A stretch of 64,000 nucleotides of DNA from Deltaproteobacteria bacterium (GTDB lineage Bacteria; Desulfobacterota; Dissulfuribacteria; Dissulfuribacterales; DYLC01): positions 1 through 64,000 of the forward strand of contig JAQVIJ010000002.1 of assembly GCA_028695735.1 (NCBI GenBank). The letters run 5' to 3'. A model generated the notes under the pieces. The model saw nothing but the letters and a program-made list of their open reading frames with translations. It was not told where the DNA came from and did no database searches. Each line of letters starts with the position of its first letter. Position 1 is the stretch's first letter. Positions 1-64,000 of the stretch are shown here, piece by piece. A program made the translations under genes and the position numbers.

Positions 1-107
<107 letters not shown>

Positions 108-116
108 TAAATTTTA

Positions 117-141
117 GGCCCCCTTAATTGGGGGCTTTTTT
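117..141 (+). terminator. Rho-independent terminator after 5S rRNA
   Basis: The arms GCCCCC and GGGGGC pair around a TTAATT loop and are followed by a run of T. The terminator ends the rRNA operon. Its other side faces the end of the converging pilus operon, whose last stop codon is at 144, so it may serve both directions, although the T tract is much weaker on that side. Confidence 0.9.
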
Positions 142-143
142 AT

Positions 144-779
144 TTAATATGCATAAATAGCCGAAAGCCACGCCCGCTCCCGGGGATTGGTGGCACTCTG
201 GGACAAGACCTCCATCTGATAGAGGTAGGGAATATGTTGCGGAGTCACTGTCCCGCTGTTGTTGTTCACCACACCCCCTGTCTCCAATACATTCGTAGAA
301 GTACTGCTGTTGCCTCTACCTGTATTGACTATCTTGGAAGATACCAACATGTTTGGCTGGGGAGCTGGGAAAGGAAATGTCAGAACAAGATCAGGATTAG
401 AGGCGGGAGTAGTAAGGTCTGTGAGGTTACAATTGCTCCAATTGGCTGCCGATGTAGTCAAAGTCAGTTTCTGCTGAAAACAGGCATCTGATGTTGCGCC
501 GGTCAAAAGGCCACCATAATTTCCAAAAGAGCTGAGGTTGGTGCCTTGAATCCCTGCCTGGACAGCGTCCCTTGCCAGAATATTCAGGCCTCCATGGGCG
601 GTCTCTAATGCCAATTGGTAGTGTTTTTTGGAGCCACTTGCCCATACGCCTGACTGTACCATATAGATCAGGGAAGAGACCATGAGCATTCCTATCAAGG
701 ATAAAATCAGTATGGTGATCAGGGCTACGCCCCTTTCGTTTTTGATTGTTATATACATCTGCTTGACATGGCCTTTCAT
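144..779 (-). CDS. PilX-like minor pilin assembly protein
   Basis: This 211-aa protein starts with a short basic leader, then GVALITILILSLIG and a long hydrophobic helix (about residues 17-40). That is the N-terminus of the PilX_N family, which resembles type IV prepilins and helps prime pilus assembly in the inner membrane. The rest is a low-complexity Asn/Thr/Ser-rich domain with two cysteines and no recognised fold. It is the last gene of a minor-pilin operon, 18 nt after the PilW-like gene, with GAGGT upstream of the ATG. The family call rests on the N-terminal pattern and position in the operon rather than on the divergent C-terminus. Confidence 0.75.
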   Translation of the reverse strand: MKGHVKQMYITIKNERGVALITILILSLIGMLMVSSLIYMVQSGVWASGSKKHYQLALETAHGGLNILARDAVQAGIQGTNLSSFGNYGGLLTGATSDACFQQKLTLTTSAANWSNCNLTDLTTPASNPDLVLTFPFPAPQPNMLVSSKIVNTGRGNSSTSTNVLETGGVVNNNSGTVTPQHIPYLYQMEVLSQSATNPRERAWLSAIYAY

Positions 780-797
780 ATGCTTACCTCGTTGAAT

Positions 798-1925
798 TTA
801 TTTGAGATTCTTGGGTGTAACAGCCAGACTATAGACCTTCCATCGATAATTTGCCCAATTACCGCCGATAGTAGCAGAGATATCGAATTGTCTGCCTGCC
901 AATAGATTGCCACCTGCGTCCACCTCACCCACATTGACAGTAGGGTTTGGATGCGTGTAAGAGGTGTCAAGACCGCCTTCATGGGTGAGGATATAGCACC
1001 TCACCTCCTTGACCTGGTCGCGAATCTGTTGTGGATTTAAGCCAGCCACGGCACCTGCATCTACTCTGGTATCCCATCCACCGTCTCCATCGGTATCCAA
1101 ATGATAGACCACCTGAAAATCTGCTACACAGTCCACTATGGGAAGGATAGTGAAATTATTATCGATCTGATTGGCTGTGGCCTTTACGAGAACACCTGTA
1201 TTGGGTGCACAGTGCGCTGGGACATTGGCATTATTTATATAGTAATCTGTGCGATTAAACGGTCTGGCTGCCGCAGCATCGTCTATGCCATAGATTAGAT
1301 ATCTGTCACTGTTTGGGTCATTGGGAGAAGGAGGTGGAGCGAAATTGGTCAAACCAGCCGATGTGGGGTTGACAACCCATGCATTGCCATTCATTATAAG
1401 CTGTCGATATTGGCCTGGGGCTATCTCAGGCCGAATAACCAATGCCCTATCGGCGTTGTTAAAGGCATCTACGGCCATAGGTTGCACTATTATATTATGG
1501 GCTGCATCCCTTGTCACATAGCCCCATGCCTGGCTGGCCCCGCTCCTTGCCACATTTGTGGCTCGAATCACTAAGTAATCCGCGTTGTTGAGGGAATTTG
1601 CCGAATTATCAGCACCTTCCAGGGCTCGAGGTACTTCATTAGGGTGATTAAAGGGTGCTGGCTCACCATAGTTCAAGCCGGCTCCTGTAGGTAACTGCCA
1701 GAAAAGGCCGAAACCTGCATGTTCCAGGTCCGTACGCAGGAGGTCCAGGCCTATGCCTGTCTCCAATTTGGTCTCTGAGATGGCTGCCTGTTGAAATGTG
1801 GGCTGAACAATGCGCATAAAGGCATTGAAGACAGCGGTCATGACAATGCCTAAAATGACCAGATAGACCAGTATCTCCACCAGAGAAAAGCCATTCGTTT
1901 TTTTAAATACATCCGCCTTTTTCAT
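798..1925 (-). CDS. PilW-like minor pilin
   Basis: This 375-aa protein has a class III prepilin signal, KKTNGFSLVEILVYLVILG, with Gly before Phe+1 and Glu at +5. This is the site expected for cleavage and N-methylation by PilD. The long globular domain and the early ETKLETGIGLDLLRTDLEH stretch fit PilW/PilJ-type minor pilins, which sit at the pilus tip with PilY1. An AGGAGA ribosome site precedes the ATG. It lies 10 nt after the PilV-like gene in the same operon. Confidence 0.8.
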   Translation of the reverse strand: MKKADVFKKTNGFSLVEILVYLVILGIVMTAVFNAFMRIVQPTFQQAAISETKLETGIGLDLLRTDLEHAGFGLFWQLPTGAGLNYGEPAPFNHPNEVPRALEGADNSANSLNNADYLVIRATNVARSGASQAWGYVTRDAAHNIIVQPMAVDAFNNADRALVIRPEIAPGQYRQLIMNGNAWVVNPTSAGLTNFAPPPSPNDPNSDRYLIYGIDDAAAARPFNRTDYYINNANVPAHCAPNTGVLVKATANQIDNNFTILPIVDCVADFQVVYHLDTDGDGGWDTRVDAGAVAGLNPQQIRDQVKEVRCYILTHEGGLDTSYTHPNPTVNVGEVDAGGNLLAGRQFDISATIGGNWANYRWKVYSLAVTPKNLK

Positions 1926-1935
1926 AGCCTGTCTC

Positions 1936-2391
1936 CTAATTGCTGGCCTGGACCAAGATCGTGCTCAAAATCACCTGAGAGTTCATGTTGGTGGGTGCCT
2001 GCGCAGCTGCACCTCCTACATCATTCCAGCCAACCGCCACATCGATGCGTTTCAAAGGGCTTATACCGCCGGCTATATCAGTAATGCGTCTGGAAAGGGC
2101 ATAGGTGATCTGCCCGCTGCGCACATTGACAGTTATATTATTGGGTCCGGTCCAGTTGGTAGCTGCAAGATTTGCAGAGACACCCATGCTGGTGAACTGC
2201 TCACTTCTCAAGCGACTCAGCTCATCCTCAGCCAACCGAATCGCCTCATCCCGCAGGACATTGCCCTTGTTGGTCTGAATAGATGAGTTGACCCCTGCCA
2301 GCATGCCCAACATGACTATCATAAAGATGAACATGGCGATCATGAGTTCAATGAGGGAAAAACCTTTTTGATTCAAATCAGCGTTGTACAC
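1936..2391 (-). CDS. PilV-like minor pilin
   Basis: This 151-aa protein has a textbook prepilin motif, QKGFSLIELMIAMFIFMIVM, with Gly-Phe at the cleavage site, Glu+5 and a hydrophobic assembly helix. The downstream EAIRLAEDELSRLRSEQF segment is typical of PilV/GspI-like subunits. The start is GTG, preceded by AGGAGGCGCCT. It overlaps the end of the upstream FimT/GspH-like gene by 14 nt, so the two are probably translationally coupled. Confidence 0.8.
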   Translation of the reverse strand: MYNADLNQKGFSLIELMIAMFIFMIVMLGMLAGVNSSIQTNKGNVLRDEAIRLAEDELSRLRSEQFTSMGVSANLAATNWTGPNNITVNVRSGQITYALSRRITDIAGGISPLKRIDVAVGWNDVGGAAAQAPTNMNSQVILSTILVQASN

Positions 2392-2878
2392 AGGCGCCTC
2401 CTGTCATCTTGCCCAGATTTATACGGGTTGCCGAGATGACGATACAATCCACGGCGGGATTGGTGCCGGTGATTGTAGATGTGAGATTTATAGTCTGGTT
2501 ATTACCTGGAATGTTTACAAGCCCTCTGCGATCAAAGACAATGGCTGCATCTCCATTGTTGTTAATCACATAGTTAGGATAGCTCAATGTGGCAGGTGTA
2601 CCATCTATGGCATTGTCGCCATTGGCATCAGGGCCTGACTGCACCTGATTTGCGCCAATCGTCACCACATATGGCGTCTTGGTGGTGACAGCATCACTTC
2701 TTGCCTTCATCAAGAGGCTGTATATCTCCCTTGTGGCCTTTTCCAGACCATATTTGGCATGCCATGAGGAGTAGCCCATGACGGACACACTGGCAAGAAT
2801 GGCTATGAGTGCAATCACCACCAGCAGTTCGGTCACCGTAAAGCCGCTATTCTTGTTTGTGCACATTTCAGGCCTCAT
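2378..2878 (-). CDS. FimT/GspH-like minor pseudopilin
   Basis: The N-terminus reads NSGFTVTELLVVIALIAILA, a class III prepilin leader with Gly-Phe and Glu+5. The WHAKYGLEKATREIYSLLMKARSDAV helix that follows is characteristic of the GspH/FimT family, which initiates pilus assembly. The protein is 166 aa from the ATG. A GTG two codons upstream is possible, but the AAAGG site is better spaced for the ATG. The gene follows pilY1 directly, and FimT-PilV-PilW-PilX is the usual minor-pilin set. Confidence 0.8.
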   Translation of the reverse strand: MRPEMCTNKNSGFTVTELLVVIALIAILASVSVMGYSSWHAKYGLEKATREIYSLLMKARSDAVTTKTPYVVTIGANQVQSGPDANGDNAIDGTPATLSYPNYVINNNGDAAIVFDRRGLVNIPGNNQTINLTSTITGTNPAVDCIVISATRINLGKMTGGACVQR

Positions 2879-2884
2879 ATTCAC

Positions 2885-5800
2885 TTACCTTTCTTGCACA
2901 TGCATAAATTTCCTAATGGGTGTGGGATTGGTTATTATCATCATGCCCTGGCCTTGGGGCGGTAGGCCTGATATCCCCTCACTTCTGCGGTTATTTCTAT
3001 TGGGGAAGCTGGCAGATGAAGAGAGATCTAATTCTTTTATCTCACCTGTGGAGACCTGAATCAATGCCCTTCCTTGAGTGGCATAGCCTACCTGCCCACC
3101 TGATTTATAGTCCACAGCCCATAGATAGGTATTACCGCCAAACCCACAGATGTCACTTGTAGGCGCAAATGTGAGGAAATAAACGGCACCACTTGGACTG
3201 GCCGTGGGATTGGAGATCATTCGCTCAGCGCCTGATGTGTCAGTGGCTGCGTCTAAGTTGATATACCAACCCTTTTCAGTGGTCAGAGCGCCTGGGGTGG
3301 ATGTCTGATCCTTGAGATTACCCAGATTGATGCTGCTGGAACAGCCTAAAGCCACATTTGGCGATGCGCTGCTGAAACATGGCTCTTGAATGCCAAACAG
3401 CCTGCGCTGCGTGTTCAAGTCATCGGCCTTGTAGAAATATCTGCCTTCTCCAAAGAAGAGCCACAATTTGCCGTTTTTTCGATCCAGCAGGTTCGCCACA
3501 GAGGTGGTGACAGGCCCTATGTTGTCAATAACCTTGCTTACTGTCCAGCTATTAGGATCGAGATTGTCATCTATCACCAGCCTCAACACACCGCCGCTGG
3601 TGGTGTTCTGTACATAACCTATGTAAACCACATCGTCCTGATAGTTTCCAGCAGCCGTTGTATCATTCTTTTCCAAGTCAACGGTGCTGGTGTTTAATGA
3701 TCCTGCAAAGGCATTGGTTATACCGGTGTCAATGGTTCTTACTAATGCACCTGTCTTGATGTCCAATATGAACAGCTTGAGGTTCTGATTGGATTGGCCT
3801 CTAAACTCCTGTGCTGTTATGGGCCCTGTGGGGCCTGATGCCAGAACGGCAAACCATTTGCCGTTGGTGTAGACGCATTGGCCGCCTGTTTGGCCGCAAT
3901 CCGAGTCTGTGCTGCAGGTGTTATTGGAGATGGAACAGCGTTTATCCTTGCCACCCACCTTCACAATGGCAGCCCCCGCATTGGACATGCCTAACTCTGG
4001 GTGAGAAAACTCCCATAGAAGTTGTGGGTTATCCTGGTCTGTAACATCCAGGGCAAAATAGGAGGAACGGCCTACTGCACTGCCGTTTATAGTGGTTGGA
4101 ACAGGGATTTGGGAGGATGCCCCCCCGATTCCCATACTGCCGATGACCACTGTTCGCCAACTGGTATTTGATGTATCCAGATTGCCACTGTTGACTGTAG
4201 TAAGGCGTGGACAATCCCAATAATTGCTCAAATTACATGTAGAAGGCTTGTTGATACTGACGTCTGCCAGGGTAATTGGGCCATCCACCATATAGATATG
4301 GCAGTAGTCCGGATCCTGGAGATATTGCAGATAAGGCAGGACATTTTGGGGTATGAATGCCCAGCTCTCAAAACCCATACCACCTGTGCCTGTAGAGCCC
4401 TCAAGCCGCCCTGGCTGATACCACTCTTTGCCGCTCCAATCCTGCAGTAATTTCCCGAGCCTAAAAGCATGGAACATGCCGTCATTGGCACCCACAAAGA
4501 CCCTTTGTTTGGTTTTATAGTCATTGCTGGCGATAAAGTCGTAGTAGGTCTGGTCGTTATAACCAACAGGTGCGGATACATGGTAATTGTTCAAGGGAGT
4601 AGGCCCCATAATGCGCGGAGTGGAATTGATCACATCCCCTAACTTCCAGACATGGGTCTCCTGGTCACAGGTCTCTCCACTTGGGCAATCGGCTGCTGTA
4701 TTGCAAGGGCTTCTTCTTGTGGAGCAGACACCTGTGGTCACAGTGCGTGTTCTGCCTATCTCAGCACAACCAGATGTGCCACATTCGCATGCAGTGCCAT
4801 TTGTATCTGTGCAGTCATAGCCGCGTACATAATTGATGATCTTTTTGGCAATGGTGGCATCAGACGCACCTAAATACGGCTGTAATTGGGTGAGGTATGG
4901 GGAAGATGTGGAAAATGGTATCAGTCCTGAGCCAATGGAGGTTTTAATGAATCTCGCTGAGGGGTCGGTCCACCAGAGGTCAAATCCACCTCGCCAGATG
5001 GCCCTGGCATCTTCTATGGGCACAGATGGCATTTGGGTATCAGCACTGCCGTTTCCGTCCGTGTCCTGCCATCTTTTGGCAATGGTCTTATTCTGGCCTG
5101 CATCAAAGGCAAAATTGACAATATAATCATTTTTCAGGTCTAATAGGGTGTATGAGTTTCCTCCCTCTCTGACGGTATCCTCTCGAATCTGTGAGTAGGT
5201 GAAGAATGGGTCCATATAATACCAGTAGTTCATGAGGTCGCTTATCCAGGATATCTCTGTCTGGCCGAATGTGCGTTTGGGATAGAACAGGGCTTGAATT
5301 ACATTGGCGCCGCTTCCCTCGCTGGAGGAGAGCACCGAGACTGCCGTACCTGAGGATGCCCGGCGCAGGATATCCAGGATGATATTCATCATTTGGCGTT
5401 TTATCTCTATGGCATTGTCGGCTGTAAAAAAGGTATCGGGGACACCATCGCCGTTTTTATCCCAATCAGGAGAGGATGGTGGCAACGGCGTACATGGACT
5501 GCCTTTGCCGGCTCCACAGTCGTCCAGCGTACAGGTGTTTCTCGGGTAGTCTGTCATATTGCCAGGCCAGGTCTTGCCCCTGTCAAATGCGCCAAACATA
5601 GCCACCTGCTTTAAGGATTGTTTGCCGGTGCCGCCCAACCATAGGCCGACAGTATATATGGATTCCACATAAGAGGCGATATTGGTGGGGGTATTGATAT
5701 AACCTTTCTTGTGAAGCCAATAGGCAGGCACTACAGGATCTGCCGAATATTGTTCATAACCTACATCTATGCTGCAGGCCCCTGATACTGATCCAGGTTT

Positions 5801-6847
5801 ACCGCCCATATTCCACTGGCCGTCTGTCAAAAGGATGATGAAATTTTTAGAACACGGTACTAACACAAACTCATTCCCCTGACAATTGCCGTCATTGTTG
5901 GCATCCATACATTGATACATGGGGTTTTTCCATTCATTACCCGTACCTGTCTGTGGTTGGGGGCTTCCAAAGACGGGTGATTCCTGGGCCAGGTATGCCT
6001 TGGCGGCCCACATAGCCGGCCCGATGGGTGTAGAGCCGCCAGGTGGCTCATAATTCAATTCAGCAATAGTATTTTTGTAGGGATTTACACCATCGAAGTT
6101 GGCAGCGGCAACAAAGTCTCCGATATAGACATAGCTGTTGACGCCGTAAGAATCAAAGAACATGCTCCCAATTCGTGGCTTCAAATCCAGTTGTTTGAGT
6201 TGAAACAAAAGACCGCCTTTTTCTCCTGTGATGCGCTCCCATCGGGCCTTGACCCTTACACCGCTATTGGTTTTTAGGATACAGCCATTCGCATCGCAGG
6301 TTAGCTGGGCATTTGGGTAGGTCTCTGGGTCACATTTTTGCAGACTGTTTCCATTACAGCTATCAGGCCTGCCACCTGTCAATGCCCAGCGCAACAGGTC
6401 AACCCTTGCCATGTTGTCATAGTTTAACCGATTGCCACCACAGTCAGAGGCCACCCACTGTCCTGTGCAGCAGGCATACCTACTCCTGCTACACCCATGT
6501 GTTCCCTTGGGATCGCATGTGCCATTGTTTGTTCTACTACAAGTCCACTGTGTACAAGTATTAGGACAAGAATCACTTGTCTCTACATAGACACCATTTG
6601 CATCTTGAACATAATTTTTTTCAGGATCAAAATAACCCTCATATACTTTTGTAGAATCATAGGGAGTATTGTTGTAAGAGTAAGCCTTCCATCCCATACT
6701 TCCACTGGTGTCAACCAATAACAATACATTAGGTGCTGCAGATGTAGTGACAAATGGCGGTGCTTGGCAATAATCCGACATGCTTGAGAATGCCATTGTT
6801 GCTGTAAGTAAACATATTATAAAGAGTGATACAGCTATCTTTTTCAT
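2885..6847 (-). CDS. pilY1: PilY1-family type IV pilus tip protein
   Basis: This 1320-aa secreted protein has a signal peptide (residues 1-22). A von Willebrand A domain follows, with a MIDAS motif DTSGS at residues 46-50. Cys-rich insertions and several Asp/Asn/Gly loops resembling EF-hand calcium sites (for example DKNGDGVPDTF and DTDGNGSAD) come next. The C-terminal half matches the PilY1 beta-propeller (FVGANDGMFHAF, VVYIGYVQ). PilY1 proteins sit at the pilus tip with minor pilins and act in adhesion, calcium-dependent retraction control and surface sensing. It overlaps the upstream small secreted-protein gene by 4 nt and is followed at once by the minor pilins. The many cysteines suggest disulfide bonding outside the cell. 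Confidence 0.9.
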   Translation of the reverse strand: MKKIAVSLFIICLLTATMAFSSMSDYCQAPPFVTTSAAPNVLLLVDTSGSMGWKAYSYNNTPYDSTKVYEGYFDPEKNYVQDANGVYVETSDSCPNTCTQWTCSRTNNGTCDPKGTHGCSRSRYACCTGQWVASDCGGNRLNYDNMARVDLLRWALTGGRPDSCNGNSLQKCDPETYPNAQLTCDANGCILKTNSGVRVKARWERITGEKGGLLFQLKQLDLKPRIGSMFFDSYGVNSYVYIGDFVAAANFDGVNPYKNTIAELNYEPPGGSTPIGPAMWAAKAYLAQESPVFGSPQPQTGTGNEWKNPMYQCMDANNDGNCQGNEFVLVPCSKNFIILLTDGQWNMGGKPGSVSGACSIDVGYEQYSADPVVPAYWLHKKGYINTPTNIASYVESIYTVGLWLGGTGKQSLKQVAMFGAFDRGKTWPGNMTDYPRNTCTLDDCGAGKGSPCTPLPPSSPDWDKNGDGVPDTFFTADNAIEIKRQMMNIILDILRRASSGTAVSVLSSSEGSGANVIQALFYPKRTFGQTEISWISDLMNYWYYMDPFFTYSQIREDTVREGGNSYTLLDLKNDYIVNFAFDAGQNKTIAKRWQDTDGNGSADTQMPSVPIEDARAIWRGGFDLWWTDPSARFIKTSIGSGLIPFSTSSPYLTQLQPYLGASDATIAKKIINYVRGYDCTDTNGTACECGTSGCAEIGRTRTVTTGVCSTRRSPCNTAADCPSGETCDQETHVWKLGDVINSTPRIMGPTPLNNYHVSAPVGYNDQTYYDFIASNDYKTKQRVFVGANDGMFHAFRLGKLLQDWSGKEWYQPGRLEGSTGTGGMGFESWAFIPQNVLPYLQYLQDPDYCHIYMVDGPITLADVSINKPSTCNLSNYWDCPRLTTVNSGNLDTSNTSWRTVVIGSMGIGGASSQIPVPTTINGSAVGRSSYFALDVTDQDNPQLLWEFSHPELGMSNAGAAIVKVGGKDKRCSISNNTCSTDSDCGQTGGQCVYTNGKWFAVLASGPTGPITAQEFRGQSNQNLKLFILDIKTGALVRTIDTGITNAFAGSLNTSTVDLEKNDTTAAGNYQDDVVYIGYVQNTTSGGVLRLVIDDNLDPNSWTVSKVIDNIGPVTTSVANLLDRKNGKLWLFFGEGRYFYKADDLNTQRRLFGIQEPCFSSASPNVALGCSSSINLGNLKDQTSTPGALTTEKGWYINLDAATDTSGAERMISNPTASPSGAVYFLTFAPTSDICGFGGNTYLWAVDYKSGGQVGYATQGRALIQVSTGEIKELDLSSSASFPNRNNRRSEGISGLPPQGQGMMIITNPTPIRKFMHVQER

Positions 6848-7158
6848 GGTCTTACTCCTTCAATCTTTAGGATTGTATATGTTTTGCGTTCGTTGCAGCG
6901 ATTGCTGTCTATGAAAAAGCACTGAGTTGCATCGGTCTTAAAAAGCGAGGCCTGATTGGGTGTAAGAAGTTTAAAGGTCTTTGGACCGGGGCAAGACCCT
7001 GAGAGGACATTCACATCCACCAGGAGATTTTGCCCGTCCACCTCTTTGACTATTCCGCACAGGAACAGCTCATCCTCCGCCATGGAGCTCCCTGAGCCCA
7101 AAAACGACGCCAATACAAACAAAGAGGCCATCAGCAGAGACCTTCCATATCCTTTCAT
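6844..7158 (-). CDS. Small secreted protein, first gene of the pilus operon
   Basis: This 104-aa product starts at the ATG at 7158, which follows TAAGGAGGTAGTT. A longer reading frame upstream has no comparable site and would run across the sigma-54 promoter. The first 27 residues form a signal peptide ending near SSMA/ED. The mature part is about 77 aa with four cysteines and an OB-like beta pattern (FLCGIVKEVDGQNLLVDV). I do not recognise a named family. Its ATG-stop overlap with pilY1 implies a joint role, perhaps as a periplasmic partner of the pilus tip; that is inference from position only. Confidence 0.7.
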   Translation of the reverse strand: MKGYGRSLLMASLFVLASFLGSGSSMAEDELFLCGIVKEVDGQNLLVDVNVLSGSCPGPKTFKLLTPNQASLFKTDATQCFFIDSNRCNERKTYTILKIEGVRP

Positions 7159-7204
7159 AACTACCTCCTTATGGGGAACTTGACTCAATGTTACATAAAT
7201 ATCA

Positions 7205-7220
7205 AGCAATTCCAATGCCA
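7205..7220 (-). promoter_or_regulatory. Sigma-54 promoter of the pilus operon
   Basis: On the minus strand the sequence TGGCATTGGAATTGCT matches the sigma-54 consensus TGGCAC-N5-TTGC, with exactly ten bases between the GG (-24) and GC (-12) elements. The -12 element lies about 47 nt upstream of the ATG at 7158, giving a leader of about 35 nt. Sigma-54 with PilR controls pilin genes in several proteobacteria, so pilus control here likely needs an enhancer-binding activator. No activator gene lies in the window. Confidence 0.75.
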
Positions 7221-7329
7221 CTGGGTCATTGAGATTTTATGTTATTATTCCAGCAAGTTATAAAGTAAGAGATGTGCTGGCGAGACAGATGTTGTGTAAT
7301 GGGTTACATAGTCAGGGAAGGGGTTTACC

Positions 7330-7914
7330 CTATTCCTGCAGCCATTCAACAAGTTTCTGGGTGCATGTATTCGAGGCATTGTTGATGGCGTTGACCGCTG
7401 TTTGCGGGTTGACTTCCAGGGCAGGGCTGCTGCATCGCAAGGAACCGCTCTTCACCACGCGGCTGTGTCTTGTCTCCAGGAGACTGGCTGATATAATGAG
7501 AATGCCTTCGCCTGTTTTGTCCTGCTGTATGTGCATCGAAAGGTCTTCTATCTCGATTTCGAGCAGGTATTGCGCTGTTCCGTGTGATGCCGGTGAGAGA
7601 ACATGGGTGGCAAGACCGCTTTTTTGAATGGCGTTTATAATCTTGTTTTTGAGCATTTCATTAGGAGATTGGCTCCATCTGCTGAATTTGAATGCGTTTT
7701 TGCCATACTGTTCATTTGTGTAATAGATGGAATTATCTGCGCCTCGCACTGTGACCTTCAGCGATTCATAGACAGGCCTTATGGCGGTTTTGAGGCCGCT
7801 TATGTCCATTTCTATGCGATAATACTGGACAGGCGGCATTTCTTTTGCGCATCCTGTGAAGAACAGGCAGAAAACGGGCAGCAAGACGGCGATGGTTAAA
7901 ATGGGCTTGTTCAT
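7330..7914 (-). CDS. ABC transport auxiliary lipoprotein (PqiC/MlaB-associated type)
   Basis: This 194-aa lipoprotein precursor has a lipobox (FFTGC, Cys at 21). The remainder fits the ABC-type transport auxiliary family (DUF330-like), with the YYRIEM start, an internal AIQKSGLATHVLSP helix and a beta strand pattern. Such lipoproteins cap MCE transport systems at the outer membrane. It is the last gene of a four-gene operon and overlaps the MCE gene by 4 nt. The family call depends on this position as much as on sequence. Confidence 0.75.
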   Translation of the reverse strand: MNKPILTIAVLLPVFCLFFTGCAKEMPPVQYYRIEMDISGLKTAIRPVYESLKVTVRGADNSIYYTNEQYGKNAFKFSRWSQSPNEMLKNKIINAIQKSGLATHVLSPASHGTAQYLLEIEIEDLSMHIQQDKTGEGILIISASLLETRHSRVVKSGSLRCSSPALEVNPQTAVNAINNASNTCTQKLVEWLQE

Positions 7915-8879
7915 TTTTTATCCTCCTCACCCGGTCCAAGCAGGGGGCTTGATTTTTTGAAGAAGATATCGGCGGGGCTGTTGCCGATGGTCTTTATCTC
8001 TTCATTGAGGGTTGAAACCAGGTTTCTGGTGTCATAGAGTGTATCGTTTAATAAAAGTATGGACGGTTCGAGCATGGGTTTTATGTCATAATCACCGGCC
8101 TTGACCTTTTGCGTGAGTTCGTGGCTCAATTCGTCTATATTTGCAGAAGTGGATGCAAGTCTCTCCATCGTTACATTGGCATGTCTGGATATGTCTTGGA
8201 CTATTGGTGTTATATGAGTTACTTCGGTTGTCATGTCGTTTAATTTTCGAGATACATCAGCCATATTCCTGACTATAATCTGAAGATCATTTGCTGTCTG
8301 CGGTGTAAAGCTATCAGTTATGCGGCTCGACAGTTGATCCAGATGGTTCAGGACAGAGGTGATGTGCGCCGTGTTTTCCTCTCCCATCAATTTTTCGATG
8401 TGTTCCAGTATGCGTTCGATTTTGCCCGCCAGGCTGAATGCTGACATCTCCACTGCTGCAAACAGGGACGGTTTCGATGGAATCACGGGCAGTTCCGAGT
8501 CCTTCGCTGTCAAAACCGGGGCGCCTTTATATCCGCCCTTGATCTCCACATAGGCGATGCCCGTTATGCCGGTGAAATTCAGGGTGGTGTACATGCCTTC
8601 CAGTATGGGGGAATCCTTCTGAATCTCCATGAGCACTGTTATCGTTGTGGGATCGGCCGGATTTATTCTGATATCCTTTACGCTGCCTATGGTGACTCCC
8701 ATGTATTTGACCGGCGCGTCCTTGTTCAGGCCTGCCACAGATTCGTGAAATTCCGTGTGATAATAGTTGAATTTTTCCTGCTTGTAGAAGCCGCCCAGCC
8801 AGAGGGCGAATGCAATGGCTCCTATGCTGGTACACAGCACAAACATGCCTACAATGGTGTAATTAGCCTTTGTTTCCAT
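7911..8879 (-). CDS. mlaD: MCE-domain substrate-binding protein MlaD
   Basis: This 322-aa protein has one N-terminal transmembrane helix (residues 8-30). An MlaD/MCE beta-barrel domain follows at about residues 38-116, with NKDAPVKYMGVTIGSVKDI and the pore-loop region FTGITGIAYVEI. A long helical, coiled-coil tail covers residues 130-290. It is expected to form a hexameric lipid-binding ring on the periplasmic side of the MlaEF transporter and to move phospholipids between membranes. It overlaps the mlaF gene by 17 nt and the lipoprotein gene by 4 nt. The tail is longer than in Escherichia coli MlaD, as in many non-enteric homologues. Confidence 0.9.
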   Translation of the reverse strand: METKANYTIVGMFVLCTSIGAIAFALWLGGFYKQEKFNYYHTEFHESVAGLNKDAPVKYMGVTIGSVKDIRINPADPTTITVLMEIQKDSPILEGMYTTLNFTGITGIAYVEIKGGYKGAPVLTAKDSELPVIPSKPSLFAAVEMSAFSLAGKIERILEHIEKLMGEENTAHITSVLNHLDQLSSRITDSFTPQTANDLQIIVRNMADVSRKLNDMTTEVTHITPIVQDISRHANVTMERLASTSANIDELSHELTQKVKAGDYDIKPMLEPSILLLNDTLYDTRNLVSTLNEEIKTIGNSPADIFFKKSSPLLGPGEEDKK

Positions 8880-9654
8880 GGCCTTTCGCTTCTCCTATAT
8901 TCAATCGGCTCAGGCTTCGATTTGAACCGAAAAACTCTCGTATGAATTTATGTTTGTTCATAAGCACCTCGTCAAGTGTGCCTTCAGCCGCGGCTACTCC
9001 GTCAGCAAGTACCACCATGCGGTCCAGGGCATTGAATATGGTGTCTATGTCGTGAGTGATTATAACGATGGTAAGGCCCAGCAGTCTTCTGATGGTCAGG
9101 ATAAGATTGTCGAATGCCTCGGCGCTTACAGGATCCAGGCCTGAGGTGGGTTCATCGAGGAACAAGAGTTTGGGATCCATTACAAGCGCCCTTGCAAGCG
9201 CTACCCGTTTTACCATGCCCCCACTCAATTCCGATGGATATTTGCCACCGGTATCAGGGTCAAGGCCTACCATTTTGAGTTTGGCGTAAACTATCGGAGC
9301 TATCTGCGCCTCGTTCAGGTCAGTATATTCCTTAAGAATGACCGCTATATTCTGGAATACGGTCATGGATGTGAATAACGCTCCACCCTGGAAACATACA
9401 CCGTACTGGGTTCTCAGGATATATGCATCAGTTTCGTTCATTGACAGTATGTCCTTCCCAAGAATCTTGATAGTTCCCCTGGAAGGTCTGGTAAGCATGA
9501 GCATGTGCCGGAAAAGGGTTGTTTTTCCTGATCCGCTTCCTCCAAGAAGCCCATATATCTCTCCTTCATATATTGTAAACGAGACATCTTTGTGAATCAC
9601 GGCATTTGGAAAGCGTGTTTCTATGTGTTTTACTTCTATCGCAATGTTTTTCAC
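8863..9654 (-). CDS. mlaF: Lipid transport ABC ATPase MlaF
   Basis: This 263-aa ABC ATPase has Walker A GGSGSGKT at residues 38-45, signature LSGGMVKRVALARAL, Walker B LLFLDEPTSGLD and an H-loop (VIITHD). The GGMVKR variant of the signature is typical of MlaF/Ttg2A ATPases. It powers the MlaE permease on the cytoplasmic side of the inner membrane. The start codon overlaps the stop of mlaE by 4 nt, so expression is coupled. Confidence 0.92.
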   Translation of the reverse strand: MKNIAIEVKHIETRFPNAVIHKDVSFTIYEGEIYGLLGGSGSGKTTLFRHMLMLTRPSRGTIKILGKDILSMNETDAYILRTQYGVCFQGGALFTSMTVFQNIAVILKEYTDLNEAQIAPIVYAKLKMVGLDPDTGGKYPSELSGGMVKRVALARALVMDPKLLFLDEPTSGLDPVSAEAFDNLILTIRRLLGLTIVIITHDIDTIFNALDRMVVLADGVAAAEGTLDEVLMNKHKFIREFFGSNRSLSRLNIGEAKGHGNKG

Positions 9655-10772
9655 AGATCGAGCTCCGTAAGAATTACAGAAAAGATTGCATCTATGGATA
9701 TGACTGTGAAAATGGAATTAACGACGCTGACGGTTGTATAGCGGCCTATGCTTTGTGTGTTTTTTGAGACCTGTAGGCCCCTGAAACAGCCTATGGAAGC
9801 TATGGCCAATGCGAAAAACGGACCCTTCAAAAGACCGATGAGATAATGTCTGACGCTTACGGCCTCTTCCAGCCGTTCCAGAAACTGTACATTGCTTATG
9901 CCGAGTTGCAGGTTTGATACGATCATGCCTGCATAGATGCCCACCACATCCGAGAAAAAGATGAGCAGCGGAAGGGCGATGATGGTGGCCAGTATGCGCG
10001 GGAGAATGATAAAGCGGTACGGGTCGAAGCCAAGGGTTTTCATGGCGTCCAGTTCCTCCGTGACCCTCATGGCGCCTATCTGGGCGGTAAAGGCAGAGGC
10101 GCTTCTGCCTGCAACCACAATGGCGGTTATGAGCGGAGAGAGTTCTCGTGGTATGGAGATGCCGACCATGTCCACGATGAAGATGTTGGCCCCGTAGGTT
10201 TTGAGCTGTACTGCACTCTGAAATGCGATCACAATGCCGATGAGCAGGGCCGAAAGGGCTATGATGGGCAGGGCCAGGACACCTATGTTCTGCAGATTTA
10301 CGGCCAGTTCATTTATCCTGAACATGCCTGGATGCAGCATGGTCTTGCCGAAGGCAACGGCTGAGCGCCCGATAAAGTCAAGAAACAGTAGAAAGTCCCT
10401 TGCCCCGTCTTCAGCCTTTTTGCCGATTCTGTAAAGCATGCCCGAAGCAGGCTGAGTCCATCTGGATGCCATTTCGGTGTCGCAGTAATAGGGCAACATC
10501 ACCTTGAAAAGTTTCAGGAATGCCGGACTGACGCCTGTCGTGGTGATTTTAAGGGATGATCGCAGCGTTCTCCTCATGCCGATGAAAAAGAGCATGGCGG
10601 CTGTGTCTATGGTTTCTATGTGATTGCAGTCGAGCAGCATGGCGCCGGTCTTGGGGAGTCTTGGTTGCAGGGCATCGAATGCCTGTTCTATGGCGGCCAG
10701 ATTTTTCAGCGTCCACCGGCCCTGCAATATCAGTAATGGCTGTGTATTATTTTGAAATACGATGAAATCCAT
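9651..10772 (-). CDS. mlaE: STAS-MlaE fusion lipid ABC permease
   Basis: This 373-aa protein joins an N-terminal STAS domain (about residues 1-95, with LLDCNHIETIDTAAMLFFIG) to an MlaE permease domain of five to six membrane helices (residues 140-370, with the GAMRVTEELDAMKTLGFDP coupling region). In enterobacteria the STAS partner is the separate MlaB protein; here it is fused. It is the first gene of the operon. A possible promoter on the minus strand (TGGACA, 17 nt, TATTTA) lies near 10840-10870. Confidence 0.9.
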   Translation of the reverse strand: MDFIVFQNNTQPLLILQGRWTLKNLAAIEQAFDALQPRLPKTGAMLLDCNHIETIDTAAMLFFIGMRRTLRSSLKITTTGVSPAFLKLFKVMLPYYCDTEMASRWTQPASGMLYRIGKKAEDGARDFLLFLDFIGRSAVAFGKTMLHPGMFRINELAVNLQNIGVLALPIIALSALLIGIVIAFQSAVQLKTYGANIFIVDMVGISIPRELSPLITAIVVAGRSASAFTAQIGAMRVTEELDAMKTLGFDPYRFIILPRILATIIALPLLIFFSDVVGIYAGMIVSNLQLGISNVQFLERLEEAVSVRHYLIGLLKGPFFALAIASIGCFRGLQVSKNTQSIGRYTTVSVVNSIFTVISIDAIFSVILTELDL

Positions 10773-10998
10773 GCGCCTTGTTCCCGAACGAAGATTCTAA
10801 TTTTTTAAGGCTCCCTCAATGTGTAATTGGCCAGGCGCATATTATAAATACTGTGTTAGAGGTGAGATGTCCAGCGGAATTCGGTGTAAATGAATCCCTT
10901 GCGGATTTTGTATATCGTATTTATTTTTTATATTTATGGATTGCAACAGGTAGCCTTTTCAACCATTTTATCATGTTGCCATTTCAAGGAGTTTTTCC

Positions 10999-11343
10999 AT
11001 GGATGTCTTGTTTAAAACCACTTTTTTGCTGATCCTTTCCAATGTATTCATGACTTTTGCCTGGTATGGCCATTTGAAGACGCTGAATAACAAGTCATGG
11101 TTCGTGGCCGCGATTTTGAGCTGGAGTATCGCCTTGTTCGAGTATCTGATTCAGGTGCCGGCAAACAGGATTGGTTTTACGGCATTATCCCTGCCACAGC
11201 TCAAGATATTGCAGGAGGTTATAACCCTTCTGGTCTTCATTCCTTTTGCCGTTTTTTATATGAAACAGACGTTCCGTCTGGATTTTTTGTGGGCCGCCCT
11301 GTGTATGTGCGGTGCTGTCTATTTCGTATTCAGAGGGGCCTGA
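10999..11343 (+). CDS. DMT-family small membrane protein (DUF486)
   Basis: This 114-aa hydrophobic protein has four predicted membrane helices. It matches the DUF486 family, a short drug/metabolite-transporter relative, through TFAWYGHLK, FEYLIQVPANRIG and LKILQEVITL. Its substrate is unknown. CAAGGAGTTTTTCC precedes the ATG. It is a single gene divergent from the Mla operon; the 226-nt spacer must contain both promoters. Confidence 0.9.
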   Translation: MDVLFKTTFLLILSNVFMTFAWYGHLKTLNNKSWFVAAILSWSIALFEYLIQVPANRIGFTALSLPQLKILQEVITLLVFIPFAVFYMKQTFRLDFLWAALCMCGAVYFVFRGA

Positions 11344-11522
11344 AACAAAAAGACGATTTTTGCTCACCGGTTGTTATGCCCTTTCATTTTTTGTGTGAAT
11401 TGGTTATTGTTTAAATGTTTGTGTGCTGCTTTTTGTGAGGCCAACCTGTTTTTTTTACTTAAGGGTTCTTGAGAAATAACCTATTAACATTTTTACATTA
11501 AAGGGAACCTCTACGAATTTGG
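11344..11522. other. Intergenic region upstream of the cheD-like gene
   Basis: This AT-rich spacer has no supported gene. At 11503-11511 it carries GGGAACCTC, which can pair with GAGGTTCTC at 11572-11580. This encloses the 50-bp repeat at 11523-11575 in a larger stem-loop that ends about 15 nt before the cheD-like start. Confidence 0.5.
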
Positions 11523-11575
11523 AATTTTCGCCGACGGGTAAGGCAGTTATGGGGCGAAAAGGCAATTTTTTGAGG
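11523..11575 (+). repeat. 50-bp dispersed repeat, copy 1
   Basis: The pattern is TTTTCGCC, a 17-nt middle with GGCAGTTAT, then GGGCGAAAA followed by GGCAATTTT. The TTTTCGCC and GGCGAAAA arms form a hairpin. Other copies lie at 14101-14152 in the same orientation and at 61622-61674 in the opposite one. This copy lies just upstream of the cheD-like gene and is enclosed by a further 9-bp stem, so it could form part of a structured 5' leader. Confidence 0.8.
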
Positions 11576-11595
11576 TTCTCCGAAGAGAGGTATTG

Positions 11596-12087
11596 ATGCA
11601 GACTTTTTCAATAAAAAACGGAGAGATGATGGTCAGCAAAGAGCCCGGAGCGGTGCTGGAGGCATGTTCTGTGGGTGCTAATCTGGCGGTTTGTATAGCT
11701 GATGCGAATGCGCCGGTGGCAGGACTTGCATTATTTGTATTGCCCCAGATGCCTCAGATGCCCAATGCCTTTGACGAGGCACAGGAGCGATTGCCTGCCC
11801 TGGCAGCCATGTCCGGTCTGCCCCTTTTTTTCAAGCGGATGCTTCAGGAAGGGCTGTCCATGGATAATATGAAGGTCTGGATTGCGGGTGCTGCCTGTTT
11901 TTTTTCAGGGCCTGCGGATCTTTCTCTGGGGAGCCAGACCTATACCGCCGTCAAAAAGATACTGGAGGCCAACAAGATAAAAATCGCCGGTGAACATGTG
12001 GGCGGTCAATTCAAACGATGTGTCCGGCTTGTGGTGGGGCAGGATGGAGTCCAGGTGTCATTTGATGATCAGGAGGTCATGCTGTGA
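11596..12087 (+). CDS. CheD-like protein lacking catalytic residues
   Basis: This 163-aa protein aligns over its whole length with the chemoreceptor glutamine deamidase CheD: the N-terminal GEMMVSKEPG strand, VLPQMP, the WIAGAACFF core and the EHVGGQFKR turn are all present. In active CheD the catalytic Cys lies in LGSCVAVC and the His in GMAHFMLP. Here the matching positions are Asn29 (GANLAVC) and Leu46 (AGLALFVLP). The enzyme is therefore predicted inactive and may keep only a binding role, for instance to CheC-type proteins or receptors. The ATG at 11596 follows GAGAGG; a TTG directly before it is less likely. It overlaps the HDOD gene by one nt. No other che gene is present. Confidence 0.75.
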   Translation: MQTFSIKNGEMMVSKEPGAVLEACSVGANLAVCIADANAPVAGLALFVLPQMPQMPNAFDEAQERLPALAAMSGLPLFFKRMLQEGLSMDNMKVWIAGAACFFSGPADLSLGSQTYTAVKKILEANKIKIAGEHVGGQFKRCVRLVVGQDGVQVSFDDQEVML

Positions 12088-12956
12088 TGAGCGACGATTA
12101 TAACGCCCCTGACTTCACATTGGAGAGGATCTTTGAGAAACTGGTGAATCTGCCGACCTTTCCGAAGGTTATACAGAAGGCCCTTGCGCTCCTGAAGGAC
12201 CCCAATTCCTCCATTGCAAAACTGGCCGAGCTGTTACGCTATGACCCTGCCATCACCGCCAATATCCTGCGGTTCACCAATTCGGCCCACTTCGGGCTTG
12301 CACAACGTATCACAGATCTGGAGACAGCCCTTACATTCCTCGGCCAGCAGCACATCACTGAGATACTCCTGGCCAGTGCCAGCCTGCCCTATCTCAACAC
12401 ACCCATTGCAGGCTACCGCATGGAACCCAAAGACCTCTGGCGCCACTCCATAGCAACCGCCATCGCCGCAGAGACCCTGGCAAAGCTCTGCTCATATCCC
12501 GATCCCCCAACCGCCTTTACGGGTGCCTTGCTGCACGACATCGGCAAAATAGCCCTCAATATCTTTGTGGGCGAGAGGCTGGAAGGCATCTTCCAATTGG
12601 CCAAGCAGGAAAAGATGCTTTTTACAGAGGCGGAATGGCGTGTATTGGGCGGAGACCATGCTGTAATCGGTGCAGAGATATTGCAACTCTGGGAGTTCCC
12701 CCATGACATAGTGCGGGCTGTGCGCAACCACCATGACCCTGACCTCTACATTCAGGATACACTTTCAGCGATTATGGCCCTTGCCAACATCTTGGTGATT
12801 CAGATGGGTATAGGGCTTGGGGCAGACGCATTTCGTTACAATGTCCATGCAGAGCTCTTGAACAAACTGAGGCTTACACGTGCGGACATACATCGCTGCG
12901 TCGCCATGATCCTTCTGGACTTCAACAGATCCCAGGACATGCTGAATCTCGAATAA
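12087..12956 (+). CDS. HDOD-domain signalling protein
   Basis: The 289-aa protein is almost entirely one HDOD domain: NLPTFPKVIQKALALLKDPN at residues 21-40, then LRYDPAITANILRFTNSAHFG. Unlike many HDOD proteins it keeps an HD pair (GALLHDIGK, His150-Asp151) and a downstream NHHD, so metal binding is possible. HDOD proteins act as regulatory scaffolds in stress, motility and c-di-GMP signalling. AGGAGG lies within the end of the cheD-like gene, and stop and start overlap (TGATG). A GTG one codon earlier is an alternative start. Confidence 0.85.
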   Translation: MSDDYNAPDFTLERIFEKLVNLPTFPKVIQKALALLKDPNSSIAKLAELLRYDPAITANILRFTNSAHFGLAQRITDLETALTFLGQQHITEILLASASLPYLNTPIAGYRMEPKDLWRHSIATAIAAETLAKLCSYPDPPTAFTGALLHDIGKIALNIFVGERLEGIFQLAKQEKMLFTEAEWRVLGGDHAVIGAEILQLWEFPHDIVRAVRNHHDPDLYIQDTLSAIMALANILVIQMGIGLGADAFRYNVHAELLNKLRLTRADIHRCVAMILLDFNRSQDMLNLE

Positions 12957-12963
12957 AACCGTC

Positions 12964-14055
12964 ATGCAAGTCCTGGAATCCGACTCTGATCTGCTTGCGT
13001 CCATTTTTGACCTGCTAAACAGCACCGTCCTCATCGTATTCGAAGACGGTTCCATCGCCATGGCCAACAAAAGGGCGGAAAACCTCTTTCGAGCAGGGGC
13101 TGGGGGCCTGACAGGCCTGGCCTTTTCAGAGATTTTCATGCCGGATGACAGAGAGATACTCCTGCCGAACATCCTGCATCTGACTAACACTCACGGCGAA
13201 TATGAAGGTGAGGCCATGCTAATGCGCAGAGACGGCAGCACTTTCATGGCATTGATAGCCACCTCGGCCTTCAAGTTCAACAATCATCATGCGGCCATTA
13301 TCATCATCAACGACATCTCCAGACTCAAGGGCATTGAACGCATCTTGAACCAGTCGGAGCGCATGGCCTTTTGGGGCGCCATGCTGGACGATATCAGCCA
13401 TCAGATTCGAAATCCTGTACTGGCTATCGGCGGTTTTGCCCGAAGGCTTGCCAATCTGGATGTATTGCGCAAGGATTATGTACAGGTGATTCTGCATGAA
13501 TCCAGCAGACTGGAACTGCTTTTGAGCACCCTTACAGAATATATAGACATGCCGCGGCCAATCGCGGAGCCCACACCCATTTCAAGAGTGATAGAAGCTG
13601 TCATTCCCGAAGTGCAAAGGTTTGTTGAGGGGCATGGCATGACCCTGCACTTCAAATGTCTCGGCGATGTCTGTACTCAGGACTGTGTCATAGACATACG
13701 GGCATTTCAAAAGGCCTTGATGGAATGTGTCAAAAACGCCTGTGAGGACTGCGCTGAAACAGAGAGCAAGGTGCTGAAGCTGTTTGTAAAAGCGTCTGAT
13801 AGAGAGCCCTACAACGTGCTTTTCGAACTCAGGGATTACGGTCATGGCATTCGGCCTCAGATGTTGCCCAAGGTCTTTGACCCATTTTTCTCCACCAAGT
13901 CAGGGCATATCGGCATGGGTCTGACCTTTGCCAGGCGTATCATAGACGAACAGGCCGGCCACATGGTCATAGAATCGGAGCCCAATCTCGGCACCACGGT
14001 CAAGTTCTACTTCGTAAAAGAACGCAGGCGGAGCATTCGTACACAACGGCTGTGA
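12964..14055 (+). CDS. PAS-domain sensor histidine kinase
   Basis: This 363-aa soluble kinase has an N-terminal PAS domain (residues 8-120), then a HisKA-type dimerisation helix with the phosphoacceptor in DDISHQIRNP (His146). A HATPase_c domain follows, with KNACEDC (N box), DYGHGI (G1), FDPFFSTK (F box) and GMGLTFARRI (G2). There is no membrane segment and no receiver domain. No response regulator is encoded next to it. It is 7 nt behind the HDOD gene and most likely belongs to the same operon as the cheD-like gene. The PAS ligand cannot be told from sequence. Confidence 0.9.
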   Translation: MQVLESDSDLLASIFDLLNSTVLIVFEDGSIAMANKRAENLFRAGAGGLTGLAFSEIFMPDDREILLPNILHLTNTHGEYEGEAMLMRRDGSTFMALIATSAFKFNNHHAAIIIINDISRLKGIERILNQSERMAFWGAMLDDISHQIRNPVLAIGGFARRLANLDVLRKDYVQVILHESSRLELLLSTLTEYIDMPRPIAEPTPISRVIEAVIPEVQRFVEGHGMTLHFKCLGDVCTQDCVIDIRAFQKALMECVKNACEDCAETESKVLKLFVKASDREPYNVLFELRDYGHGIRPQMLPKVFDPFFSTKSGHIGMGLTFARRIIDEQAGHMVIESEPNLGTTVKFYFVKERRRSIRTQRL

Positions 14056-14100
14056 GAAACCCCCGATTGCCTTTTGTTGCAGGGGGCATTGAAAAATTAG

Positions 14101-14152
14101 AATTTTCGCCGACGAGCAACGCAGTTGTGAGCGAAAGGGCAATCTTGCAAGG
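14101..14152 (+). repeat. 50-bp dispersed repeat, copy 2
   Basis: This direct copy of the repeat at 11523-11575 starts AATTTTCGCCGACGAGCAAC and continues GCAGTTGTGAGCGAAAGGGC. It lies 45 nt after the histidine kinase stop and 22 nt before the converging TIGR02757 gene end. The three-gene signalling unit is therefore framed by two copies in the same orientation. Confidence 0.8.
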
Positions 14153-14174
14153 CTAACTACAGGGTTGCCCGAGA

Positions 14175-14957
14175 TCAAACGGCACATTTCAGCATGGAGT
14201 AGTCCATGTCCGGATGAATGCCGAAGCGAGTGAGGCAAAAGTCATAACGCACAGGGTCTTGGGGTGAAATGCGTCTGAACGCCTCTGTGACCTCCAGGGC
14301 TGCCTTCAAGTCCGCCTGTTTTCTGTGTGTCAGGCCGAGTCCTCTGGCGATTCGATGCATGTGTGTGTCCATGGGTACCACCAGTTTGGAGGCCGGTATC
14401 CGCCAACCGCCGGGGTCCACTGCATCACAACGGACCATCCATCTCAAGAACAGAAATGCCCGTTTGCAGGCGCTGCCGTTTTCAGGGCTGGGGAGCAGAA
14501 AATGCCCTGAACAGTCCGCCTGTTTCCAAACAAGCCTTACAAAACGAGAGAGTGTGGGCACTAAATCGGGGTCATTTGCATCGTGCAATGCCATGAAAGC
14601 CTCCTCGATGGAGCCATACTCCTGAATCACCTTTTTGATGCCGAATAACATGGCCGCCAGGTCATCGCCAGTGGTGAACCTGTGTTTAAATCCGCTGAAA
14701 ACGGCCTTGAAATCCAGGTAGTCCATAGCCAAGAGGTCATCGTGGGGCATTGGGATGTATTGGAGCACGCCTTCAACACTTTTTAATATCTGATTTACAC
14801 GGCCATAGGCCAGGGACGAGGCGATTAAGCCCACTATCTCCCTGTCCAATGGATTTGAATAGCGATAGAGAAACTCCAGGGGATCCGGGTGCACGAATTC
14901 GCGTCTATTATAGCTGCAATAGAGCCCTTCCAGGTACTCTTTCAGGTCAATCTGCAT
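14175..14957 (-). CDS. TIGR02757 family protein
   Basis: This 260-aa protein matches the TIGR02757 (DUF2400) family over its full length. Recognisable parts are the FVHPDPLEFLYRYSNPLDRE start, SSLAYGRV, FLRWMVR and the C-terminal LVVPMDTHMHRIARGLGLT segment. The family carries a helix-hairpin-helix-like fold related to DNA glycosylases, but its biochemical role is not established. It ends an operon of five minus-strand genes and lies 7 nt after the DUF166 gene. Confidence 0.85.
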   Translation of the reverse strand: MQIDLKEYLEGLYCSYNRREFVHPDPLEFLYRYSNPLDREIVGLIASSLAYGRVNQILKSVEGVLQYIPMPHDDLLAMDYLDFKAVFSGFKHRFTTGDDLAAMLFGIKKVIQEYGSIEEAFMALHDANDPDLVPTLSRFVRLVWKQADCSGHFLLPSPENGSACKRAFLFLRWMVRCDAVDPGGWRIPASKLVVPMDTHMHRIARGLGLTHRKQADLKAALEVTEAFRRISPQDPVRYDFCLTRFGIHPDMDYSMLKCAV

Positions 14958-14964
14958 CGTTATA

Positions 14965-15597
14965 TTAAACCGAACCTTGAGTTATGGCCTTTTTCAACGC
15001 CACCCAGTGCACATCCCCTGCAAAGTGTACCTGGCTTTTACCTGTAATGGGGTCAAAGGCAGACGGATTTGCCACACAACAGAACTGCGCCTCCCTGCCC
15101 ATGGCCTCCAGTGCTTTCTCCACAGGCATACCCACTAACTTCTTGGCTGCAAACCAGGTAGCGCCGCAGGGCGCACCCCTTTTTACGCGAAGTTCCTTTA
15201 TGATGCCGTTTTCAAGGCAGACCTCGAACTCCGGCAACCCGAACTGCTCTCCATAACGGCCTGCAGCGGCCAGTCTGCCCATGGCGCAGCAGGTAAACGG
15301 CGTGATGGCGCCTGGAATGTGCTGGCCAGGAGCGATGACCGGAATCCCTTTTTTATTCGCTGTCTGAACGATGTGGCAGGCTATATCCGGCTGCCTTACA
15401 AAGGTCAGAATAAGGTCGCATGGCCCTATATCGGGCACATATTCCCCAGGTTCCTCTATGAATTCGGGCAGGGATGCCGGCAGGTCATGCACCTCCTGAA
15501 TCTCAATGCCGTTTCCGTAGGCCTCTATGCCGCCTACTTTGAAATCAGCATTTCCGCCCTGCTGAAAGAGGATGAGTCTAAAGGGTGGCCGCTGCAT
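14965..15597 (-). CDS. DUF166 domain protein
   Basis: This 210-aa protein fits the DUF166 family, found mainly in methanogens and in some anaerobic bacteria. It has the LILFQQGG start, CDLILTFVRQPDIA and the GKKG-like IPVIAPGQH segment. It also carries three Cys-containing motifs, TPFTCCAMG, GAPCGATWFAA and QFCCVANPS, that could hold a metal or Fe-S cluster. The function is unknown. It overlaps the 3' end of the FolE2/MptA gene by 20 nt, so co-expression is nearly certain. Confidence 0.8.
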   Translation of the reverse strand: MQRPPFRLILFQQGGNADFKVGGIEAYGNGIEIQEVHDLPASLPEFIEEPGEYVPDIGPCDLILTFVRQPDIACHIVQTANKKGIPVIAPGQHIPGAITPFTCCAMGRLAAAGRYGEQFGLPEFEVCLENGIIKELRVKRGAPCGATWFAAKKLVGMPVEKALEAMGREAQFCCVANPSAFDPITGKSQVHFAGDVHWVALKKAITQGSV

Positions 15598-16432
15598 TCG
15601 TGAGCGCCTTGAGGGTGGTGTCTATGCGGCACACCACGTCGTGAATGTGAATGCTCTCCAGGCTGACAGAGGCGATTTGCAAGCGAGTGTCATCAGGAAG
15701 CCTCTTGCCGAACCGCGCAGCCACGCTGCGGGCGGTCTCTCTCACGGCATCCTCTGCAAACTGCGGCATTCTATGGGCCTTGAGCACCAGTTCCGCTTCG
15801 TCAGGCCGTTTTAACAGGTCTTGAGTGAGATGCAGGGCGTCATTCAGACAGGACAGCAGGTCTTCATAGGTGAGGAGCATCGAGGCATCTTCAATGGTAA
15901 GGCTCGTGGAGGAGCGCTGAGAGTGAGTGATGAGCGGCAGATCTGACTGTTTCTCTTTGAAAAGCAGGTGGTTATAGACCTGTGTGCATGGACATGCAGT
16001 GATGTGCATGACCTCTATGCCCCTCATGGCCTCTTTGATTTGAATCTCGTCATTGTTTCTCATCAGACTGACGGAGGCCGTGACGGTGAGACTGTCGTGC
16101 GAAGGCCGTTTGGAAATCAGTGTGGAACGTGTGATGGGAAGCAGGCCCCTCAACCTCACATGTGCATCGTTTCCCCGCTGGCCCTGCAACAGCTTTTTTG
16201 CAAGGGCCATGGCATACTCCATCAGATCAGTAAAATCTATGGAAGACAGGCCGGAGACCGCCTCCTCCATGCGAGACATGTGTATGCCCCTGAACTGTGC
16301 AGGCAGGCTTACGGACAAGGCTGCATCAAAGGGGATGCGGCCCTCAGGCAATCGAATCCATACGGTCTTGGATGCGATGCCCACCTCTGTGAGGCCAATG
16401 GGAAACCCGGGTCTTTCCTCCGGCACATCCAT
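15578..16432 (-). CDS. GTP cyclohydrolase, FolE2/MptA family
   Basis: This 284-aa protein matches GTP cyclohydrolase of the FolE2 (type IB)/MptA group. It has the DVPEERPGFPIGLTEVGI start, RGIHMSR, ITACPCTQ with the metal-binding Cys, LLKRPDEAELVLKAH, PDDTRLQIASVSLESIHIHD and a catalytic-type His pair. The HITACPC and LPDDT segments are closer to archaeal MptA, which makes a cyclic phosphate of dihydroneopterin, than to typical bacterial FolE2, which makes dihydroneopterin triphosphate. The product therefore needs testing. The start at 16432 fits family length. An ATG at 16525 (315 aa, AAGGA upstream) would add 31 residues and overlap the glycosyltransferase gene by 58 nt. Confidence 0.85.
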   Translation of the reverse strand: MDVPEERPGFPIGLTEVGIASKTVWIRLPEGRIPFDAALSVSLPAQFRGIHMSRMEEAVSGLSSIDFTDLMEYAMALAKKLLQGQRGNDAHVRLRGLLPITRSTLISKRPSHDSLTVTASVSLMRNNDEIQIKEAMRGIEVMHITACPCTQVYNHLLFKEKQSDLPLITHSQRSSTSLTIEDASMLLTYEDLLSCLNDALHLTQDLLKRPDEAELVLKAHRMPQFAEDAVRETARSVAARFGKRLPDDTRLQIASVSLESIHIHDVVCRIDTTLKALTNAAATL

Positions 16433-16467
16433 CCCCTGTTCCAGTACCTGTTTGTGTTGCAGCGCTT

Positions 16468-17310
16468 CTATGAGGGGCTTTGCAGCTGTTTCATGGCGCA
16501 AAACCAGTCCTGTACCGTGTTCCATTTGCTGTGTTCCTTTTTTGCAAGTGATATGGCATTGTCTAAGTATAAAAAATCCTCGGGCATGGCGCCTCCTGAA
16601 CAGGCTGCAAAGGCCTTGATGTCCGTGAGCAGGTCGAGGATGGCGGCGCCCTGACCGCAAGTGCAGGAGAGGCTGCCCTTGTGCAGCCTTCTGTGTGTAA
16701 TGACCTCGTTTGCAAATCCAAAATGTTCCGGCTGTCCTGCAGGATGTTTGATATGACAAATGGCGTGAGCGAGTTCAAGGAAGAAATACCAGTCTTCTCC
16801 AAACGAGCGTTCAGGAAAGCCACTGCATTTGAAAAAGGCCTCTCTGTTGACTGCTATGCTTGAGGGCACGAGAAAACACCAGCGCAACAGGTCGCGAAAT
16901 GTGGAACCAGTGGCTGAAGCCGTGTCTTCTGGAATGTAAAAGGTCTCGCCAGTCAATTCATTTTCGTTCATCGTGATTCCATAGGCAAAGACATGGCCCT
17001 TTTGCATCAGGGAGGCCAGGGATCGGGTATGATTCGGCAGCCAGCGGTCGTCCGAGTCCAAAAACATGAAGACATCGCCTCCTGCACCGGCTGCACCGAG
17101 ATTTCTGGCTGCGCCTGGTCCTTTGCCTGAGGTCTTCAGGTATTTTACTGTGGGGAATCGAGTGGTTACCACCTCTTCAGTGGAATCCGTGGAGCCGTCG
17201 TCCACCACAAGGATCTCCGATACCGCCGTCTCCTGCCTCAGGGCGCTCTCTATGGCGCAGACCACCAGGTCACAGCGGTCTTTTGTGGGAATGATACAGC
17301 TGATTTTCAT
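16468..17310 (-). CDS. Family 2 glycosyltransferase
   Basis: This 280-aa GT-A enzyme has the start MKISCIIPTKDRCDLV, the nucleotide-sugar site ILVVDDGSTDST, GAARNLG, and the metal-binding FLDSDDRW (DxD-like). A likely base lies in FGEDWYFFLEL (ED). There is no membrane segment, so it acts in the cytoplasm on an unknown acceptor. The start at 17310 is one nt after the PP-loop gene stop; a start at 17352 would overlap that gene by 41 nt. A glycosyltransferase is an odd partner for cyclohydrolase and PP-loop genes. It could glycosylate a pterin or modified base, or be unrelated. Confidence 0.85.
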   Translation of the reverse strand: MKISCIIPTKDRCDLVVCAIESALRQETAVSEILVVDDGSTDSTEEVVTTRFPTVKYLKTSGKGPGAARNLGAAGAGGDVFMFLDSDDRWLPNHTRSLASLMQKGHVFAYGITMNENELTGETFYIPEDTASATGSTFRDLLRWCFLVPSSIAVNREAFFKCSGFPERSFGEDWYFFLELAHAICHIKHPAGQPEHFGFANEVITHRRLHKGSLSCTCGQGAAILDLLTDIKAFAACSGGAMPEDFLYLDNAISLAKKEHSKWNTVQDWFCAMKQLQSPS

Positions 17311-17311
17311 A

Positions 17312-18061
17312 TCAGATGGAGGGTCTTCCTGGTGGAAAACACCGGGCTGCATCCTTTATGCGGCCTGCCAGCTTGTGCTCGATATACTCCTCTACCCTCG
17401 AAAACATGTCGTCCAGATATGCGCCGATCTCCGCCTCTGTGGCAGTGGTCTTGGTCTGGCAAAAGAGGCATTTTCTCTCACCCCCGCCTGTGGAGGGCAG
17501 GCCATAGTCCTCCAGAAGGTGTCTGGCCGTGTCCTTGGCATCCAACTCCTCATAGAGCGGAAAGAGGGTGTTGATGCCAAATCGTTTTGAAAAGGCCTGA
17601 AGTTTTGTCATGAATGTCTGTGTCTGTTCGGGATAAAAGCCCTGTTTTTGTGTATAGCCCACATACAAAAAGGCGATGTTATGCTCGATACAGTAGTGAA
17701 TCGCCTTTGCATGCATGCCCAATTTGCAGGCCACACACACCAGATTTTTGTTGCCATAGCGGGGCATCAGGTCTTCATAGTGGTCCAGCCAAAGGCCTTG
17801 AAAGAGCCGGCCCATGTCCAATTCCACATAAATGGTCTCTGGTGAGGGGGTTGTGCCACAAGACGCTGTCAAGATGCGCTTGGCCACCTCAAGCCTGCGC
17901 TGAGGAAAGTCGTGAAACCGGCTCATGCCGTTTAGCATGTGCAGGAGGTGAATGTTGACGACACGGGGTGTGTCCAGGAGCTTTCCGCTCATGGCCAGGG
18001 CATAGAGGGCCAGGGAGTCCGTGCCGCCAGAATAGAGGATTGCAATGTCGTGCTGTTGCAT
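17312..18061 (-). CDS. PP-loop ATP pyrophosphatase-type protein
   Basis: This protein of about 249 aa begins with HDIAILYSGGTDSLAL, the SGGxDS PP-loop that binds ATP and adenylates a substrate in QueC, TtuA and related enzymes. It has two Cys pairs, CVAC near residue 110 and CLFC near residue 203, suited to Zn or an Fe-S cluster. Family members make tRNA-modifying nucleobases or thiolate them, but I cannot assign the subfamily. It is the first gene of the minus-strand operon. Starts at 18061 and 18085 are both possible; neither has a strong ribosome site. The 156-nt spacer to leuC holds divergent promoters. Confidence 0.75.
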   Translation of the reverse strand: MQQHDIAILYSGGTDSLALYALAMSGKLLDTPRVVNIHLLHMLNGMSRFHDFPQRRLEVAKRILTASCGTTPSPETIYVELDMGRLFQGLWLDHYEDLMPRYGNKNLVCVACKLGMHAKAIHYCIEHNIAFLYVGYTQKQGFYPEQTQTFMTKLQAFSKRFGINTLFPLYEELDAKDTARHLLEDYGLPSTGGGERKCLFCQTKTTATEAEIGAYLDDMFSRVEEYIEHKLAGRIKDAARCFPPGRPSI

Positions 18062-18217
18062 AGACAATAATAATACCCATTGCAAAGCTAAAATTAAAGG
18101 TCTTTTTTATTTTCAGGTTGATTTCAAGGGGTTTTGCTGTTAAATATGCCAAAAAATCAAAGACGTCCCGCCTTTTTCAAGGAATTTGCGAATCGTCAAT
18201 GAAAAGAGGAAGATAAC

Positions 18218-19483
18218 ATGACAAAACCCATGACCATAGCCGAAAAGATACTGGCAGCCCATGCGGGTCTCGATTATGTGGAACCCGGCCAGTTGGTCCA
18301 GGTAAATGTGGACATAGCCCTGGGAAACGACATCACAGCGCCCATAGCCATCAAGATATTCCGGCAGACCGGCATTCAAAAGGTCTTTGATGCGCAAAGG
18401 ATCGCCCTGGTCTCTGACCACTTCGTGCCCAACAAGGACATCAAGAGCGCAGAGCAGGCCAAGATGCTGCGGGACTTTGCCAGGGAACACGGCATAGTCC
18501 ACCACTACGACGGCGGCGAAAGCGGAGTGGAACACGCCCTGCTGCCCGAAAAGGGCATAGTGCTGCCGGGGGATGTGGTCATCGGTGCGGACAGCCATAC
18601 CTGCACCTACGGCGCACTGGGCGCCTTTGCAACAGGCGTGGGCAGCACGGACCTGGCAGCCACCATGATCACAGGCAAGACCTGGTTCAAGGTGCCCGAG
18701 TCCATCAAATTCATCTATAACGGCCGGTTAAGGCCATGGGTCACGGGCAAGGACCTGATCCTTTACACCATCGGCAAAATAGGCGTGGACGGCGCCCTGT
18801 ATCAGGCCATGGAGTTTTGTGGCCCTGTCATAGACGGCCTGCCCATGGCTGACCGCTTCACCATGGCCAACATGGCCATAGAGGCAGGGGGCAAGGTGGG
18901 CCTTTTCAATCCTGATGAAAAGACCATCGAATATGCCAAGGCCAGGGCAAAGAGGCCGTTTACCGTGTATAAAAGCGATGAGAATGCCTCCTACGCCCAG
19001 GTCATGGAGTTCAATGCAGAGGACATAGAGCCCCAGGTGGCCTTTCCTCACCTGCCGGAAAATACCAGACCCATCTCTCAAGTGGGCGATGTTCCATTGG
19101 ACCAGGTGGTGATCGGCTCCTGCACCAACGGCCGCATAGAGGACCTGGCCGTAGCTGCTCAAATCCTGAAGGGCCGCAGAGTGGCCAAGGGATTGAGGCT
19201 CATCATTCTGCCTGCCACACCCACCATCTACGCACAGGCCATGGAGTTGGGTTACCTCAAGACCTTCCTGGAGGCAGGTGCTGTCATCGGCCCGCCCACC
19301 TGTGGGCCGTGTCTTGGCGGGCACATGGGCATTCTGGCCAAGGGAGAACGGGCATTGGCCACCACCAACCGCAACTTTGTGGGCCGTATGGGGCATCCCG
19401 AAAGCGAGGTCTATCTGGCCAGCCCTGCAGTGGCAGCGGCCAGTGCTGTATTGGGTAAAATCGCAGGGCCTGATTCCCTGTAA
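18218..19483 (+). CDS. leuC: 3-isopropylmalate dehydratase large subunit
   Basis: This 421-aa aconitase-family enzyme carries the three Fe-S cluster cysteines: [25 protein letters not shown] and [14 protein letters not shown]. The length fits the short LeuC/HacA type found in anaerobes and archaea rather than the 466-aa enteric form. With LeuD it isomerises 2- to 3-isopropylmalate in leucine synthesis. Homoaconitase activity cannot be excluded from sequence. The AGAGGAAGATAAC site precedes the ATG. It heads the cluster leuC-leuD-leuB-asd-icd. Confidence 0.93.
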
Positions 19484-19500
19484 ACAAAGAGGTCATTCAC

Positions 19501-19992
19501 ATGAATATCAAAGGAAAAGCCTGGAAATTTGGAGAAAATATCGATACGGACCTGATCATTCCGGCCAGATACCTGAACACCTCAGATCCTGCCGAACTGG
19601 CCAAGCACTGCATGGAGGATGCAGACCCGGAATTTGTAAAGAAGCTCTCTGTGGGAGACATCATAGTCGCCGGCAAGAACTTCGGCTGCGGCTCCTCCCG
19701 TGAGCATGCACCCATTGCCCTCAAGGCCGCGGGTATCGGCTGTGTAATCGCCCCCACCTTCGCCCGCATCTTCTACAGAAACGCCTTTAACATGGGGCTG
19801 CCCATCTTTGAGTCAAAGGAGGCCTCTGAGGATATTGCAGAGGGGGACCTGGTGGAGATTCACCCTTCAACGGGTGAGATTCGCAACCTTACCAAGGGCC
19901 GGACATACAAGGCCCAACCCATTCCGCCCTTCATGCAGGAACTGATTCAGGATGGCGGGTTAATCGCCCACATCCTGAAGACTTTGAAGTAA
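19501..19992 (+). CDS. leuD: 3-isopropylmalate dehydratase small subunit
   Basis: This 163-aa protein has the swivel domain of aconitase small subunits, with [17 protein letters not shown] near the N-terminus and the substrate loop [11 protein letters not shown]. The size again fits the short LeuD/HacB type. It starts 17 nt after leuC and forms the heteromeric dehydratase with it. Confidence 0.93.
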
Positions 19993-20033
19993 TTAGAATT
20001 ATAAATATTCCAACATCTACAAGGAGTTATACA

Positions 20034-21095
20034 ATGAAAGAGTACAAGATTGCAGTCATGCCGGGTGACGGCACAGGCCCTGAGGTCATTACAGAGGGTG
20101 TAAAGGTGATTGAGGCCGCTGCCTCCCGTTTTGGTTTCAAGCTCGACATGACCTGGTACGATTACGGCGGAGAGCGCTACAAACGTACGGGCGAGGTGCT
20201 GCCGGAAGGGGCTGTGGAGGACCTGAAGCGCTATCAGGCCATATATCTGGGTGCCATCGGCCATCCGGATGTAAAGCCCGGCATACTGGAAAAAGGCATA
20301 TTGCTGCACCTGCGTTTCGGCCTGGATCAATACATCAACCTGAGACCTATCACGCTTTACCCCGGAGTGGACACCCCCCTCAAGGACAAAAGGCCCGAGG
20401 ACATAGACTTTGTAGTGGTCAGGGAGAATACGGAAGGGCTCTATGCAGGAGCCGGCGGTGTGCTCAAAAAGGGCACCCCTGATGAGGTGGCTGTTCAGGA
20501 GTCCATCAATACTCGAAAGGGTGTGGAACGCTGCATTCGCTTTGCATTCGACTATTGCCGCAAGCGCAACAAGCGCAAGAAGCTGACCCTGTGCGGCAAG
20601 ACCAATGTCCTTACCTTTGCCTTTGACCTGTGGGAGCGCACCTTCTATGAGGTCGCCAAGGAATATCCTGACATTCAAACAGACTATGCCCATGTGGATG
20701 CCACCTGCATGTGGATGGTCAAAAATCCAGAGTGGTTTGATGTAATAGTCACAGACAACATGTTCGGCGACATCATCACTGACCTGGGCGCCATGATACA
20801 AGGCGGTATGGGCATAGCCGCAGGCGGCAACATCAATCCACAGGGTGTCTCCATGTTTGAACCCATAGGCGGTTCGGCCCCCAAATACACAGGCAAAAAT
20901 GTCATCAATCCCTTGGCAGCCATCTGTGCAGGCGCCATGATGCTGGATACCCTGGGTGAGCCTGAGGCCGCCAAGGCCATAGAAGAGGCCGTAAAGACCG
21001 TGGTGAGCAAACACTTAAAGAGCCTCTCTGCGGGCAAGATGGGCTATGGCACCACTGAGGTCGGCGATCTGGTGGCCGGCTATGTAAAGGGGTAG
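20034..21095 (+). CDS. leuB: 3-isopropylmalate dehydrogenase
   Basis: This 353-aa protein belongs to the isocitrate/isopropylmalate dehydrogenase family: [36 protein letters not shown], the KTNVL region, a [13 protein letters not shown] metal site and [14 protein letters not shown] for the NAD adenine. Acidic or neutral residues after this point point to NAD. LeuB is the natural reading next to leuCD. The substrate loop ([12 protein letters not shown]) is not the enteric one, so homoisocitrate or another 2-hydroxy acid remains possible. CAAGGAG lies upstream of the ATG. Confidence 0.88.
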
Positions 21096-21098
21096 GCC

Positions 21099-22115
21099 AT
21101 GCGCGCATTCAATGTAGCTGTTGCAGGCGCCACAGGGGCTGTGGGCCAAACCATGATAAAGGTCCTGGAGGAAAGGAATTTTCCGGTAAAAGACATTCGC
21201 CTTCTGGCATCAGAGCGGTCTGTGGGCAAGAAACTTAAGTTCAAAGGGGAAGAGATACCTGTTCAAAAACTGGACCACGACTCCTTTAAGGGCATAGATA
21301 TCGCCCTGTTCTCCGCTGGCGGGGATCGAAGCCTCACCTTTGCCCCTTCTGCGGCCAAGGCAGGCGCCGTGGTCATAGACAACTCCAGCGCCTGGCGCAT
21401 GGACCCTGATGTGCCTTTGGTGGTACCTGAGGTCAATGCCCATGCCATAGCCCATTACACAAACAAGGGCATCATCGCCAATCCCAACTGCTCCACCATT
21501 CAAATGGTGGTGGTGTTAAAGCCTTTGCACACCAAGGCCTATATCCGTCGTATCGTGGTCTCCACCTATCAGGCGGTCTCAGGCACAGGGCAGAAGGCCA
21601 TCACAGAGCTGGAAGGGCAGGTAAGGGCCTGGGCAGCGGGAAGACCCATGGAAAACAAGGTCTATCCCCATAGAATCGCCTTTAACTGCCTGCCTCACAT
21701 CGATTCCTTTTTGGAGAACGGCTATACCAAAGAGGAGATGAAGATGGTCAACGAGACGCGCAAGATCATGGAGATCCCCAATGTGCAGGTGTGTGCCACC
21801 ACCGTGCGAGTGCCGGTATTTTATAGCCATTCCGAATCTGTAAATGTGGAGTTTGCAGGCAAGATCACGCCGGAAGAGGCCAGAGAGCTGCTGAAAAACG
21901 CACCAGGTGTCAAAGTGGTGGACGACCCTTTTAACAATGTCTATCCCCTGGCCATAGATGCAGCAGGGCAGGACCTCACCTATGTAGGCCGCATCCGCAA
22001 GGACCTGTCCTGCGAAAACGGGCTTGTCATGTGGATCGTTGCGGACAACATCAGGAAGGGCGCTGCCACCAATGCAGTCCAGATAGCCGAGATCCTGGGT
22101 GAAAAATACCTATAA
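21099..22115 (+). CDS. asd: Aspartate-semialdehyde dehydrogenase
   Basis: This 338-aa enzyme shows the Rossmann start [14 protein letters not shown], the active-site Cys in NPNCSTIQM (Cys131), the substrate Arg region and HSESVNVEF. It reduces aspartyl phosphate to the semialdehyde for lysine, methionine and threonine synthesis. It lies 3 nt after leuB. lysA, further along the same pathway, is found at 43143 in another cluster. Confidence 0.95.
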
Positions 22116-22125
22116 GGAGCATGAA

Positions 22126-23340
<1,215 letters not shown>

Positions 23341-24114
23341 ATCTGCTGCATCTGTTGCAGGGGCCTCTCGCAAGTGCTCGTAAGGCGGCCTTAAGGCTTT
23401 TGTTTCCACCTGTGTGTGCAGTCTGTGGGGCCGCCATTTCCAGTGCAGACGGTCTTTTGCTGTGCAGGGACTGCCTGGCGAAAGTGAGGCCGGTGCCGTC
23501 CCCTGTTTGCAGCATCTGCGGAAAACCTCTGGGGGCCTCCTTTTCCAATGGCCACAGGTGCGGAGACTGCATACTGAAACCGCCTCTGTATGAACGCTGC
23601 ATCTCGCTCTTTTCCTTTGAAGGGCCTGTGCGGGAACTGCTGCACCGCATCAAATACAAAGACGACGGCTATGCCCTGCGCTCCATGAGTGCACTGGTCG
23701 GGGCATATCTGCCTGCGGATTTAAAAATTGATCTCATTTTACCTGTGCCGCTTCATGCAAAACGGCTGCGGGAACGGGGCTATAACCAGTGTGTAAGACT
23801 GGCCAAGTCCATATTCGCCGGCATTCCGATCAGTTATGATGGCCTGAAACGCAGTGTCTATACACAGCCGCAGACATCCCTGGAGCGGCGCCAGAGGCTT
23901 GTCAATCTGAAGGGCGCCTTTGAGGTGTGCCTGTCCCCGGAGTTTGCACAAAAGAGGCTTTTATTGCTGGATGATGTGCTCACAACCGGCGCCACCATAA
24001 CTGAATGCGTCTTGGCCCTGTGGAAGGCAGGGTTTAGAAGGGTCACTGTGCTCACCATCGCAAGGACATTGAGGCCCACTTAACAAAAAACAACCACCGC
24101 CAGAAAGGAGTCAT

Positions 24115-24681
24115 ATGCAAATGTGTAAGGACGAACTAAAGGAGGTTTTATCACCGACCATCATTCAGGAGCGTATTCAAGCCCTGGGCAGGCAGATCAC
24201 CTTGGACTATGCAGGCAGGTCTCTGGTGCTGGTGGGCGTGCTCAAGGGTGCCTTCATCTTTCTGGCTGACCTGTGCAGGGCCATTGATCTGCCCATTCAG
24301 GTGGACTTTGTGCGCATGGCCAGCTACGGCTCCAAACAGGAGAGTTCGGGACGTATCAGCTTCACCAAGGACATAGAGCTGGACATAAAGGGCAAGGATG
24401 TTCTGGTGGTGGAGGACATCATAGACACCGGGCACACCATCAAATATCTGAAGGAGGTCTTGACCCTGCATCAGCCTGCTTCTGTGCGCATCTGCTGCCT
24501 TATAGACAAGCATGAGCGTCGAGAGGTGGCAATTCAGGCTGATTATGTGGGTTTTGAGGTGAAACATGGCTTTTTAGTGGGTTATGGCCTGGATTTTGCT
24601 GAAGATTATCGCTGCCTGCCAGGGGTCTTTCACCTGAATCCTGGTCACAGGCCCAAGGCCTTTCAGCCTTCAGACAGATAA
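24115..24681 (+). CDS. hpt: Hypoxanthine phosphoribosyltransferase
   Basis: This 188-aa purine salvage enzyme converts hypoxanthine or guanine plus PRPP to IMP or GMP. It has LVGVLKGAFIFLADL, the flexible-loop segment SYGSKQESSGRI, the PRPP motif VLVVEDIIDTGHT, and KHGFLVGYGLDFAEDYRCLP at the base site. GAAAGGAGTCAT precedes the ATG. It lies 31 nt after comF. Confidence 0.95.
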   Translation: MQMCKDELKEVLSPTIIQERIQALGRQITLDYAGRSLVLVGVLKGAFIFLADLCRAIDLPIQVDFVRMASYGSKQESSGRISFTKDIELDIKGKDVLVVEDIIDTGHTIKYLKEVLTLHQPASVRICCLIDKHERREVAIQADYVGFEVKHGFLVGYGLDFAEDYRCLPGVFHLNPGHRPKAFQPSDR

Positions 24682-24766
24682 CCACATGCCTGGAATGAGT
24701 CATTTTGCCTCTTGCAATATTAGCGTTTGTGTGTCAAATGTAGAAAAAAATAAAAGGAGGCCTGAC

Positions 24767-25081
24767 ATGAGAAAGATTTCATCCCTGTTGTCTTTGTTGT
24801 GTGCGATGATGTTTTGGGCATCTTTAGCCCTTGCTGCGGTGGATCTGAACACCGCTGACAAGGCAGCCCTGGAGGGCATCAAGGGCATTGGTCCAGCCAA
24901 GGCCCAGGCCATTCTGGACTATCGTGCCAAAAACGGTCCATTTAAAAGCATAGATGACCTGACCAAGGTCAAGGGCTTCGGCAAAAAGACCGTGGACAAG
25001 ATTCGCAAAGATGTCGAGGTAAAAGGGGCCGCTGCTCCAGCCAAGGCCGCACCTGAGGCAACCGGTGCAGCCAAGAAATAA
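24767..25081 (+). CDS. ComEA-like helix-hairpin-helix exported protein
   Basis: The 104-aa product has a signal peptide (residues 1-24, ending LALA/A). One (HhH)2 DNA-binding domain follows: VDLNTADKAALEGIKGIGPA and DLTKVKGFGKKTVDKI. An Ala/Lys-rich tail closes the protein. ComEA-type proteins bind incoming DNA in the periplasm, and this size is common for Gram-negative forms. The start follows AAAAGGAGG and fits the signal peptide. Confidence 0.88.
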   Translation: MRKISSLLSLLCAMMFWASLALAAVDLNTADKAALEGIKGIGPAKAQAILDYRAKNGPFKSIDDLTKVKGFGKKTVDKIRKDVEVKGAAAPAKAAPEATGAAKK

Positions 25082-25187
25082 CCCCTTGACATTTCAAGGC
25101 TGACTGTCTCCGGTTTTATTCCCCTTCGGGGAAAGGAGCCTATGGGCAACTTTTCATTCTGGGAATGTGGCAGGAGATTTTTTAAGC

Positions 25188-25216
25188 TTGACAATGGCCG
25201 TTAACTCGGCTATTTT
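25188..25216 (+). promoter_or_regulatory. Sigma-70 promoter of the tRNA-Lys/tRNA-Asn unit
   Basis: A perfect TTGACA is followed after 17 nt by TATTTT. The start point would lie about 8-10 nt before the first tRNA at 25232. The two tRNAs share the terminator at 25462, consistent with one transcript. Confidence 0.7.
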
Positions 25217-25231
25217 TGTCACACATTTTTC

Positions 25232-25304
25232 GGGCCGTTAGCTCAGTTGGTAGAGCAGCTGACTCTTAATCAGGAGGTCGGAGGTTCGAGCCCTCCACGG
25301 CCCA
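25232..25304 (+). tRNA. tRNA-Lys (CTT)
   Basis: The 73-nt cloverleaf has acceptor arms GGGCCGT and ACGGCCC, a D arm TAGCTCAGTTGGTAGAGCA, anticodon loop ACTCTTAAT (CTT) and T arm GGTTCGAGCCC. The CCA end is not encoded. Confidence 0.96.
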
Positions 25305-25342
25305 ATGTGATTGTAATTAGTTCAATCAAGCCAAGTTTCCAC

Positions 25343-25417
25343 TCCTCAGTAGCTCAATGGCAGAGCGGGTGGCTGTTAACCACTAGGTTGGCGGTTCGAG
25401 TCCGTCCTGAGGAGCCA
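25343..25417 (+). tRNA. tRNA-Asn (GTT)
   Basis: The cloverleaf has acceptor arms TCCTCAG and CTGAGGA, anticodon GTT in GGCTGTTAACC, T arm GGTTCGAGTCC and an encoded CCA. The defence island at 25490-39665 starts just downstream. tRNA genes are common landing sites, but no integrase or repeated tRNA end was found. Confidence 0.96.
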
Positions 25418-25461
25418 AATTTTGATTTTGCTATCCTTTCATTCCTTTCATTCTTCTTTTT

Positions 25462-25487
25462 GCCGCTGATTTCAGCGGCTTTTTTTA
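25462..25487 (+). terminator. Rho-independent terminator of the tRNA unit
   Basis: The arms GCCGCTGA and TCAGCGGC pair around TT and are followed by eight T. This is a strong intrinsic terminator. Confidence 0.92.
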
Positions 25488-25654
25488 TGGCCAGACCTCG
25501 CAAGCCAGTTTAACCATTGGCTGTGCCGGGTGTCAGCGTTTCAGGCGTGTCCACGCCGTGTTACCTGTCTGCGTGCGGTCACGCACAGGGAGGCGGCCAT
25601 CCCTTCCGTCACTGCCAAGTGCTGATTCCGGGCTGGAGAAAAAGAGTTGGGTTC

Positions 25655-25810
25655 CAGGCATGGTCTATGCGGGTGAAGACCCGATATCGGGCAGGCTTAC
25701 CCTTATCGGCTGGTCCCGCTGGCCCCGGTAGCCTTGACTCGGTTACACCCGGTCAACTAGCGAAAATAACCTGACAAACCGCTTGACATTGGACATCCGT
25801 CTGCTATACG
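25655..25810 (+). repeat. Duplicated promoter region, copy 1 (before rhuM fragment)
   Basis: This segment resembles 26584-26728 along most of its length. Shared parts include CAGGCATGGTCTATG, GGGTGAAGA, GATATCGGGCAGG, CCGCTGGCCCC and a closing promoter. It contains a perfect 12-bp palindrome CCCGATATCGGG at 25680-25691, a likely operator. The promoter at 25783-25810 is TTGACA, 16 nt, TATACG. Each copy lies upstream of a different gene, so the two genes may answer to one regulator. Confidence 0.75.
25783..25810 (+). promoter_or_regulatory. Promoter upstream of the rhuM fragment
   Basis: TTGACA and TATACG are separated by 16 nt. The first ATG follows some 210 nt later at 26023, so the leader is long. 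The palindrome at 25680 lies about 100 nt upstream. Confidence 0.6.
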
Positions 25811-26022
25811 GTAACCCTGTTTGTCTTGGTTTATTAGGACGTAAACGCCGAAGGCTGGAACACGGGACACCGATCAACCAAGAGAAAGAGGCTGTTGCGA
25901 GGCAACCGACAGGAAATGGAACAGCAGGCCAAGGCATTGAAGTTTGATGATTGCCGATCTCAGTTTGAAACAGGTCATAGAACGCAAATCATCAATCATA
26001 AATCATCAATCGGAGATCCCAC

Positions 26023-26448
26023 ATGACCAATCTGCCCTCCACCCCGCCCGACTCCGAATTCCTCATCTACCAGACCGAAGACGGCCGCACGCGAATTCAA
26101 GTCCGGCTGGAGGATGAGACGGTCTGGCTGACCCAGAAGCTGATGGCCGAGCTGTTTCAGAAGGATGTCCGCACGATAAACGAGCATATCGGCAACATCT
26201 ATGATGAAGGGGAGCTTACACCCGAGGCAACTATCCGGAAATTCCGGATAGTTCAAACCGAAGGCGCCCGGCAGGTTTCCCGAGAGGTCGATTTTTACAA
26301 CCTGGATGTCATTATTTCAGTTGGTTACCGGGTCAAATCCCATCGCGGCACTCAGTTTCGTATCTGGGCCACCCAGCACCTGCGCGAATACATCGTCAAG
26401 GGGTCGGAACATGTCAATGAAAATGAGCCCATTTCGTTCATAAATTAG
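26023..26448 (+). pseudogene. RhuM-family protein, C-terminally truncated
   Basis: The 141-aa frame matches the N-terminal part of RhuM proteins (usually over 300 aa): FLIYQTEDGRTRIQVRLED, VWLTQKLMAELFQKD, TINEHIGNIYDEGEL, VDFYNLDVIISVGYRVKS, RGTQFRIWATQHLREYIVKG. Similarity ends abruptly after IVKG. The last 15 residues look unrelated, and no frame continues the domain downstream. This is most simply a broken gene whose rest was lost by recombination. RhuM genes often accompany restriction-modification loci as single accessory genes of unknown function. A short functional product cannot be excluded because the start and promoter are intact. Confidence 0.75.
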
Positions 26449-26583
26449 AGTAGCGCCTCATAGCGTTGATGAGGCCAGGCAAAGGCCATAGTTCTCCCTG
26501 ACTACATATCGCTGAAATCGTGCCATTCATGTCCCGACCCTTCGGGCGTAAGCGTTTCAGTGCAGTTCCACGGAACCGTGATT

Positions 26584-26728
26584 CAGGCATGGTCTATGTG
26601 GGTGAAGATCCGATATCGGGCAGGGTTACACCTCTTGGCGGGTTCCGCTGGCCCCAGTAGCTTCCGTTCGGTCAAATCCGGAGAAACTCGGAAAAACCCT
26701 TTGACACGCACTCCGACTTCCCTATAAT
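26584..26728 (+). repeat. Duplicated promoter region, copy 2 (before HTH gene)
   Basis: This is the second copy of the region at 25655-25810. It shares the CCGATATCGG palindrome (26610-26619), the CCGCTGGCCCC block and a promoter (26701-26728) with perfect -35 and -10 hexamers. The copies differ by many substitutions, so the duplication is not recent. Confidence 0.75.
26701..26728 (+). promoter_or_regulatory. Consensus promoter of the defence operon
   Basis: TTGACA and TATAAT lie 16 nt apart, a near-ideal sigma-70 promoter. It lies 38 nt before the HTH gene and likely drives the genes up to 39665. Such a strong promoter beside a palindrome suggests repression in the resting state. Confidence 0.75.
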
Positions 26729-26766
26729 ATATGCCAGTTTGTTCTGTTCGGACCGGATGAAAGCCG

Positions 26767-27081
26767 ATGGGGCTATCCAAGGGGGGTGACGATTTGTTAA
26801 ATCGAAGGGATGAGGCCATTCAGGAATGGGACGAGACCCTGTGCGACTGGAGTCGAATGATGGAAGACCGATGGCTCTCAGTAGATGAGATTGCGGACCA
26901 TCTCAGCATCAAGCGGGATACGGCCTACAAATGGATTAGTGAACGGCGAATGCCGGGCCACAAGATCGGTCGGCTTTGGAAGTTCAATCAGCGAGAAGTG
27001 GACGAGTGGATGAGAAGCGGTGCTGTAAATACGTCTCCTTCTAAAAATGAACAATCCAAAATCAGGCAACGAGAATCCTGA
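26767..27081 (+). CDS. Excisionase-type helix-turn-helix regulator
   Basis: The 104-aa product carries a MerR/excisionase-like winged helix at about residues 31-80: RWLSVDEIADHLSIKRDTAY, the wing GHKIGRLWKF, then QREVDEWM. Proteins of this shape often head restriction and DISARM-like loci and control them; DNA inversion or excision is less likely without a recombinase. The N-terminal 30 residues are unusual. Alternative starts are a TTG at 26794 just after AAGGGGGGTGA, and an ATG at 26857 where the conserved domain begins. The stop overlaps the helicase ATG by one nt. The palindromes in the two upstream repeats are candidate binding sites. Confidence 0.75.
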   Translation: MGLSKGGDDLLNRRDEAIQEWDETLCDWSRMMEDRWLSVDEIADHLSIKRDTAYKWISERRMPGHKIGRLWKFNQREVDEWMRSGAVNTSPSKNEQSKIRQRES

Positions 27082-30000
27082 TGGCCAGACTCGAAGAACT
27101 AAAACGCGGTTCGACTGTCAAAGGCATTCTGCCAGATGGGTTCATAACCGTGGTCGATGTGTCTTGGATTGGCTCTGTCGCCATCGACCTGACCTACAAA
27201 GACAGCAAAGGGAAGCTGGCCAATGAGCTGATATATCGTGACCGCGAGGGCGACCTCGAAATAATGGAATCAGGCACGCCATGGAGTTTCGATGGCGATT
27301 CCGACCTTTTCCGCCTGGTTTCAGAGGCGCACCGAATTCGCCTTGCTTATCTGTTCGATCCGATCCTGGCAGTCCACACATCACTTGTTGATCCGCTTCC
27401 CCATCAGATCACAGCCGTTTATGAGTCAATGCTTTCTCGCCAGCCGCTCCGTTTTCTTCTGGCCGATGACCCAGGTGCCGGAAAGACCATCATGGCAGGG
27501 CTGTTGATCAAGGAGTTGATAGCGCGAGGCGACCTGCAACGGTGCCTCATTGTCTGCCCTGGCAACCTGGTCGAACAGTGGCAGGATGAACTCTACCGGC
27601 GCTTTCACCTGCCCTTCGAGATCATGACCAATGACAAGTACGAGGCGGCCAGCACAGGAAACTGGTTCGTGGAGAACCCGCTCTCCATCTGTCGTCTTGA
27701 TAAAATTAGCCGAAACGAGGCTGTACAGGAGAAACTGAAGACCACGGATTGGGACCTTGTGGTCTGCGATGAAGCCCACAAGATGAGCGCATCCTTCTGG
27801 GGCGGCGAAATCCGCAGGACCAAACGCTACCAGTTGGGACAGCTTCTCTCCACCATCACTCGACATTTTTTGCTTCTGACGGCTACGCCGCACAATGGAA
27901 AGGAAGAGGACTTTCAGTTGTTCATGGCGTTGCTCGATGGTGACCGCTTCGAGGGCAAGTTCCGCGACGGCGTTCATTCCATCGATGTCAGCGATTTGAT
28001 GCGTAGAATGGTCAAGGAGGACCTGCTCAAGTTTGACGGTCGTCCGTTATTCCCTGAGCGTAAGGCATACACTGTCGAATACGAGCTTTCCGACGGCGAA
28101 GCTGAGCTTTACCAGCGTGTGACAGAGTATGTTCGCGAGGAGTTCAACCGCGCTGAACAACTGGAGGGCGACGGCCGCAAAGGCACAGTTGGGTTTGCCT
28201 TGACTGTCCTGCAGCGTCGGTTGGCCTCTTCGCCAGAAGCCATTTATCAATCGCTCCGTAGGCGTCGGGAGCGACTTGAGAAGAGATGCCGTGAGGAGGA
28301 ACTCCTCAAACGTGGAGCGGAGGTCCGTATCGATTGGCACAAGGATGTCCCGACGCTCACTGAAGATGACCTTGAAGATCTCGAAGACGCACCGGATGAG
28401 GAAGTCGAGAACACGGAAGAGCGGGTTGTGGATCTGGCCTCGGCGGCCCAGACCATTGCCGAACTGAGGGCTGAAATCGCAATTATCAAGGATTTGGAGC
28501 AAATGTCCCTCAGAGTGCGTCAATCCGGAACTGACCGTAAGTGGGATGAGCTCTCGCGACTGTTGCAGAACCAGACGGAGATGTTCGATGCCCATGGCCA
28601 TCGCCGCAAGCTGATCGTTTTTACCGAACATCGCGATACATTGAACTATCTTCGGGATCGCATCGGGTCGCTGCTGGGAAAGCCGGAAGCCGTCGTAACC
28701 ATTCATGGCGGCATGGGCCGTGAGGAACGAAAGAAGGCCGAATTGCTCTTTACGCAGGATAAGGACACAGAAGTGCTCATCGCCACGGACGCGGCGGGCG
28801 AAGGTATCAACCTGCAGCGGGCACATCTGATGGTCAATTACGACCTGCCGTGGAACCCGAACCGCCTTGAACAACGGTTTGGCCGTATCCACCGCATAGG
28901 CCAGACAGAGGTCTGTCACTGCTGGAACCTCATTGCATCCAAGACGCGAGAAGGCGATGTGTATCGCCGTCTGCTGGAGAAATTGGAGGAGGAACGTAAG
29001 GCATTGGGCGGCAAGGTCTTCGACATCCTCGGCAAACTGCTTTTTGATGATAAACCACTGCGAGACCTCCTTTTAGAGGCTATTCGATACGGAGACCGCC
29101 CGGAAGTGCGTGCTCGGCTGAACCAGGTCGTCGATAATGCCCTGGATAGGAATAAACTCCGCAACATCATCGAGGAACGTGCCTTGGCACACGACTCCAT
29201 GGATGCCTCCCGCGTCAGGGAGATTCGGGAAGAGATGGAACGGGCCGAGGCTCGCCGGCTTCAGCCCCATTTCGTTGCCACCTTCTTCAATGAAGCCTTC
29301 AAGCGGCTCGGCGGCACCCTGCGGGAAAGGGAACCTAGGCGTTACGAGGCGACCTACGTTCCGGCCGTCATTTGCAAAAGAGACCGGATTATCGGTATGC
29401 GCGATCCTGTCCTCCCGCGATACGAACGTCTGTCGTTCGAGAAAGAACTGATCAGCGTCCCAGGCAAACCCCTGGCGGAGTTCATTTGCCCTGGCCATCC
29501 CATCCTCGACGCCACCATAGACCTGATCCTTGAGCGGCACCGGGACCTCCTGCGACAAGGCGCCATCCTGATCGACGATAACTCCCCTGACGAGGATGTG
29601 AGAGTCCTTATATACATAGAACATTCCATTCAGGATGCGCGCACGGATCGGACCGGAAACCGCCGTGTGGTGTCCCGCCAGCTTCAGTTTGTGGAGGTGA
29701 CTGCATTCGGCGAAGTTCGTGGTGCTGGATATGCACCATACCTCGACTACCGGCCGTCCACTGAGTCGGAACTGGCATTGATCCGGCAGATGGAAGAGCC
29801 CGGCTGGCTGAAGAACGGGATCGAATCCCGCGCCCTCGACTATGCTGTCCAAAACCTTGTGCCCTCCCACCTGCAGGAGGTCAAGGGCCGCAAAGAGCGG
29901 TTGATCGACAAGACCATGGCCGCAGTCAAGGAACGGCTTACTTCGGAGATCAGCTACTGGGACCATCGTGCGGAACAGCTAAAGCAGCAGGAAATGGCAG

Positions 30001-30586
30001 GAAGAGTCAATGCAAAGATCAACTCTGCCAAGGCACGTCAACGGGCCGACGAACTGGCTATGCGGCTGCAGAAGCGCATGGATGACCTTCAGCAGGAACG
30101 CCGAATCTCCCCGCTTCCACCGAATGTCATCGGTGGAGCCCTGGTCGTCCCTGCAGGACTTCTCATGAAGTTGAACGGAGGGCAAACCGCTACTCAGCAG
30201 GTCAGGGAGACAAAGCGCATCGAAACGGTCGCCATGAGGGCGGTGATCGAGACCGAGCGGCAGCTTGGCTTTGAGCCGCGCGATGTGTCTGCTGACAAAT
30301 GCGGTTACGACATCGAGTCGCGCGATTCAAAAGGCGACTCACGGCTCCGCTTCATCGAGGTGAAGGGACGGGTTCATGGGGTTGATACGGTTACTGTCAC
30401 CAAGAACGAGATTCTGACCGCTCTGAACAAACCTGAGCAGTTCATTCTGGCGATTGTGCAGGTCGAAGGCGAACAGGCGGCGGACATCACCTATGTGCGG
30501 GAGCCGTTTGGCAGGGAACCCGACTTCGGTGTTACGAGTGTGAATTACCGGTTGTCGGAGTTGTTGAGCAAGGGAGGACAACCGCG

Positions 30587-30590
<4 letters not shown>
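27081..30590 (+). CDS. SNF2-like helicase with C-terminal DUF3883 (DISARM-related)
   Basis: This 1169-aa superfamily 2 helicase has Walker A LADDPGAGKT at residues 128-137 and DEAH at 230-233. Motif III is LTATPHNG, and the second RecA-like domain has VFTEHRDT, ATDAAGEGINLQ and QRFGRIHRIGQ. A long helical linker leads to a C-terminal DUF3883 domain (about 1060-1130) with CGYDIESR and RFIEVKGR. The Asp/Glu-x-Lys pattern there resembles PD-(D/E)xK nucleases. The Asp-Asp-Pro spelling of Walker A (usually DEVGLGKT) is unusual. The layout resembles DrmD-type helicases of DISARM systems, which load on foreign DNA. It overlaps the methyltransferase gene by 4 nt. Confidence 0.85.
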
Positions 30591-34174
<3,584 letters not shown>

Positions 34175-34178
34175 ATCT

Positions 34179-35354
34179 ATGCAAATCGAAAGCATCGAGA
34201 TCAAAAACTACCGTTTGTTCCGGCTGGCGGAATTCAAGAAGATACCGCGGCTTGCTGTTGTTGTCGGCGCCAATGGCTCAGGGGAATCCACCCTCTTTGA
34301 TGTCTTCAGTTTTCTCAAGGAATCTCTTGAACAGAATGTAGCATCGGCCATCGCTCGAAGGGGCGGATTTCGGGAGCTGGTCAGCCGAGGGACAAAAGGC
34401 CCCATTGGGATAACGGTGAAGTTCCGTGAAAGCGGCGGTCGGCTGGCAACCTATCAACTGGAAATAGGCGAGGAAAGGGGACGGGCGGTTGTAACAAGAG
34501 AGATATTAAAGTTCAGAAGGGGGCAAAAGGGTCAGCCCTGGCATTTTGTGGATTTTTCAAACGGCAGGGGCACTGCCATTACCAATGAGTCGGCATACGG
34601 GCAGGAGGGTGTAGAGGCCGAGCGCAAGGAATATGTTCTCGACGACCCAAGTATTCTGGCCATCAAGGGCTTGGGGCAGTTCAAGGAGTTTCGGGTAGTC
34701 GCTGAATTTCGAAGCCTCATCGAAAACTGGCACATATCCGACTTTCATATCGGGGATGCACGCCCGAGCGCCGAGGCCGGCTACGCGGAACACCTCTCCA
34801 CTCGTGGAGACAATATCGCCCAGGTTGCGCAATATCTTCATGAAAACCATCCGGATTGTTTTGAGAAGATACTCAACGCCATGAAGGCACGCGTGCCGGG
34901 GGTGAGCAAGGTTGAGGCCAGGCCAACCGAGGACGGGCGACTGGTGCTGCGGTTTCAGGACGGCAGCTTTAAGGATCCCTTCATCGCCCGGTATGTCTCA
35001 GACGGCACCATCAAGATGTTTGCCTATCTGGTGCTTCTGTATGATCCCAAACCCCATCCACTTCTGGCCATCGAAGAGCCGGAAAATCAATTATACCCGG
35101 GGCTGTTGGATGAGTTGATTGAAGAGTTTCGCGATTATGCCAGGCGTGGAGGACAGGTGTTTGTCTCCACGCATTCTCCCGATTTCCTCAATGGCGCCAA
35201 ATTGGAAGAGATATACTGGCTGGTCAAGAAGGATGGTTTCACGACGATCAAAAGGGCCTCTGACAGCGAACTCCTGAAACAACTGACAGCCGAAGGCGAT
35301 CTGCTAGGTGCCCTCTGGAGACAGGGCCTCTTCGAAGGAGCAGGATTAAAATGA
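34179..35354 (+). CDS. AAA family ATPase with altered Walker A
   Basis: This 391-aa ATPase of the OLD/RecF-like AAA_21 group has the N-terminal SIEIKNYRLF and P-loop region GANGSGEST (residues 30-38). It also has a signature-like YVSDGTIKMFAYL, Walker B LLAIEEPENQLYP and the H-loop STHSPDFLN. The invariant Walker A Lys is replaced by Glu36 (codon GAA at 34284-34286), while all other motifs look intact. The change should abolish or strongly alter ATP binding unless it is a sequencing error. Starting at 34179 gives the family N-terminus and follows GGGAG. The end overlaps the DUF4276 gene by 4 nt, a common pairing of ATPase and TOPRIM-like protein. Confidence 0.85.
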   Translation: MQIESIEIKNYRLFRLAEFKKIPRLAVVVGANGSGESTLFDVFSFLKESLEQNVASAIARRGGFRELVSRGTKGPIGITVKFRESGGRLATYQLEIGEERGRAVVTREILKFRRGQKGQPWHFVDFSNGRGTAITNESAYGQEGVEAERKEYVLDDPSILAIKGLGQFKEFRVVAEFRSLIENWHISDFHIGDARPSAEAGYAEHLSTRGDNIAQVAQYLHENHPDCFEKILNAMKARVPGVSKVEARPTEDGRLVLRFQDGSFKDPFIARYVSDGTIKMFAYLVLLYDPKPHPLLAIEEPENQLYPGLLDELIEEFRDYARRGGQVFVSTHSPDFLNGAKLEEIYWLVKKDGFTTIKRASDSELLKQLTAEGDLLGALWRQGLFEGAGLK

Positions 35355-35944
35355 GCCGTTTGGTATTTTTGGTGGAAGAACGATCTATGAAAGTCCTGCT
35401 GGACGGATTCATTCCACGGTTGTTGCCGGATGTGCCGTTTCTCTGCATTCCCCATGAAGGCAAGCAGGACCTGGAGAAAAGTATCCCCCGGAAGCTTCGA
35501 GCATGGAACGAAGTAGGGGCAAGGTTTGTAATAATTCGGGACAACGACGAAGACGATTGTTGTAATCTGAAGAAAAGACTGGTGGATTTGTGCCGAGAAG
35601 GAGGCCACCCGAATGCTTTGGTAAGAATCGCGTGTCAGGAACTGGAGGCATGGTATTTCGGCGAACCGACAGCTATGGCCAATGCCTTTGGTAAGGCGCA
35701 TCTGTCAGAAATCGGAAACAAGGCACGCTATCGCAATCCCGATGCGATTCAACAACCCTCTAAAAAAATTGCAAGACTGATTCCCGAATTTCAAAAAATT
35801 TCAGGAGCACGGCGAATGGCGCAACATCTTAGCCGAGATGGCAATCGCTCGCGCAGTTTTCAGGTCTTGATGGAAGGGATTGAGTACTTGATTTCAGACA
35901 TGCCAAAAACAGCATCAATCGAGGAGACAAAGAGGAATGGCTAA
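35351..35944 (+). CDS. DUF4276 (TOPRIM-like) protein
   Basis: This 197-aa protein fits DUF4276. It has an early acidic motif LVFLVEERSMK, then VIIRDNDEDD, RIACQELEAWYFG and a basic C-terminal part. The Glu and Asp-x-Asp pattern resembles the TOPRIM metal site of OLD-type nucleases. With the preceding ATPase it forms a split OLD-like module: ATPase and nuclease-like subunit in separate genes. Stop and start overlap (ATGA) with the ATPase gene, and its end overlaps the DUF499 gene by 8 nt. Catalysis is inferred, not shown. Confidence 0.82.
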   Translation: MSRLVFLVEERSMKVLLDGFIPRLLPDVPFLCIPHEGKQDLEKSIPRKLRAWNEVGARFVIIRDNDEDDCCNLKKRLVDLCREGGHPNALVRIACQELEAWYFGEPTAMANAFGKAHLSEIGNKARYRNPDAIQQPSKKIARLIPEFQKISGARRMAQHLSRDGNRSRSFQVLMEGIEYLISDMPKTASIEETKRNG

Positions 35945-38900
35945 AACCAATCATACCAGGGTCGGAGAAGCGCTGGAACTGCTGAATAAGGGATTATATC
36001 CCTTTATAGAGCGGGAACTACAAGCTGTATATGGAGATCAGTGGCAGGAGATGGTGTCGCAGACGCTTCGCGAAGACCGAGGTGCAGTGAAGACGACCAC
36101 TAATGGCCAATACAATTGGGATACTCACAATCTGCTCACGGTCATGTGGGATCAGTGGAAAGCGGTCTTCCGCAATACCCTTGGCCATACCGAACGGGCA
36201 CTGGTCAGCGAACTGCGGGAGGTGCGCAACCGCTGGGCGCACCAGACGCCCTTCAGCAGTGACGATGCCTACCGAGCTCTGGACAGCATCAGTCGGTTGC
36301 TCAATGCTATTGCAGCTCCGGAAACCAAGGCACTCGAAGAGCAGAAAATGGCATTGTTGCGCGTGCGATTCGATGAGCAGCGCAGAGGCGAGATGCGCAA
36401 GCAAGCCGTGACCCCTACCGAGGGCAATCCGCAGAGTGGCCTCAAGCCCTGGCGCGAGGTCGTCATTCCTCACCGGGATGTGGCCAGCGGCAACTACCAG
36501 CAGGCGGAGTTTGCAGCCGATCTGTGGCAGGTGTACCTGGGCGAGGCGGCATCCGAGTACCATGACCCCACCGAGTTCTTTCGGCGCACCTTTATCACCG
36601 AGGGGCTGCAGAAGCTCCTCATCAACGGCGTACGCCGCATCGGCGGGCAGGGCGGCGATCCGGTGGTAGAGCTGCAGACGAACTTCGGCGGCGGCAAAAC
36701 CCACAGCATGCTGGCGCTCTACCACCTCTTCTCCGGCACCCCCTCAACTGAACTACCTGGCGCCGAGCAGGTCATGAAGGAAGCCGGCTGCGAGGTGGCC
36801 GCTGGTGTCAAACGTGCTGTTGTGGTTGGCACCAAGATATCACCTGGAAACCCCAGTAAAAAGGACGATGGTACGGTTGTTCACACTATATGGGGCGAGA
36901 TCGCCTGGCAACTGGGGGGTAAGGCCGGTTACGAGATGATTCGCGCCGACGACGAGAAGGCCACCAACCCCGGCGACAAGATGAAGGAGTTGTTCAACAG
37001 GTTTTCTCCCTGCCTGATCTTGATCGACGAGTGGGTGGCCTATGCGCGGCAGCTTCACGAGGGCAGCGTGCTTCCAGCCGGTACCTTTGACACACAGTTT
37101 ACTTTCGCCCAGGCACTGAGCGAGGCGGCCAAGGCGGCCAAGAACACCATGCTGGTGGTCAGCATTCCAGCATCCGATAACGAGATCGGCGGCGAATGGG
37201 GCAAGCACGCCTTGTCCCGACTCAAGAACGCCATCGGCCGCGTGGAATCGAGCTGGCGGCCGGCCAGTCCGGACGAGGGCTTTGAGATCGTACGCCGCCG
37301 GCTATTTGAACCGCTGCAAGAGAAACAGGCCTTCGTGGCGCGCGATGCCGTGGCGCGAGCCTTTGTGGAGATGTACGGAACGCAGCACAGTGAATTCCCC
37401 TCTGATTGTCGGGAGGCCGAATATGAACGGCGTATCAAGCTGGCCTACCCCATTCACCCGGAACTCTTCGACCGACTCTACAACGACTGGTCAACTCTCG
37501 ACAAATTTCAACGCACGCGCGGGGTATTGCGTCTGATGGCGGCGGTGATTCATTCCCTATGGGAACGGCAGGACGGCAACCTGCTGATCATGCCGGCCAC
37601 CATACCCATTGACGACCCGGCGGTGCAGTTCGAGTTGACCCGCTACCTGGATGACCAGTGGTCTCCGGTAATCGCCAAGGATGTGGACGGGGAGCATTCC
37701 CTGCCGCTCAGGCTTGATAGAGAGGCGCCTAACCTGGGCCGCTACTCCGCTTGCCGCCGCGTGGCGCGCACCATCTACATCGGGTCAGCCCCGACTCAAC
37801 GGGCCGCCAACCGAGGCATCGATGACCGTCAGGTGAAGTTGGGATGCGTCCAGCCCGGCGAGACCGTGGCCACCTTCGGCGACGCAATCCGTCGTCTTAC
37901 CGACCGGGCGACCTATCTGTATGTGGATGGCAGCCGATATTGGTACTCGACTCAGCCAACGGTCACGCGTCTTGCCGAGGACCGTGCGAACCAGCTTCAT
38001 GAACAGGATATCATGGACGAGATCGTGCGTCGCCTGAGGGATGAGGCGCGCAGCCGTGGCGATTTCCATCGCGTCCATGCCTGCGTGAACAGCAGCGATA
38101 TTCCGGATGAACGCGAGGTGCGGCTGGTGGTCCTTGGCCCTGAGCATCCGCACAGCAAGGGCCAGGCAGTCAGCCCTGCGCGAAAGGAGGCTCAAGCCAT
38201 CTTGGACAGTCGCGGCAACAGCCCAAGGTCATACAAGAACACCCTGGTATTCCTGGCTGGGGATGTGAATCGTCTGAATGACCTTCAGACCGCTGTCCGA
38301 CAGTATTTGGCCTGGGAGTCTATCTACAGGGAACGTGAGCAACTCAATCTCGACCCATTTCAATCCAGGCAGGCAGACACGAAGCGCAAGACAGCCGATG
38401 AAACGGTAACGGTCCGAATTCCCGAAACCTACCAGTGGCTGCTTGTTCCGAACCAACCAGACCCCAAGGGCTCAATCGAGTGGACGGAAATTCGCCTGCA
38501 GGGATCTGATTCGTTGGCCCTGCGCGCCTCTAAAAAACTCAAGGGCGAGGAGATGCTTCTCGTCCAGATGGGCGGAGTTCGTCTGCGCCTTGAACTGGAC
38601 AGGATACCCCTCTGGCGCGGGAATGACGTGTTGGTGAAACAGCTTGTCGAAGACTTTGCGATGTACTTGTACCTTCCCCGTCTTCGTGACTCGGACGTAC
38701 TTATCGCCGCAATTAAGGAAGGGATTGCGCTTCCGTCCTGGCAGGATGAGACGTTCGCCTACGCACAGTCCAAGGACGCCGCAGGCCGCTATTTAGGTCT
38801 CGTGGGCGGTGGCCCTGTCTCTGTTCAGAGCGAGGGCGGCTCGATTGTAGTGAAGCCCGACGCGGCAGCCGAACAGCAGCGCCGGAATGCTGAAGCGGCG

Positions 38901-39263
38901 AAAGCAAAGGCCGGAAACGGTTTGGCGACGGTCACGGAAATTCAACAAAAGGGGAAACAATATCAAACGACAGGGACAGGAACAAGACCTGGAGCGGACA
39001 CAGGCACACCGCCGCCACCTGCCCCCACGTATCGACGTTTCCACGGATCGGTACAACTCGATTCACTGCGGGTCGGACGTGACGCCAGCCGAATTGCCGA
39101 CGAGGTCATCCAACACCTGTCGAAGTATATCGGGGCCAACGTCGAGGTGACCCTGGAAATTCGGGCCGAAATGCCGAACGGAGCCACCGAGAAGACCATT
39201 CGCGATGTCACTGAAAACTGCCGCACCCTGCACTTCAACTCTTTTGGATTCGAAGAGGAGTAA
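35937..39263 (+). CDS. DUF499 ATPase with N-terminal Swt1-type HEPN domain
   Basis: In this 1108-aa protein, residues 1-125 form a Swt1-like HEPN domain with the RNase-type motif RNRWAH (residues 97-102). A DUF499 ATPase follows, with Walker A TNFGGGKT at 248-255 and Walker B LILIDEW near 361-367. The C-terminal part contains a Gln/Ala/Lys-rich linker and a last beta-rich domain (VEVTLEIRAEMPNG). DUF499 ATPases occur with DUF1156 methylases in antiphage arrays related to DISARM and Pgl. The HEPN domain could be an RNase toxin arm; that is inference from the motif. It overlaps the DUF4276 gene by 8 nt and is the largest ATPase of the operon. Confidence 0.85.
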   Translation: MAKTNHTRVGEALELLNKGLYPFIERELQAVYGDQWQEMVSQTLREDRGAVKTTTNGQYNWDTHNLLTVMWDQWKAVFRNTLGHTERALVSELREVRNRWAHQTPFSSDDAYRALDSISRLLNAIAAPETKALEEQKMALLRVRFDEQRRGEMRKQAVTPTEGNPQSGLKPWREVVIPHRDVASGNYQQAEFAADLWQVYLGEAASEYHDPTEFFRRTFITEGLQKLLINGVRRIGGQGGDPVVELQTNFGGGKTHSMLALYHLFSGTPSTELPGAEQVMKEAGCEVAAGVKRAVVVGTKISPGNPSKKDDGTVVHTIWGEIAWQLGGKAGYEMIRADDEKATNPGDKMKELFNRFSPCLILIDEWVAYARQLHEGSVLPAGTFDTQFTFAQALSEAAKAAKNTMLVVSIPASDNEIGGEWGKHALSRLKNAIGRVESSWRPASPDEGFEIVRRRLFEPLQEKQAFVARDAVARAFVEMYGTQHSEFPSDCREAEYERRIKLAYPIHPELFDRLYNDWSTLDKFQRTRGVLRLMAAVIHSLWERQDGNLLIMPATIPIDDPAVQFELTRYLDDQWSPVIAKDVDGEHSLPLRLDREAPNLGRYSACRRVARTIYIGSAPTQRAANRGIDDRQVKLGCVQPGETVATFGDAIRRLTDRATYLYVDGSRYWYSTQPTVTRLAEDRANQLHEQDIMDEIVRRLRDEARSRGDFHRVHACVNSSDIPDEREVRLVVLGPEHPHSKGQAVSPARKEAQAILDSRGNSPRSYKNTLVFLAGDVNRLNDLQTAVRQYLAWESIYREREQLNLDPFQSRQADTKRKTADETVTVRIPETYQWLLVPNQPDPKGSIEWTEIRLQGSDSLALRASKKLKGEEMLLVQMGGVRLRLELDRIPLWRGNDVLVKQLVEDFAMYLYLPRLRDSDVLIAAIKEGIALPSWQDETFAYAQSKDAAGRYLGLVGGGPVSVQSEGGSIVVKPDAAAEQQRRNAEAAKAKAGNGLATVTEIQQKGKQYQTTGTGTRPGADTGTPPPPAPTYRRFHGSVQLDSLRVGRDASRIADEVIQHLSKYIGANVEVTLEIRAEMPNGATEKTIRDVTENCRTLHFNSFGFEEE

Positions 39264-39293
39264 CGGCATACTCAATGGAGTAGGGAGATTTTG

Positions 39294-39661
39294 ATGGCTG
39301 GCCCACGAGGAACCGCAGACAAGGTGCTATGGTCTGGCCATGTCATCGCCGTCCAGCCTCGCATACGGCTCATACGTTCCTTTGATGAGCGGTCCCACAG
39401 CTACCTGGGGTATGTGCTTTGCACCGACGGAACTTGCGGCGGGGAGACTGGCGAGTTCCTGATTGCGGTCTGTGAAGCTGCACACGAAAAACATCGGCTT
39501 CAGACAGGCATTGAACTGAACGGTTACTCCATGTTGGTCGAAGACCAGCGCAAGGAGACGGCGGCGCTCTACAAGACAAGCGGGCTCAAGGTCGTCAGGA
39601 ATGCCGAGTGTGAAATTCATGCCGGGCCGCCTTTCCGTTTTGCAGGTTATTATCAGAACCC

Positions 39662-39665
<4 letters not shown>
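39294..39665 (+). CDS. Uncharacterised defence-island protein
   Basis: I do not recognise this 123-aa protein. It begins with a beta-rich stretch (VLWSGHVIAVQPRIRLIRSF, then SYLGYVLCTDG) and has EAAHEKHRLQTGIELNG in the middle. This gives the look of a small OB- or SH3-like domain with a single helix. Cys occurs at four places without a clear metal pattern. The ATG at 39294 follows GGGAGATTTTG; the TTG just before it is less likely. It lies 30 nt after the DUF499 gene, and its stop overlaps the ATG of ppx by 4 nt. It is probably the last gene of the defence operon. Confidence 0.65.
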
Positions 39666-43126
<3,461 letters not shown>

Positions 43127-43142
43127 AATCAGGAGCTAATCA

Positions 43143-44390
43143 ATGGATTTAGTGGAATATAGAGATGGAGTGCTGCATTGTGAGGGTGTTTTCCTTTTGA
43201 AACTCGCCAAACGGGTAAAGACCCCTTGCTATGTGTATAGCGCCTCTGCCTTGACTCAAAATTTTCAGGCCTTTGATACGGCCATGGCCCAGGTGCCTCA
43301 TCTGGTCTGCTTTGCTGTAAAGGCCAACGCTAACCTTTCGGTTCTGAAACTCTTGGCTGAATTGGGTGCTGGTGCGGATGTGGTCTCTGGCGGAGAGCTT
43401 TTCAAGGCCCTGAAGGCAGGCATACCTGCCTCAAAAATCATCTATTCAGGCGTGGGCAAGACAAAAGAGGAGATAGCCTATGCCCTGAAGGCAGGCATTC
43501 TGATGTTCAATGTGGAATCAGAGGCAGAACTGCACGCCATTTGCAGTCAGGCCAAGCGCCTCAAAAAACGGGCGCCCATCTCCTTTCGAGTAAATCCAGA
43601 TGTGGACCCTCAGACGCATCCATACATCTCTACCGGCCTTAAAAAGAACAAGTTCGGGCTGCCGGTGGAAAAGGCCATGGAACTCTATGAGCAGGCCGCC
43701 CTCTGGCCTGAGGTGGAGCTCAAGGGCATTGACTGCCACATAGGCTCGCAGCTCACCAGCCTTCAGCCGTTTTTAGACGCCATTGACCGCCTCTTGTTCA
43801 TGTTGAAGCGGCTGCATGAAAAGGGCATCAGCCTTCAGTATGTGGATGTGGGCGGAGGGCTGGGAATCCGTTATAAGGATGAGACGCCGCCCACGCCTCA
43901 GGCATATGGCGCCGCAATCTGTGAAAAACTGGCCTCCACAGGCCTGACCGTCATCATCGAGCCTGGAAGGGCCATCTGCGGCAATGCAGGCGGCCTTCTG
44001 ACCAAGGTCATCTATGTGAAGGACACAGGAGAAAAACGGTTTTATATCGTGGATGCTGCCATGAACGACCTCATTCGTCCCAGCCTGTATCAGGCCTATC
44101 ATGAAATCGTGCCTGTGCGATTGCCCAAGACCAAGAAGCTCGTGTCTGCAAATGTGGTGGGGCCCATCTGTGAATCAGGGGATTTTCTGGCAAAGGACCG
44201 GGAGTTGCCCAACCTCAAGGCAGGGGACCTGCTGCTGGTAAAGAGCGCAGGGGCCTACGGGTTTACCATGTCCTCCAACTATAACGCCAGGCCCAGGGCT
44301 GCCGAGGTGCTCATAAAGGACGATGGCTTTCAGGTGGTGCGCAAAAGGGAGACCTACTCTCGATTGATACAGGATGAAAGGATGGCCTGA
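43143..44390 (+). CDS. lysA: Diaminopimelate decarboxylase
   Basis: This 415-aa PLP enzyme of the alanine racemase-like fold carries the PLP Lys in VCFAVKANANLSVLKLL. It also has GIDCHIGSQLTSL, the PLP-phosphate loop VDVGGGLGI, EPGRAICGNAG and the partner-subunit Cys motif GPICESGDF. It makes lysine from meso-diaminopimelate. AATCAGGAGCTAATCA precedes the ATG. dapA or dapF usually follows lysA, but here hypB follows after 2 nt. Confidence 0.95.
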   Translation: MDLVEYRDGVLHCEGVFLLKLAKRVKTPCYVYSASALTQNFQAFDTAMAQVPHLVCFAVKANANLSVLKLLAELGAGADVVSGGELFKALKAGIPASKIIYSGVGKTKEEIAYALKAGILMFNVESEAELHAICSQAKRLKKRAPISFRVNPDVDPQTHPYISTGLKKNKFGLPVEKAMELYEQAALWPEVELKGIDCHIGSQLTSLQPFLDAIDRLLFMLKRLHEKGISLQYVDVGGGLGIRYKDETPPTPQAYGAAICEKLASTGLTVIIEPGRAICGNAGGLLTKVIYVKDTGEKRFYIVDAAMNDLIRPSLYQAYHEIVPVRLPKTKKLVSANVVGPICESGDFLAKDRELPNLKAGDLLLVKSAGAYGFTMSSNYNARPRAAEVLIKDDGFQVVRKRETYSRLIQDERMA

Positions 44391-44392
44391 TT

Positions 44393-45115
44393 ATGTGTGA
44401 GACCTGCGGTTGCGGCGCCGTTACCAATACGGAGATCGTGCATGTCTATAAAAGCCTGCTGGAAAACAACGAGGCGCAGGCCAGGTTGAACCGCAGGCAT
44501 GTGGAAAAATGGGGTGCTGTGGCCATAAACCTCATCAGCAGCCCTGGCTCGGGCAAGACCACGCTGCTGGAAAGGACCATAGAGCTTTTGAGCCCTCAAG
44601 TGAGAATCGGTGTCATAGAAGGGGACATCGAGACGGACAGGGACGCCCAGCGCATTCGGGCCAAAGGGGTCCCTGTGGTGCAGCTCACCACAGGAGGCGC
44701 CTGTCACCTGGATGCAGGCCTGGTGGCAAAGGGTTTGAATCTCCTGGAGGAACAGCTGCACGGCCAGGGACTGGACCTGCTCTTCATCGAAAATGTGGGC
44801 AATCTGGTGTGCCCTGCCGCATTTGATCTGGGAGAGCATGTGCGGGCTGTTCTGCTCTCCGTACCCGAGGGAGACGACAAGCCCTTGAAGTATCCAAAGA
44901 TCTTTCTGTCATCCCAGGTCTTTCTCATCACAAAGACGGATCTGTTGCCGTATTTTGATTTTTCCGTGCAGAATGCCCAGGATTATGCCAAAAGGATCAA
45001 TCCCGCCCTTCTGAATTTCAGCCTCTCTGTGGTATCAGGTATTGGAATGCAGGAGTGGATCGATTATCTTATACAGAAAACACAGTCAAAGGGAAGAGAT
45101 GTCTCATGTCGTTAA
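44393..45115 (+). CDS. hypB: Hydrogenase/urease nickel-insertion GTPase HypB
   Basis: This 240-aa SIMIBI GTPase begins MCETCGCG, the high-affinity nickel motif (CxxCGC) of HypB. Then come the P-loop SSPGSGKTTL, the metal-binding switch GDIETDRDAQRI and TTGGACHLD with the conserved Cys-His for the low-affinity metal site. ENVGNLVCP and ITKTDLLPY complete the G motifs. No His-rich stretch is present. It delivers nickel to NiFe hydrogenase with HypA. No other hyp gene or hydrogenase lies in the window, so this copy is isolated beside lysA. Confidence 0.94.
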   Translation: MCETCGCGAVTNTEIVHVYKSLLENNEAQARLNRRHVEKWGAVAINLISSPGSGKTTLLERTIELLSPQVRIGVIEGDIETDRDAQRIRAKGVPVVQLTTGGACHLDAGLVAKGLNLLEEQLHGQGLDLLFIENVGNLVCPAAFDLGEHVRAVLLSVPEGDDKPLKYPKIFLSSQVFLITKTDLLPYFDFSVQNAQDYAKRINPALLNFSLSVVSGIGMQEWIDYLIQKTQSKGRDVSCR

Positions 45116-48087
45116 AAAAATTAGTTTTACCCCCCCCCATGAATAAAAATATCTTTTATTTTCTCGACTCAATCCCTGATATAGTCTGCCTGAAGGATAA
45201 AAACGGCGCATGGCTCTGGGCCAATGCCGCTGATCTCAGGCTGTTTGGCCTGGAAGGGGTGGACTATGTGGGCAAAAAGGATTCAGAACTGGCGAATCTT
45301 GCACACCCTGTGTTTCGGAGTGCCCTTCTTGCCTGTGAACAGACAGATGAGCTGGCCTGGCAAAGGCCCGAGCTGAGTATTGCAGAGGAGACCATTGACC
45401 TTCCCAACGGTGAGCAGCTCATTCTGGAGACATACAAACTTCCACTCTTTGACGAGACCGGAGAAAGGCAGGCCCTGTTTGTCTTAGGCAGGGATATCAC
45501 CAGGCGAAAAAGGCTCATCACAGCCCTGGAGCATCGAACACAAGAGCAGGAAGTGCTTATGCGTATCACGGCGGTGTGGCATGACACAAGTCTATCCTTG
45601 CAGCTTAAGATGGAGCACATCCTGAAGCTCATCATATCCATTCCATGGCTGCCTCTTGCCAGCAAGGCGGCATGGTTTCTTGCTGTGCCGGAAAGAAAGG
45701 AGTTGGACCTGGCCGCGGCCATAAACTTTGAGCCGGAACATGAGGCCGCTTGCGGAAGACTCCGTTATAGAGAGTGCCTGTGCGGCAGGGCCGTGGAGTT
45801 TCAAAAGACACAATACATACCGCACGATAAAGAGAGGAGCACAGACCGCTGTCCTATTCAGCAGGAACACTTCCATTACATTATTCCCATCCGTTCCACC
45901 TCCAACCTGCCCGATATACAAGGCGGTTTTCTGGGCTGTCTGAGTCTTTATACATTTTCCCAGCCCGAGGAACCCGAACGGTTCAGCGCCTTCTTCGATG
46001 CCGTGGCCTCTGTGATCGCAATGGGCCTGGAGACAGCGCAGCTCTCGCAGAGGCTTCTAGACCGATTGGCAGAACTCCAATTGGCGGCAGAGATGCTGTC
46101 TTTGGGTGTTATAAAATACAATGCCAAGACCAAGGTCATGCGCTGGTCTTCTCATGTCTATACCATCCTTAAGCTGGACCCAGAAAAGACACGGCCATCC
46201 CTCAAAAATTATCTCAAGCGGGTATGTGTGATAGACCGTCCTTATGTGGCTTCCATGTTTAGATCCCTTTTGAAAGAAGGAAGACCTGTGGACATAAGAC
46301 ATGCCCTGCGTTTCGATGGTGGAGAGCAGAGGATAGTGCATTTGAAGATTTCCACCATAGAAAAGGATGGGGGACTGTCTTTTTACGGCATATTGCAGGA
46401 CATTAGTTTAGATGTGGCCATGGAGGAGCAACTCTCTCTGCTCGTAACCATTCTGGAAAAGAGCAAAGAGGCCGTAGTGGTTACAGATAAAGACAATCGA
46501 ATCCTTTCAGTCAATAAGGCGTTTACTGAGATTACAGGTTATAGCCCGGAAGAGGTGATTGGTAAGAGCCCTAATGTCCTGAAGTCCGGTTATCATAATC
46601 GGATTTTCTATGAGGAGATGTGGAATAGTCTTCAAACCACTGATCACTGGGAAGGAGAGATCTGGAACCGGCACAAGGACGGGCATACCTATCCTGAATG
46701 GATATCCATCTATGTCATTAGGGATAAGTACGGCAAACCATACCGACACATAAGCCTGTTTCATGAGATCACCAAAGAGAAGGAGGCCGAGGCCCTTCTG
46801 GAATATCAGGAAAACTATGACACACTGACTGATCTCCCCAACAAGACACTTTTTCGAGACCGCATACGCACCGCCATTGCCCAGAGGGATGAAGATGCCG
46901 TAGTGGCGGTGATCGTATTGGACATAGATGACTTTAAGCGCGTAAATGACTCCTTGGGATACACCAAAGGAGATATGATAATTCAGGATGTAGCCTCCAG
47001 ATTTGTGCAATTGCTTCCTCATAATGTAGCCATCTCCCGGTTAGGCGGGGATGAGTTTGGTGTTGTGCAGGCCTGTTTTAGTGAAAAGGATGTGTTGAGT
47101 CTTTTGTCCGTGCTTCAGAAGGCCTTTGAGGCGCCGTTTGGAGTGGATGATATTTATCTAACCGCCAGTATTGGAGTGAGCATGGCCCCCACAGATGGCA
47201 TGGAACCGGATGAGCTCATTCAAAAGGCTGAGACCGCCATGTATGCCGCCAAAAATGCCGGCAAAGCGCAGCATGTCTTCTTTAGAAAGGAGCTTTCTGA
47301 TTCCCTTGAGAGGCTTCTGAACATGGAAAGACTCCTGCGCCAGGCCATAGAGACAGACTCACAGGAGATCTCCATGGTCTATCAACCCAAGATAGACCTC
47401 AAGACGGAAAGGATTGTCTCTGTGGAGGCATTGGTGCGCTGGCGCTCATCCGCATTGGGTTTTGTGTCGCCTGCTGAATTCATTCCCGTGGCAGAGGCCA
47501 CCAAGCTCATCGGACCATTGGGAAGGCTTATTCTAAAAAGGGCGGCAAGCCAGGCCTTAGAGTGGAAAAATCAGGGATATGACCTCACCGTGGCCTTTAA
47601 CCTCTCTCCAGTACAGTTCAAGGCCAAGGGAATGGTTCAGGATGTCTTTGATATTATAGAAGAGGTCGGAGTGCCTCCATCCTCCATGGAGATCGAGATC
47701 ACAGAGGGTGCTGTTTTGGAGAATGAAGAGGAGGCCATTCGTATTCTGCAACAATTCAAACAGCGGGGCATGCGAATCGCCATGGATGACTTCGGCATGG
47801 GCTATTCCTCCCTTTATTATCTGAAGAGACTGCCCATAGACTCCCTAAAGATCGACATGGTCTTTATAAAAGAACTGCCTCACGACAAGGAATCCTGCGC
47901 CATTACCAAGGCGGTCATCTCCATGGCAAAGGCCATGGGGCTTAAGACTGTAGCAGAGGGCGCTGAGACTCAAGAGGCAGTGGATTTTGTGAAGGCGCAT
48001 GAATGTGATATGGTGCAGGGTTACTTCTTCAGCCCGCCTGTGCCTGCTGAACGGCTGACTCAAATGCTGGAGCAACAGGGAAGATAA
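45106..48087 (+). CDS. PAS-GAF-PAS-GGDEF-EAL c-di-GMP enzyme
   Basis: The 993-aa protein has a PAS domain (about 15-120), a GAF-like domain (150-310) and two more PAS domains (325-425 and 430-545, the last with VTDKDNRILSVNKAFTEITG). A GGDEF domain (555-715) keeps RLGGDEFG, and an EAL domain (730-985) keeps VEALVRWR, NLSPVQF and DDFGMGYSS. Both catalytic motifs are intact, so it could make or break c-di-GMP. No membrane helix is seen. The start at 45106 overlaps hypB by 10 nt after GGAAGAGATG. A C9 tract at 45130-45138 ends directly at a second in-frame ATG (45139), which suggests possible phase variation. Confidence 0.9.
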   Translation: MSLKKLVLPPPMNKNIFYFLDSIPDIVCLKDKNGAWLWANAADLRLFGLEGVDYVGKKDSELANLAHPVFRSALLACEQTDELAWQRPELSIAEETIDLPNGEQLILETYKLPLFDETGERQALFVLGRDITRRKRLITALEHRTQEQEVLMRITAVWHDTSLSLQLKMEHILKLIISIPWLPLASKAAWFLAVPERKELDLAAAINFEPEHEAACGRLRYRECLCGRAVEFQKTQYIPHDKERSTDRCPIQQEHFHYIIPIRSTSNLPDIQGGFLGCLSLYTFSQPEEPERFSAFFDAVASVIAMGLETAQLSQRLLDRLAELQLAAEMLSLGVIKYNAKTKVMRWSSHVYTILKLDPEKTRPSLKNYLKRVCVIDRPYVASMFRSLLKEGRPVDIRHALRFDGGEQRIVHLKISTIEKDGGLSFYGILQDISLDVAMEEQLSLLVTILEKSKEAVVVTDKDNRILSVNKAFTEITGYSPEEVIGKSPNVLKSGYHNRIFYEEMWNSLQTTDHWEGEIWNRHKDGHTYPEWISIYVIRDKYGKPYRHISLFHEITKEKEAEALLEYQENYDTLTDLPNKTLFRDRIRTAIAQRDEDAVVAVIVLDIDDFKRVNDSLGYTKGDMIIQDVASRFVQLLPHNVAISRLGGDEFGVVQACFSEKDVLSLLSVLQKAFEAPFGVDDIYLTASIGVSMAPTDGMEPDELIQKAETAMYAAKNAGKAQHVFFRKELSDSLERLLNMERLLRQAIETDSQEISMVYQPKIDLKTERIVSVEALVRWRSSALGFVSPAEFIPVAEATKLIGPLGRLILKRAASQALEWKNQGYDLTVAFNLSPVQFKAKGMVQDVFDIIEEVGVPPSSMEIEITEGAVLENEEEAIRILQQFKQRGMRIAMDDFGMGYSSLYYLKRLPIDSLKIDMVFIKELPHDKESCAITKAVISMAKAMGLKTVAEGAETQEAVDFVKAHECDMVQGYFFSPPVPAERLTQMLEQQGR

Positions 48088-48097
48088 TATTAACCCT

Positions 48098-50431
48098 CTA
48101 AAAGCCCTTAAACCCGCTGATTCCCAATAGCTCTATATTGAATCCAAAGACATATTCGTCGTTGTCCCTGCGGAATTTGGTGGTGACAGCCCAGCAGGAG
48201 GCCTGGTAGCGCAGGCCGTAGGTGGTCTTGACCTCCTTGTGGTTTTCCATGTTCCAGGCCGTCTCATAGATGCCTCGCCACCTCTCTGTGAGCCCGACAT
48301 TCAGATTCAGCTCCAGGGTGTCTATGTCCTCCATCTCGTTGTAGCGGTATCCAAAGGCCGCCTTGTCCCCTGTTTCAGTATTTAGGTTTGACCATATCTC
48401 GTGAGTAGTGAAACCATAGCCGTAAAAGTTGTAGGTGTTGTCGTAGCGAATGGACAAGAAGTTAAGTGGCCTCCATTCCACCTCTGCATATAGGTCTGAA
48501 AGGTCGTGTTTTTTGCCGTACTTTGAGGTGGGGGTGATGAGTTCAAAGATGTCCTTGGCCTGAAGGGCGGCAGGGCCTGGGTATATGCCGTTTTTGTCAT
48601 AGCTTTGTTCCATGTAGAACCGCAAGGGATCCGTGTAATTGGCGCGATTTTCTGTGACGATTGTCTTTTTGCTGAGAAAAGACAGAACCGACCAGGTAAA
48701 ACGATCCAATGGCTCCAGCCTATCCCGTTCATCTATAAAGGGGATGTTGTCCTGTGCCTTGTCAGGCCGGTAGGTATAGGTGAGTTTGGGCCGAATGGTA
48801 TTGCGCCAGAGCTCACCTCCTGAACCCACGAAGTTTCTGGCCAGGGTGGAACTGGCCTCTATCTCCAGTCTTGCCAGGGTCCTGTTCAGGTCATGGGCAC
48901 GCTTGAATTCGTCCTGTGTGCCGGTGGTGTTGTAGAGGGTATTGTCGATGAAACCGCCCACCATGAACTGAACATAGGGGTTGTAGGCCAGATGGGTTAA
49001 AAGCCCAGGCTCTATGTCCACCCGTTGATAGCGGTCTCCCCGGTCACGCCAGTAGTTCACATAGGAGGCGGTCCAGTTGTAGTAAAGGTCGGGAAGATAG
49101 GTGTCTTGCCTCGAGGAACTGTTGGTCACGAAGCGCAAAAGGGACTGTAACGGTGTTATATACCCCTGGCTCAAGAGCAAAGGCAGGGTCTGCACCGTAT
49201 ATGGCTTGTTGGCGGCCACCAGATTCTGATTGTATTGCAGGGCGGCGCCCAGGAACTGGTCTTCAAAGAGCCGCGTGGCCTGAACAGTGGTGGGCCGAAT
49301 CAGGTCAGTGCGTTCCACCAAAGACCTGCCGAATACCTCCTTGAATGCCCTGTTTGAGGCATCAAAGCCCATGGGGCCGTTGTCAAATTCCAAAAGGTAG
49401 TCCCGGTCGCTGGCATAGTCCACATCCACCTTGAGCTGAATGTCCTGAATGAGTTCCTGATCGAATTTGCCTCGCAGCCAGTAGCGCTTTTCGGTGGTGC
49501 GGGTTACGCCGTCATGATTGAAGTCAGTGTCGTTCAGGCGGTCTATGAGTGTGTTGTAGCGCAGAATGCCCTTGCTCTCAGGTGTAATGACATAGCGAAA
49601 CTCTATGCCCTCCATCCAGCCTCGGCGGGACATAATGTCCTGGTAAAAGGTGGCATCCATGCTGTCGTTGATGGCCCAGTAATAGGGCACATTGATCTCA
49701 AAGCCGCTGCGATTGGAGGAGGAGAAATAGGGCAAGAGAAAACCCGATGTGCGGTATTTGTTGAGGGGCGCCGCAAACCACGGGCTGTAAAATACGGGGA
49801 TGTCCCGCACATTGAAGGTGGCATTTTTGCTCACGGCCTGTCCCTCTCCTGTGATGTGCAGGTCCGTGCAATGAAAGCTCCAGTCCTGTTTTGGAAGGGG
49901 ACATGTGCTGATGACGGCCTTGTCCGCCATGTATTCCTCTGTGCCGATCTTCCAGATGTGGTCGGCGAGCATGTGTACATTATTGCGGTGCAGAAAGAGA
50001 TTGCCGTTTTTGATGTTGCCAGTGGAGGCCTTGAGGTCAAACTCCCCTTCCTCTCCTCGCAGGACATCTCCCTCCATCTCTATGACCACAGCGCCTCTGG
50101 CCAGGGCCTTTTGCGTGAGGTTGTTAAAGAGCATGCGATCCGCAGTGATCTTGAGGTTCTGACGCTGCACCTGTACAGCGCCTTCGGCTATGACCACCTG
50201 GCTTTCATGAAAGAATGTGAGCTGATTGGCCGTGATTTGCCAGGGGACATCCTTATCCTCGCCTGTTTTCTCAGCAAATGACTCGTTTGAAACGAACAAA
50301 AGACAACACAAAAGCAAAATACACCACACGGCCAATGAGTTGGCGGTGCAGCCTGGTGTGTCATGTGATTTGAAAAAATAGGAAATCATGTAGAAGTTAG
50401 TATCATGAAAGGAACGGGGTTTCAATCTCAT
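48098..50431 (-). CDS. lptD: LPS assembly protein LptD
   Basis: The product is about 777 aa. It has a long N-terminus with a hydrophobic signal (LAVWCILLLCCLLFVSN) and the periplasmic OstA/LptA-like domain (WQITANQLTFFHESQVVIAE, MLFNNLTQKALARG). An LptD beta-barrel with alternating strands follows (YYWAINDSMDATFYQ, YLLEFDNGPMGF) and ends in Phe. Cys occurs in TCPLPKQDWSFHC and late in YQASCWAV, matching the positions of the disulfide-forming cysteines. LptD inserts lipopolysaccharide into the outer membrane. The start is uncertain: 50431 follows GGGAAAAG, whereas 50389 has no ribosome site. An upstream ATG at 50527 would run through a repeat. Confidence 0.9.
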   Translation of the reverse strand: MRLKPRSFHDTNFYMISYFFKSHDTPGCTANSLAVWCILLLCCLLFVSNESFAEKTGEDKDVPWQITANQLTFFHESQVVIAEGAVQVQRQNLKITADRMLFNNLTQKALARGAVVIEMEGDVLRGEEGEFDLKASTGNIKNGNLFLHRNNVHMLADHIWKIGTEEYMADKAVISTCPLPKQDWSFHCTDLHITGEGQAVSKNATFNVRDIPVFYSPWFAAPLNKYRTSGFLLPYFSSSNRSGFEINVPYYWAINDSMDATFYQDIMSRRGWMEGIEFRYVITPESKGILRYNTLIDRLNDTDFNHDGVTRTTEKRYWLRGKFDQELIQDIQLKVDVDYASDRDYLLEFDNGPMGFDASNRAFKEVFGRSLVERTDLIRPTTVQATRLFEDQFLGAALQYNQNLVAANKPYTVQTLPLLLSQGYITPLQSLLRFVTNSSSRQDTYLPDLYYNWTASYVNYWRDRGDRYQRVDIEPGLLTHLAYNPYVQFMVGGFIDNTLYNTTGTQDEFKRAHDLNRTLARLEIEASSTLARNFVGSGGELWRNTIRPKLTYTYRPDKAQDNIPFIDERDRLEPLDRFTWSVLSFLSKKTIVTENRANYTDPLRFYMEQSYDKNGIYPGPAALQAKDIFELITPTSKYGKKHDLSDLYAEVEWRPLNFLSIRYDNTYNFYGYGFTTHEIWSNLNTETGDKAAFGYRYNEMEDIDTLELNLNVGLTERWRGIYETAWNMENHKEVKTTYGLRYQASCWAVTTKFRRDNDEYVFGFNIELLGISGFKGF

Positions 50432-50496
50432 TTCATTCTTTTCCCAAATTCTGTGATCGAATCTAAAAAACAAAAAAGACACTGTGAGACTTCTTG

Positions 50497-50540
50497 ACAG
50501 AAAAAGGACAGACACATTTCTGAACAACTTTTTTAATTAA
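50497..50540 (+). repeat. Leader motif preceding repeat copy A
   Basis: The stretch GGACAGACACATTTCTGAAC followed by an A/T-rich TTTTTTAATT recurs ahead of cloverleaf copies C (51076-51117) and E (60985-61022), in variant form before D (60590-60630), and as a fragment near 61721. It always lies 10-27 nt upstream of the cloverleaf in the same orientation, so leader and cloverleaf move together. Confidence 0.7.
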
Positions 50541-50549
50541 ATCTCTTGA

Positions 50550-50664
50550 GGGCGGCAGTGGTGAAGCATTTGTTCCATGCGTCGCATAACTGCCCTCCAT
50601 GGCAGTATGCGCCGCCGGCGCCCTCCGTGGCGCCTATTCCACAAACACTTCACCACTGCCGCCC
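50550..50664 (+). repeat. Cloverleaf palindromic repeat, copy A
   Basis: The outer stem pairs GGGCGGCAGTGGTGAAG with CTTCACCACTGCCGCCC. It extends through TTTGT and ACAAA after a 2-nt mismatch. Inside are two hairpins: GCATAACTGCC/GGCAGTATGC and GGCGCC/GGCGCC with CTCCGT loop. The shape is an outer stem with two inner arms. Confidence 0.85.
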
Positions 50665-50878
50665 TTTTCGTCCCTGCGGAACTCCATGTCCATAACGGGT
50701 GCCCTATCCATTCCTACTGCAATCCCACAGATAACAACGAATTGACCTGCTGTAATGGCCAAACCGGCGTTTCTGCCAATAAAAATCGCAGAATTGGTCT
50801 TTATCCTCTGTTAACCAAAGTTCAAAGGATATGTGGTGGTTTGAAGCATCGTTTACGGTTGGGCGTGGGGTTCCGGAA

Positions 50879-50991
50879 GGGCGAGGGCAGTCGGTGTTTG
50901 TGAAATAGGCGCCACGAGGGCGCCGGCCCCACATTACCGCCAAGGAGGGCGGTTATGTGGGGCATGAAACAAATATCGGCTGCCCTCGCCC
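50879..50991 (-). repeat. Cloverleaf palindromic repeat, copy B
   Basis: The outer stem GGGCGAGGGCAG pairs with CTGCCCTCGCCC with TTTGT and ACAAA inward. Inner hairpins are GGCGCC/GGGCGCC and a longer CCCCACAT...ATGTGGGG arm. The order of arms is reversed relative to copy A, so A and B face each other around a 214-nt spacer. Confidence 0.85.
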
Positions 50992-51010
50992 AGAAAAGAT
51001 TAAATCTGAA

Positions 51011-51059
51011 CAGGCACAGCAATAAGGGCAGGCACAGAAGCATAAGGGGCAGGCACAGG
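51011..51059 (+). repeat. Short tandem repeat of CAGGCACAG
   Basis: CAGGCACAG recurs three times at 18-21-nt steps, each time but the last followed by an AATAAGGG-like stretch. It ends in a GGGCAGGC/GCCTGTCCC hairpin. It looks like slipped repeat material within the repeat region. Confidence 0.6.
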
Positions 51060-51125
51060 GGCCTGTCCCTACAACAGAAAAAGGGCAGACACATTCCTGA
51101 ACAACTTTTTTAATTAACTCTCTTT

Positions 51126-51222
51126 GGGGCGGCAGCGGTGAAGCATTTGTTCCATGCGGCGCATTTTGCCATGTAGGGCGGTTATGTGGGGCATGAAACA
51201 AATATCGGCTGCTCATCGCCCC
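51126..51222 (+). repeat. Cloverleaf repeat, hybrid copy C
   Basis: The left half matches copy A (GGCGGCAGCGGTGAAGCATT) and the right half matches copy B (GGCGGTTATGTGGGGCATG, ACAAATATCGGCTGC). The outer stem is imperfect. It looks like a recombination product between the two types. Confidence 0.75.
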
Positions 51223-51410
51223 AAAAAATAAAAAAACATATCAATAATATCTAAATGTGCTCTGCTGCTTGGTGACTATGTTCATCCTCACCCCAAAAAA
51301 CAAAAAACCATGTCATAATATCCACAAATATCCTTCAATCTTTCGATCCTTCAATCCTTCTGGCATTTTGGCTTCATTGGTTCTTAACATAGTAAATTCA
51401 ATGGTGAAAT

Positions 51411-53756
51411 TTAATTTTTTGAAATAATGTGTATATCCCTTTGAGGAAATGGAATAGAGATGCCTGCCCTTCTGAACTCGTCGTCTATGCGGGTGCGCAG
51501 GTCCGTTTCCACATCAAAGCGCTCTGTGATGTTTTGAATATAGCAGACCAGAAGAAAGTCCAGGGAACTGTCTCCAAAGTTGCGAAAGAGCACCTTGGGC
51601 TTGGGGTGCTTTTCATCCTTCAATACCTTTGGGTGAGACATGGCCACCTCGAGGAGTATGGAGCGCACCAGCTCTAAGTCGCTTCCATAGGCCACTCCCA
51701 CTGGTATTCTGAGCCTGCCGCTTCTATCGTCATGCGTCCAGTTGATGACCTCCTTGGAGATGAGATCGGAGTTGGGGACTATGATGTCGGCGTTGTCAAA
51801 GCTCTGAATCACGGTGGAGCGCACGGATATGCGCTTTACAAAGCCCTCTGTGCCTCCGATTACGATCCAATCCCCCTTTTTGATGGGCTGTTCAAAGAGG
51901 AGTATGAGCCCTGACACGAAGTTGTTTATGATGTTTTGAAGCCCGAAACCTATGCCCACAGACAGGGCGCCTGCTATAATCGCCAGATTGGAGAGGTTGA
52001 TGCCGGCTATCAAGGCGCCGATCAAAACCGCTAACATAAAGCCCACATACCCTGAGATGGTGACCAGGGCATCCACTGCGCCTGGGTCCATGGTTGTGTC
52101 GTGTTTGTAGCGCTGCTTGATGGTGTATTTGAGCATGCGGGCGCATATCCAGAGTATGAGAAATATCAAAAAGCCCACAAAGGCCTTGAGGGGAGAAAAG
52201 GTCAGCTCACCGACCTGCACGCCCTTTACCAGATACCCCTGAATGTGTGTGGAAAAGGTGCCCTTTATGTCCCAGGCAGTAAGAATCAGCAGGCATGAGA
52301 CGGCCCAGATAAAGAGCTGAAGGGAGATTTGAAGCCACAAAACGGCATAAAAGGGTTTTCCTGGCCTTATACCCAGGCGTTCCTTGAAAAACCGCCCTGT
52401 CTCGCCTGCATGGGATAGAGGGCGAAATGCCGATGTCAACATGCGAGTGAGCCAAAGGGCCAGGACAACGAAAAAGGCGGTGAGCAAAATGCCTGTGAGC
52501 AGGTATTCCGCCAGGTTGTGATAACCTATGAAATTGATGGCCAGCAGAAAGAGCAGGCTGACCTCGCATGCCCGAAGCAATTTAAGGGCGGATTTGTTCA
52601 GTTTTATGGCGTTTGATACCCAGAACAGGCCAATAATGGTCAGGAAAAAGCCCAAGATTCGGGCTGTCTCTTTTACAGGCCCTGGGGACTCCTGAAAGAT
52701 GGATGCCTGGGAGATCAGCAAAAAAGGAAGCACGCAGGCAAGCACTATGGCCCAGCGCCGCAGGAGGTGTGTCTTCTGTCTGGAGTCCAGGGGCAAGATA
52801 TCCAGCTCCAGAAGCAGGGCCAGTGTGGCGAGCTGAAAGACATAGAAAAGCAGGGCATAGGCAAAGAGACTGACCAGGGTATCAGGCAAAAAGGAGTGTC
52901 TCACAAACCCCAGGGCGATGGCAAGAAGGCCCAGAGAGACCACGCCTGGCGCATAGCGGCCATAGGAGGCATTCATATATTTCAGAAAGACCCCGAGCAT
53001 GTTCTGTTGCTGGCTGAAGGCCCCCACAGTCCTTTTGATGTATATGCCGAGCCAAAGCCCCATGGCCCACATGAAGAAAAGCCCCAGTAACTCCCATAAA
53101 TTCAGGTCTGACAGGCCGTTTTTCTGTAAAAGCAGTTCATGAAAATATGCCTTGAGAGCGGACAAAAAGTTAAGCACGGCGTCTTTTGTGGAGGGGGTAT
53201 CGGTTGAACCCGCCAAAAACAGGCTGAAAAGGCCCTTTTCCCGGTAAAAGAGCTGTTGAGAGGCCAGGTGTGCCCGCTTTTTGGAGAGGTCTGACAGGCC
53301 GTCTTGAATGGCCAGGGCCAAGAGCTTGGACTCAGCCATCTGGTTTTCCAGTTGCCCCTTTTGTTTCAGGAGGTTTTTGCGCTGTTTTGCTATCTCAGGT
53401 GTGTCCGTGTCGCTGGCAGTCCCTATGGCCTCTAAAGAGGCATTGAGCTTGTTCAACTCGGCCTCAATGGCCTCCATGCAGCCCTTATTCTGTTTTTCAA
53501 AGGCATTGAGGCGTTCTATGATGGCATCCAAGGTGGCCTCTGTGCTGTTTTCCGGTGAGGGGGTCTGCACCAACCTCTGAACCATGGCCTGAGTCGGCAG
53601 GTCGCTGCAGACCTTTTCCTGACAGACTCCCGCAGATGCCGTGAGCAGAAGAAAAAAGGCAGTTACATAAAGGCCGATACCTGTATGTTTTGGTGCGATT
53701 GGCCTCAAATGAGTAAATAGGTACTGCCTTATGAGTTTTGTGCCCAAAACGGCCAT
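51411..53756 (-). CDS. MscK-like mechanosensitive ion channel
   Basis: This 781-aa precursor has a signal peptide (ending near AGVCQ) and a periplasmic coiled-coil region (residues 60-150) with many Glu/Lys/Leu. About ten membrane helices follow, then the MscS core. The pore helix is INLSNLAIIAGALSVGIGFG, then QNIINNFVSGLILLFEQPIK, GDWIVIGG, and the cytoplasmic cage (VPNSDLISKEVINWTHDD, FRNFGDSSLDFLLVCYI). Such large MscS relatives (MscK/KefA) open on osmotic downshock. AGGAGGCATGAA precedes the ATG. The start is only 3 nt from the first in-frame ATG of the divergent DHH gene, so their 5' ends are intertwined. Confidence 0.9.
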   Translation of the reverse strand: MAVLGTKLIRQYLFTHLRPIAPKHTGIGLYVTAFFLLLTASAGVCQEKVCSDLPTQAMVQRLVQTPSPENSTEATLDAIIERLNAFEKQNKGCMEAIEAELNKLNASLEAIGTASDTDTPEIAKQRKNLLKQKGQLENQMAESKLLALAIQDGLSDLSKKRAHLASQQLFYREKGLFSLFLAGSTDTPSTKDAVLNFLSALKAYFHELLLQKNGLSDLNLWELLGLFFMWAMGLWLGIYIKRTVGAFSQQQNMLGVFLKYMNASYGRYAPGVVSLGLLAIALGFVRHSFLPDTLVSLFAYALLFYVFQLATLALLLELDILPLDSRQKTHLLRRWAIVLACVLPFLLISQASIFQESPGPVKETARILGFFLTIIGLFWVSNAIKLNKSALKLLRACEVSLLFLLAINFIGYHNLAEYLLTGILLTAFFVVLALWLTRMLTSAFRPLSHAGETGRFFKERLGIRPGKPFYAVLWLQISLQLFIWAVSCLLILTAWDIKGTFSTHIQGYLVKGVQVGELTFSPLKAFVGFLIFLILWICARMLKYTIKQRYKHDTTMDPGAVDALVTISGYVGFMLAVLIGALIAGINLSNLAIIAGALSVGIGFGLQNIINNFVSGLILLFEQPIKKGDWIVIGGTEGFVKRISVRSTVIQSFDNADIIVPNSDLISKEVINWTHDDRSGRLRIPVGVAYGSDLELVRSILLEVAMSHPKVLKDEKHPKPKVLFRNFGDSSLDFLLVCYIQNITERFDVETDLRTRIDDEFRRAGISIPFPQRDIHIISKN

Positions 53757-53786
53757 TTCATGCCTCCTAAAGGAATGAATCTTTTT

Positions 53787-54962
53787 ATGATGGATTCTTT
53801 GGAAAATAAACCATTACTGTCTTACATTAAAGGGACTGTTACGGCCGGTCTCGAAAAAAATCCTGTAACTTTTCAGGAAAGCTGTTATATTTTATTGAAT
53901 ATGGCTATACAGGAACCTGTTCAACCCTCACTCAAAAAAGAAAAAGACGCCTTGAAAAACGAACTGGCTGTCAGGTCGATGAAGCGCCTTTCCTGTCGGG
54001 AGAAGGTAAAAAACCTGTTGCAGCTGTTCAAAAAGGACGACAGGGTGCTTGTTGTCATTGTCTCAGACCCTGACTCCATGGCCTCCGCCTTTGCCTTGCA
54101 GCGTCTTTTGCGCAGGCGTGTGGAGGCATTGGCCATCGCACACCCCAATGAGATGAAGCGGGTCAACAATATCGCCATGAAGGAGCTGCTGAAGATTCCC
54201 CTGGAGCGGTTGAGGAATATCAAAAAAGAACACTTCACCAAGTTTGTCCTGCTGGACTCACAACCCCATCATCTGCCTGAACTGTCCCAGTTTTCCTATG
54301 ATGTCGTCATAGACCATCATCCTGTGACAGAGGGCTGGAGCGCCTCTTTCGTGGATATCCGGCCTGAATACGGTGCCACTGCCACCATGCTTGCCGAGTA
54401 TCTCAAGGCCGCCAAGATTGAACCCTCGGTGCATCTGGCCACCGCCCTTTTCTATGCCATCAAGACCGACACCCTCAATTTCACCAAAAAGGCCATTGCT
54501 GCGGATGTCCTGTGTTTTCAGAACCTGTTTAAGCGCATCAATCAGCAGTTGTTGAACAAGATAGAATCTTCCACTATTCGTAAAAGTGAGCTGAAATATT
54601 TCAAGGCAGCCTTCGCCAATCTTGTAGTGCATGAAAATCGTATATATTGCCACATAGAAAGGCTGCCCAATCCAGATCTGCTGGTGGTGATAGCTGATTT
54701 CCTGACCTGTGTACACGAGGTGGGGTGGGTGATAGTTTCAGGCAGGTGTGCCGATAAACTGGTGGTTATTCTCAGGTGCGACGGCTACAAGAAGGATGCA
54801 GGTAAACTCGCCCAAAAACTCTTTCAGCATATCGGCTCTGCAGGAGGCCATAAACAGCGCGCCAGGGCCGAGATTCCATGGGAGAACCTGCCTGAAAAAT
54901 TGAGCAACCGGTTTACCACATCCACGCTGCGCAGGCTTGTGACCGAACATCTGGACAAATAA
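53787..54962 (+). CDS. DHH family phosphoesterase
   Basis: The enzyme is about 391 aa. It has a DHH domain with VVIVSDPDSMASAFALQRLL, VLLDSQP and VIDHHPVTEG (DHH motif), and a DHHA1 domain ending in IGSAGGHKQRARAEIP (GGGH-like). These are the metal-binding features of NrnA-type and RecJ-like phosphoesterases that remove short RNAs or dinucleotides. The N-terminal 50 residues precede the conserved part. Starts at 53760, 53775 and 53787 all fall close to the AAAGGA at 53769-53774; 53787 has the more workable spacing. A direct c-di-AMP or pGpG role is possible given the c-di-GMP enzyme nearby, but not shown. Confidence 0.85.
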   Translation: MMDSLENKPLLSYIKGTVTAGLEKNPVTFQESCYILLNMAIQEPVQPSLKKEKDALKNELAVRSMKRLSCREKVKNLLQLFKKDDRVLVVIVSDPDSMASAFALQRLLRRRVEALAIAHPNEMKRVNNIAMKELLKIPLERLRNIKKEHFTKFVLLDSQPHHLPELSQFSYDVVIDHHPVTEGWSASFVDIRPEYGATATMLAEYLKAAKIEPSVHLATALFYAIKTDTLNFTKKAIAADVLCFQNLFKRINQQLLNKIESSTIRKSELKYFKAAFANLVVHENRIYCHIERLPNPDLLVVIADFLTCVHEVGWVIVSGRCADKLVVILRCDGYKKDAGKLAQKLFQHIGSAGGHKQRARAEIPWENLPEKLSNRFTTSTLRRLVTEHLDK

Positions 54963-54977
54963 AAAGGAGACCTGATT

Positions 54978-56177
54978 ATGCCAAATACCATCGCCATGAT
55001 CCTGGCCGGGGGAAGGGTCGGTGAACTGGATGTCCTGACACATGAACGGCCCAAGTCCACTGTCCCATTCGGCGGGCTTTACCGCATCATAGATTTCCCT
55101 TTGAGCAATCTCATGAATTCAGGCATAGAGCGTGTGGGTATTTTGAGTCAGTATCGCTCTTCGTCTCTCATAAAACACATAGGCATGGGGGCCTCATGGG
55201 ATATGGTGGGAAGGCATAGAGGAGTGAGCCTGTTGCCGCCTTTTCACGGATTGAATGCCTCGGACTGGTATAAAGGGACTGCGGATGCCGTTTATCAGAA
55301 CCTGGATTTTATTCGCTCACACGCCCCTGATCTGGTGGTGCTGCTTTCAGGGGATCATGTCTATTCCATGGATTATCGAAAGGTTATAGCCTTTCATCAG
55401 GAGATGCAGGCCGATGCCACAGCGGTCTTTACGTCCATGCCAGGTGATACATCGAGATTCGGACAGGCCGTAATAGCCGACGATGGGCCGAGTGGCGGCA
55501 GAATACTTGAATATGTGGAAAAACCCGCCACCCCCATATCCAGTTGGGTCTCCCTGACCATATTTGTCTTTAGGACGTCTGTCCTGGAGGAGTTACTTCA
55601 GGCCAATGTGACGGCGTCATCTCATGAATTCGGCAGGGACATTCTGCCGGATCTGGTGAAAAATTATCGTTTTTTTGGCTATAAATTCCATGGATACTGG
55701 GCATACAGCCGCACCCTCGAAGAATATTGGAATGCCAATATGGCCCTTTTGGGCAGACATCCTGTCATAGACCTGCATGAGTGGCGTGTGCGCACAAATT
55801 TGGATCACGAAGCCATAAGGGACAGGCCACCGGCGATAATAGGTCCTTCAGCCTTCTTGCGCAATGTCAGATGCTATAATGGAGTGCAAGTGGAGGGCAG
55901 GGTCGAAAATTCCATTCTGTTCCCCGGCGTATGCGTGGAAAAAGGGGCGGAAGTCAGGAATTCCATTTTGTTTTTCGATAGTTATGTGAAGGCTGGCGCC
56001 CGCTTGAATCGTGCTATAACGGATATCGGAGTTCAAATAGGCAGAAACTGTGCTGTGGGCGGGATGGAGCAAACGGAAAGGAGTGAGCTTGCGGTCATAG
56101 GAACGAAGGCCGTGCTTGCAGACGGCATGTGCATACCGGCAGGCGGACGTGTCTTGCCGCATGCAACGGTTGTCTGA
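54978..56177 (+). CDS. glgC: Glucose-1-phosphate adenylyltransferase (GlgC)
   Basis: This 399-aa sugar nucleotidyltransferase makes ADP-glucose for glycogen. It has the start AMILAGGRVGELDVLTHERP, KSTVPFGGLYRIIDFPLSN, the active region LLSGDHVYSMDY, YVEKPATP, and a C-terminal left-handed beta helix with IIGPSAFLRN and VENSILFPGVCV. The usual GGxGxRL is replaced by GGRVGELDVLT, a variation seen in GlgC-like proteins. AAAAGGAGACCTGATT precedes the ATG. No other glycogen gene is present. Confidence 0.9.
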   Translation: MPNTIAMILAGGRVGELDVLTHERPKSTVPFGGLYRIIDFPLSNLMNSGIERVGILSQYRSSSLIKHIGMGASWDMVGRHRGVSLLPPFHGLNASDWYKGTADAVYQNLDFIRSHAPDLVVLLSGDHVYSMDYRKVIAFHQEMQADATAVFTSMPGDTSRFGQAVIADDGPSGGRILEYVEKPATPISSWVSLTIFVFRTSVLEELLQANVTASSHEFGRDILPDLVKNYRFFGYKFHGYWAYSRTLEEYWNANMALLGRHPVIDLHEWRVRTNLDHEAIRDRPPAIIGPSAFLRNVRCYNGVQVEGRVENSILFPGVCVEKGAEVRNSILFFDSYVKAGARLNRAITDIGVQIGRNCAVGGMEQTERSELAVIGTKAVLADGMCIPAGGRVLPHATVV

Positions 56178-56208
56178 TGTCTGCCGGAATAAGTCTTGTG
56201 GAAATTGG

Positions 56209-57021
56209 TTATTTTTCAGGGAATCCTATCTCTTTTGAGAGATTCATGGCCGATACAGCAGCGCCTTTGTGAATGTCCTGAATGGGGAATTTGCCCTCAC
56301 ACACGGCTTTTATGGTGTGAATGATGAGGGGAATCTCCCTTTTTACTGTTTCTTTTCTTATTTCTGCGAAAAGCGGGAGTTTTTCTCCGAATCTTTCTTG
56401 TAAGGCGGTTTTGCCCAGTTGCTTGAGCTGTTGTTCGAAGTGCTCCCAAAGCCCGTTCCACGCAGCGCCTGTAATGGGAAATGAACAGTAGGTGATAGCT
56501 GGCCCCTTGTCCAGTTCCGGTGTTACCAGGTGCATCATGGCGCCTGCGGTTTTGTGGTGCCCGAAGATGGTTTGCCATACCACCTCCTGCCATGTACCCA
56601 CAGGGCCGCCTGGTTCAGCTGGGTGCAGATTGATGGTGGGTATGCTCAGACATACCTCCGGGCTGACTACCCACATATAGCCTGCCAGCACCACAAAATC
56701 AGGTTGCAACCCCGTCAAGAGCCGCAATACCTCTTTGTGATACAGGATTCGCCAGTGGTCTTTGTCCTGTTTGCGAAGCTCCGGCATGAATTGCATGGCC
56801 GGTAAAGAGACGGCCGGAATTCCGGCATCCTGGGCTAGCCGCAGGATTGCGTCGCTGTGCGGCCCTTCACCGGCGTTTTTTGAGCAGAAGACATGATTGA
56901 AACGGCCTGGTATCAGCCCTTGGTCCACGGCCCTTTTGACTTCGATAAAGAGGTCAACGGCGGCCTGGTCTCTGCCTGTAGTCCACCACCCAAAACCGTG
57001 CTCACATGCGGAGTGTGCCAT
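56209..57021 (-). CDS. Formyltransferase family protein
   Basis: This 270-aa protein has the formyltransferase fold of PurN-like enzymes. It has HVFCSKNAGEGPHSDAILRL, DFVVLAGYMWVVSPEV, the catalytic Asn-His pair INLHPAEPGGPVGTW and the catalytic Asp in PELDKGPAITY. It lacks the normal PurN N-terminus (VLISGNGS), and a GTWQEV insert follows the NLHP loop, so the acceptor is probably not GAR. The start at 57021 follows AAGGAGACGATTG; a TTG one codon earlier is possible. It lies 11 nt after the SLOG gene, probably the same transcript. Confidence 0.82.
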   Translation of the reverse strand: MAHSACEHGFGWWTTGRDQAAVDLFIEVKRAVDQGLIPGRFNHVFCSKNAGEGPHSDAILRLAQDAGIPAVSLPAMQFMPELRKQDKDHWRILYHKEVLRLLTGLQPDFVVLAGYMWVVSPEVCLSIPTINLHPAEPGGPVGTWQEVVWQTIFGHHKTAGAMMHLVTPELDKGPAITYCSFPITGAAWNGLWEHFEQQLKQLGKTALQERFGEKLPLFAEIRKETVKREIPLIIHTIKAVCEGKFPIQDIHKGAAVSAMNLSKEIGFPEK

Positions 57022-57032
57022 CAATCGTCTCC

Positions 57033-57416
57033 TTACAGCCTGCGGGGGTTCATGTACAGCTTCAGAAACCCGTCAGGCCTCACCTCTGCCAGGAGTTTTT
57101 TCGCCCTCTTGGAGATATCGATCATGTGTTTCGTGCCCTCCGATTGGCCGTCCCAGAAGCAGATTACAAAGTCAGCCGCCTTCAAAATCACCTCGTTGCG
57201 CATCATTGTAGCCTTCAGGCCGTGTTTATTCCATTCGGATGGAATGATCTTGCATTCCATGCCCCGCTGCCTGGCATATTCCTCACCCATGCGGTCAGCG
57301 CCTGGTGCATTGCCTGACAGGATGATATCGCCTTCCACAAGTATCTGATCCAGAACCTCTGCAACCAATTCTATGGAGTCCACATTCCTTGAACCACCTA
57401 CAGCGACCTTTGCCAT
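57033..57416 (-). CDS. SLOG-family (YspA/cpYpsA-like) nucleotide-binding protein
   Basis: This 127-aa protein of the SLOG superfamily has the start VAVGGSRNVDSIELV, the binding loop ILSGNAPGADRMGEEYA, then PSEWNKHG and ADFVICFWDGQSEGTKHMID. These match YspA/DUF2493-like proteins that bind nucleotides or nucleotide-sugar ligands and often join defence or NAD-linked signalling. The ATG at 57416 follows AAAGGAGGTCTTC. It is divergent from feoA and shares a short control region with it. Confidence 0.82.
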   Translation of the reverse strand: MAKVAVGGSRNVDSIELVAEVLDQILVEGDIILSGNAPGADRMGEEYARQRGMECKIIPSEWNKHGLKATMMRNEVILKAADFVICFWDGQSEGTKHMIDISKRAKKLLAEVRPDGFLKLYMNPRRL

Positions 57417-57510
57417 GAAGACCTCCTTTGAGGTGGGTTTCAAACCCGTATTTTTTTGCTATATTACCACAAGTTTTGTGGCAAAGATAGATAACGCTGG
57501 AGCGGTATAT

Positions 57511-57786
57511 ATGACACTGGATGATTTGAGAGTTGGAGAAAGGGGCCGGATAAACAGGCTGAATGCCACAGGCCCCTTCAAAAAACGCCTTCTGGAGATG
57601 GGTTTTGTGCAGGGTGTTGAGGTCAAGGTGATAAAATATGCCCCGCTTTTGGACCCAGTTGAATACTGCATCAAGGGTTATCATGTAAGCCTCAGGCATG
57701 AGGAGGCGCAACTGATAGAAGTGGAGCCGTTGAGCGGCGCGTGTTTCTGTGACGCCGGTTTCAAAAGGCATAGGCGAGAGCGATAG
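57511..57786 (+). CDS. feoA: FeoA-domain protein
   Basis: This 91-aa protein starts at 57511 after CTGGAGCGGTATAT and carries an SH3-like FeoA domain: MTLDDLRVGERGRINRLNA, KKRLLEMGFVQGVEVKVIKY and YCIKGYHVSLRHEEAQLIEV. A Cys-rich tail (SGACFCDAGFKRHRRER) follows. FeoA assists the FeoB iron(II) transporter; no feoB lies in the window. A tiny hydrophobic ORF follows after 2 nt. Confidence 0.88.
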   Translation: MTLDDLRVGERGRINRLNATGPFKKRLLEMGFVQGVEVKVIKYAPLLDPVEYCIKGYHVSLRHEEAQLIEVEPLSGACFCDAGFKRHRRER

Positions 57787-57788
57787 TG

Positions 57789-57842
57789 ATGATAATGGCA
57801 ATAATAATCAGCACGGTTACCACAACTATCGTCGTTTTTTGA
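57789..57842 (+). CDS. Possible 17-aa hydrophobic peptide after feoA
   Basis: A short frame reads MIMAIIISTVTTTIVVF, beginning 2 nt after the FeoA stop. Almost all residues are hydrophobic or Thr/Ser, as in single-span membrane peptides. There is no clear ribosome site, though coupling to feoA could serve. It is too short to judge by codon use and may be chance. Confidence 0.3.
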   Translation: MIMAIIISTVTTTIVVF

Positions 57843-57949
57843 ATCAGGTTGACGCCTTGGGTGTAGTCAAATGTAGTCAAAACCCTTTGTTTATTATTGT
57901 CAAAGGTTAAATAACTACCTTCATAACATTTTGATTTATTTACATGAAT

Positions 57950-58025
57950 TGGAGCCGGCAGTCGGATTCGAACCGATGACCTGCTGATTACGAATCAGCT
58001 GCTCTACCAGCTGAGCTATGCCGGC
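57950..58025 (-). tRNA. tRNA-Thr (CGT)
   Basis: On the minus strand the acceptor arms GCCGGCA and TGCCGGC pair, the anticodon loop ATTCGTAAT gives CGT, and the T arm is GGTTCGAATCC. TCCA ends the gene, so CCA is encoded. Confidence 0.95.
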
Positions 58026-58165
58026 CCCGAACGATTGGCATTTTTACTCGATTTTAAAGGGCTTTTCAAGGCCTGAAATCCTTAACGAGGCCTTCTTGGT
58101 TGACTCACCTTGCTGGAATTGGCTGCGACTTTCTGCTGCCCTGGTGTTTCAATGCCCTCCTGTAT

Positions 58166-58555
58166 CTAATCCCCTAAATATTGCAGATAGCTCTTGTGGT
58201 CTTCCGTGATGACCCTGGCCTGAATAGTCATCTCCTTGCCCTGTTTTGCCTGCCTCGGCCTTTTGCCTGTGACATAGATGCAGCGGTCCTGGCCTGTCAG
58301 CGTCCAGTCACTGCGGGTTTTCATGACCGTATTGTCGTTGCAACCACTCCAGCCCTCAAACCTGCCAGACACTCGAACCACCGTGCCATTGGGCAGGCCA
58401 TAGACCCCTTCCACACTCACTGCTTGAGGCCTTTTTGAGTCTGCAAGCCCGGTTCCAAAGGAGCAGGAGGCAAAGGCAAGGCATATACAGCCGGCTATAA
58501 TGCCCCTTGCCTTGGCGGCAAAGGGCATCGTCTTGTGAAGGTGCAAAGTGGTCAT
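58166..58555 (-). CDS. Small exported protein, possible OB-fold lipoprotein
   Basis: This 129-aa precursor has a positive N-terminus and a hydrophobic stretch, GIIAGCICLAFASC, ending in a lipobox-like ASC. The mature part has beta-strand-rich VVRVSGRFEGWSGCNDN and WTLTGQDRCIYVTGKRP. This resembles small OB-fold proteins of the YgiW/nucleic-acid-binding type, but I cannot name the family. Its ATG overlaps the TAA of the clostripain-like gene (TAATG), so the two are co-translated and may act together in the envelope. Confidence 0.6.
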   Translation of the reverse strand: MTTLHLHKTMPFAAKARGIIAGCICLAFASCSFGTGLADSKRPQAVSVEGVYGLPNGTVVRVSGRFEGWSGCNDNTVMKTRSDWTLTGQDRCIYVTGKRPRQAKQGKEMTIQARVITEDHKSYLQYLGD

Positions 58556-60417
58556 TATCTTCGGCTTCTATAGGTTTGATAGAGTCTGGTGAGGTTTTTC
58601 TTTAGGGACTTGCCGCGTCTTGCGCTGGAGAGCTCCTTGGCCTTGTACAGGGCGTTTCGCAGGGCCTCAAAGGAGTGGGTATAGGAGGAACGGACCATAT
58701 CATATGGCACCCACCAGTCAGAATAAACCCCCAGGAAGATGCCCATGATCACATCGTCGTCCCAGTCCTCAGGCACAGGGTGCAGAAGGCTCATGCGTTT
58801 GTAGTAGTCGCCCGGTGTGAATTGCCAAAAATTTATGCCTGCTGCAGGGTCCATGTAAAGGGAGTACACATTGGCATAGTGGTCCCGTTTGCCATTTGCA
58901 TAATAATTGACAATGAGCAGATAGTCCCCCTTCATGATGCGGGGTTGAGTTCCGTAGATCTCATAGCTGTCGCCTGAGTCAGTGGAGTCAGGTGAAAAGA
59001 AGCCGTTGGTGGTGGTTTGGCCCATCCAGGGGGCATTCAGGCCTCCATCCGGCTCAAAAACAAAGATATCCACATCCGCATCCCCGAATGCCCAGGCGTC
59101 GTTAAACCAGGCGGCTGCCAGGGCAAAGCCTCCATTGGTCATCTCATAGCCGTTTTGAATGTTGCCCACTGCCTGTAAAAATGTTGTTATGAGCTGAAGC
59201 CAATTGGGTTGGTCCGTATTGATGGCCAGGGTTTTATAGAGGGCCAGGTCATCCTGAGTTACGTCCTTCTGGTCAGGAAAGAAGATGGCTATGCCGTGGG
59301 AATCAGCCACAGAGCCGGCGCTGAATGTGCCTCCGGATGAACCGGCTGAGACGTGTTTTTCCGCAATCACCAACTGGTGTTCTATAAATGACACCAGGTC
59401 GTTGGCCTTTGTCCCCACATCATCCTGAAGCGAGGTCAGGCCATTTAAAAAGGATACCAGGTCGATATAGCCGCTCTCGCTGTAGGCCTGGGCATTGCTT
59501 CGAGCATTTTCCAGGCTCTGGACATAGATGGTCATATTGGAGGTTATGGCCTGCGAAATGGCCTTTATCTTTGCATGAAGGGAGGGCACCAAGGCCATAT
59601 CTATGGCGGATTTGGTGGCATTGGAGCGTGCCCCTTCATAGGAGGCCACGAATTTCTGCACTATAAGGCTGGCAGCCTCTCGAGACGAGATATAGGGATT
59701 GGCGGAAAGGCCTGAGAGTATGTCCTTGTAGGGATTGCCCGTGCCGGGCTCTGTCTCTTCAGAGAACACCATGTAATCCGTGAGCCCTGAAAACTCGTAT
59801 GCCACCTCATACATGGCCATGAGGCAGGCATCGAAGTCCAGAATGGCCAGGTGCACGCCCGAGGCTCCCACTCCGTTTTTTAGCTGCGCTATGCTCATGA
59901 AGGCGTTGGATGTCTCGTCTTCTACAGCGCCTCTGCGCAATACCTTGGAATAACTGCGCCAGCCCAGACCATGGTCCCAGATGGTGAGGGCATATCTGTT
60001 GGCCGGATAATTAGTGGCAGCCCAGTGTATAAAATCGGCCAGAGTGGATGGGTCGGCCATATTTACATTGCCCAGGTTCACGGCATCCTTGACCTGGCCG
60101 TTTGCTATGTGAAGGCGATGGGTGTTGTAATCCGAAAGATACGAAGGCAGTGTAAAGGAGTATTTTGGGCTCAACTCCATCTGCACCACGATGTTTATGC
60201 GTGAGTCAGTGGAGGCCTGCCGCATCTCCTCGATGTCCTTGATGGCCTCTTCCGAAAGGTTGTTGTCAGCGCCTATATAGACCATGTATGTCCATTCCGC
60301 TGACCATGCAGAGGAAATGGGGGTGAGGAGCAGCCAAAAAAATGCCAGAGTTACCAGGCTGATGGCATAAAGCCAGGCAGAATGCAAACAGGAATCGTTT
60401 TGGCGGTGTGTTGACAT
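58555..60417 (-). CDS. Clostripain-like (C11) cysteine peptidase
   Basis: This 620-aa exported protein has a signal-anchor at residues 14-40. A C11 peptidase domain follows (WTYMVYIGADNNLSEEAI), with catalytic His149 in IWDHGLGW and Cys198 in LDFDACLMAMYE. A C-terminal region carries beta-sandwich features (DVDIFVFEPDGGLN, YANVYSLYMD) typical of lipoprotein or secretion domains. Clostripain cleaves after Arg. AAGGAGCCTCCC precedes the ATG. The target proteins are unknown. Confidence 0.88.
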   Translation of the reverse strand: MSTHRQNDSCLHSAWLYAISLVTLAFFWLLLTPISSAWSAEWTYMVYIGADNNLSEEAIKDIEEMRQASTDSRINIVVQMELSPKYSFTLPSYLSDYNTHRLHIANGQVKDAVNLGNVNMADPSTLADFIHWAATNYPANRYALTIWDHGLGWRSYSKVLRRGAVEDETSNAFMSIAQLKNGVGASGVHLAILDFDACLMAMYEVAYEFSGLTDYMVFSEETEPGTGNPYKDILSGLSANPYISSREAASLIVQKFVASYEGARSNATKSAIDMALVPSLHAKIKAISQAITSNMTIYVQSLENARSNAQAYSESGYIDLVSFLNGLTSLQDDVGTKANDLVSFIEHQLVIAEKHVSAGSSGGTFSAGSVADSHGIAIFFPDQKDVTQDDLALYKTLAINTDQPNWLQLITTFLQAVGNIQNGYEMTNGGFALAAAWFNDAWAFGDADVDIFVFEPDGGLNAPWMGQTTTNGFFSPDSTDSGDSYEIYGTQPRIMKGDYLLIVNYYANGKRDHYANVYSLYMDPAAGINFWQFTPGDYYKRMSLLHPVPEDWDDDVIMGIFLGVYSDWWVPYDMVRSSYTHSFEALRNALYKAKELSSARRGKSLKKNLTRLYQTYRSRR

Positions 60418-60650
60418 GGGAGGCTCCTTGCTTTTTTGTGTTTTAAAGCATGTTATGATTTTTAACCGATTTTTGAAAAAATAAAAGATAAAATTTTGTG
60501 TTGTGTGGAGAATAGAAAAGCATAGACATCATCAAGAAAAAGGACCATCAAAAAAGGACAAAAAAGGATAGACACATTCTAATAAAAACAAAAAAGTATA
60601 GGTACATTCCTGAATAACATTTTTAATGGATACAAAAAGACATCATTTTT

Positions 60651-60700
60651 TGGGGGCGGCAGCGGTGAAGCATTTGTTCCATGCGTCGCATAACTGCCAA
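60651..60700 (+). repeat. Cloverleaf repeat, left half, copy D
   Basis: GCGGCAGCGGTGAAGCATTT and the start of the first inner hairpin (GCATAACTGCC) are present. The rest is replaced by the 60713-60924 element and unrelated sequence. Confidence 0.75.
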
Positions 60701-60712
60701 GGAAGGAGGGGC

Positions 60713-60924
60713 GGTACAGACTCATCGTCATTGCGAGCCTGTCTGCGTGCAACGCACAGGCAGGACGGCGATAGCCGCCGAAGTAGGGGCGACCGGCCGG
60801 TCGCCCCTACATTCTTTTGTACAGGTGATTGCTTCGCTTCGCTCGCCTTCGCGCCAAGGCCTTGGAGCGAGCACCCTTCGGGCCGAGGCCTTCAGCGCGT
60901 GGCGCAATGACAACCGCCTGTACC
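60713..60924. mobile_element. MITE-like palindromic element next to copy D
   Basis: The 212-bp segment is bounded by GGTACAG (60713-60719) and CTGTACC (60918-60924). It carries a second inverted pair, GTCATTGCG (60728) and CGCAATGAC (60903). Within it lies a perfect 28-bp palindrome with arms GTAGGGGCGACCGG and CCGGTCGCCCCTAC at 60783-60810. It encodes no protein. It appears inserted in or beside a cloverleaf repeat, fitting a small non-autonomous element. Confidence 0.7.
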
Positions 60925-61048
60925 ATCGCTGAAGAAAAAACATTCTTCGGACAGAAAAGCCAGAACAAGCAACAAAAGCAAGCAACAAAAGGATGGGCAC
61001 ATTCCTAAATAACTTTTTTAATGGATATAAAAAGACATCATTTTTTGG

Positions 61049-61163
61049 GGGCGGCAGCGGTGAAGCATTTGTTCCATGCGTCGCATAACTGCCCTCCATG
61101 GCAGTATGCGCCGCCGGCGCCCTCCATGGCGCCTATTTCACAAACACTCCACCACTGCCGCCC
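61049..61163 (+). repeat. Cloverleaf palindromic repeat, copy E
   Basis: It is nearly identical to copy A. The outer stem GGGCGGCAGCGGTG pairs with CACCACTGCCGCCC (wobble or mismatch at one site). The inner hairpins GCATAACTGCC/GGCAGTATGC and GGCGCC/GGCGCC are the same. Confidence 0.85.
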
Positions 61164-61482
61164 TGCTCGTCCCTGCGGAATCCTATGTCCATAATGGGTT
61201 CCCTATCCATTCCTGATGTAATCCCACTGATAACTGATTGACCTGCTGTGATAGTGAGCTGGTATTTCTGCCAATAAAAAACGCTGGTTGAACCGGCACT
61301 TCTGTCAATAAAAAAAGTGAAATTGGCCTTTACCATCATTATTCACTCAAGTGCAAAGGGTATGTGCTGCTTTGAAGCGTCGTTTATGATTGGGTTTGGG
61401 TTTTCTTGAAGGGTGTTAACCAAACTCCAAAGAGTCTATGTCTTTTTTAAGCGGCTTCTGATGTAGGATGTGGAGGTGGGGA

Positions 61483-61598
61483 GGGGCGAGGGCAGTCGGT
61501 GTTTGTGGAATAGGCGCCACGGAGGGCGCCGGCCCCACATCTCCGCCATGGAGGGCGGTTATGTGGGGCATGGAACAAATATCGGCTGCCCTCGCCCC
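61483..61598 (-). repeat. Cloverleaf palindromic repeat, copy F
   Basis: It matches copy B: outer stem GGGGCGAGGGCAG with CTGCCCTCGCCCC, then GGCGCC/GGCGCC and CCCCACAT...ATGTGGGG inner arms. Together with E it reproduces the A-B arrangement, but with a longer spacer (about 319 nt). Confidence 0.85.
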
Positions 61599-61621
61599 TA
61601 AAACAAAAACATGTCATTGGG

Positions 61622-61674
61622 CCTTATAAAATTGCCCCTTCGCCCGATAACTGCGTTGCTTGCCTGCGAAAAAT
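61622..61674 (-). repeat. 50-bp dispersed repeat, copy 3
   Basis: Read on the minus strand it gives TTTTCGCAGGCAAGCAACGC, AGTTAT and GGGCGAAGGGGCAATTTT, matching copies 1 and 2 near the cheD-like gene. It is more than 47 kb away from them. Confidence 0.75.
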
Positions 61675-61736
61675 GCTCACATACCTGTCTTCATGCAACA
61701 AAGAGAAAAATAACGAGAAAAAGGACAGACCCATTC

Positions 61737-61791
61737 TCCGCCAAGAAGGGCGGTTATGTGGGCATGGAACAAATACTGGCTGCCCTCGCCC
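61737..61791 (-). repeat. Cloverleaf repeat, right half, copy G
   Basis: The CCGCCAAGAAGGGCGG hairpin, TTATGTGGGCATGGAACAAA and CTGCCCTCGCCC match the right half of copies B and F. The left half is missing; a leader fragment abuts it instead. Confidence 0.75.
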
Positions 61792-61836
61792 TAACATCAC
61801 ACACAAAAAATAGTTTTTTTGAGCCTTTTATGACCG

Positions 61837-61863
61837 TTGACATAAAAGACCAAGTTATATAAA
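61837..61863 (+). promoter_or_regulatory. Likely promoter of the rfb genes
   Basis: TTGACA at 61837 is followed by TATAAA at 61858 (15-nt spacing) or TAAAAG (17 nt). It lies about 45 nt before the rfbA start, outside the repeats. Confidence 0.5.
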
Positions 61864-61909
61864 AGAGGACATTCCTGGACATTCCCATATTCCTTCAAGG
61901 GGTCATTTC

Positions 61910-62776
61910 ATGAAAGGTATCATATTGGCCGGCGGCTCCGGCACCAGACTTTATCCACTGACCATCTCTATCAGCAAGCAGCTCATGCCCATCTACGACA
62001 AACCCATGATCTACTACCCCCTCTCCACCTTGATGCTTGCTGGAATTCGCGACATTTTGCTCATTACAACGCCCAATGATATGCCGCTTTTTCAGAGTCT
62101 CCTGCAGGACGGCAGCCAGTGGGGCATCTCCATCTCCTATGCCGAGCAGCCGCGGCCTGAGGGCCTGGCCCAGGCCTTTTTAATAGGTGAGTCGTTTATA
62201 GGCAAAGAGAATGTCTGCCTGATTCTGGGAGATAACATCTTTTACGGCCATGGATTGAGTGAGGTCTTGACAAGGGCAGCGGCATTAAAGACCGGCGCCT
62301 TGGTTTTTGGTTACTATGTAAAGGACCCGCAGCGCTATGGTGTGGTGAGTTTTGATGAGTCAGGAAATGTGCTGGACATCGAGGAAAAACCCATTAAACC
62401 CAAGTCCAACTATGCGGTAACAGGTCTTTATTTTTACGACAATCAAGTGATTGAGATCGCCAGGGGCATCAGACCTTCAGCCCGTGGAGAACTGGAGATT
62501 ACCGATGTCAATAAGGCATATCTGAGACAGAATGCCCTGGCCGTGGAGCGGTTGGGCAGGGGAGTGGCCTGGCTGGATACAGGCACCCATGCCTCGCTTT
62601 TGGATGCCTCCAATTTTGTGCGTATCGTGGAGGAGCGGCAGGGGCTCAAGATCTGCTGTCCTGAAGAGATAGCCTTCAAGATGGGCTACATAGACGCCGC
62701 TCAACTGGAAAGGCTGGCCATGTCCCTTTCTAAAAGCACATACGGCGAGTATCTTTTGAGACTGCTTTCCAGATGA
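61910..62776 (+). CDS. rfbA: Glucose-1-phosphate thymidylyltransferase
   Basis: This 288-aa RmlA-type enzyme has [72 protein letters not shown] and the [20 protein letters not shown] region. It makes dTDP-glucose, the first step to dTDP-L-rhamnose for surface polysaccharide. TCAAGGGGTCATTTC precedes the ATG. rfbC and rfbD follow; rfbB is absent from the part seen. Confidence 0.96.
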
Positions 62777-62824
62777 GAAGAGTAAATGGGCAGCGTTCAA
62801 TTTTAATCAAAAGATGAGGTTGTC

Positions 62825-63370
62825 ATGAATTTCACACCCACAGCAATCCCCGATGTAATCCTCATAGAACCCCGTGTATTTGCAGACGAGCGCGGTTTTT
62901 TCATGGAGACCTGGCACAAGCAGAAGTTCCTGCAGGGCGGCATAGATGCGGATTTCGTGCAGGACAATCACAGCCGTTCCGTACAGGGGACACTTCGCGG
63001 TCTGCACTATCAGGTCAAGAGGCAGCAGGGCAAGCTGGTCAGAGTGATACTTGGAGAGGTATATGATGTGGCCGTGGATATTCGAAGGGGATCTCCAACC
63101 TTTGGGAAATGGATCGGCTTTTATCTGTCCGCAGAAAACAAGCGAATGCTCTGGATACCTCCTGGCTTTGCCCATGGTTTTTATGTCACAAGTGATGTGG
63201 CGGAATTCGTGTATAAGTGTACGGACTTTTATGCCCCTGAACATGAGCGCTGTATCATCTGGGATGATTCAAACCTTGGCATTCAGTGGCCTCTTATAAA
63301 GGGTGTCCACACTTTTCTTTCCCCCAAGGACGCCGGGGCGCCGAAATTTACAGAGGCCGAGCTGCCATGA
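62825..63370 (+). CDS. rfbC: dTDP-4-dehydrorhamnose 3,5-epimerase
   Basis: This 181-aa cupin-fold RmlC has EPRVFADERGFFMETWHKQK, VQDNHSRSVQGTLRGLHYQV (catalytic His), DVAVDIRRGSPTFGKWIG and IPPGFAHGFYV (second active-site region). It epimerises dTDP-4-keto-6-deoxyglucose at C3 and C5. GATGAGGTTGTC precedes the ATG. It overlaps rfbD by 4 nt. Confidence 0.96.
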   Translation: MNFTPTAIPDVILIEPRVFADERGFFMETWHKQKFLQGGIDADFVQDNHSRSVQGTLRGLHYQVKRQQGKLVRVILGEVYDVAVDIRRGSPTFGKWIGFYLSAENKRMLWIPPGFAHGFYVTSDVAEFVYKCTDFYAPEHERCIIWDDSNLGIQWPLIKGVHTFLSPKDAGAPKFTEAELP

Positions 63371-64000
63371 ACTCGCGAGTCTTGATCACCGGCAGACACG
63401 GCCAGCTTGCCCGGGAACTGGCAAGGACAGCGCCGGATTGCGTGGAATTTCAATGTGTCTCTTCTTCTGAGCTGGACATCTCCAACGAACAGGATGTCTT
63501 TCAATATGTCACCGCCTACGGGCCGCAGGTGATAGTTAACGCCGCAGCATATACCCAGGTGGACAAGGCTGAAACAGAGCCTGATAGGGCATTTGCAGTC
63601 AATGCTCAAGGGGTCCTGCATCTGGCAAGGGCATGTGACTCCATAAAGGCCAGACTGATTCATATCTCCACGGATTTTGTGTTTGACGGCGCCAATGCCT
63701 CGCCATATTCAGCGCAGGACATACCCAATCCCCTGAGCGTCTATGGTAAAAGTAAACTCGAAGGCGAAAGACTGGCCCAGGAGGCCATGCCGCATAACAA
63801 CCTGTTCATTTTGCGCACATCGTGGCTATACTCCACTCATGGCCGTAATTTCGTAAAGACCATGCTGGGGCTTGCCGCCACGCGAAACGAGATTCGCGTG
63901 GTGTGCGATCAGGTGGGCTCACCCACCTGGGCAAAGGACTTGGCCCTGGCGGTATGGAATGCAGTGGGCCGCGATGGGATTTCCGGCATACATCACTTCA
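63367..64000 (+). CDS. rfbD: dTDP-4-dehydrorhamnose reductase, N-terminal part
   Basis: The 211 codons seen carry the RmlD/SDR fold: VLITGRHGQLARELA, LDISNEQDVFQYV, VIVNAAAYTQVDKAE, HISTDFVFDGANA, the YGKSKLEGE catalytic Tyr-Lys and RTSWLYSTHGRNFVKTML. It reduces dTDP-4-keto-rhamnose to dTDP-L-rhamnose. The frame is cut by the window end about 80 residues before the usual C-terminus. The start overlaps rfbC (ATGA). Confidence 0.94.
   Translation, partial: MNSRVLITGRHGQLARELARTAPDCVEFQCVSSSELDISNEQDVFQYVTAYGPQVIVNAAAYTQVDKAETEPDRAFAVNAQGVLHLARACDSIKARLIHISTDFVFDGANASPYSAQDIPNPLSVYGKSKLEGERLAQEAMPHNNLFILRTSWLYSTHGRNFVKTMLGLAATRNEIRVVCDQVGSPTWAKDLALAVWNAVGRDGISGIHHF

What the first reader, a model, noticed from the sequence alone, without database searches (positions are those of the whole stretch)
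14175..18061. Operon linking an MptA-like cyclohydrolase, PP-loop enzyme, glycosyltransferase, DUF166 and TIGR02757
Closely packed minus-strand genes combine a pterin-type cyclohydrolase close to archaeal MptA, a PP-loop ATP pyrophosphatase with two Cys pairs, a GT2 glycosyltransferase and two families of unknown function, one shared with methanogens. The mix suggests a modified pterin, a tRNA or DNA base, or a glycosylated cofactor pathway not yet described.
Basis: partly seen in the sequence, partly recalled or inferred. Interest (0 to 1): 0.65.

Follow-up and report, generated by a model that had tools for sequence, protein, structure and literature searches.

The report
Thioguanine-type enzyme paired with pterin operon
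A small, repeatedly conserved gene cluster in sulfur-cycling bacteria pairs a relative of the enzyme that puts sulfur on guanine with a second, unusual pterin-forming enzyme, a reductase and a sugar-transferase, which suggests that these bacteria make an undescribed sulfur-modified pterin.

Summary
The genes are real and tightly packed. The conserved core, however, is not the five-gene set described. DfsP (DUF166) is linked to the cyclohydrolase in 8 of 30 order genomes holding both; DUF2400 is a bystander. The PP-loop enzyme's nearest solved relative is YcfA, the 6-thioguanine enzyme (Foldseek 1.9e-14, Z 28.8; deposited with GTP). Five plasmid homologues were found; the four opened lie in 6-thioguanine-type operons. 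Three cysteines, not aligned with Cys in the 6-thioguanine enzymes, are invariant in 87 of 87 sequences. The cyclohydrolase is a second copy beside a canonical FolE2 and passes neither the MptA nor the FolE2 cut-off. Best reading: a thiolating PP-loop enzyme works with a dedicated cyclohydrolase, reductase and glycosyltransferase to make a glycosylated sulfur-substituted pterin. The chemistry is inferred; nothing was assayed.

The parts
17312..18061 (-). PP-loop ATP pyrophosphatase of the YcfA/TgsB (6-thioguanine) superfamily, with three invariant Cys (C109, C112, C198) and a fourth (C201) that varies; proposed thiolase
16468..17310 (-). GT2 glycosyltransferase with intact FLDSDD and GED motifs; adjacent in most relatives, missing in some
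15578..16525 (-). MptA-like member of the FolE2/MptA cyclohydrolase family; second copy beside a canonical FolE2 elsewhere in the genome
14965..15597 (-). DfsP (DUF166 (seleno)protein), Cys form; accessory, linked to the cyclohydrolase in 8 of 30 order genomes
14175..14957 (-). DUF2400/TIGR02757 protein; co-directional but not conserved with the cluster, probable bystander

Best explanation
The window holds most of a dedicated biosynthetic pathway for a sulfur-substituted, glycosylated pterin. Proposed order: (1) the PP-loop enzyme adenylates the pyrimidinone carbonyl of GTP (guanine O6) and replaces it with sulfur, as inferred for its relatives YcfA/TgsB, but taking the sulfur through a [4Fe-4S] cluster held by three Cys instead of through a PLP cysteine desulfurase encoded next door; (2) the MptA-like cyclohydrolase converts the thio-GTP (or GTP, if thiolation comes later) to a dihydropterin; (3) the unlinked RibD_C-type reductase reduces the pterin ring or its side chain; (4) the GT2 enzyme adds a sugar. 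DfsP may help deliver sulfur or assemble the cluster. Shown here: conserved gene set, co-occurrence, homology, invariant residues, duplicate cyclohydrolase. Inferred: every reaction, the cluster, the order of steps and the product.
For: PP-loop closest to YcfA of Erwinia amylovora: phmmer 3.8e-9, profile 4.4e-12, Foldseek 1.9e-14, VIA Z 28.8 over 220 residues at 1.7 A, the next protein (ThiI, 4-thiouridine synthetase) Z 15.4; PDB titles show YcfA with ATP and with GTP. In 72,556 plasmids there are 5 matches; 4 of the 5 were opened and all have NUDIX, HAD and DMT/EamA genes beside them. Shared residues K113, H117, Y123, G135, Q140, E145, Q146, S190, E195. C109, C112 and C198 in 87 of 87 distinct sequences, C201 in 75 of 87: a three-Cys set as recalled for [4Fe-4S] thiolases, whose structures (NcsA, TtuA, LarE-[4Fe-4S]) are among the hits. 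RibD_C gene directly upstream in 74 of 78 eligible loci; cyclohydrolase in 59 of 80 loci and GT2 in 52 of 80, many cut by contig ends. Co-occurrence in 46 order genomes: PP-loop with RibD_C-like 32 both, 1 and 0 alone, 13 neither; PP-loop with MptA-like cyclohydrolase 32, 1, 2, 11. The genome also has a canonical FolE2 (C5:289085-289831, E 1.6e-95), 24% identical to the operon enzyme in the stretch that aligns, so the operon copy is probably not the housekeeping one.
Against: No activity of any member was measured here. PP-loop enzymes that do not thiolate are also structural matches (ArtA nitrile synthetase Z 13.3, QueC Z 13.2, argininosuccinate synthase Z about 12). YcfA's reaction is known to me only from PDB titles and from passages of PMC7994395, which say that the 6-TG enzymology was then unconfirmed. 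The substrate could be a pterin rather than GTP. GT2 is absent beside PP-loop and cyclohydrolase in 9 loci, so glycosylation is optional. In this genome the reductase is unlinked. 10 loci with over 6 kb on both sides have no cyclohydrolase nearby. Relatedness of genomes inflates the co-occurrence statistics.
Confidence: 0.45

Rival explanations
1. A modified but unsulfurated pterin: the PP-loop enzyme activates a carbonyl or carboxyl of the pterin for attack by ammonia or an amine (amide, amidine or nitrile formation, like QueC or ArtA), and the rest of the pathway is as above.
For: QueC, ArtA, NAD synthetase and GMP synthase folds are among the matches; cyclohydrolase + PP-loop resembles the start and end of 7-deazaguanine synthesis (recalled).
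Against: YcfA is by far the closest relative (Z 28.8 against 13.3 and 13.2), and the next protein, ThiI, is a thiolase; three invariant Cys fit sulfur chemistry better; no QueD/QueE-like gene stood out among recurrent neighbours (read by eye).
Confidence: 0.2
2. A tRNA or DNA base modification pathway.
For: Many PP-loop thiolases act on tRNA; FolE2-type enzymes feed queuosine (recalled).
Against: No tRNA- or DNA-modifying partner stood out among recurrent neighbours of 80 loci (read by eye; a CCA-adding-type nucleotidyltransferase lies downstream in 21 of them); the closest relatives act on free nucleotide (YcfA-GTP entry); a canonical FolE2 is present in the genome.
Confidence: 0.1
3. Secreted 6-thioguanine-like antimetabolite, as in Erwinia and staphylococci.
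For: Homology of the PP-loop enzyme.
Against: No NUDIX, HAD or exporter gene in the window cluster and none stood out among recurrent same-strand neighbours (read by eye, not searched by family), unlike the plasmid operons; the cyclohydrolase would consume the purine.
Confidence: 0.08
4. No joint pathway: an ordinary cyclohydrolase duplicate, a GT2 and a PP-loop protein that merely travel together.
For: Gene order is scrambled in some genomes (G195, G395, G228).
Against: Near-perfect co-occurrence even when unlinked (G000, G395, G195); losses hit the genes together: G384 (reductase frameshifted, PP-loop truncated) and G417 (fragments of reductase and cyclohydrolase).
Confidence: 0.07

Closest known systems
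YcfA (Erwinia amylovora) / TgsB (Staphylococcus chromogenes), 6-thioguanine biosynthesis
   Same: Same PP-loop fold over nearly the full length, same ATP motif (S/T)GGxDS, shared residues K113, H117, Q140, E145-Q146, S190, E195; PDB entries of YcfA with GTP.
   Different: About 22-25% identity; three invariant Cys not matched in them; partners are cyclohydrolase, RibD_C reductase and GT2 instead of NUDIX, HAD, PLP enzyme and exporter.
MptA (TIGR00294) and FolE2 (NF010200) GTP cyclohydrolases
   Same: Same family (PF02649); CPC, HxQR and ESIHxH motifs kept.
   Different: Below both curated cut-offs (152 of 220; 112 of 215 bits); second copy in a genome with a canonical FolE2.
Archaeal/RibD_C pyrimidine reductases (TIGR01508, PDB 2azn) and Rv2671
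   Same: RibD_C domain, E 7e-22 in one relative; closest solved structure 2azn, profile E 9.6e-25.
   Different: Below the TIGR01508 cut-off (72 of 186 bits); tied to the PP-loop gene; a separate RibD is in the genome.
[4Fe-4S] PP-loop thiolases NcsA, TtuA, LarE-[4Fe-4S]
   Same: PP-loop core plus a CxxC and a third Cys.
   Different: No sequence-level match; fold match much weaker than to YcfA (VIA Z about 11-13).
DfsP, NF041372 (DUF166 (seleno)protein)
   Same: Over the curated cut-off; invariant CC, C144, C174, H191, H197.
   Different: Cys where many relatives carry selenocysteine; here beside a cyclohydrolase.

Membership tests
YcfA/TgsB 6-thioguanine PP-loop enzymes | Sequence and fold similarity over most of the length | tested here: met
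   4.4e-12; Foldseek 1.9e-14; VIA Z 28.8, 1.7 A, 220 residues; plasmid hits to 9e-12
YcfA/TgsB 6-thioguanine PP-loop enzymes | Operon with NUDIX, HAD, exporter (and PLP enzyme) | tested here: not met
   Absent from the window cluster; not among recurrent same-strand neighbours in 80 loci, read by eye; present in the 4 plasmid operons opened
[4Fe-4S]-dependent PP-loop thiolases | Three conserved Cys for the cluster | tested here: met
   C109, C112, C198 in 87 of 87; C201 in 75 of 87. That three Cys mark the class is recalled; their spatial equivalence was not tested
[4Fe-4S]-dependent PP-loop thiolases | Bound [4Fe-4S] cluster and sulfur transfer | not testable with these tools
   Needs protein
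MptA (TIGR00294) | Score over the curated cut-off | tested here: not met
   152 bits, cut-off 220
FolE2 (NF010200) | Score over the curated cut-off | tested here: not met
   111.6 bits, cut-off 215
GCHY-1 (PF02649) superfamily | Domain over the cut-off and motifs CPC, HxQR, ESIHxH kept | tested here: met
   156.7 bits, cut-off 25; alignment to solved FolE2; that these hold the metal ligands is recalled
RibD_C (PF01872), for the unlinked partner | Domain over the cut-off | tested here: met
   Two relatives scanned: 78.6 and 67.5 bits, cut-off 24.1; the G000 copy was found with profile A3 (E 2.1e-74) and was not scanned itself
DfsP (NF041372) | Score over the curated cut-off | tested here: met
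   226.8 bits, cut-off 200
IscU/NifU_N (for the C-terminal half of DfsP) | Homology by profile or fold | tested here: inconclusive
   hhalign prob 25%, P 7.6e-4; ISCU2 Z 7.1-7.5 over 88-102 residues, within background
TIGR02757/DUF2400 | Score over the curated cut-off | tested here: met
   193.9 bits, cut-off 139.2

The most novel reading that the evidence does not exclude
Sulfur-metabolising Deltaproteobacteria-type bacteria make a previously unknown thio-pterin (for example a glycosylated 4-thio-tetrahydropterin), built from 6-thio-GTP by a cyclohydrolase that accepts the thio-nucleotide, possibly as a new redox or metal-binding cofactor; in lineages where DfsP carries selenocysteine, sulfur (or selenium) delivery may be selenium-dependent.
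Probability: 0.35. Interest if true: 0.85.

Novelty: new variant of a known kind. Interest (0 to 1): 0.62.

Why it matters
If right, chemistry linked so far only to an antimetabolite (6-thioguanine) is used inside a pterin pathway, giving a sulfur-substituted pterin and a branch point between purine thiolation and pterin synthesis. It gives a concrete, testable substrate and product for a PP-loop family with no Pfam or NCBIfam name, for a cyclohydrolase clade that is neither MptA nor FolE2 by cut-off, and for a RibD_C reductase clade, in bacteria of sulfidic habitats.

Tried and rejected
DUF2400 as a pathway member: rejected, none in 80 loci, near DUF166 in 1 of 40. Housekeeping role of the operon cyclohydrolase: rejected as the simplest reading, since a canonical FolE2 is present in G000; no GCH-I over the cut-off in 46 order genomes. 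In-frame TAG reported for PP-loop genes of genus g12: not pursued; the alignments show no gap at the stop. Phage origin: no match in 50,697 phage records. DfsP fold: only weak matches; IscU likeness kept as a hint. Control comparisons of other pairs gave P 0.49, 0.094, 0.09, 0.0056 and 0.35, so one control comes within tenfold of the DfsP-IscU value. Distant PP-loop hits in G182 and G189 form another clade with ECLQC and a further VQC; no family name. Papers: no hit for thiopterin nor for the term sets; the set gave 5 unrelated listings. Promoter scan uninformative (2 found, 3.7 expected); terminator-like sites 9 against 4.6 expected, none used. The PADLOC scan failed on a wrong frame and was not repeated.
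Full report
WHAT IS THERE. Five minus-strand genes lie at 14175-18061 as described, with overlaps of 58 and 20 nt and gaps of 1 and 7 nt: PP-loop protein (249 aa), GT2 glycosyltransferase, an MptA/FolE2-family cyclohydrolase, DUF166 (NCBIfam calls it DfsP, 226.8 bits against a cut-off of 200) and DUF2400/TIGR02757. Upstream, divergently, lies a leuC-type gene. The window is C5:1-64000 of a 2.2 Mb genome in 9 contigs.

WHICH GENES BELONG TOGETHER. The PP-loop protein was found in 33 of 46 genomes of the same order (one of them, G384, a truncated copy). Of the 30 of these loci returned with about 1.5 kb of flank, 25 have the GT2 gene next door and 24 show the cyclohydrolase. A scan of 84,980 species genomes found 94 relatives by two short peptide patterns, of which the best 80 were returned; the patterns are specific to this clade, so distant relatives would be missed. 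Record titles are mostly Deltaproteobacteria, Desulfobulbaceae, Desulfurivibrio or similar. In these 80 loci the cyclohydrolase is present in 59 and GT2 in 52 (many loci are cut by contig ends); 9 loci have the cyclohydrolase close behind the PP-loop gene without an adjacent GT2; 10 loci with over 6 kb on both sides have no cyclohydrolase in reach. Clustering of all ORFs showed a constant neighbour that the window lacks: a RibD_C-type reductase of about 215 aa, same strand, directly upstream of the PP-loop gene in 74 of the 78 loci that have at least 800 nt of upstream sequence. The window's own genome carries this reductase unlinked, at C9:155103-155744 (E 2.1e-74), separate from its RibD; the other member of its family, G395, also has it on another contig than the PP-loop gene.

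CO-OCCURRENCE. In the 46 order genomes, PP-loop and reductase: 32 both, 1 PP-loop only (G398, a 66% complete genome whose PP-loop gene begins 114 bases from a contig start), 0 reductase only, 13 neither. PP-loop and MptA-like cyclohydrolase: 32, 1 (G384), 2 (G411 and G414, whose contigs begin inside the GT2 gene), 11 (presence was read by me, counting as reductase only hits with E below 1e-50 and as MptA-like only the divergent PF02649 hits, E about 1e-40 to 1e-49; short fragments in G412, G416 and G417 were counted as absent). Fisher p values of 1.4e-10 and 6.6e-8 overstate the case because the genomes are related. In one genus (g12) the operon is whole in G421, spread out or split over contigs in G419 and G420, and decaying in G384 (reductase frameshifted, first two thirds of the PP-loop gene gone) and G417 (fragments): the pathway is dispensable. 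Over the phylum, 22 of 395 genomes match the PP-loop profile, 20 of them strongly.

THE CYCLOHYDROLASE IS A SECOND COPY. No genome of the order has GCH-I (PF01227) over its cut-off (0 of 46). A canonical FolE2 (E about 1e-95) is in most, including G000 at C5:289085-289831, 24% identical to the operon enzyme in the stretch that aligns. The operon enzyme scores 152 bits with the MptA model (cut-off 220) and 112 with FolE2 (cut-off 215), so it is nearer MptA but is filed under neither. CPC, HxQR and ESIHxH are kept. A FolP-like gene (named by eye) lies about 4 kb from the unlinked reductase, so an ordinary folate route is likely.

WHAT THE PP-LOOP ENZYME RESEMBLES. No Pfam match even at E 10, and only chance-level NCBIfam ones (E 0.16 and 0.2). 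Against solved structures the clear relative is YcfA of Erwinia amylovora, deposited with ATP and with GTP: phmmer 3.8e-9, profile 4.4e-12, Foldseek 1.9e-14 with the predicted model (pLDDT 85.8), VIA-align Z 28.8, 1.7 A, 220 residues, the next protein being the 4-thiouridine synthetase ThiI at Z 15.4. YcfA and YcfB are reported as necessary and sufficient for 6-thioguanine (passages of PMC7994395). A search of 72,556 plasmids gave five matches only; four were opened, and all lie in 6-thioguanine-type operons with NUDIX, HAD and DMT/EamA genes, in S. chromogenes, S. epidermidis, Alicyclobacillus and Vibrio. The alignment shares the ATP motif and K113, H117, Y123, C124, G135, Q140, E145, Q146, S190, E195. 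What the present clade adds is cysteines: C109, C112 and C198 in 87 of 87 distinct sequences, C201 in 75 of 87 (Ser 11, Gly 1). Three fixed Cys and one variable one match, from memory, the three-Cys [4Fe-4S] site of NcsA, TtuA and LarE-[4Fe-4S], which also appear among the structural matches; spatial equivalence was not tested. A further related clade (G182, G189) keeps the CxxC and carries a further VQC. The window cluster has no cysteine desulfurase gene, unlike the staphylococcal operons; use of sulfide, plentiful in such bacteria, would explain that (inference).

DfsP. In 24 of the places listed the gene has one in-frame TGA; in all 10 such copies read it falls at the residue equal to C103 of the window protein. 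Within the order no TGA is seen. DfsP is in 42 of 46 order genomes, with or without the pathway, so it is not specific to it. It is linked to the MptA-like cyclohydrolase on the same strand in 8 of the 30 order genomes that hold both, from six families: adjacent in G000, G395, G101, G228, G423; about 1.2-1.3 kb away in G411 and G413; 4.3 kb in G181 (coordinates). An iron-dependent alcohol dehydrogenase (named by eye) lies between in G413. This is more than expected in 2 Mb genomes but could be inherited gene order. Its model (pLDDT 94) has a Rossmann-like half and a C-terminal half with weak likeness to IscU: Foldseek E 0.027 for A. fulgidus IscU, hhalign P 7.6e-4, probability 25%. This is a hint, not a finding. 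DUF166 is listed as a selenoprotein family in two reviews (PMC9312934, PMC13188914; passages seen).

HOW IT PROBABLY WORKS. Thiolation of GTP or a pterin by the PP-loop enzyme, ring rearrangement by the operon cyclohydrolase, reduction by the RibD_C enzyme (a fold that includes Rv2671, recalled to act as a dihydrofolate reductase), glycosylation by GT2. I hold this at 0.45; the weakest points are the identity of the acceptor and the order. The main rival is the same pathway with another nucleophile in place of sulfur.

NOVELTY. The parts belong to known superfamilies; the combination and its product were not found in print in the held library (searches; no preprints held). I rate it a new variant of a known kind (pterin biosynthesis with a thioguanine-type enzyme).

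Noticed in passing
DfsP loci; 10 read (L051, L054, L055, L057, L058, L060, L062, L063, L065, L066): Selenocysteine (in-frame TGA) in DfsP always falls on the first Cys of the conserved CC motif (residue 103 of the window protein).
   Followed up: yes
window 14965-15597 (C-terminal half of DfsP): Weak fold and profile likeness of the DUF166 C-terminal half to the IscU/NifU_N scaffold; not proven.
   Followed up: partly
G000 (whole genome): No NifU_N/IscU (PF01592) match in the window's genome although 55 of 59 phylum genomes have one.
   Followed up: no
L227 (G384), L228 (G417): Decaying remnants of the operon in one genus while close relatives keep it: the pathway is dispensable.
   Followed up: partly
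L281:4050-4961, L282:3934-4764: Another unnamed PP-loop clade with ECLQC and a further VQC, related to YcfA and to the window protein.
   Followed up: partly
L037, L040-L044: In these relatives DfsP is followed by 2-oxoacid:ferredoxin oxidoreductase-like genes (named by eye from translations).
   Followed up: no
L215:6685-9750 (Vibrio coralliilyticus plasmid): A 6-thioguanine-like operon with a fused NUDIX-HAD protein, DUF6024 and an EamA transporter.
   Followed up: no

Follow-up and report, generated by a model that had tools for sequence, protein, structure and literature searches.

Two facing structured repeats lie around a non-coding centre in a 64,000-nucleotide stretch of a Deltaproteobacteria genome (the window), and the question is whether this locus is a non-autonomous transposon or a paired structured RNA. 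A reading of the letters alone (the sequence-only reading) had left both open and had described the repeats as two cloverleafs, A and B, each with an outer stem and two hairpins. This description was confirmed at 50550-50664 (A) and 50879-50991 (B), and the non-coding linker between the two facing copies (50665-50878) is exactly 214 nt long, as stated there. Each copy folds into an outer stem, a TTTGT/ACAAA stem and two hairpins, and does so on either strand. We call the strand opposite ATTTGTT..CACAAA the R, or RNA-like, strand. It is the minus strand of A and the plus strand of the inverted copy B, with the R strands directed outwards. Fold energies on the two strands are -73.5 and -80.0 kcal/mol for A (z -10.6 and -9.4) and -88.4 and -73.1 kcal/mol for B (z -11.3 and -8.3), with none of 200 shuffles as low; the R strands are those with -80.0 kcal/mol in A and -88.4 kcal/mol in B. 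The claim that the layout recurs at 61049-61598 also holds: a second A copy (61049-61163, minus strand) faces a second B copy (61483-61598, plus strand), and the linker is related, with 91% identity over 195 nt for the A side and adjacent linker and 75% over 108 nt for the B-side linker. Derivatives are present as well, namely a truncated A unit that retains its left flank and beyond which a GTAG-type REP pair has inserted (60592-60810), a truncated B fragment (61738-61791) and a hybrid deletion derivative (51127-51221) that joins the 5' part of A to the 3' part of B and has lost the hairpin loops. The sequence-only reading had missed the hybrid.

The genome to which the window belongs (G000; 2.22 Mb, 9 contigs) was searched for further copies, as had been proposed, and BLAST returned about 40 copies of A and about 40 of B at 91-98% identity. 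A strict pattern found 65 copies, and its backwards control found none. Among 46 genomes of the order, the strict pattern occurs in three, with 65 copies in G000, 107 in G008 and 15 in G015; the latter two form one genus in a family other than that of G000. A covariance model built from 48 copies matched five of the 46 genomes and left 41 without a match. It adds a single-copy relative in G006 to the strict-pattern carriers. The fifth match, in G001, is weak, does not resemble the cloverleaf and looks like chance. In a phylum sample of 395 genomes the model matched three, G000, G006 and G008. In the named collection, the matching records were Deltaproteobacteria UBA5754 and one contig of a Syntrophus-labelled MAG; other pattern matches (Alphaproteobacteria, Ruminococcus, Bacillus and others) lack the cloverleaf fold, and two viral-contig matches were due to chance. 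In G000 the copies form facing A-B pairs, each pair being one unit of a module. Such units are often arrayed in tandem and point the same way, as at C2:25815-28029 and C5:114637-116552. Several contig ends (C1, C2 and C8 of G008) and an N gap (C5 of G000, near 114740) fall at cloverleaf repeats, so that the copy numbers are lower bounds.

How these copies were dispersed is most readily seen in G008. There, single cloverleafs lie within discrete elements, most of them in the 140-180-bp length bins, that are bounded by 14-bp terminal inverted repeats (TIRs), CCTGAATCCGTGAG and its inverse. The 1.26 Mb of this genome contain 110 TIR pairs, and 51 of them are flanked by exact direct repeats of 5-7 bp, mostly 5 bp, compared to 0.8 expected from shuffled pairings. 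These duplications are 75% AT in a genome that is 42% AT. The sequence-only reading had suggested looking for target duplications, and they are present at the outer TIR edges. In G015, 5-6-bp duplications were found in four of eight scored pairs; a ninth pair was left out of the scoring, being on the Syntrophus-labelled contig. That contig belongs to a cave MAG labelled Syntrophus aciditrophicus; its copy is genuine, folds as a cloverleaf and has a G008-type TIR, and reflects either horizontal transfer or mis-binning. The TIRs and target duplications in G008 demonstrate that the cloverleaf element moved by DNA transposition and is a MITE-like non-autonomous transposon in that genome; mobility of the family is well supported, also by its patchy occurrence among the genomes of the order and the phylum. 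ORFs take up 84% of the sequence, yet contain only 7 of 90 G008 elements. With respect to the element tail, the cloverleaf can point either way, and the orientation relative to tandem genes (22 sense, 12 antisense) showed no significant bias.

Outer repeats were also found in G000, where CCCAAATTYCGTGATTGAATYT occurs at 22 sites with at most three mismatches and its backwards control at none. From TIR to TIR, these elements contain one A-B unit (C2:18292-18818, 527 bp), two (C1:9635-11095) or more (C5:114407-116792). The window copy would be another such element; its outer terminal repeats, starting at 50443 and ending at 51415, had escaped the sequence-only reading. Its left TIR, CCCAAATTCTGTGATCGAATCT, spans 50443-50464 on the plus strand with two mismatches to a degenerate consensus, and its right TIR, at 51394-51415 on the minus strand, is itself degenerate and matches at 16 of 22 positions. 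The whole element (50443-51415) measures about 973 bp and contains A, the linker, B and the hybrid derivative. By Pfam, its neighbours are a mechanosensitive-channel gene on one side and lptD on the other, and the right TIR supplies the TAA stop of the minus-strand ORF 51411-53756, with the mechanosensitive-channel stop codon inside the repeat. Target duplications in G000 are mostly worn: reading the edges of eight TIR-to-TIR elements by eye gave one clean 5-bp duplication (AATTG), and the window copy has at best TTTT (50439-50442 and 51416-51419). From its ends, CCCAAATTYCGTGATTGAAT, the window element would be the counterpart of the G008 element, and we infer its mobility from the structure of the family, not from its own site. 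The cloverleafs are internal cargo within the outer TIRs and not transposon ends. Both the non-autonomous transposon and the structured module of the sequence-only reading therefore stand, but the cloverleafs do not form the ends of the transposon.

A cognate transposase with matching ends had been named as a further check, and no intact or full-length one was found in the carriers; nor did the 1.26 Mb of G008 contain an autonomous partner with the same ends. Autonomous partners are often lost and are not an absolute requirement for a MITE. What looked like a 1.75-kb TIR pair in G008 proved to be a pair of partial elements flanking a sugar-nucleotide transferase gene, and PF01609 transposases gave no match. 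IS1380 as the mover was represented in the carriers by fragments only, with PF13701 limited to two remnants in G008. The ends of IS1380 copies from this order read ..GCATAATTTGGG and have the terminal 8-mer CCCAAATT in common with the G000 TIR, but they diverge past the 8-mer, and the G008 TIR is only loosely similar. Members of the IS1380 family make 4-5-bp target duplications. We take the shared 8-mer as a lead towards an IS1380 origin. Near position 24983 of contig C47 in G008, the start of a cloverleaf element lies within a broken integrase-like gene, beside IS1380 remnants.

Two inverted palindromes around a linker also resemble a BIME, and the locus could be read as a product of a REP system with a RAYT (REP-associated tyrosine transposase), the more so as Y1_Tnp domains are present in G000, G008 and G015. 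We consider this highly improbable. The cloverleafs lack a GTAG-type foot, none of them lies within 1.5 kb of the Y1_Tnp loci of the three genomes, and a separate GTAG-type REP family exists that is inserted into these elements. The TIRs and target duplications also disfavour it; such duplications are not expected from Y1 transposition. The GTAG-type REP pair GTAGGGGCGACCGGCCGGTCGCCCCTAC (window 60783-60810) is found beside or within many elements and apparently substitutes for the right half of A at several loci. The window itself encodes a Y1_Tnp (IS200/RAYT-like) domain at 31478-31708, in frame within a 1195-aa ORF (30587-34174), the rest of which resembles, as judged by eye, a DNA methyltransferase-type protein.

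To return to the cargo of the transposon, conservation of its structure was assessed by comparing stem pairing across 48 copies from the different lineages. Pairing was observed in 92.3% of cells, compared to 82.8% after shuffling, and slid-partner controls were paired in 44-50%. In 89 cells both sides had changed, where 33 were expected, and none of 500 shuffles gave a number as high. The stems of the cloverleaf thus covary between lineages, with most of the covariation in hairpin 1, and the compensatory changes on which the sequence-only reading had staked its proposal are present. Template-switch repair of palindromes could also maintain pairing, so covariation alone is no proof of an RNA. 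In G000, stem mismatches on the non-R strand are predominantly A.C (152 versus 9 G.U, and 117 versus 18), which correspond to G.U on the R strand, and all 86 copies fold more stably on R. In G008, R is more stable in just 25 of 78 copies, and the stem mismatches show no strand asymmetry.

On the R strand, the hairpin loops suggest a possible ligand. The loop of hairpin 1 reads ANGGA in 42 of 43 A copies and 41 of 43 B copies of G000, in 68 of 73 copies of G008 and in all 9 of G015. For hairpin 2 the corresponding numbers are 66 of 72 in G008, 12 of 12 in G015, and 17 of 42 (A) and 14 of 43 (B) in G000, where about 60% of the copies have lost the GGA from this hairpin. Frequent variation is limited to positions 2 and 6, the two N positions, in hairpin 1, and likewise in hairpin 2 outside G000. 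Among G000 A copies, position 2 of hairpin 1 is T in 20, G in 14 and A in 9, positions 1, 3 and 5 do not vary, and a single copy of the 43 departs from G at position 4. The loops are ATGGAC, ATGGAT, ACGGAC and ACGGAT in G008 and G015 and ANGGAG variants in G000, and the single-copy relative in G006, which lacks a G008-type TIR, has UUC-AUGGAU-GAA and an AUGGAC loop. The loop closing pair is C-G, and further GGA motifs are found in the unpaired stretches beside the TTTGT stem. For comparison, ANGGAN accounts for 10 of 1062 six-base loops on 6-bp stems outside the elements. In the window, copy A retains all four GGA motifs, including AUGGAG in hairpin 1 (50595-50600) and ACGGAG in hairpin 2 (50623-50628), both closed by C-G on the minus strand. 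Copy B has one left, in the hairpin-1 loop AAGGAG (50942-50947, plus strand); its hairpin-2 loop, ACGAG (50914-50918, plus strand), has lost the GGA. Apical hexaloops of the form CANGGANG are high-affinity CsrA/RsmE sites (PMC4894983). By motif, the C-ANGGAN-G loops of the R strand are the CsrA/RsmE binding hexaloop, conserved while the stems around them change, and the cloverleaf RNA is predicted to bind CsrA. As one arm may derive from the other, the two loops should not be counted as independent evidence. All carriers (G000, G008, G015 and G006) have a csrA gene, which in G000 stands beside fliW in a flagellar cluster. With csrA found in 32 of 46 genomes of the order, its presence in the carriers is necessary but uninformative.

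The cloverleaf of an ordinary MITE could instead be a DNA structure only, one that the transposase binds or that results from palindromic ends, with its pairing kept by transposase recognition and by template-switch repair of quasi-palindromes, and with no role as RNA. TIRs and target duplications are what such an element would carry, the G008 copies have neither the strand asymmetry of stem mismatches nor a firm orientation bias, no promoter was found in the window element, and in many copies the loops of the non-R strand contain the palindrome CCATGG. On the other hand, ANGGA is kept where this palindrome has been lost (AAGGAG and AGGGAG in G000) and variation is almost confined to N, every G000 copy folds better on R, and the G006 relative retains the loops despite lacking the G008-type TIR. 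We regard a DNA-only cloverleaf as a possible but less likely account. Our data point, with moderate confidence, to a MITE-like non-autonomous element that carries, as conserved cargo, a cloverleaf RNA of the predicted CsrA-binding type.

The sequence-only reading knew of no named family with this design, which holds at Rfam gathering thresholds. At a relaxed threshold, the R strand of A matches TwoAYGGAY (RF01731, clan CL00106) with 32.8 bits (E 0.0047), and the R strand of one G008 copy with 35.2 bits, both over the full model length. TwoAYGGAY likewise has two AYGGAY-loop hairpins under a closing stem, the G008 loops being exactly AYGGAY, and has been predicted to bind CsrA from the same loops (PMC4333381). 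However, these scores are below the gathering score of 43, which no scanned copy reached, and most other copies gave no match at all; the cloverleaf is therefore not filed as a member. TwoAYGGAY is known from gut metagenomes, gamma-proteobacteria and Clostridiales, and mobility was not described there (PMC2864571).

RNAs that antagonise the global post-transcriptional regulator CsrA have been described mainly in Gammaproteobacteria. The cloverleaf resembles the sponge RNAs CsrB/CsrC and RsmX/Y/Z in carrying GGA in hairpin loops and in single-stranded parts. These are promoter-driven single genes, mainly in Gammaproteobacteria, whereas a transposon has spread the cloverleaf, for which no promoter is apparent. 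In Geobacter sulfurreducens, no RNA of the CsrB/C family has been characterised (PMC13407953). That the copies are stand-alone sponge genes of the CsrB/RsmY kind, multiplied without a transposon, would fit the ANGGAN loops, the presence of csrA and the single-copy relative in G006, but is very unlikely given that the copies, at dispersed sites, have exact TIR boundaries and 5-6-bp duplications, and given that neither promoter-like nor terminator-like sites were found in the window element, linker included. NEMIS, ERIC and Correia are further bacterial MITEs with strong secondary structure. The cloverleaf elements are like such MITEs in being short, non-coding and intergenic, with TIRs and target duplications, and differ from them in having a conserved ANGGAN cloverleaf that is common to members with different TIRs and is doubled and in tandem in G000. 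The MITE-like bcr1-3 repeats of the Bacillus cereus group are often transcribed in UTRs or operons (PMC3446304).

In the reading favoured here, the window copy would be a longer member of the family, bounded by CCCAAATT.. repeats, with the module doubled into facing A and B, and it would have been moved in trans by a transposase, probably IS1380-like, that has since been lost or degraded. When transcribed from a neighbouring gene, a copy would give an R-strand RNA exposing two ANGGA hexaloops that a CsrA dimer could clamp. As the R strands of A and B point outwards, transcription in either direction yields one R-strand cloverleaf. Each insertion could then add a CsrA decoy RNA or place the adjacent mRNA under the influence of CsrA. 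Only tentatively do we propose that the copies jointly form a candidate CsrA sponge across the genome or bring neighbouring genes under CsrA control. If CsrA binding is true, a mobile element with up to about 100 copies per genome spreads a CsrA-binding RNA through these genomes, providing a concrete and abundant antagonist candidate here, and its transposition could rewire post-transcriptional networks. With a sponge or control role, it would be the first mobile CsrA decoy, and this part of the former Deltaproteobacteria would have a first candidate for a CsrB-like RNA. Should CsrA not bind, the elements still form a well-defined and apparently undescribed MITE family with a conserved internal cloverleaf common to two families of the order.

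The regions that adjoin the cloverleafs are themselves patterned. The left flanks of A (window 50497-50549 and 61000-61048) can be sorted into a small number of conserved classes (GGACAGACACATTCCTGAACAACTTTTTTAAT.. and ..AAAAAGACATCATTTTTTG), and the same applies to the right flanks of B, which suggests a mosaic of additional repeat modules. On contig C8 of G000 (277789-281170), a distance of about 2 kb separates csrA from two A-B units.
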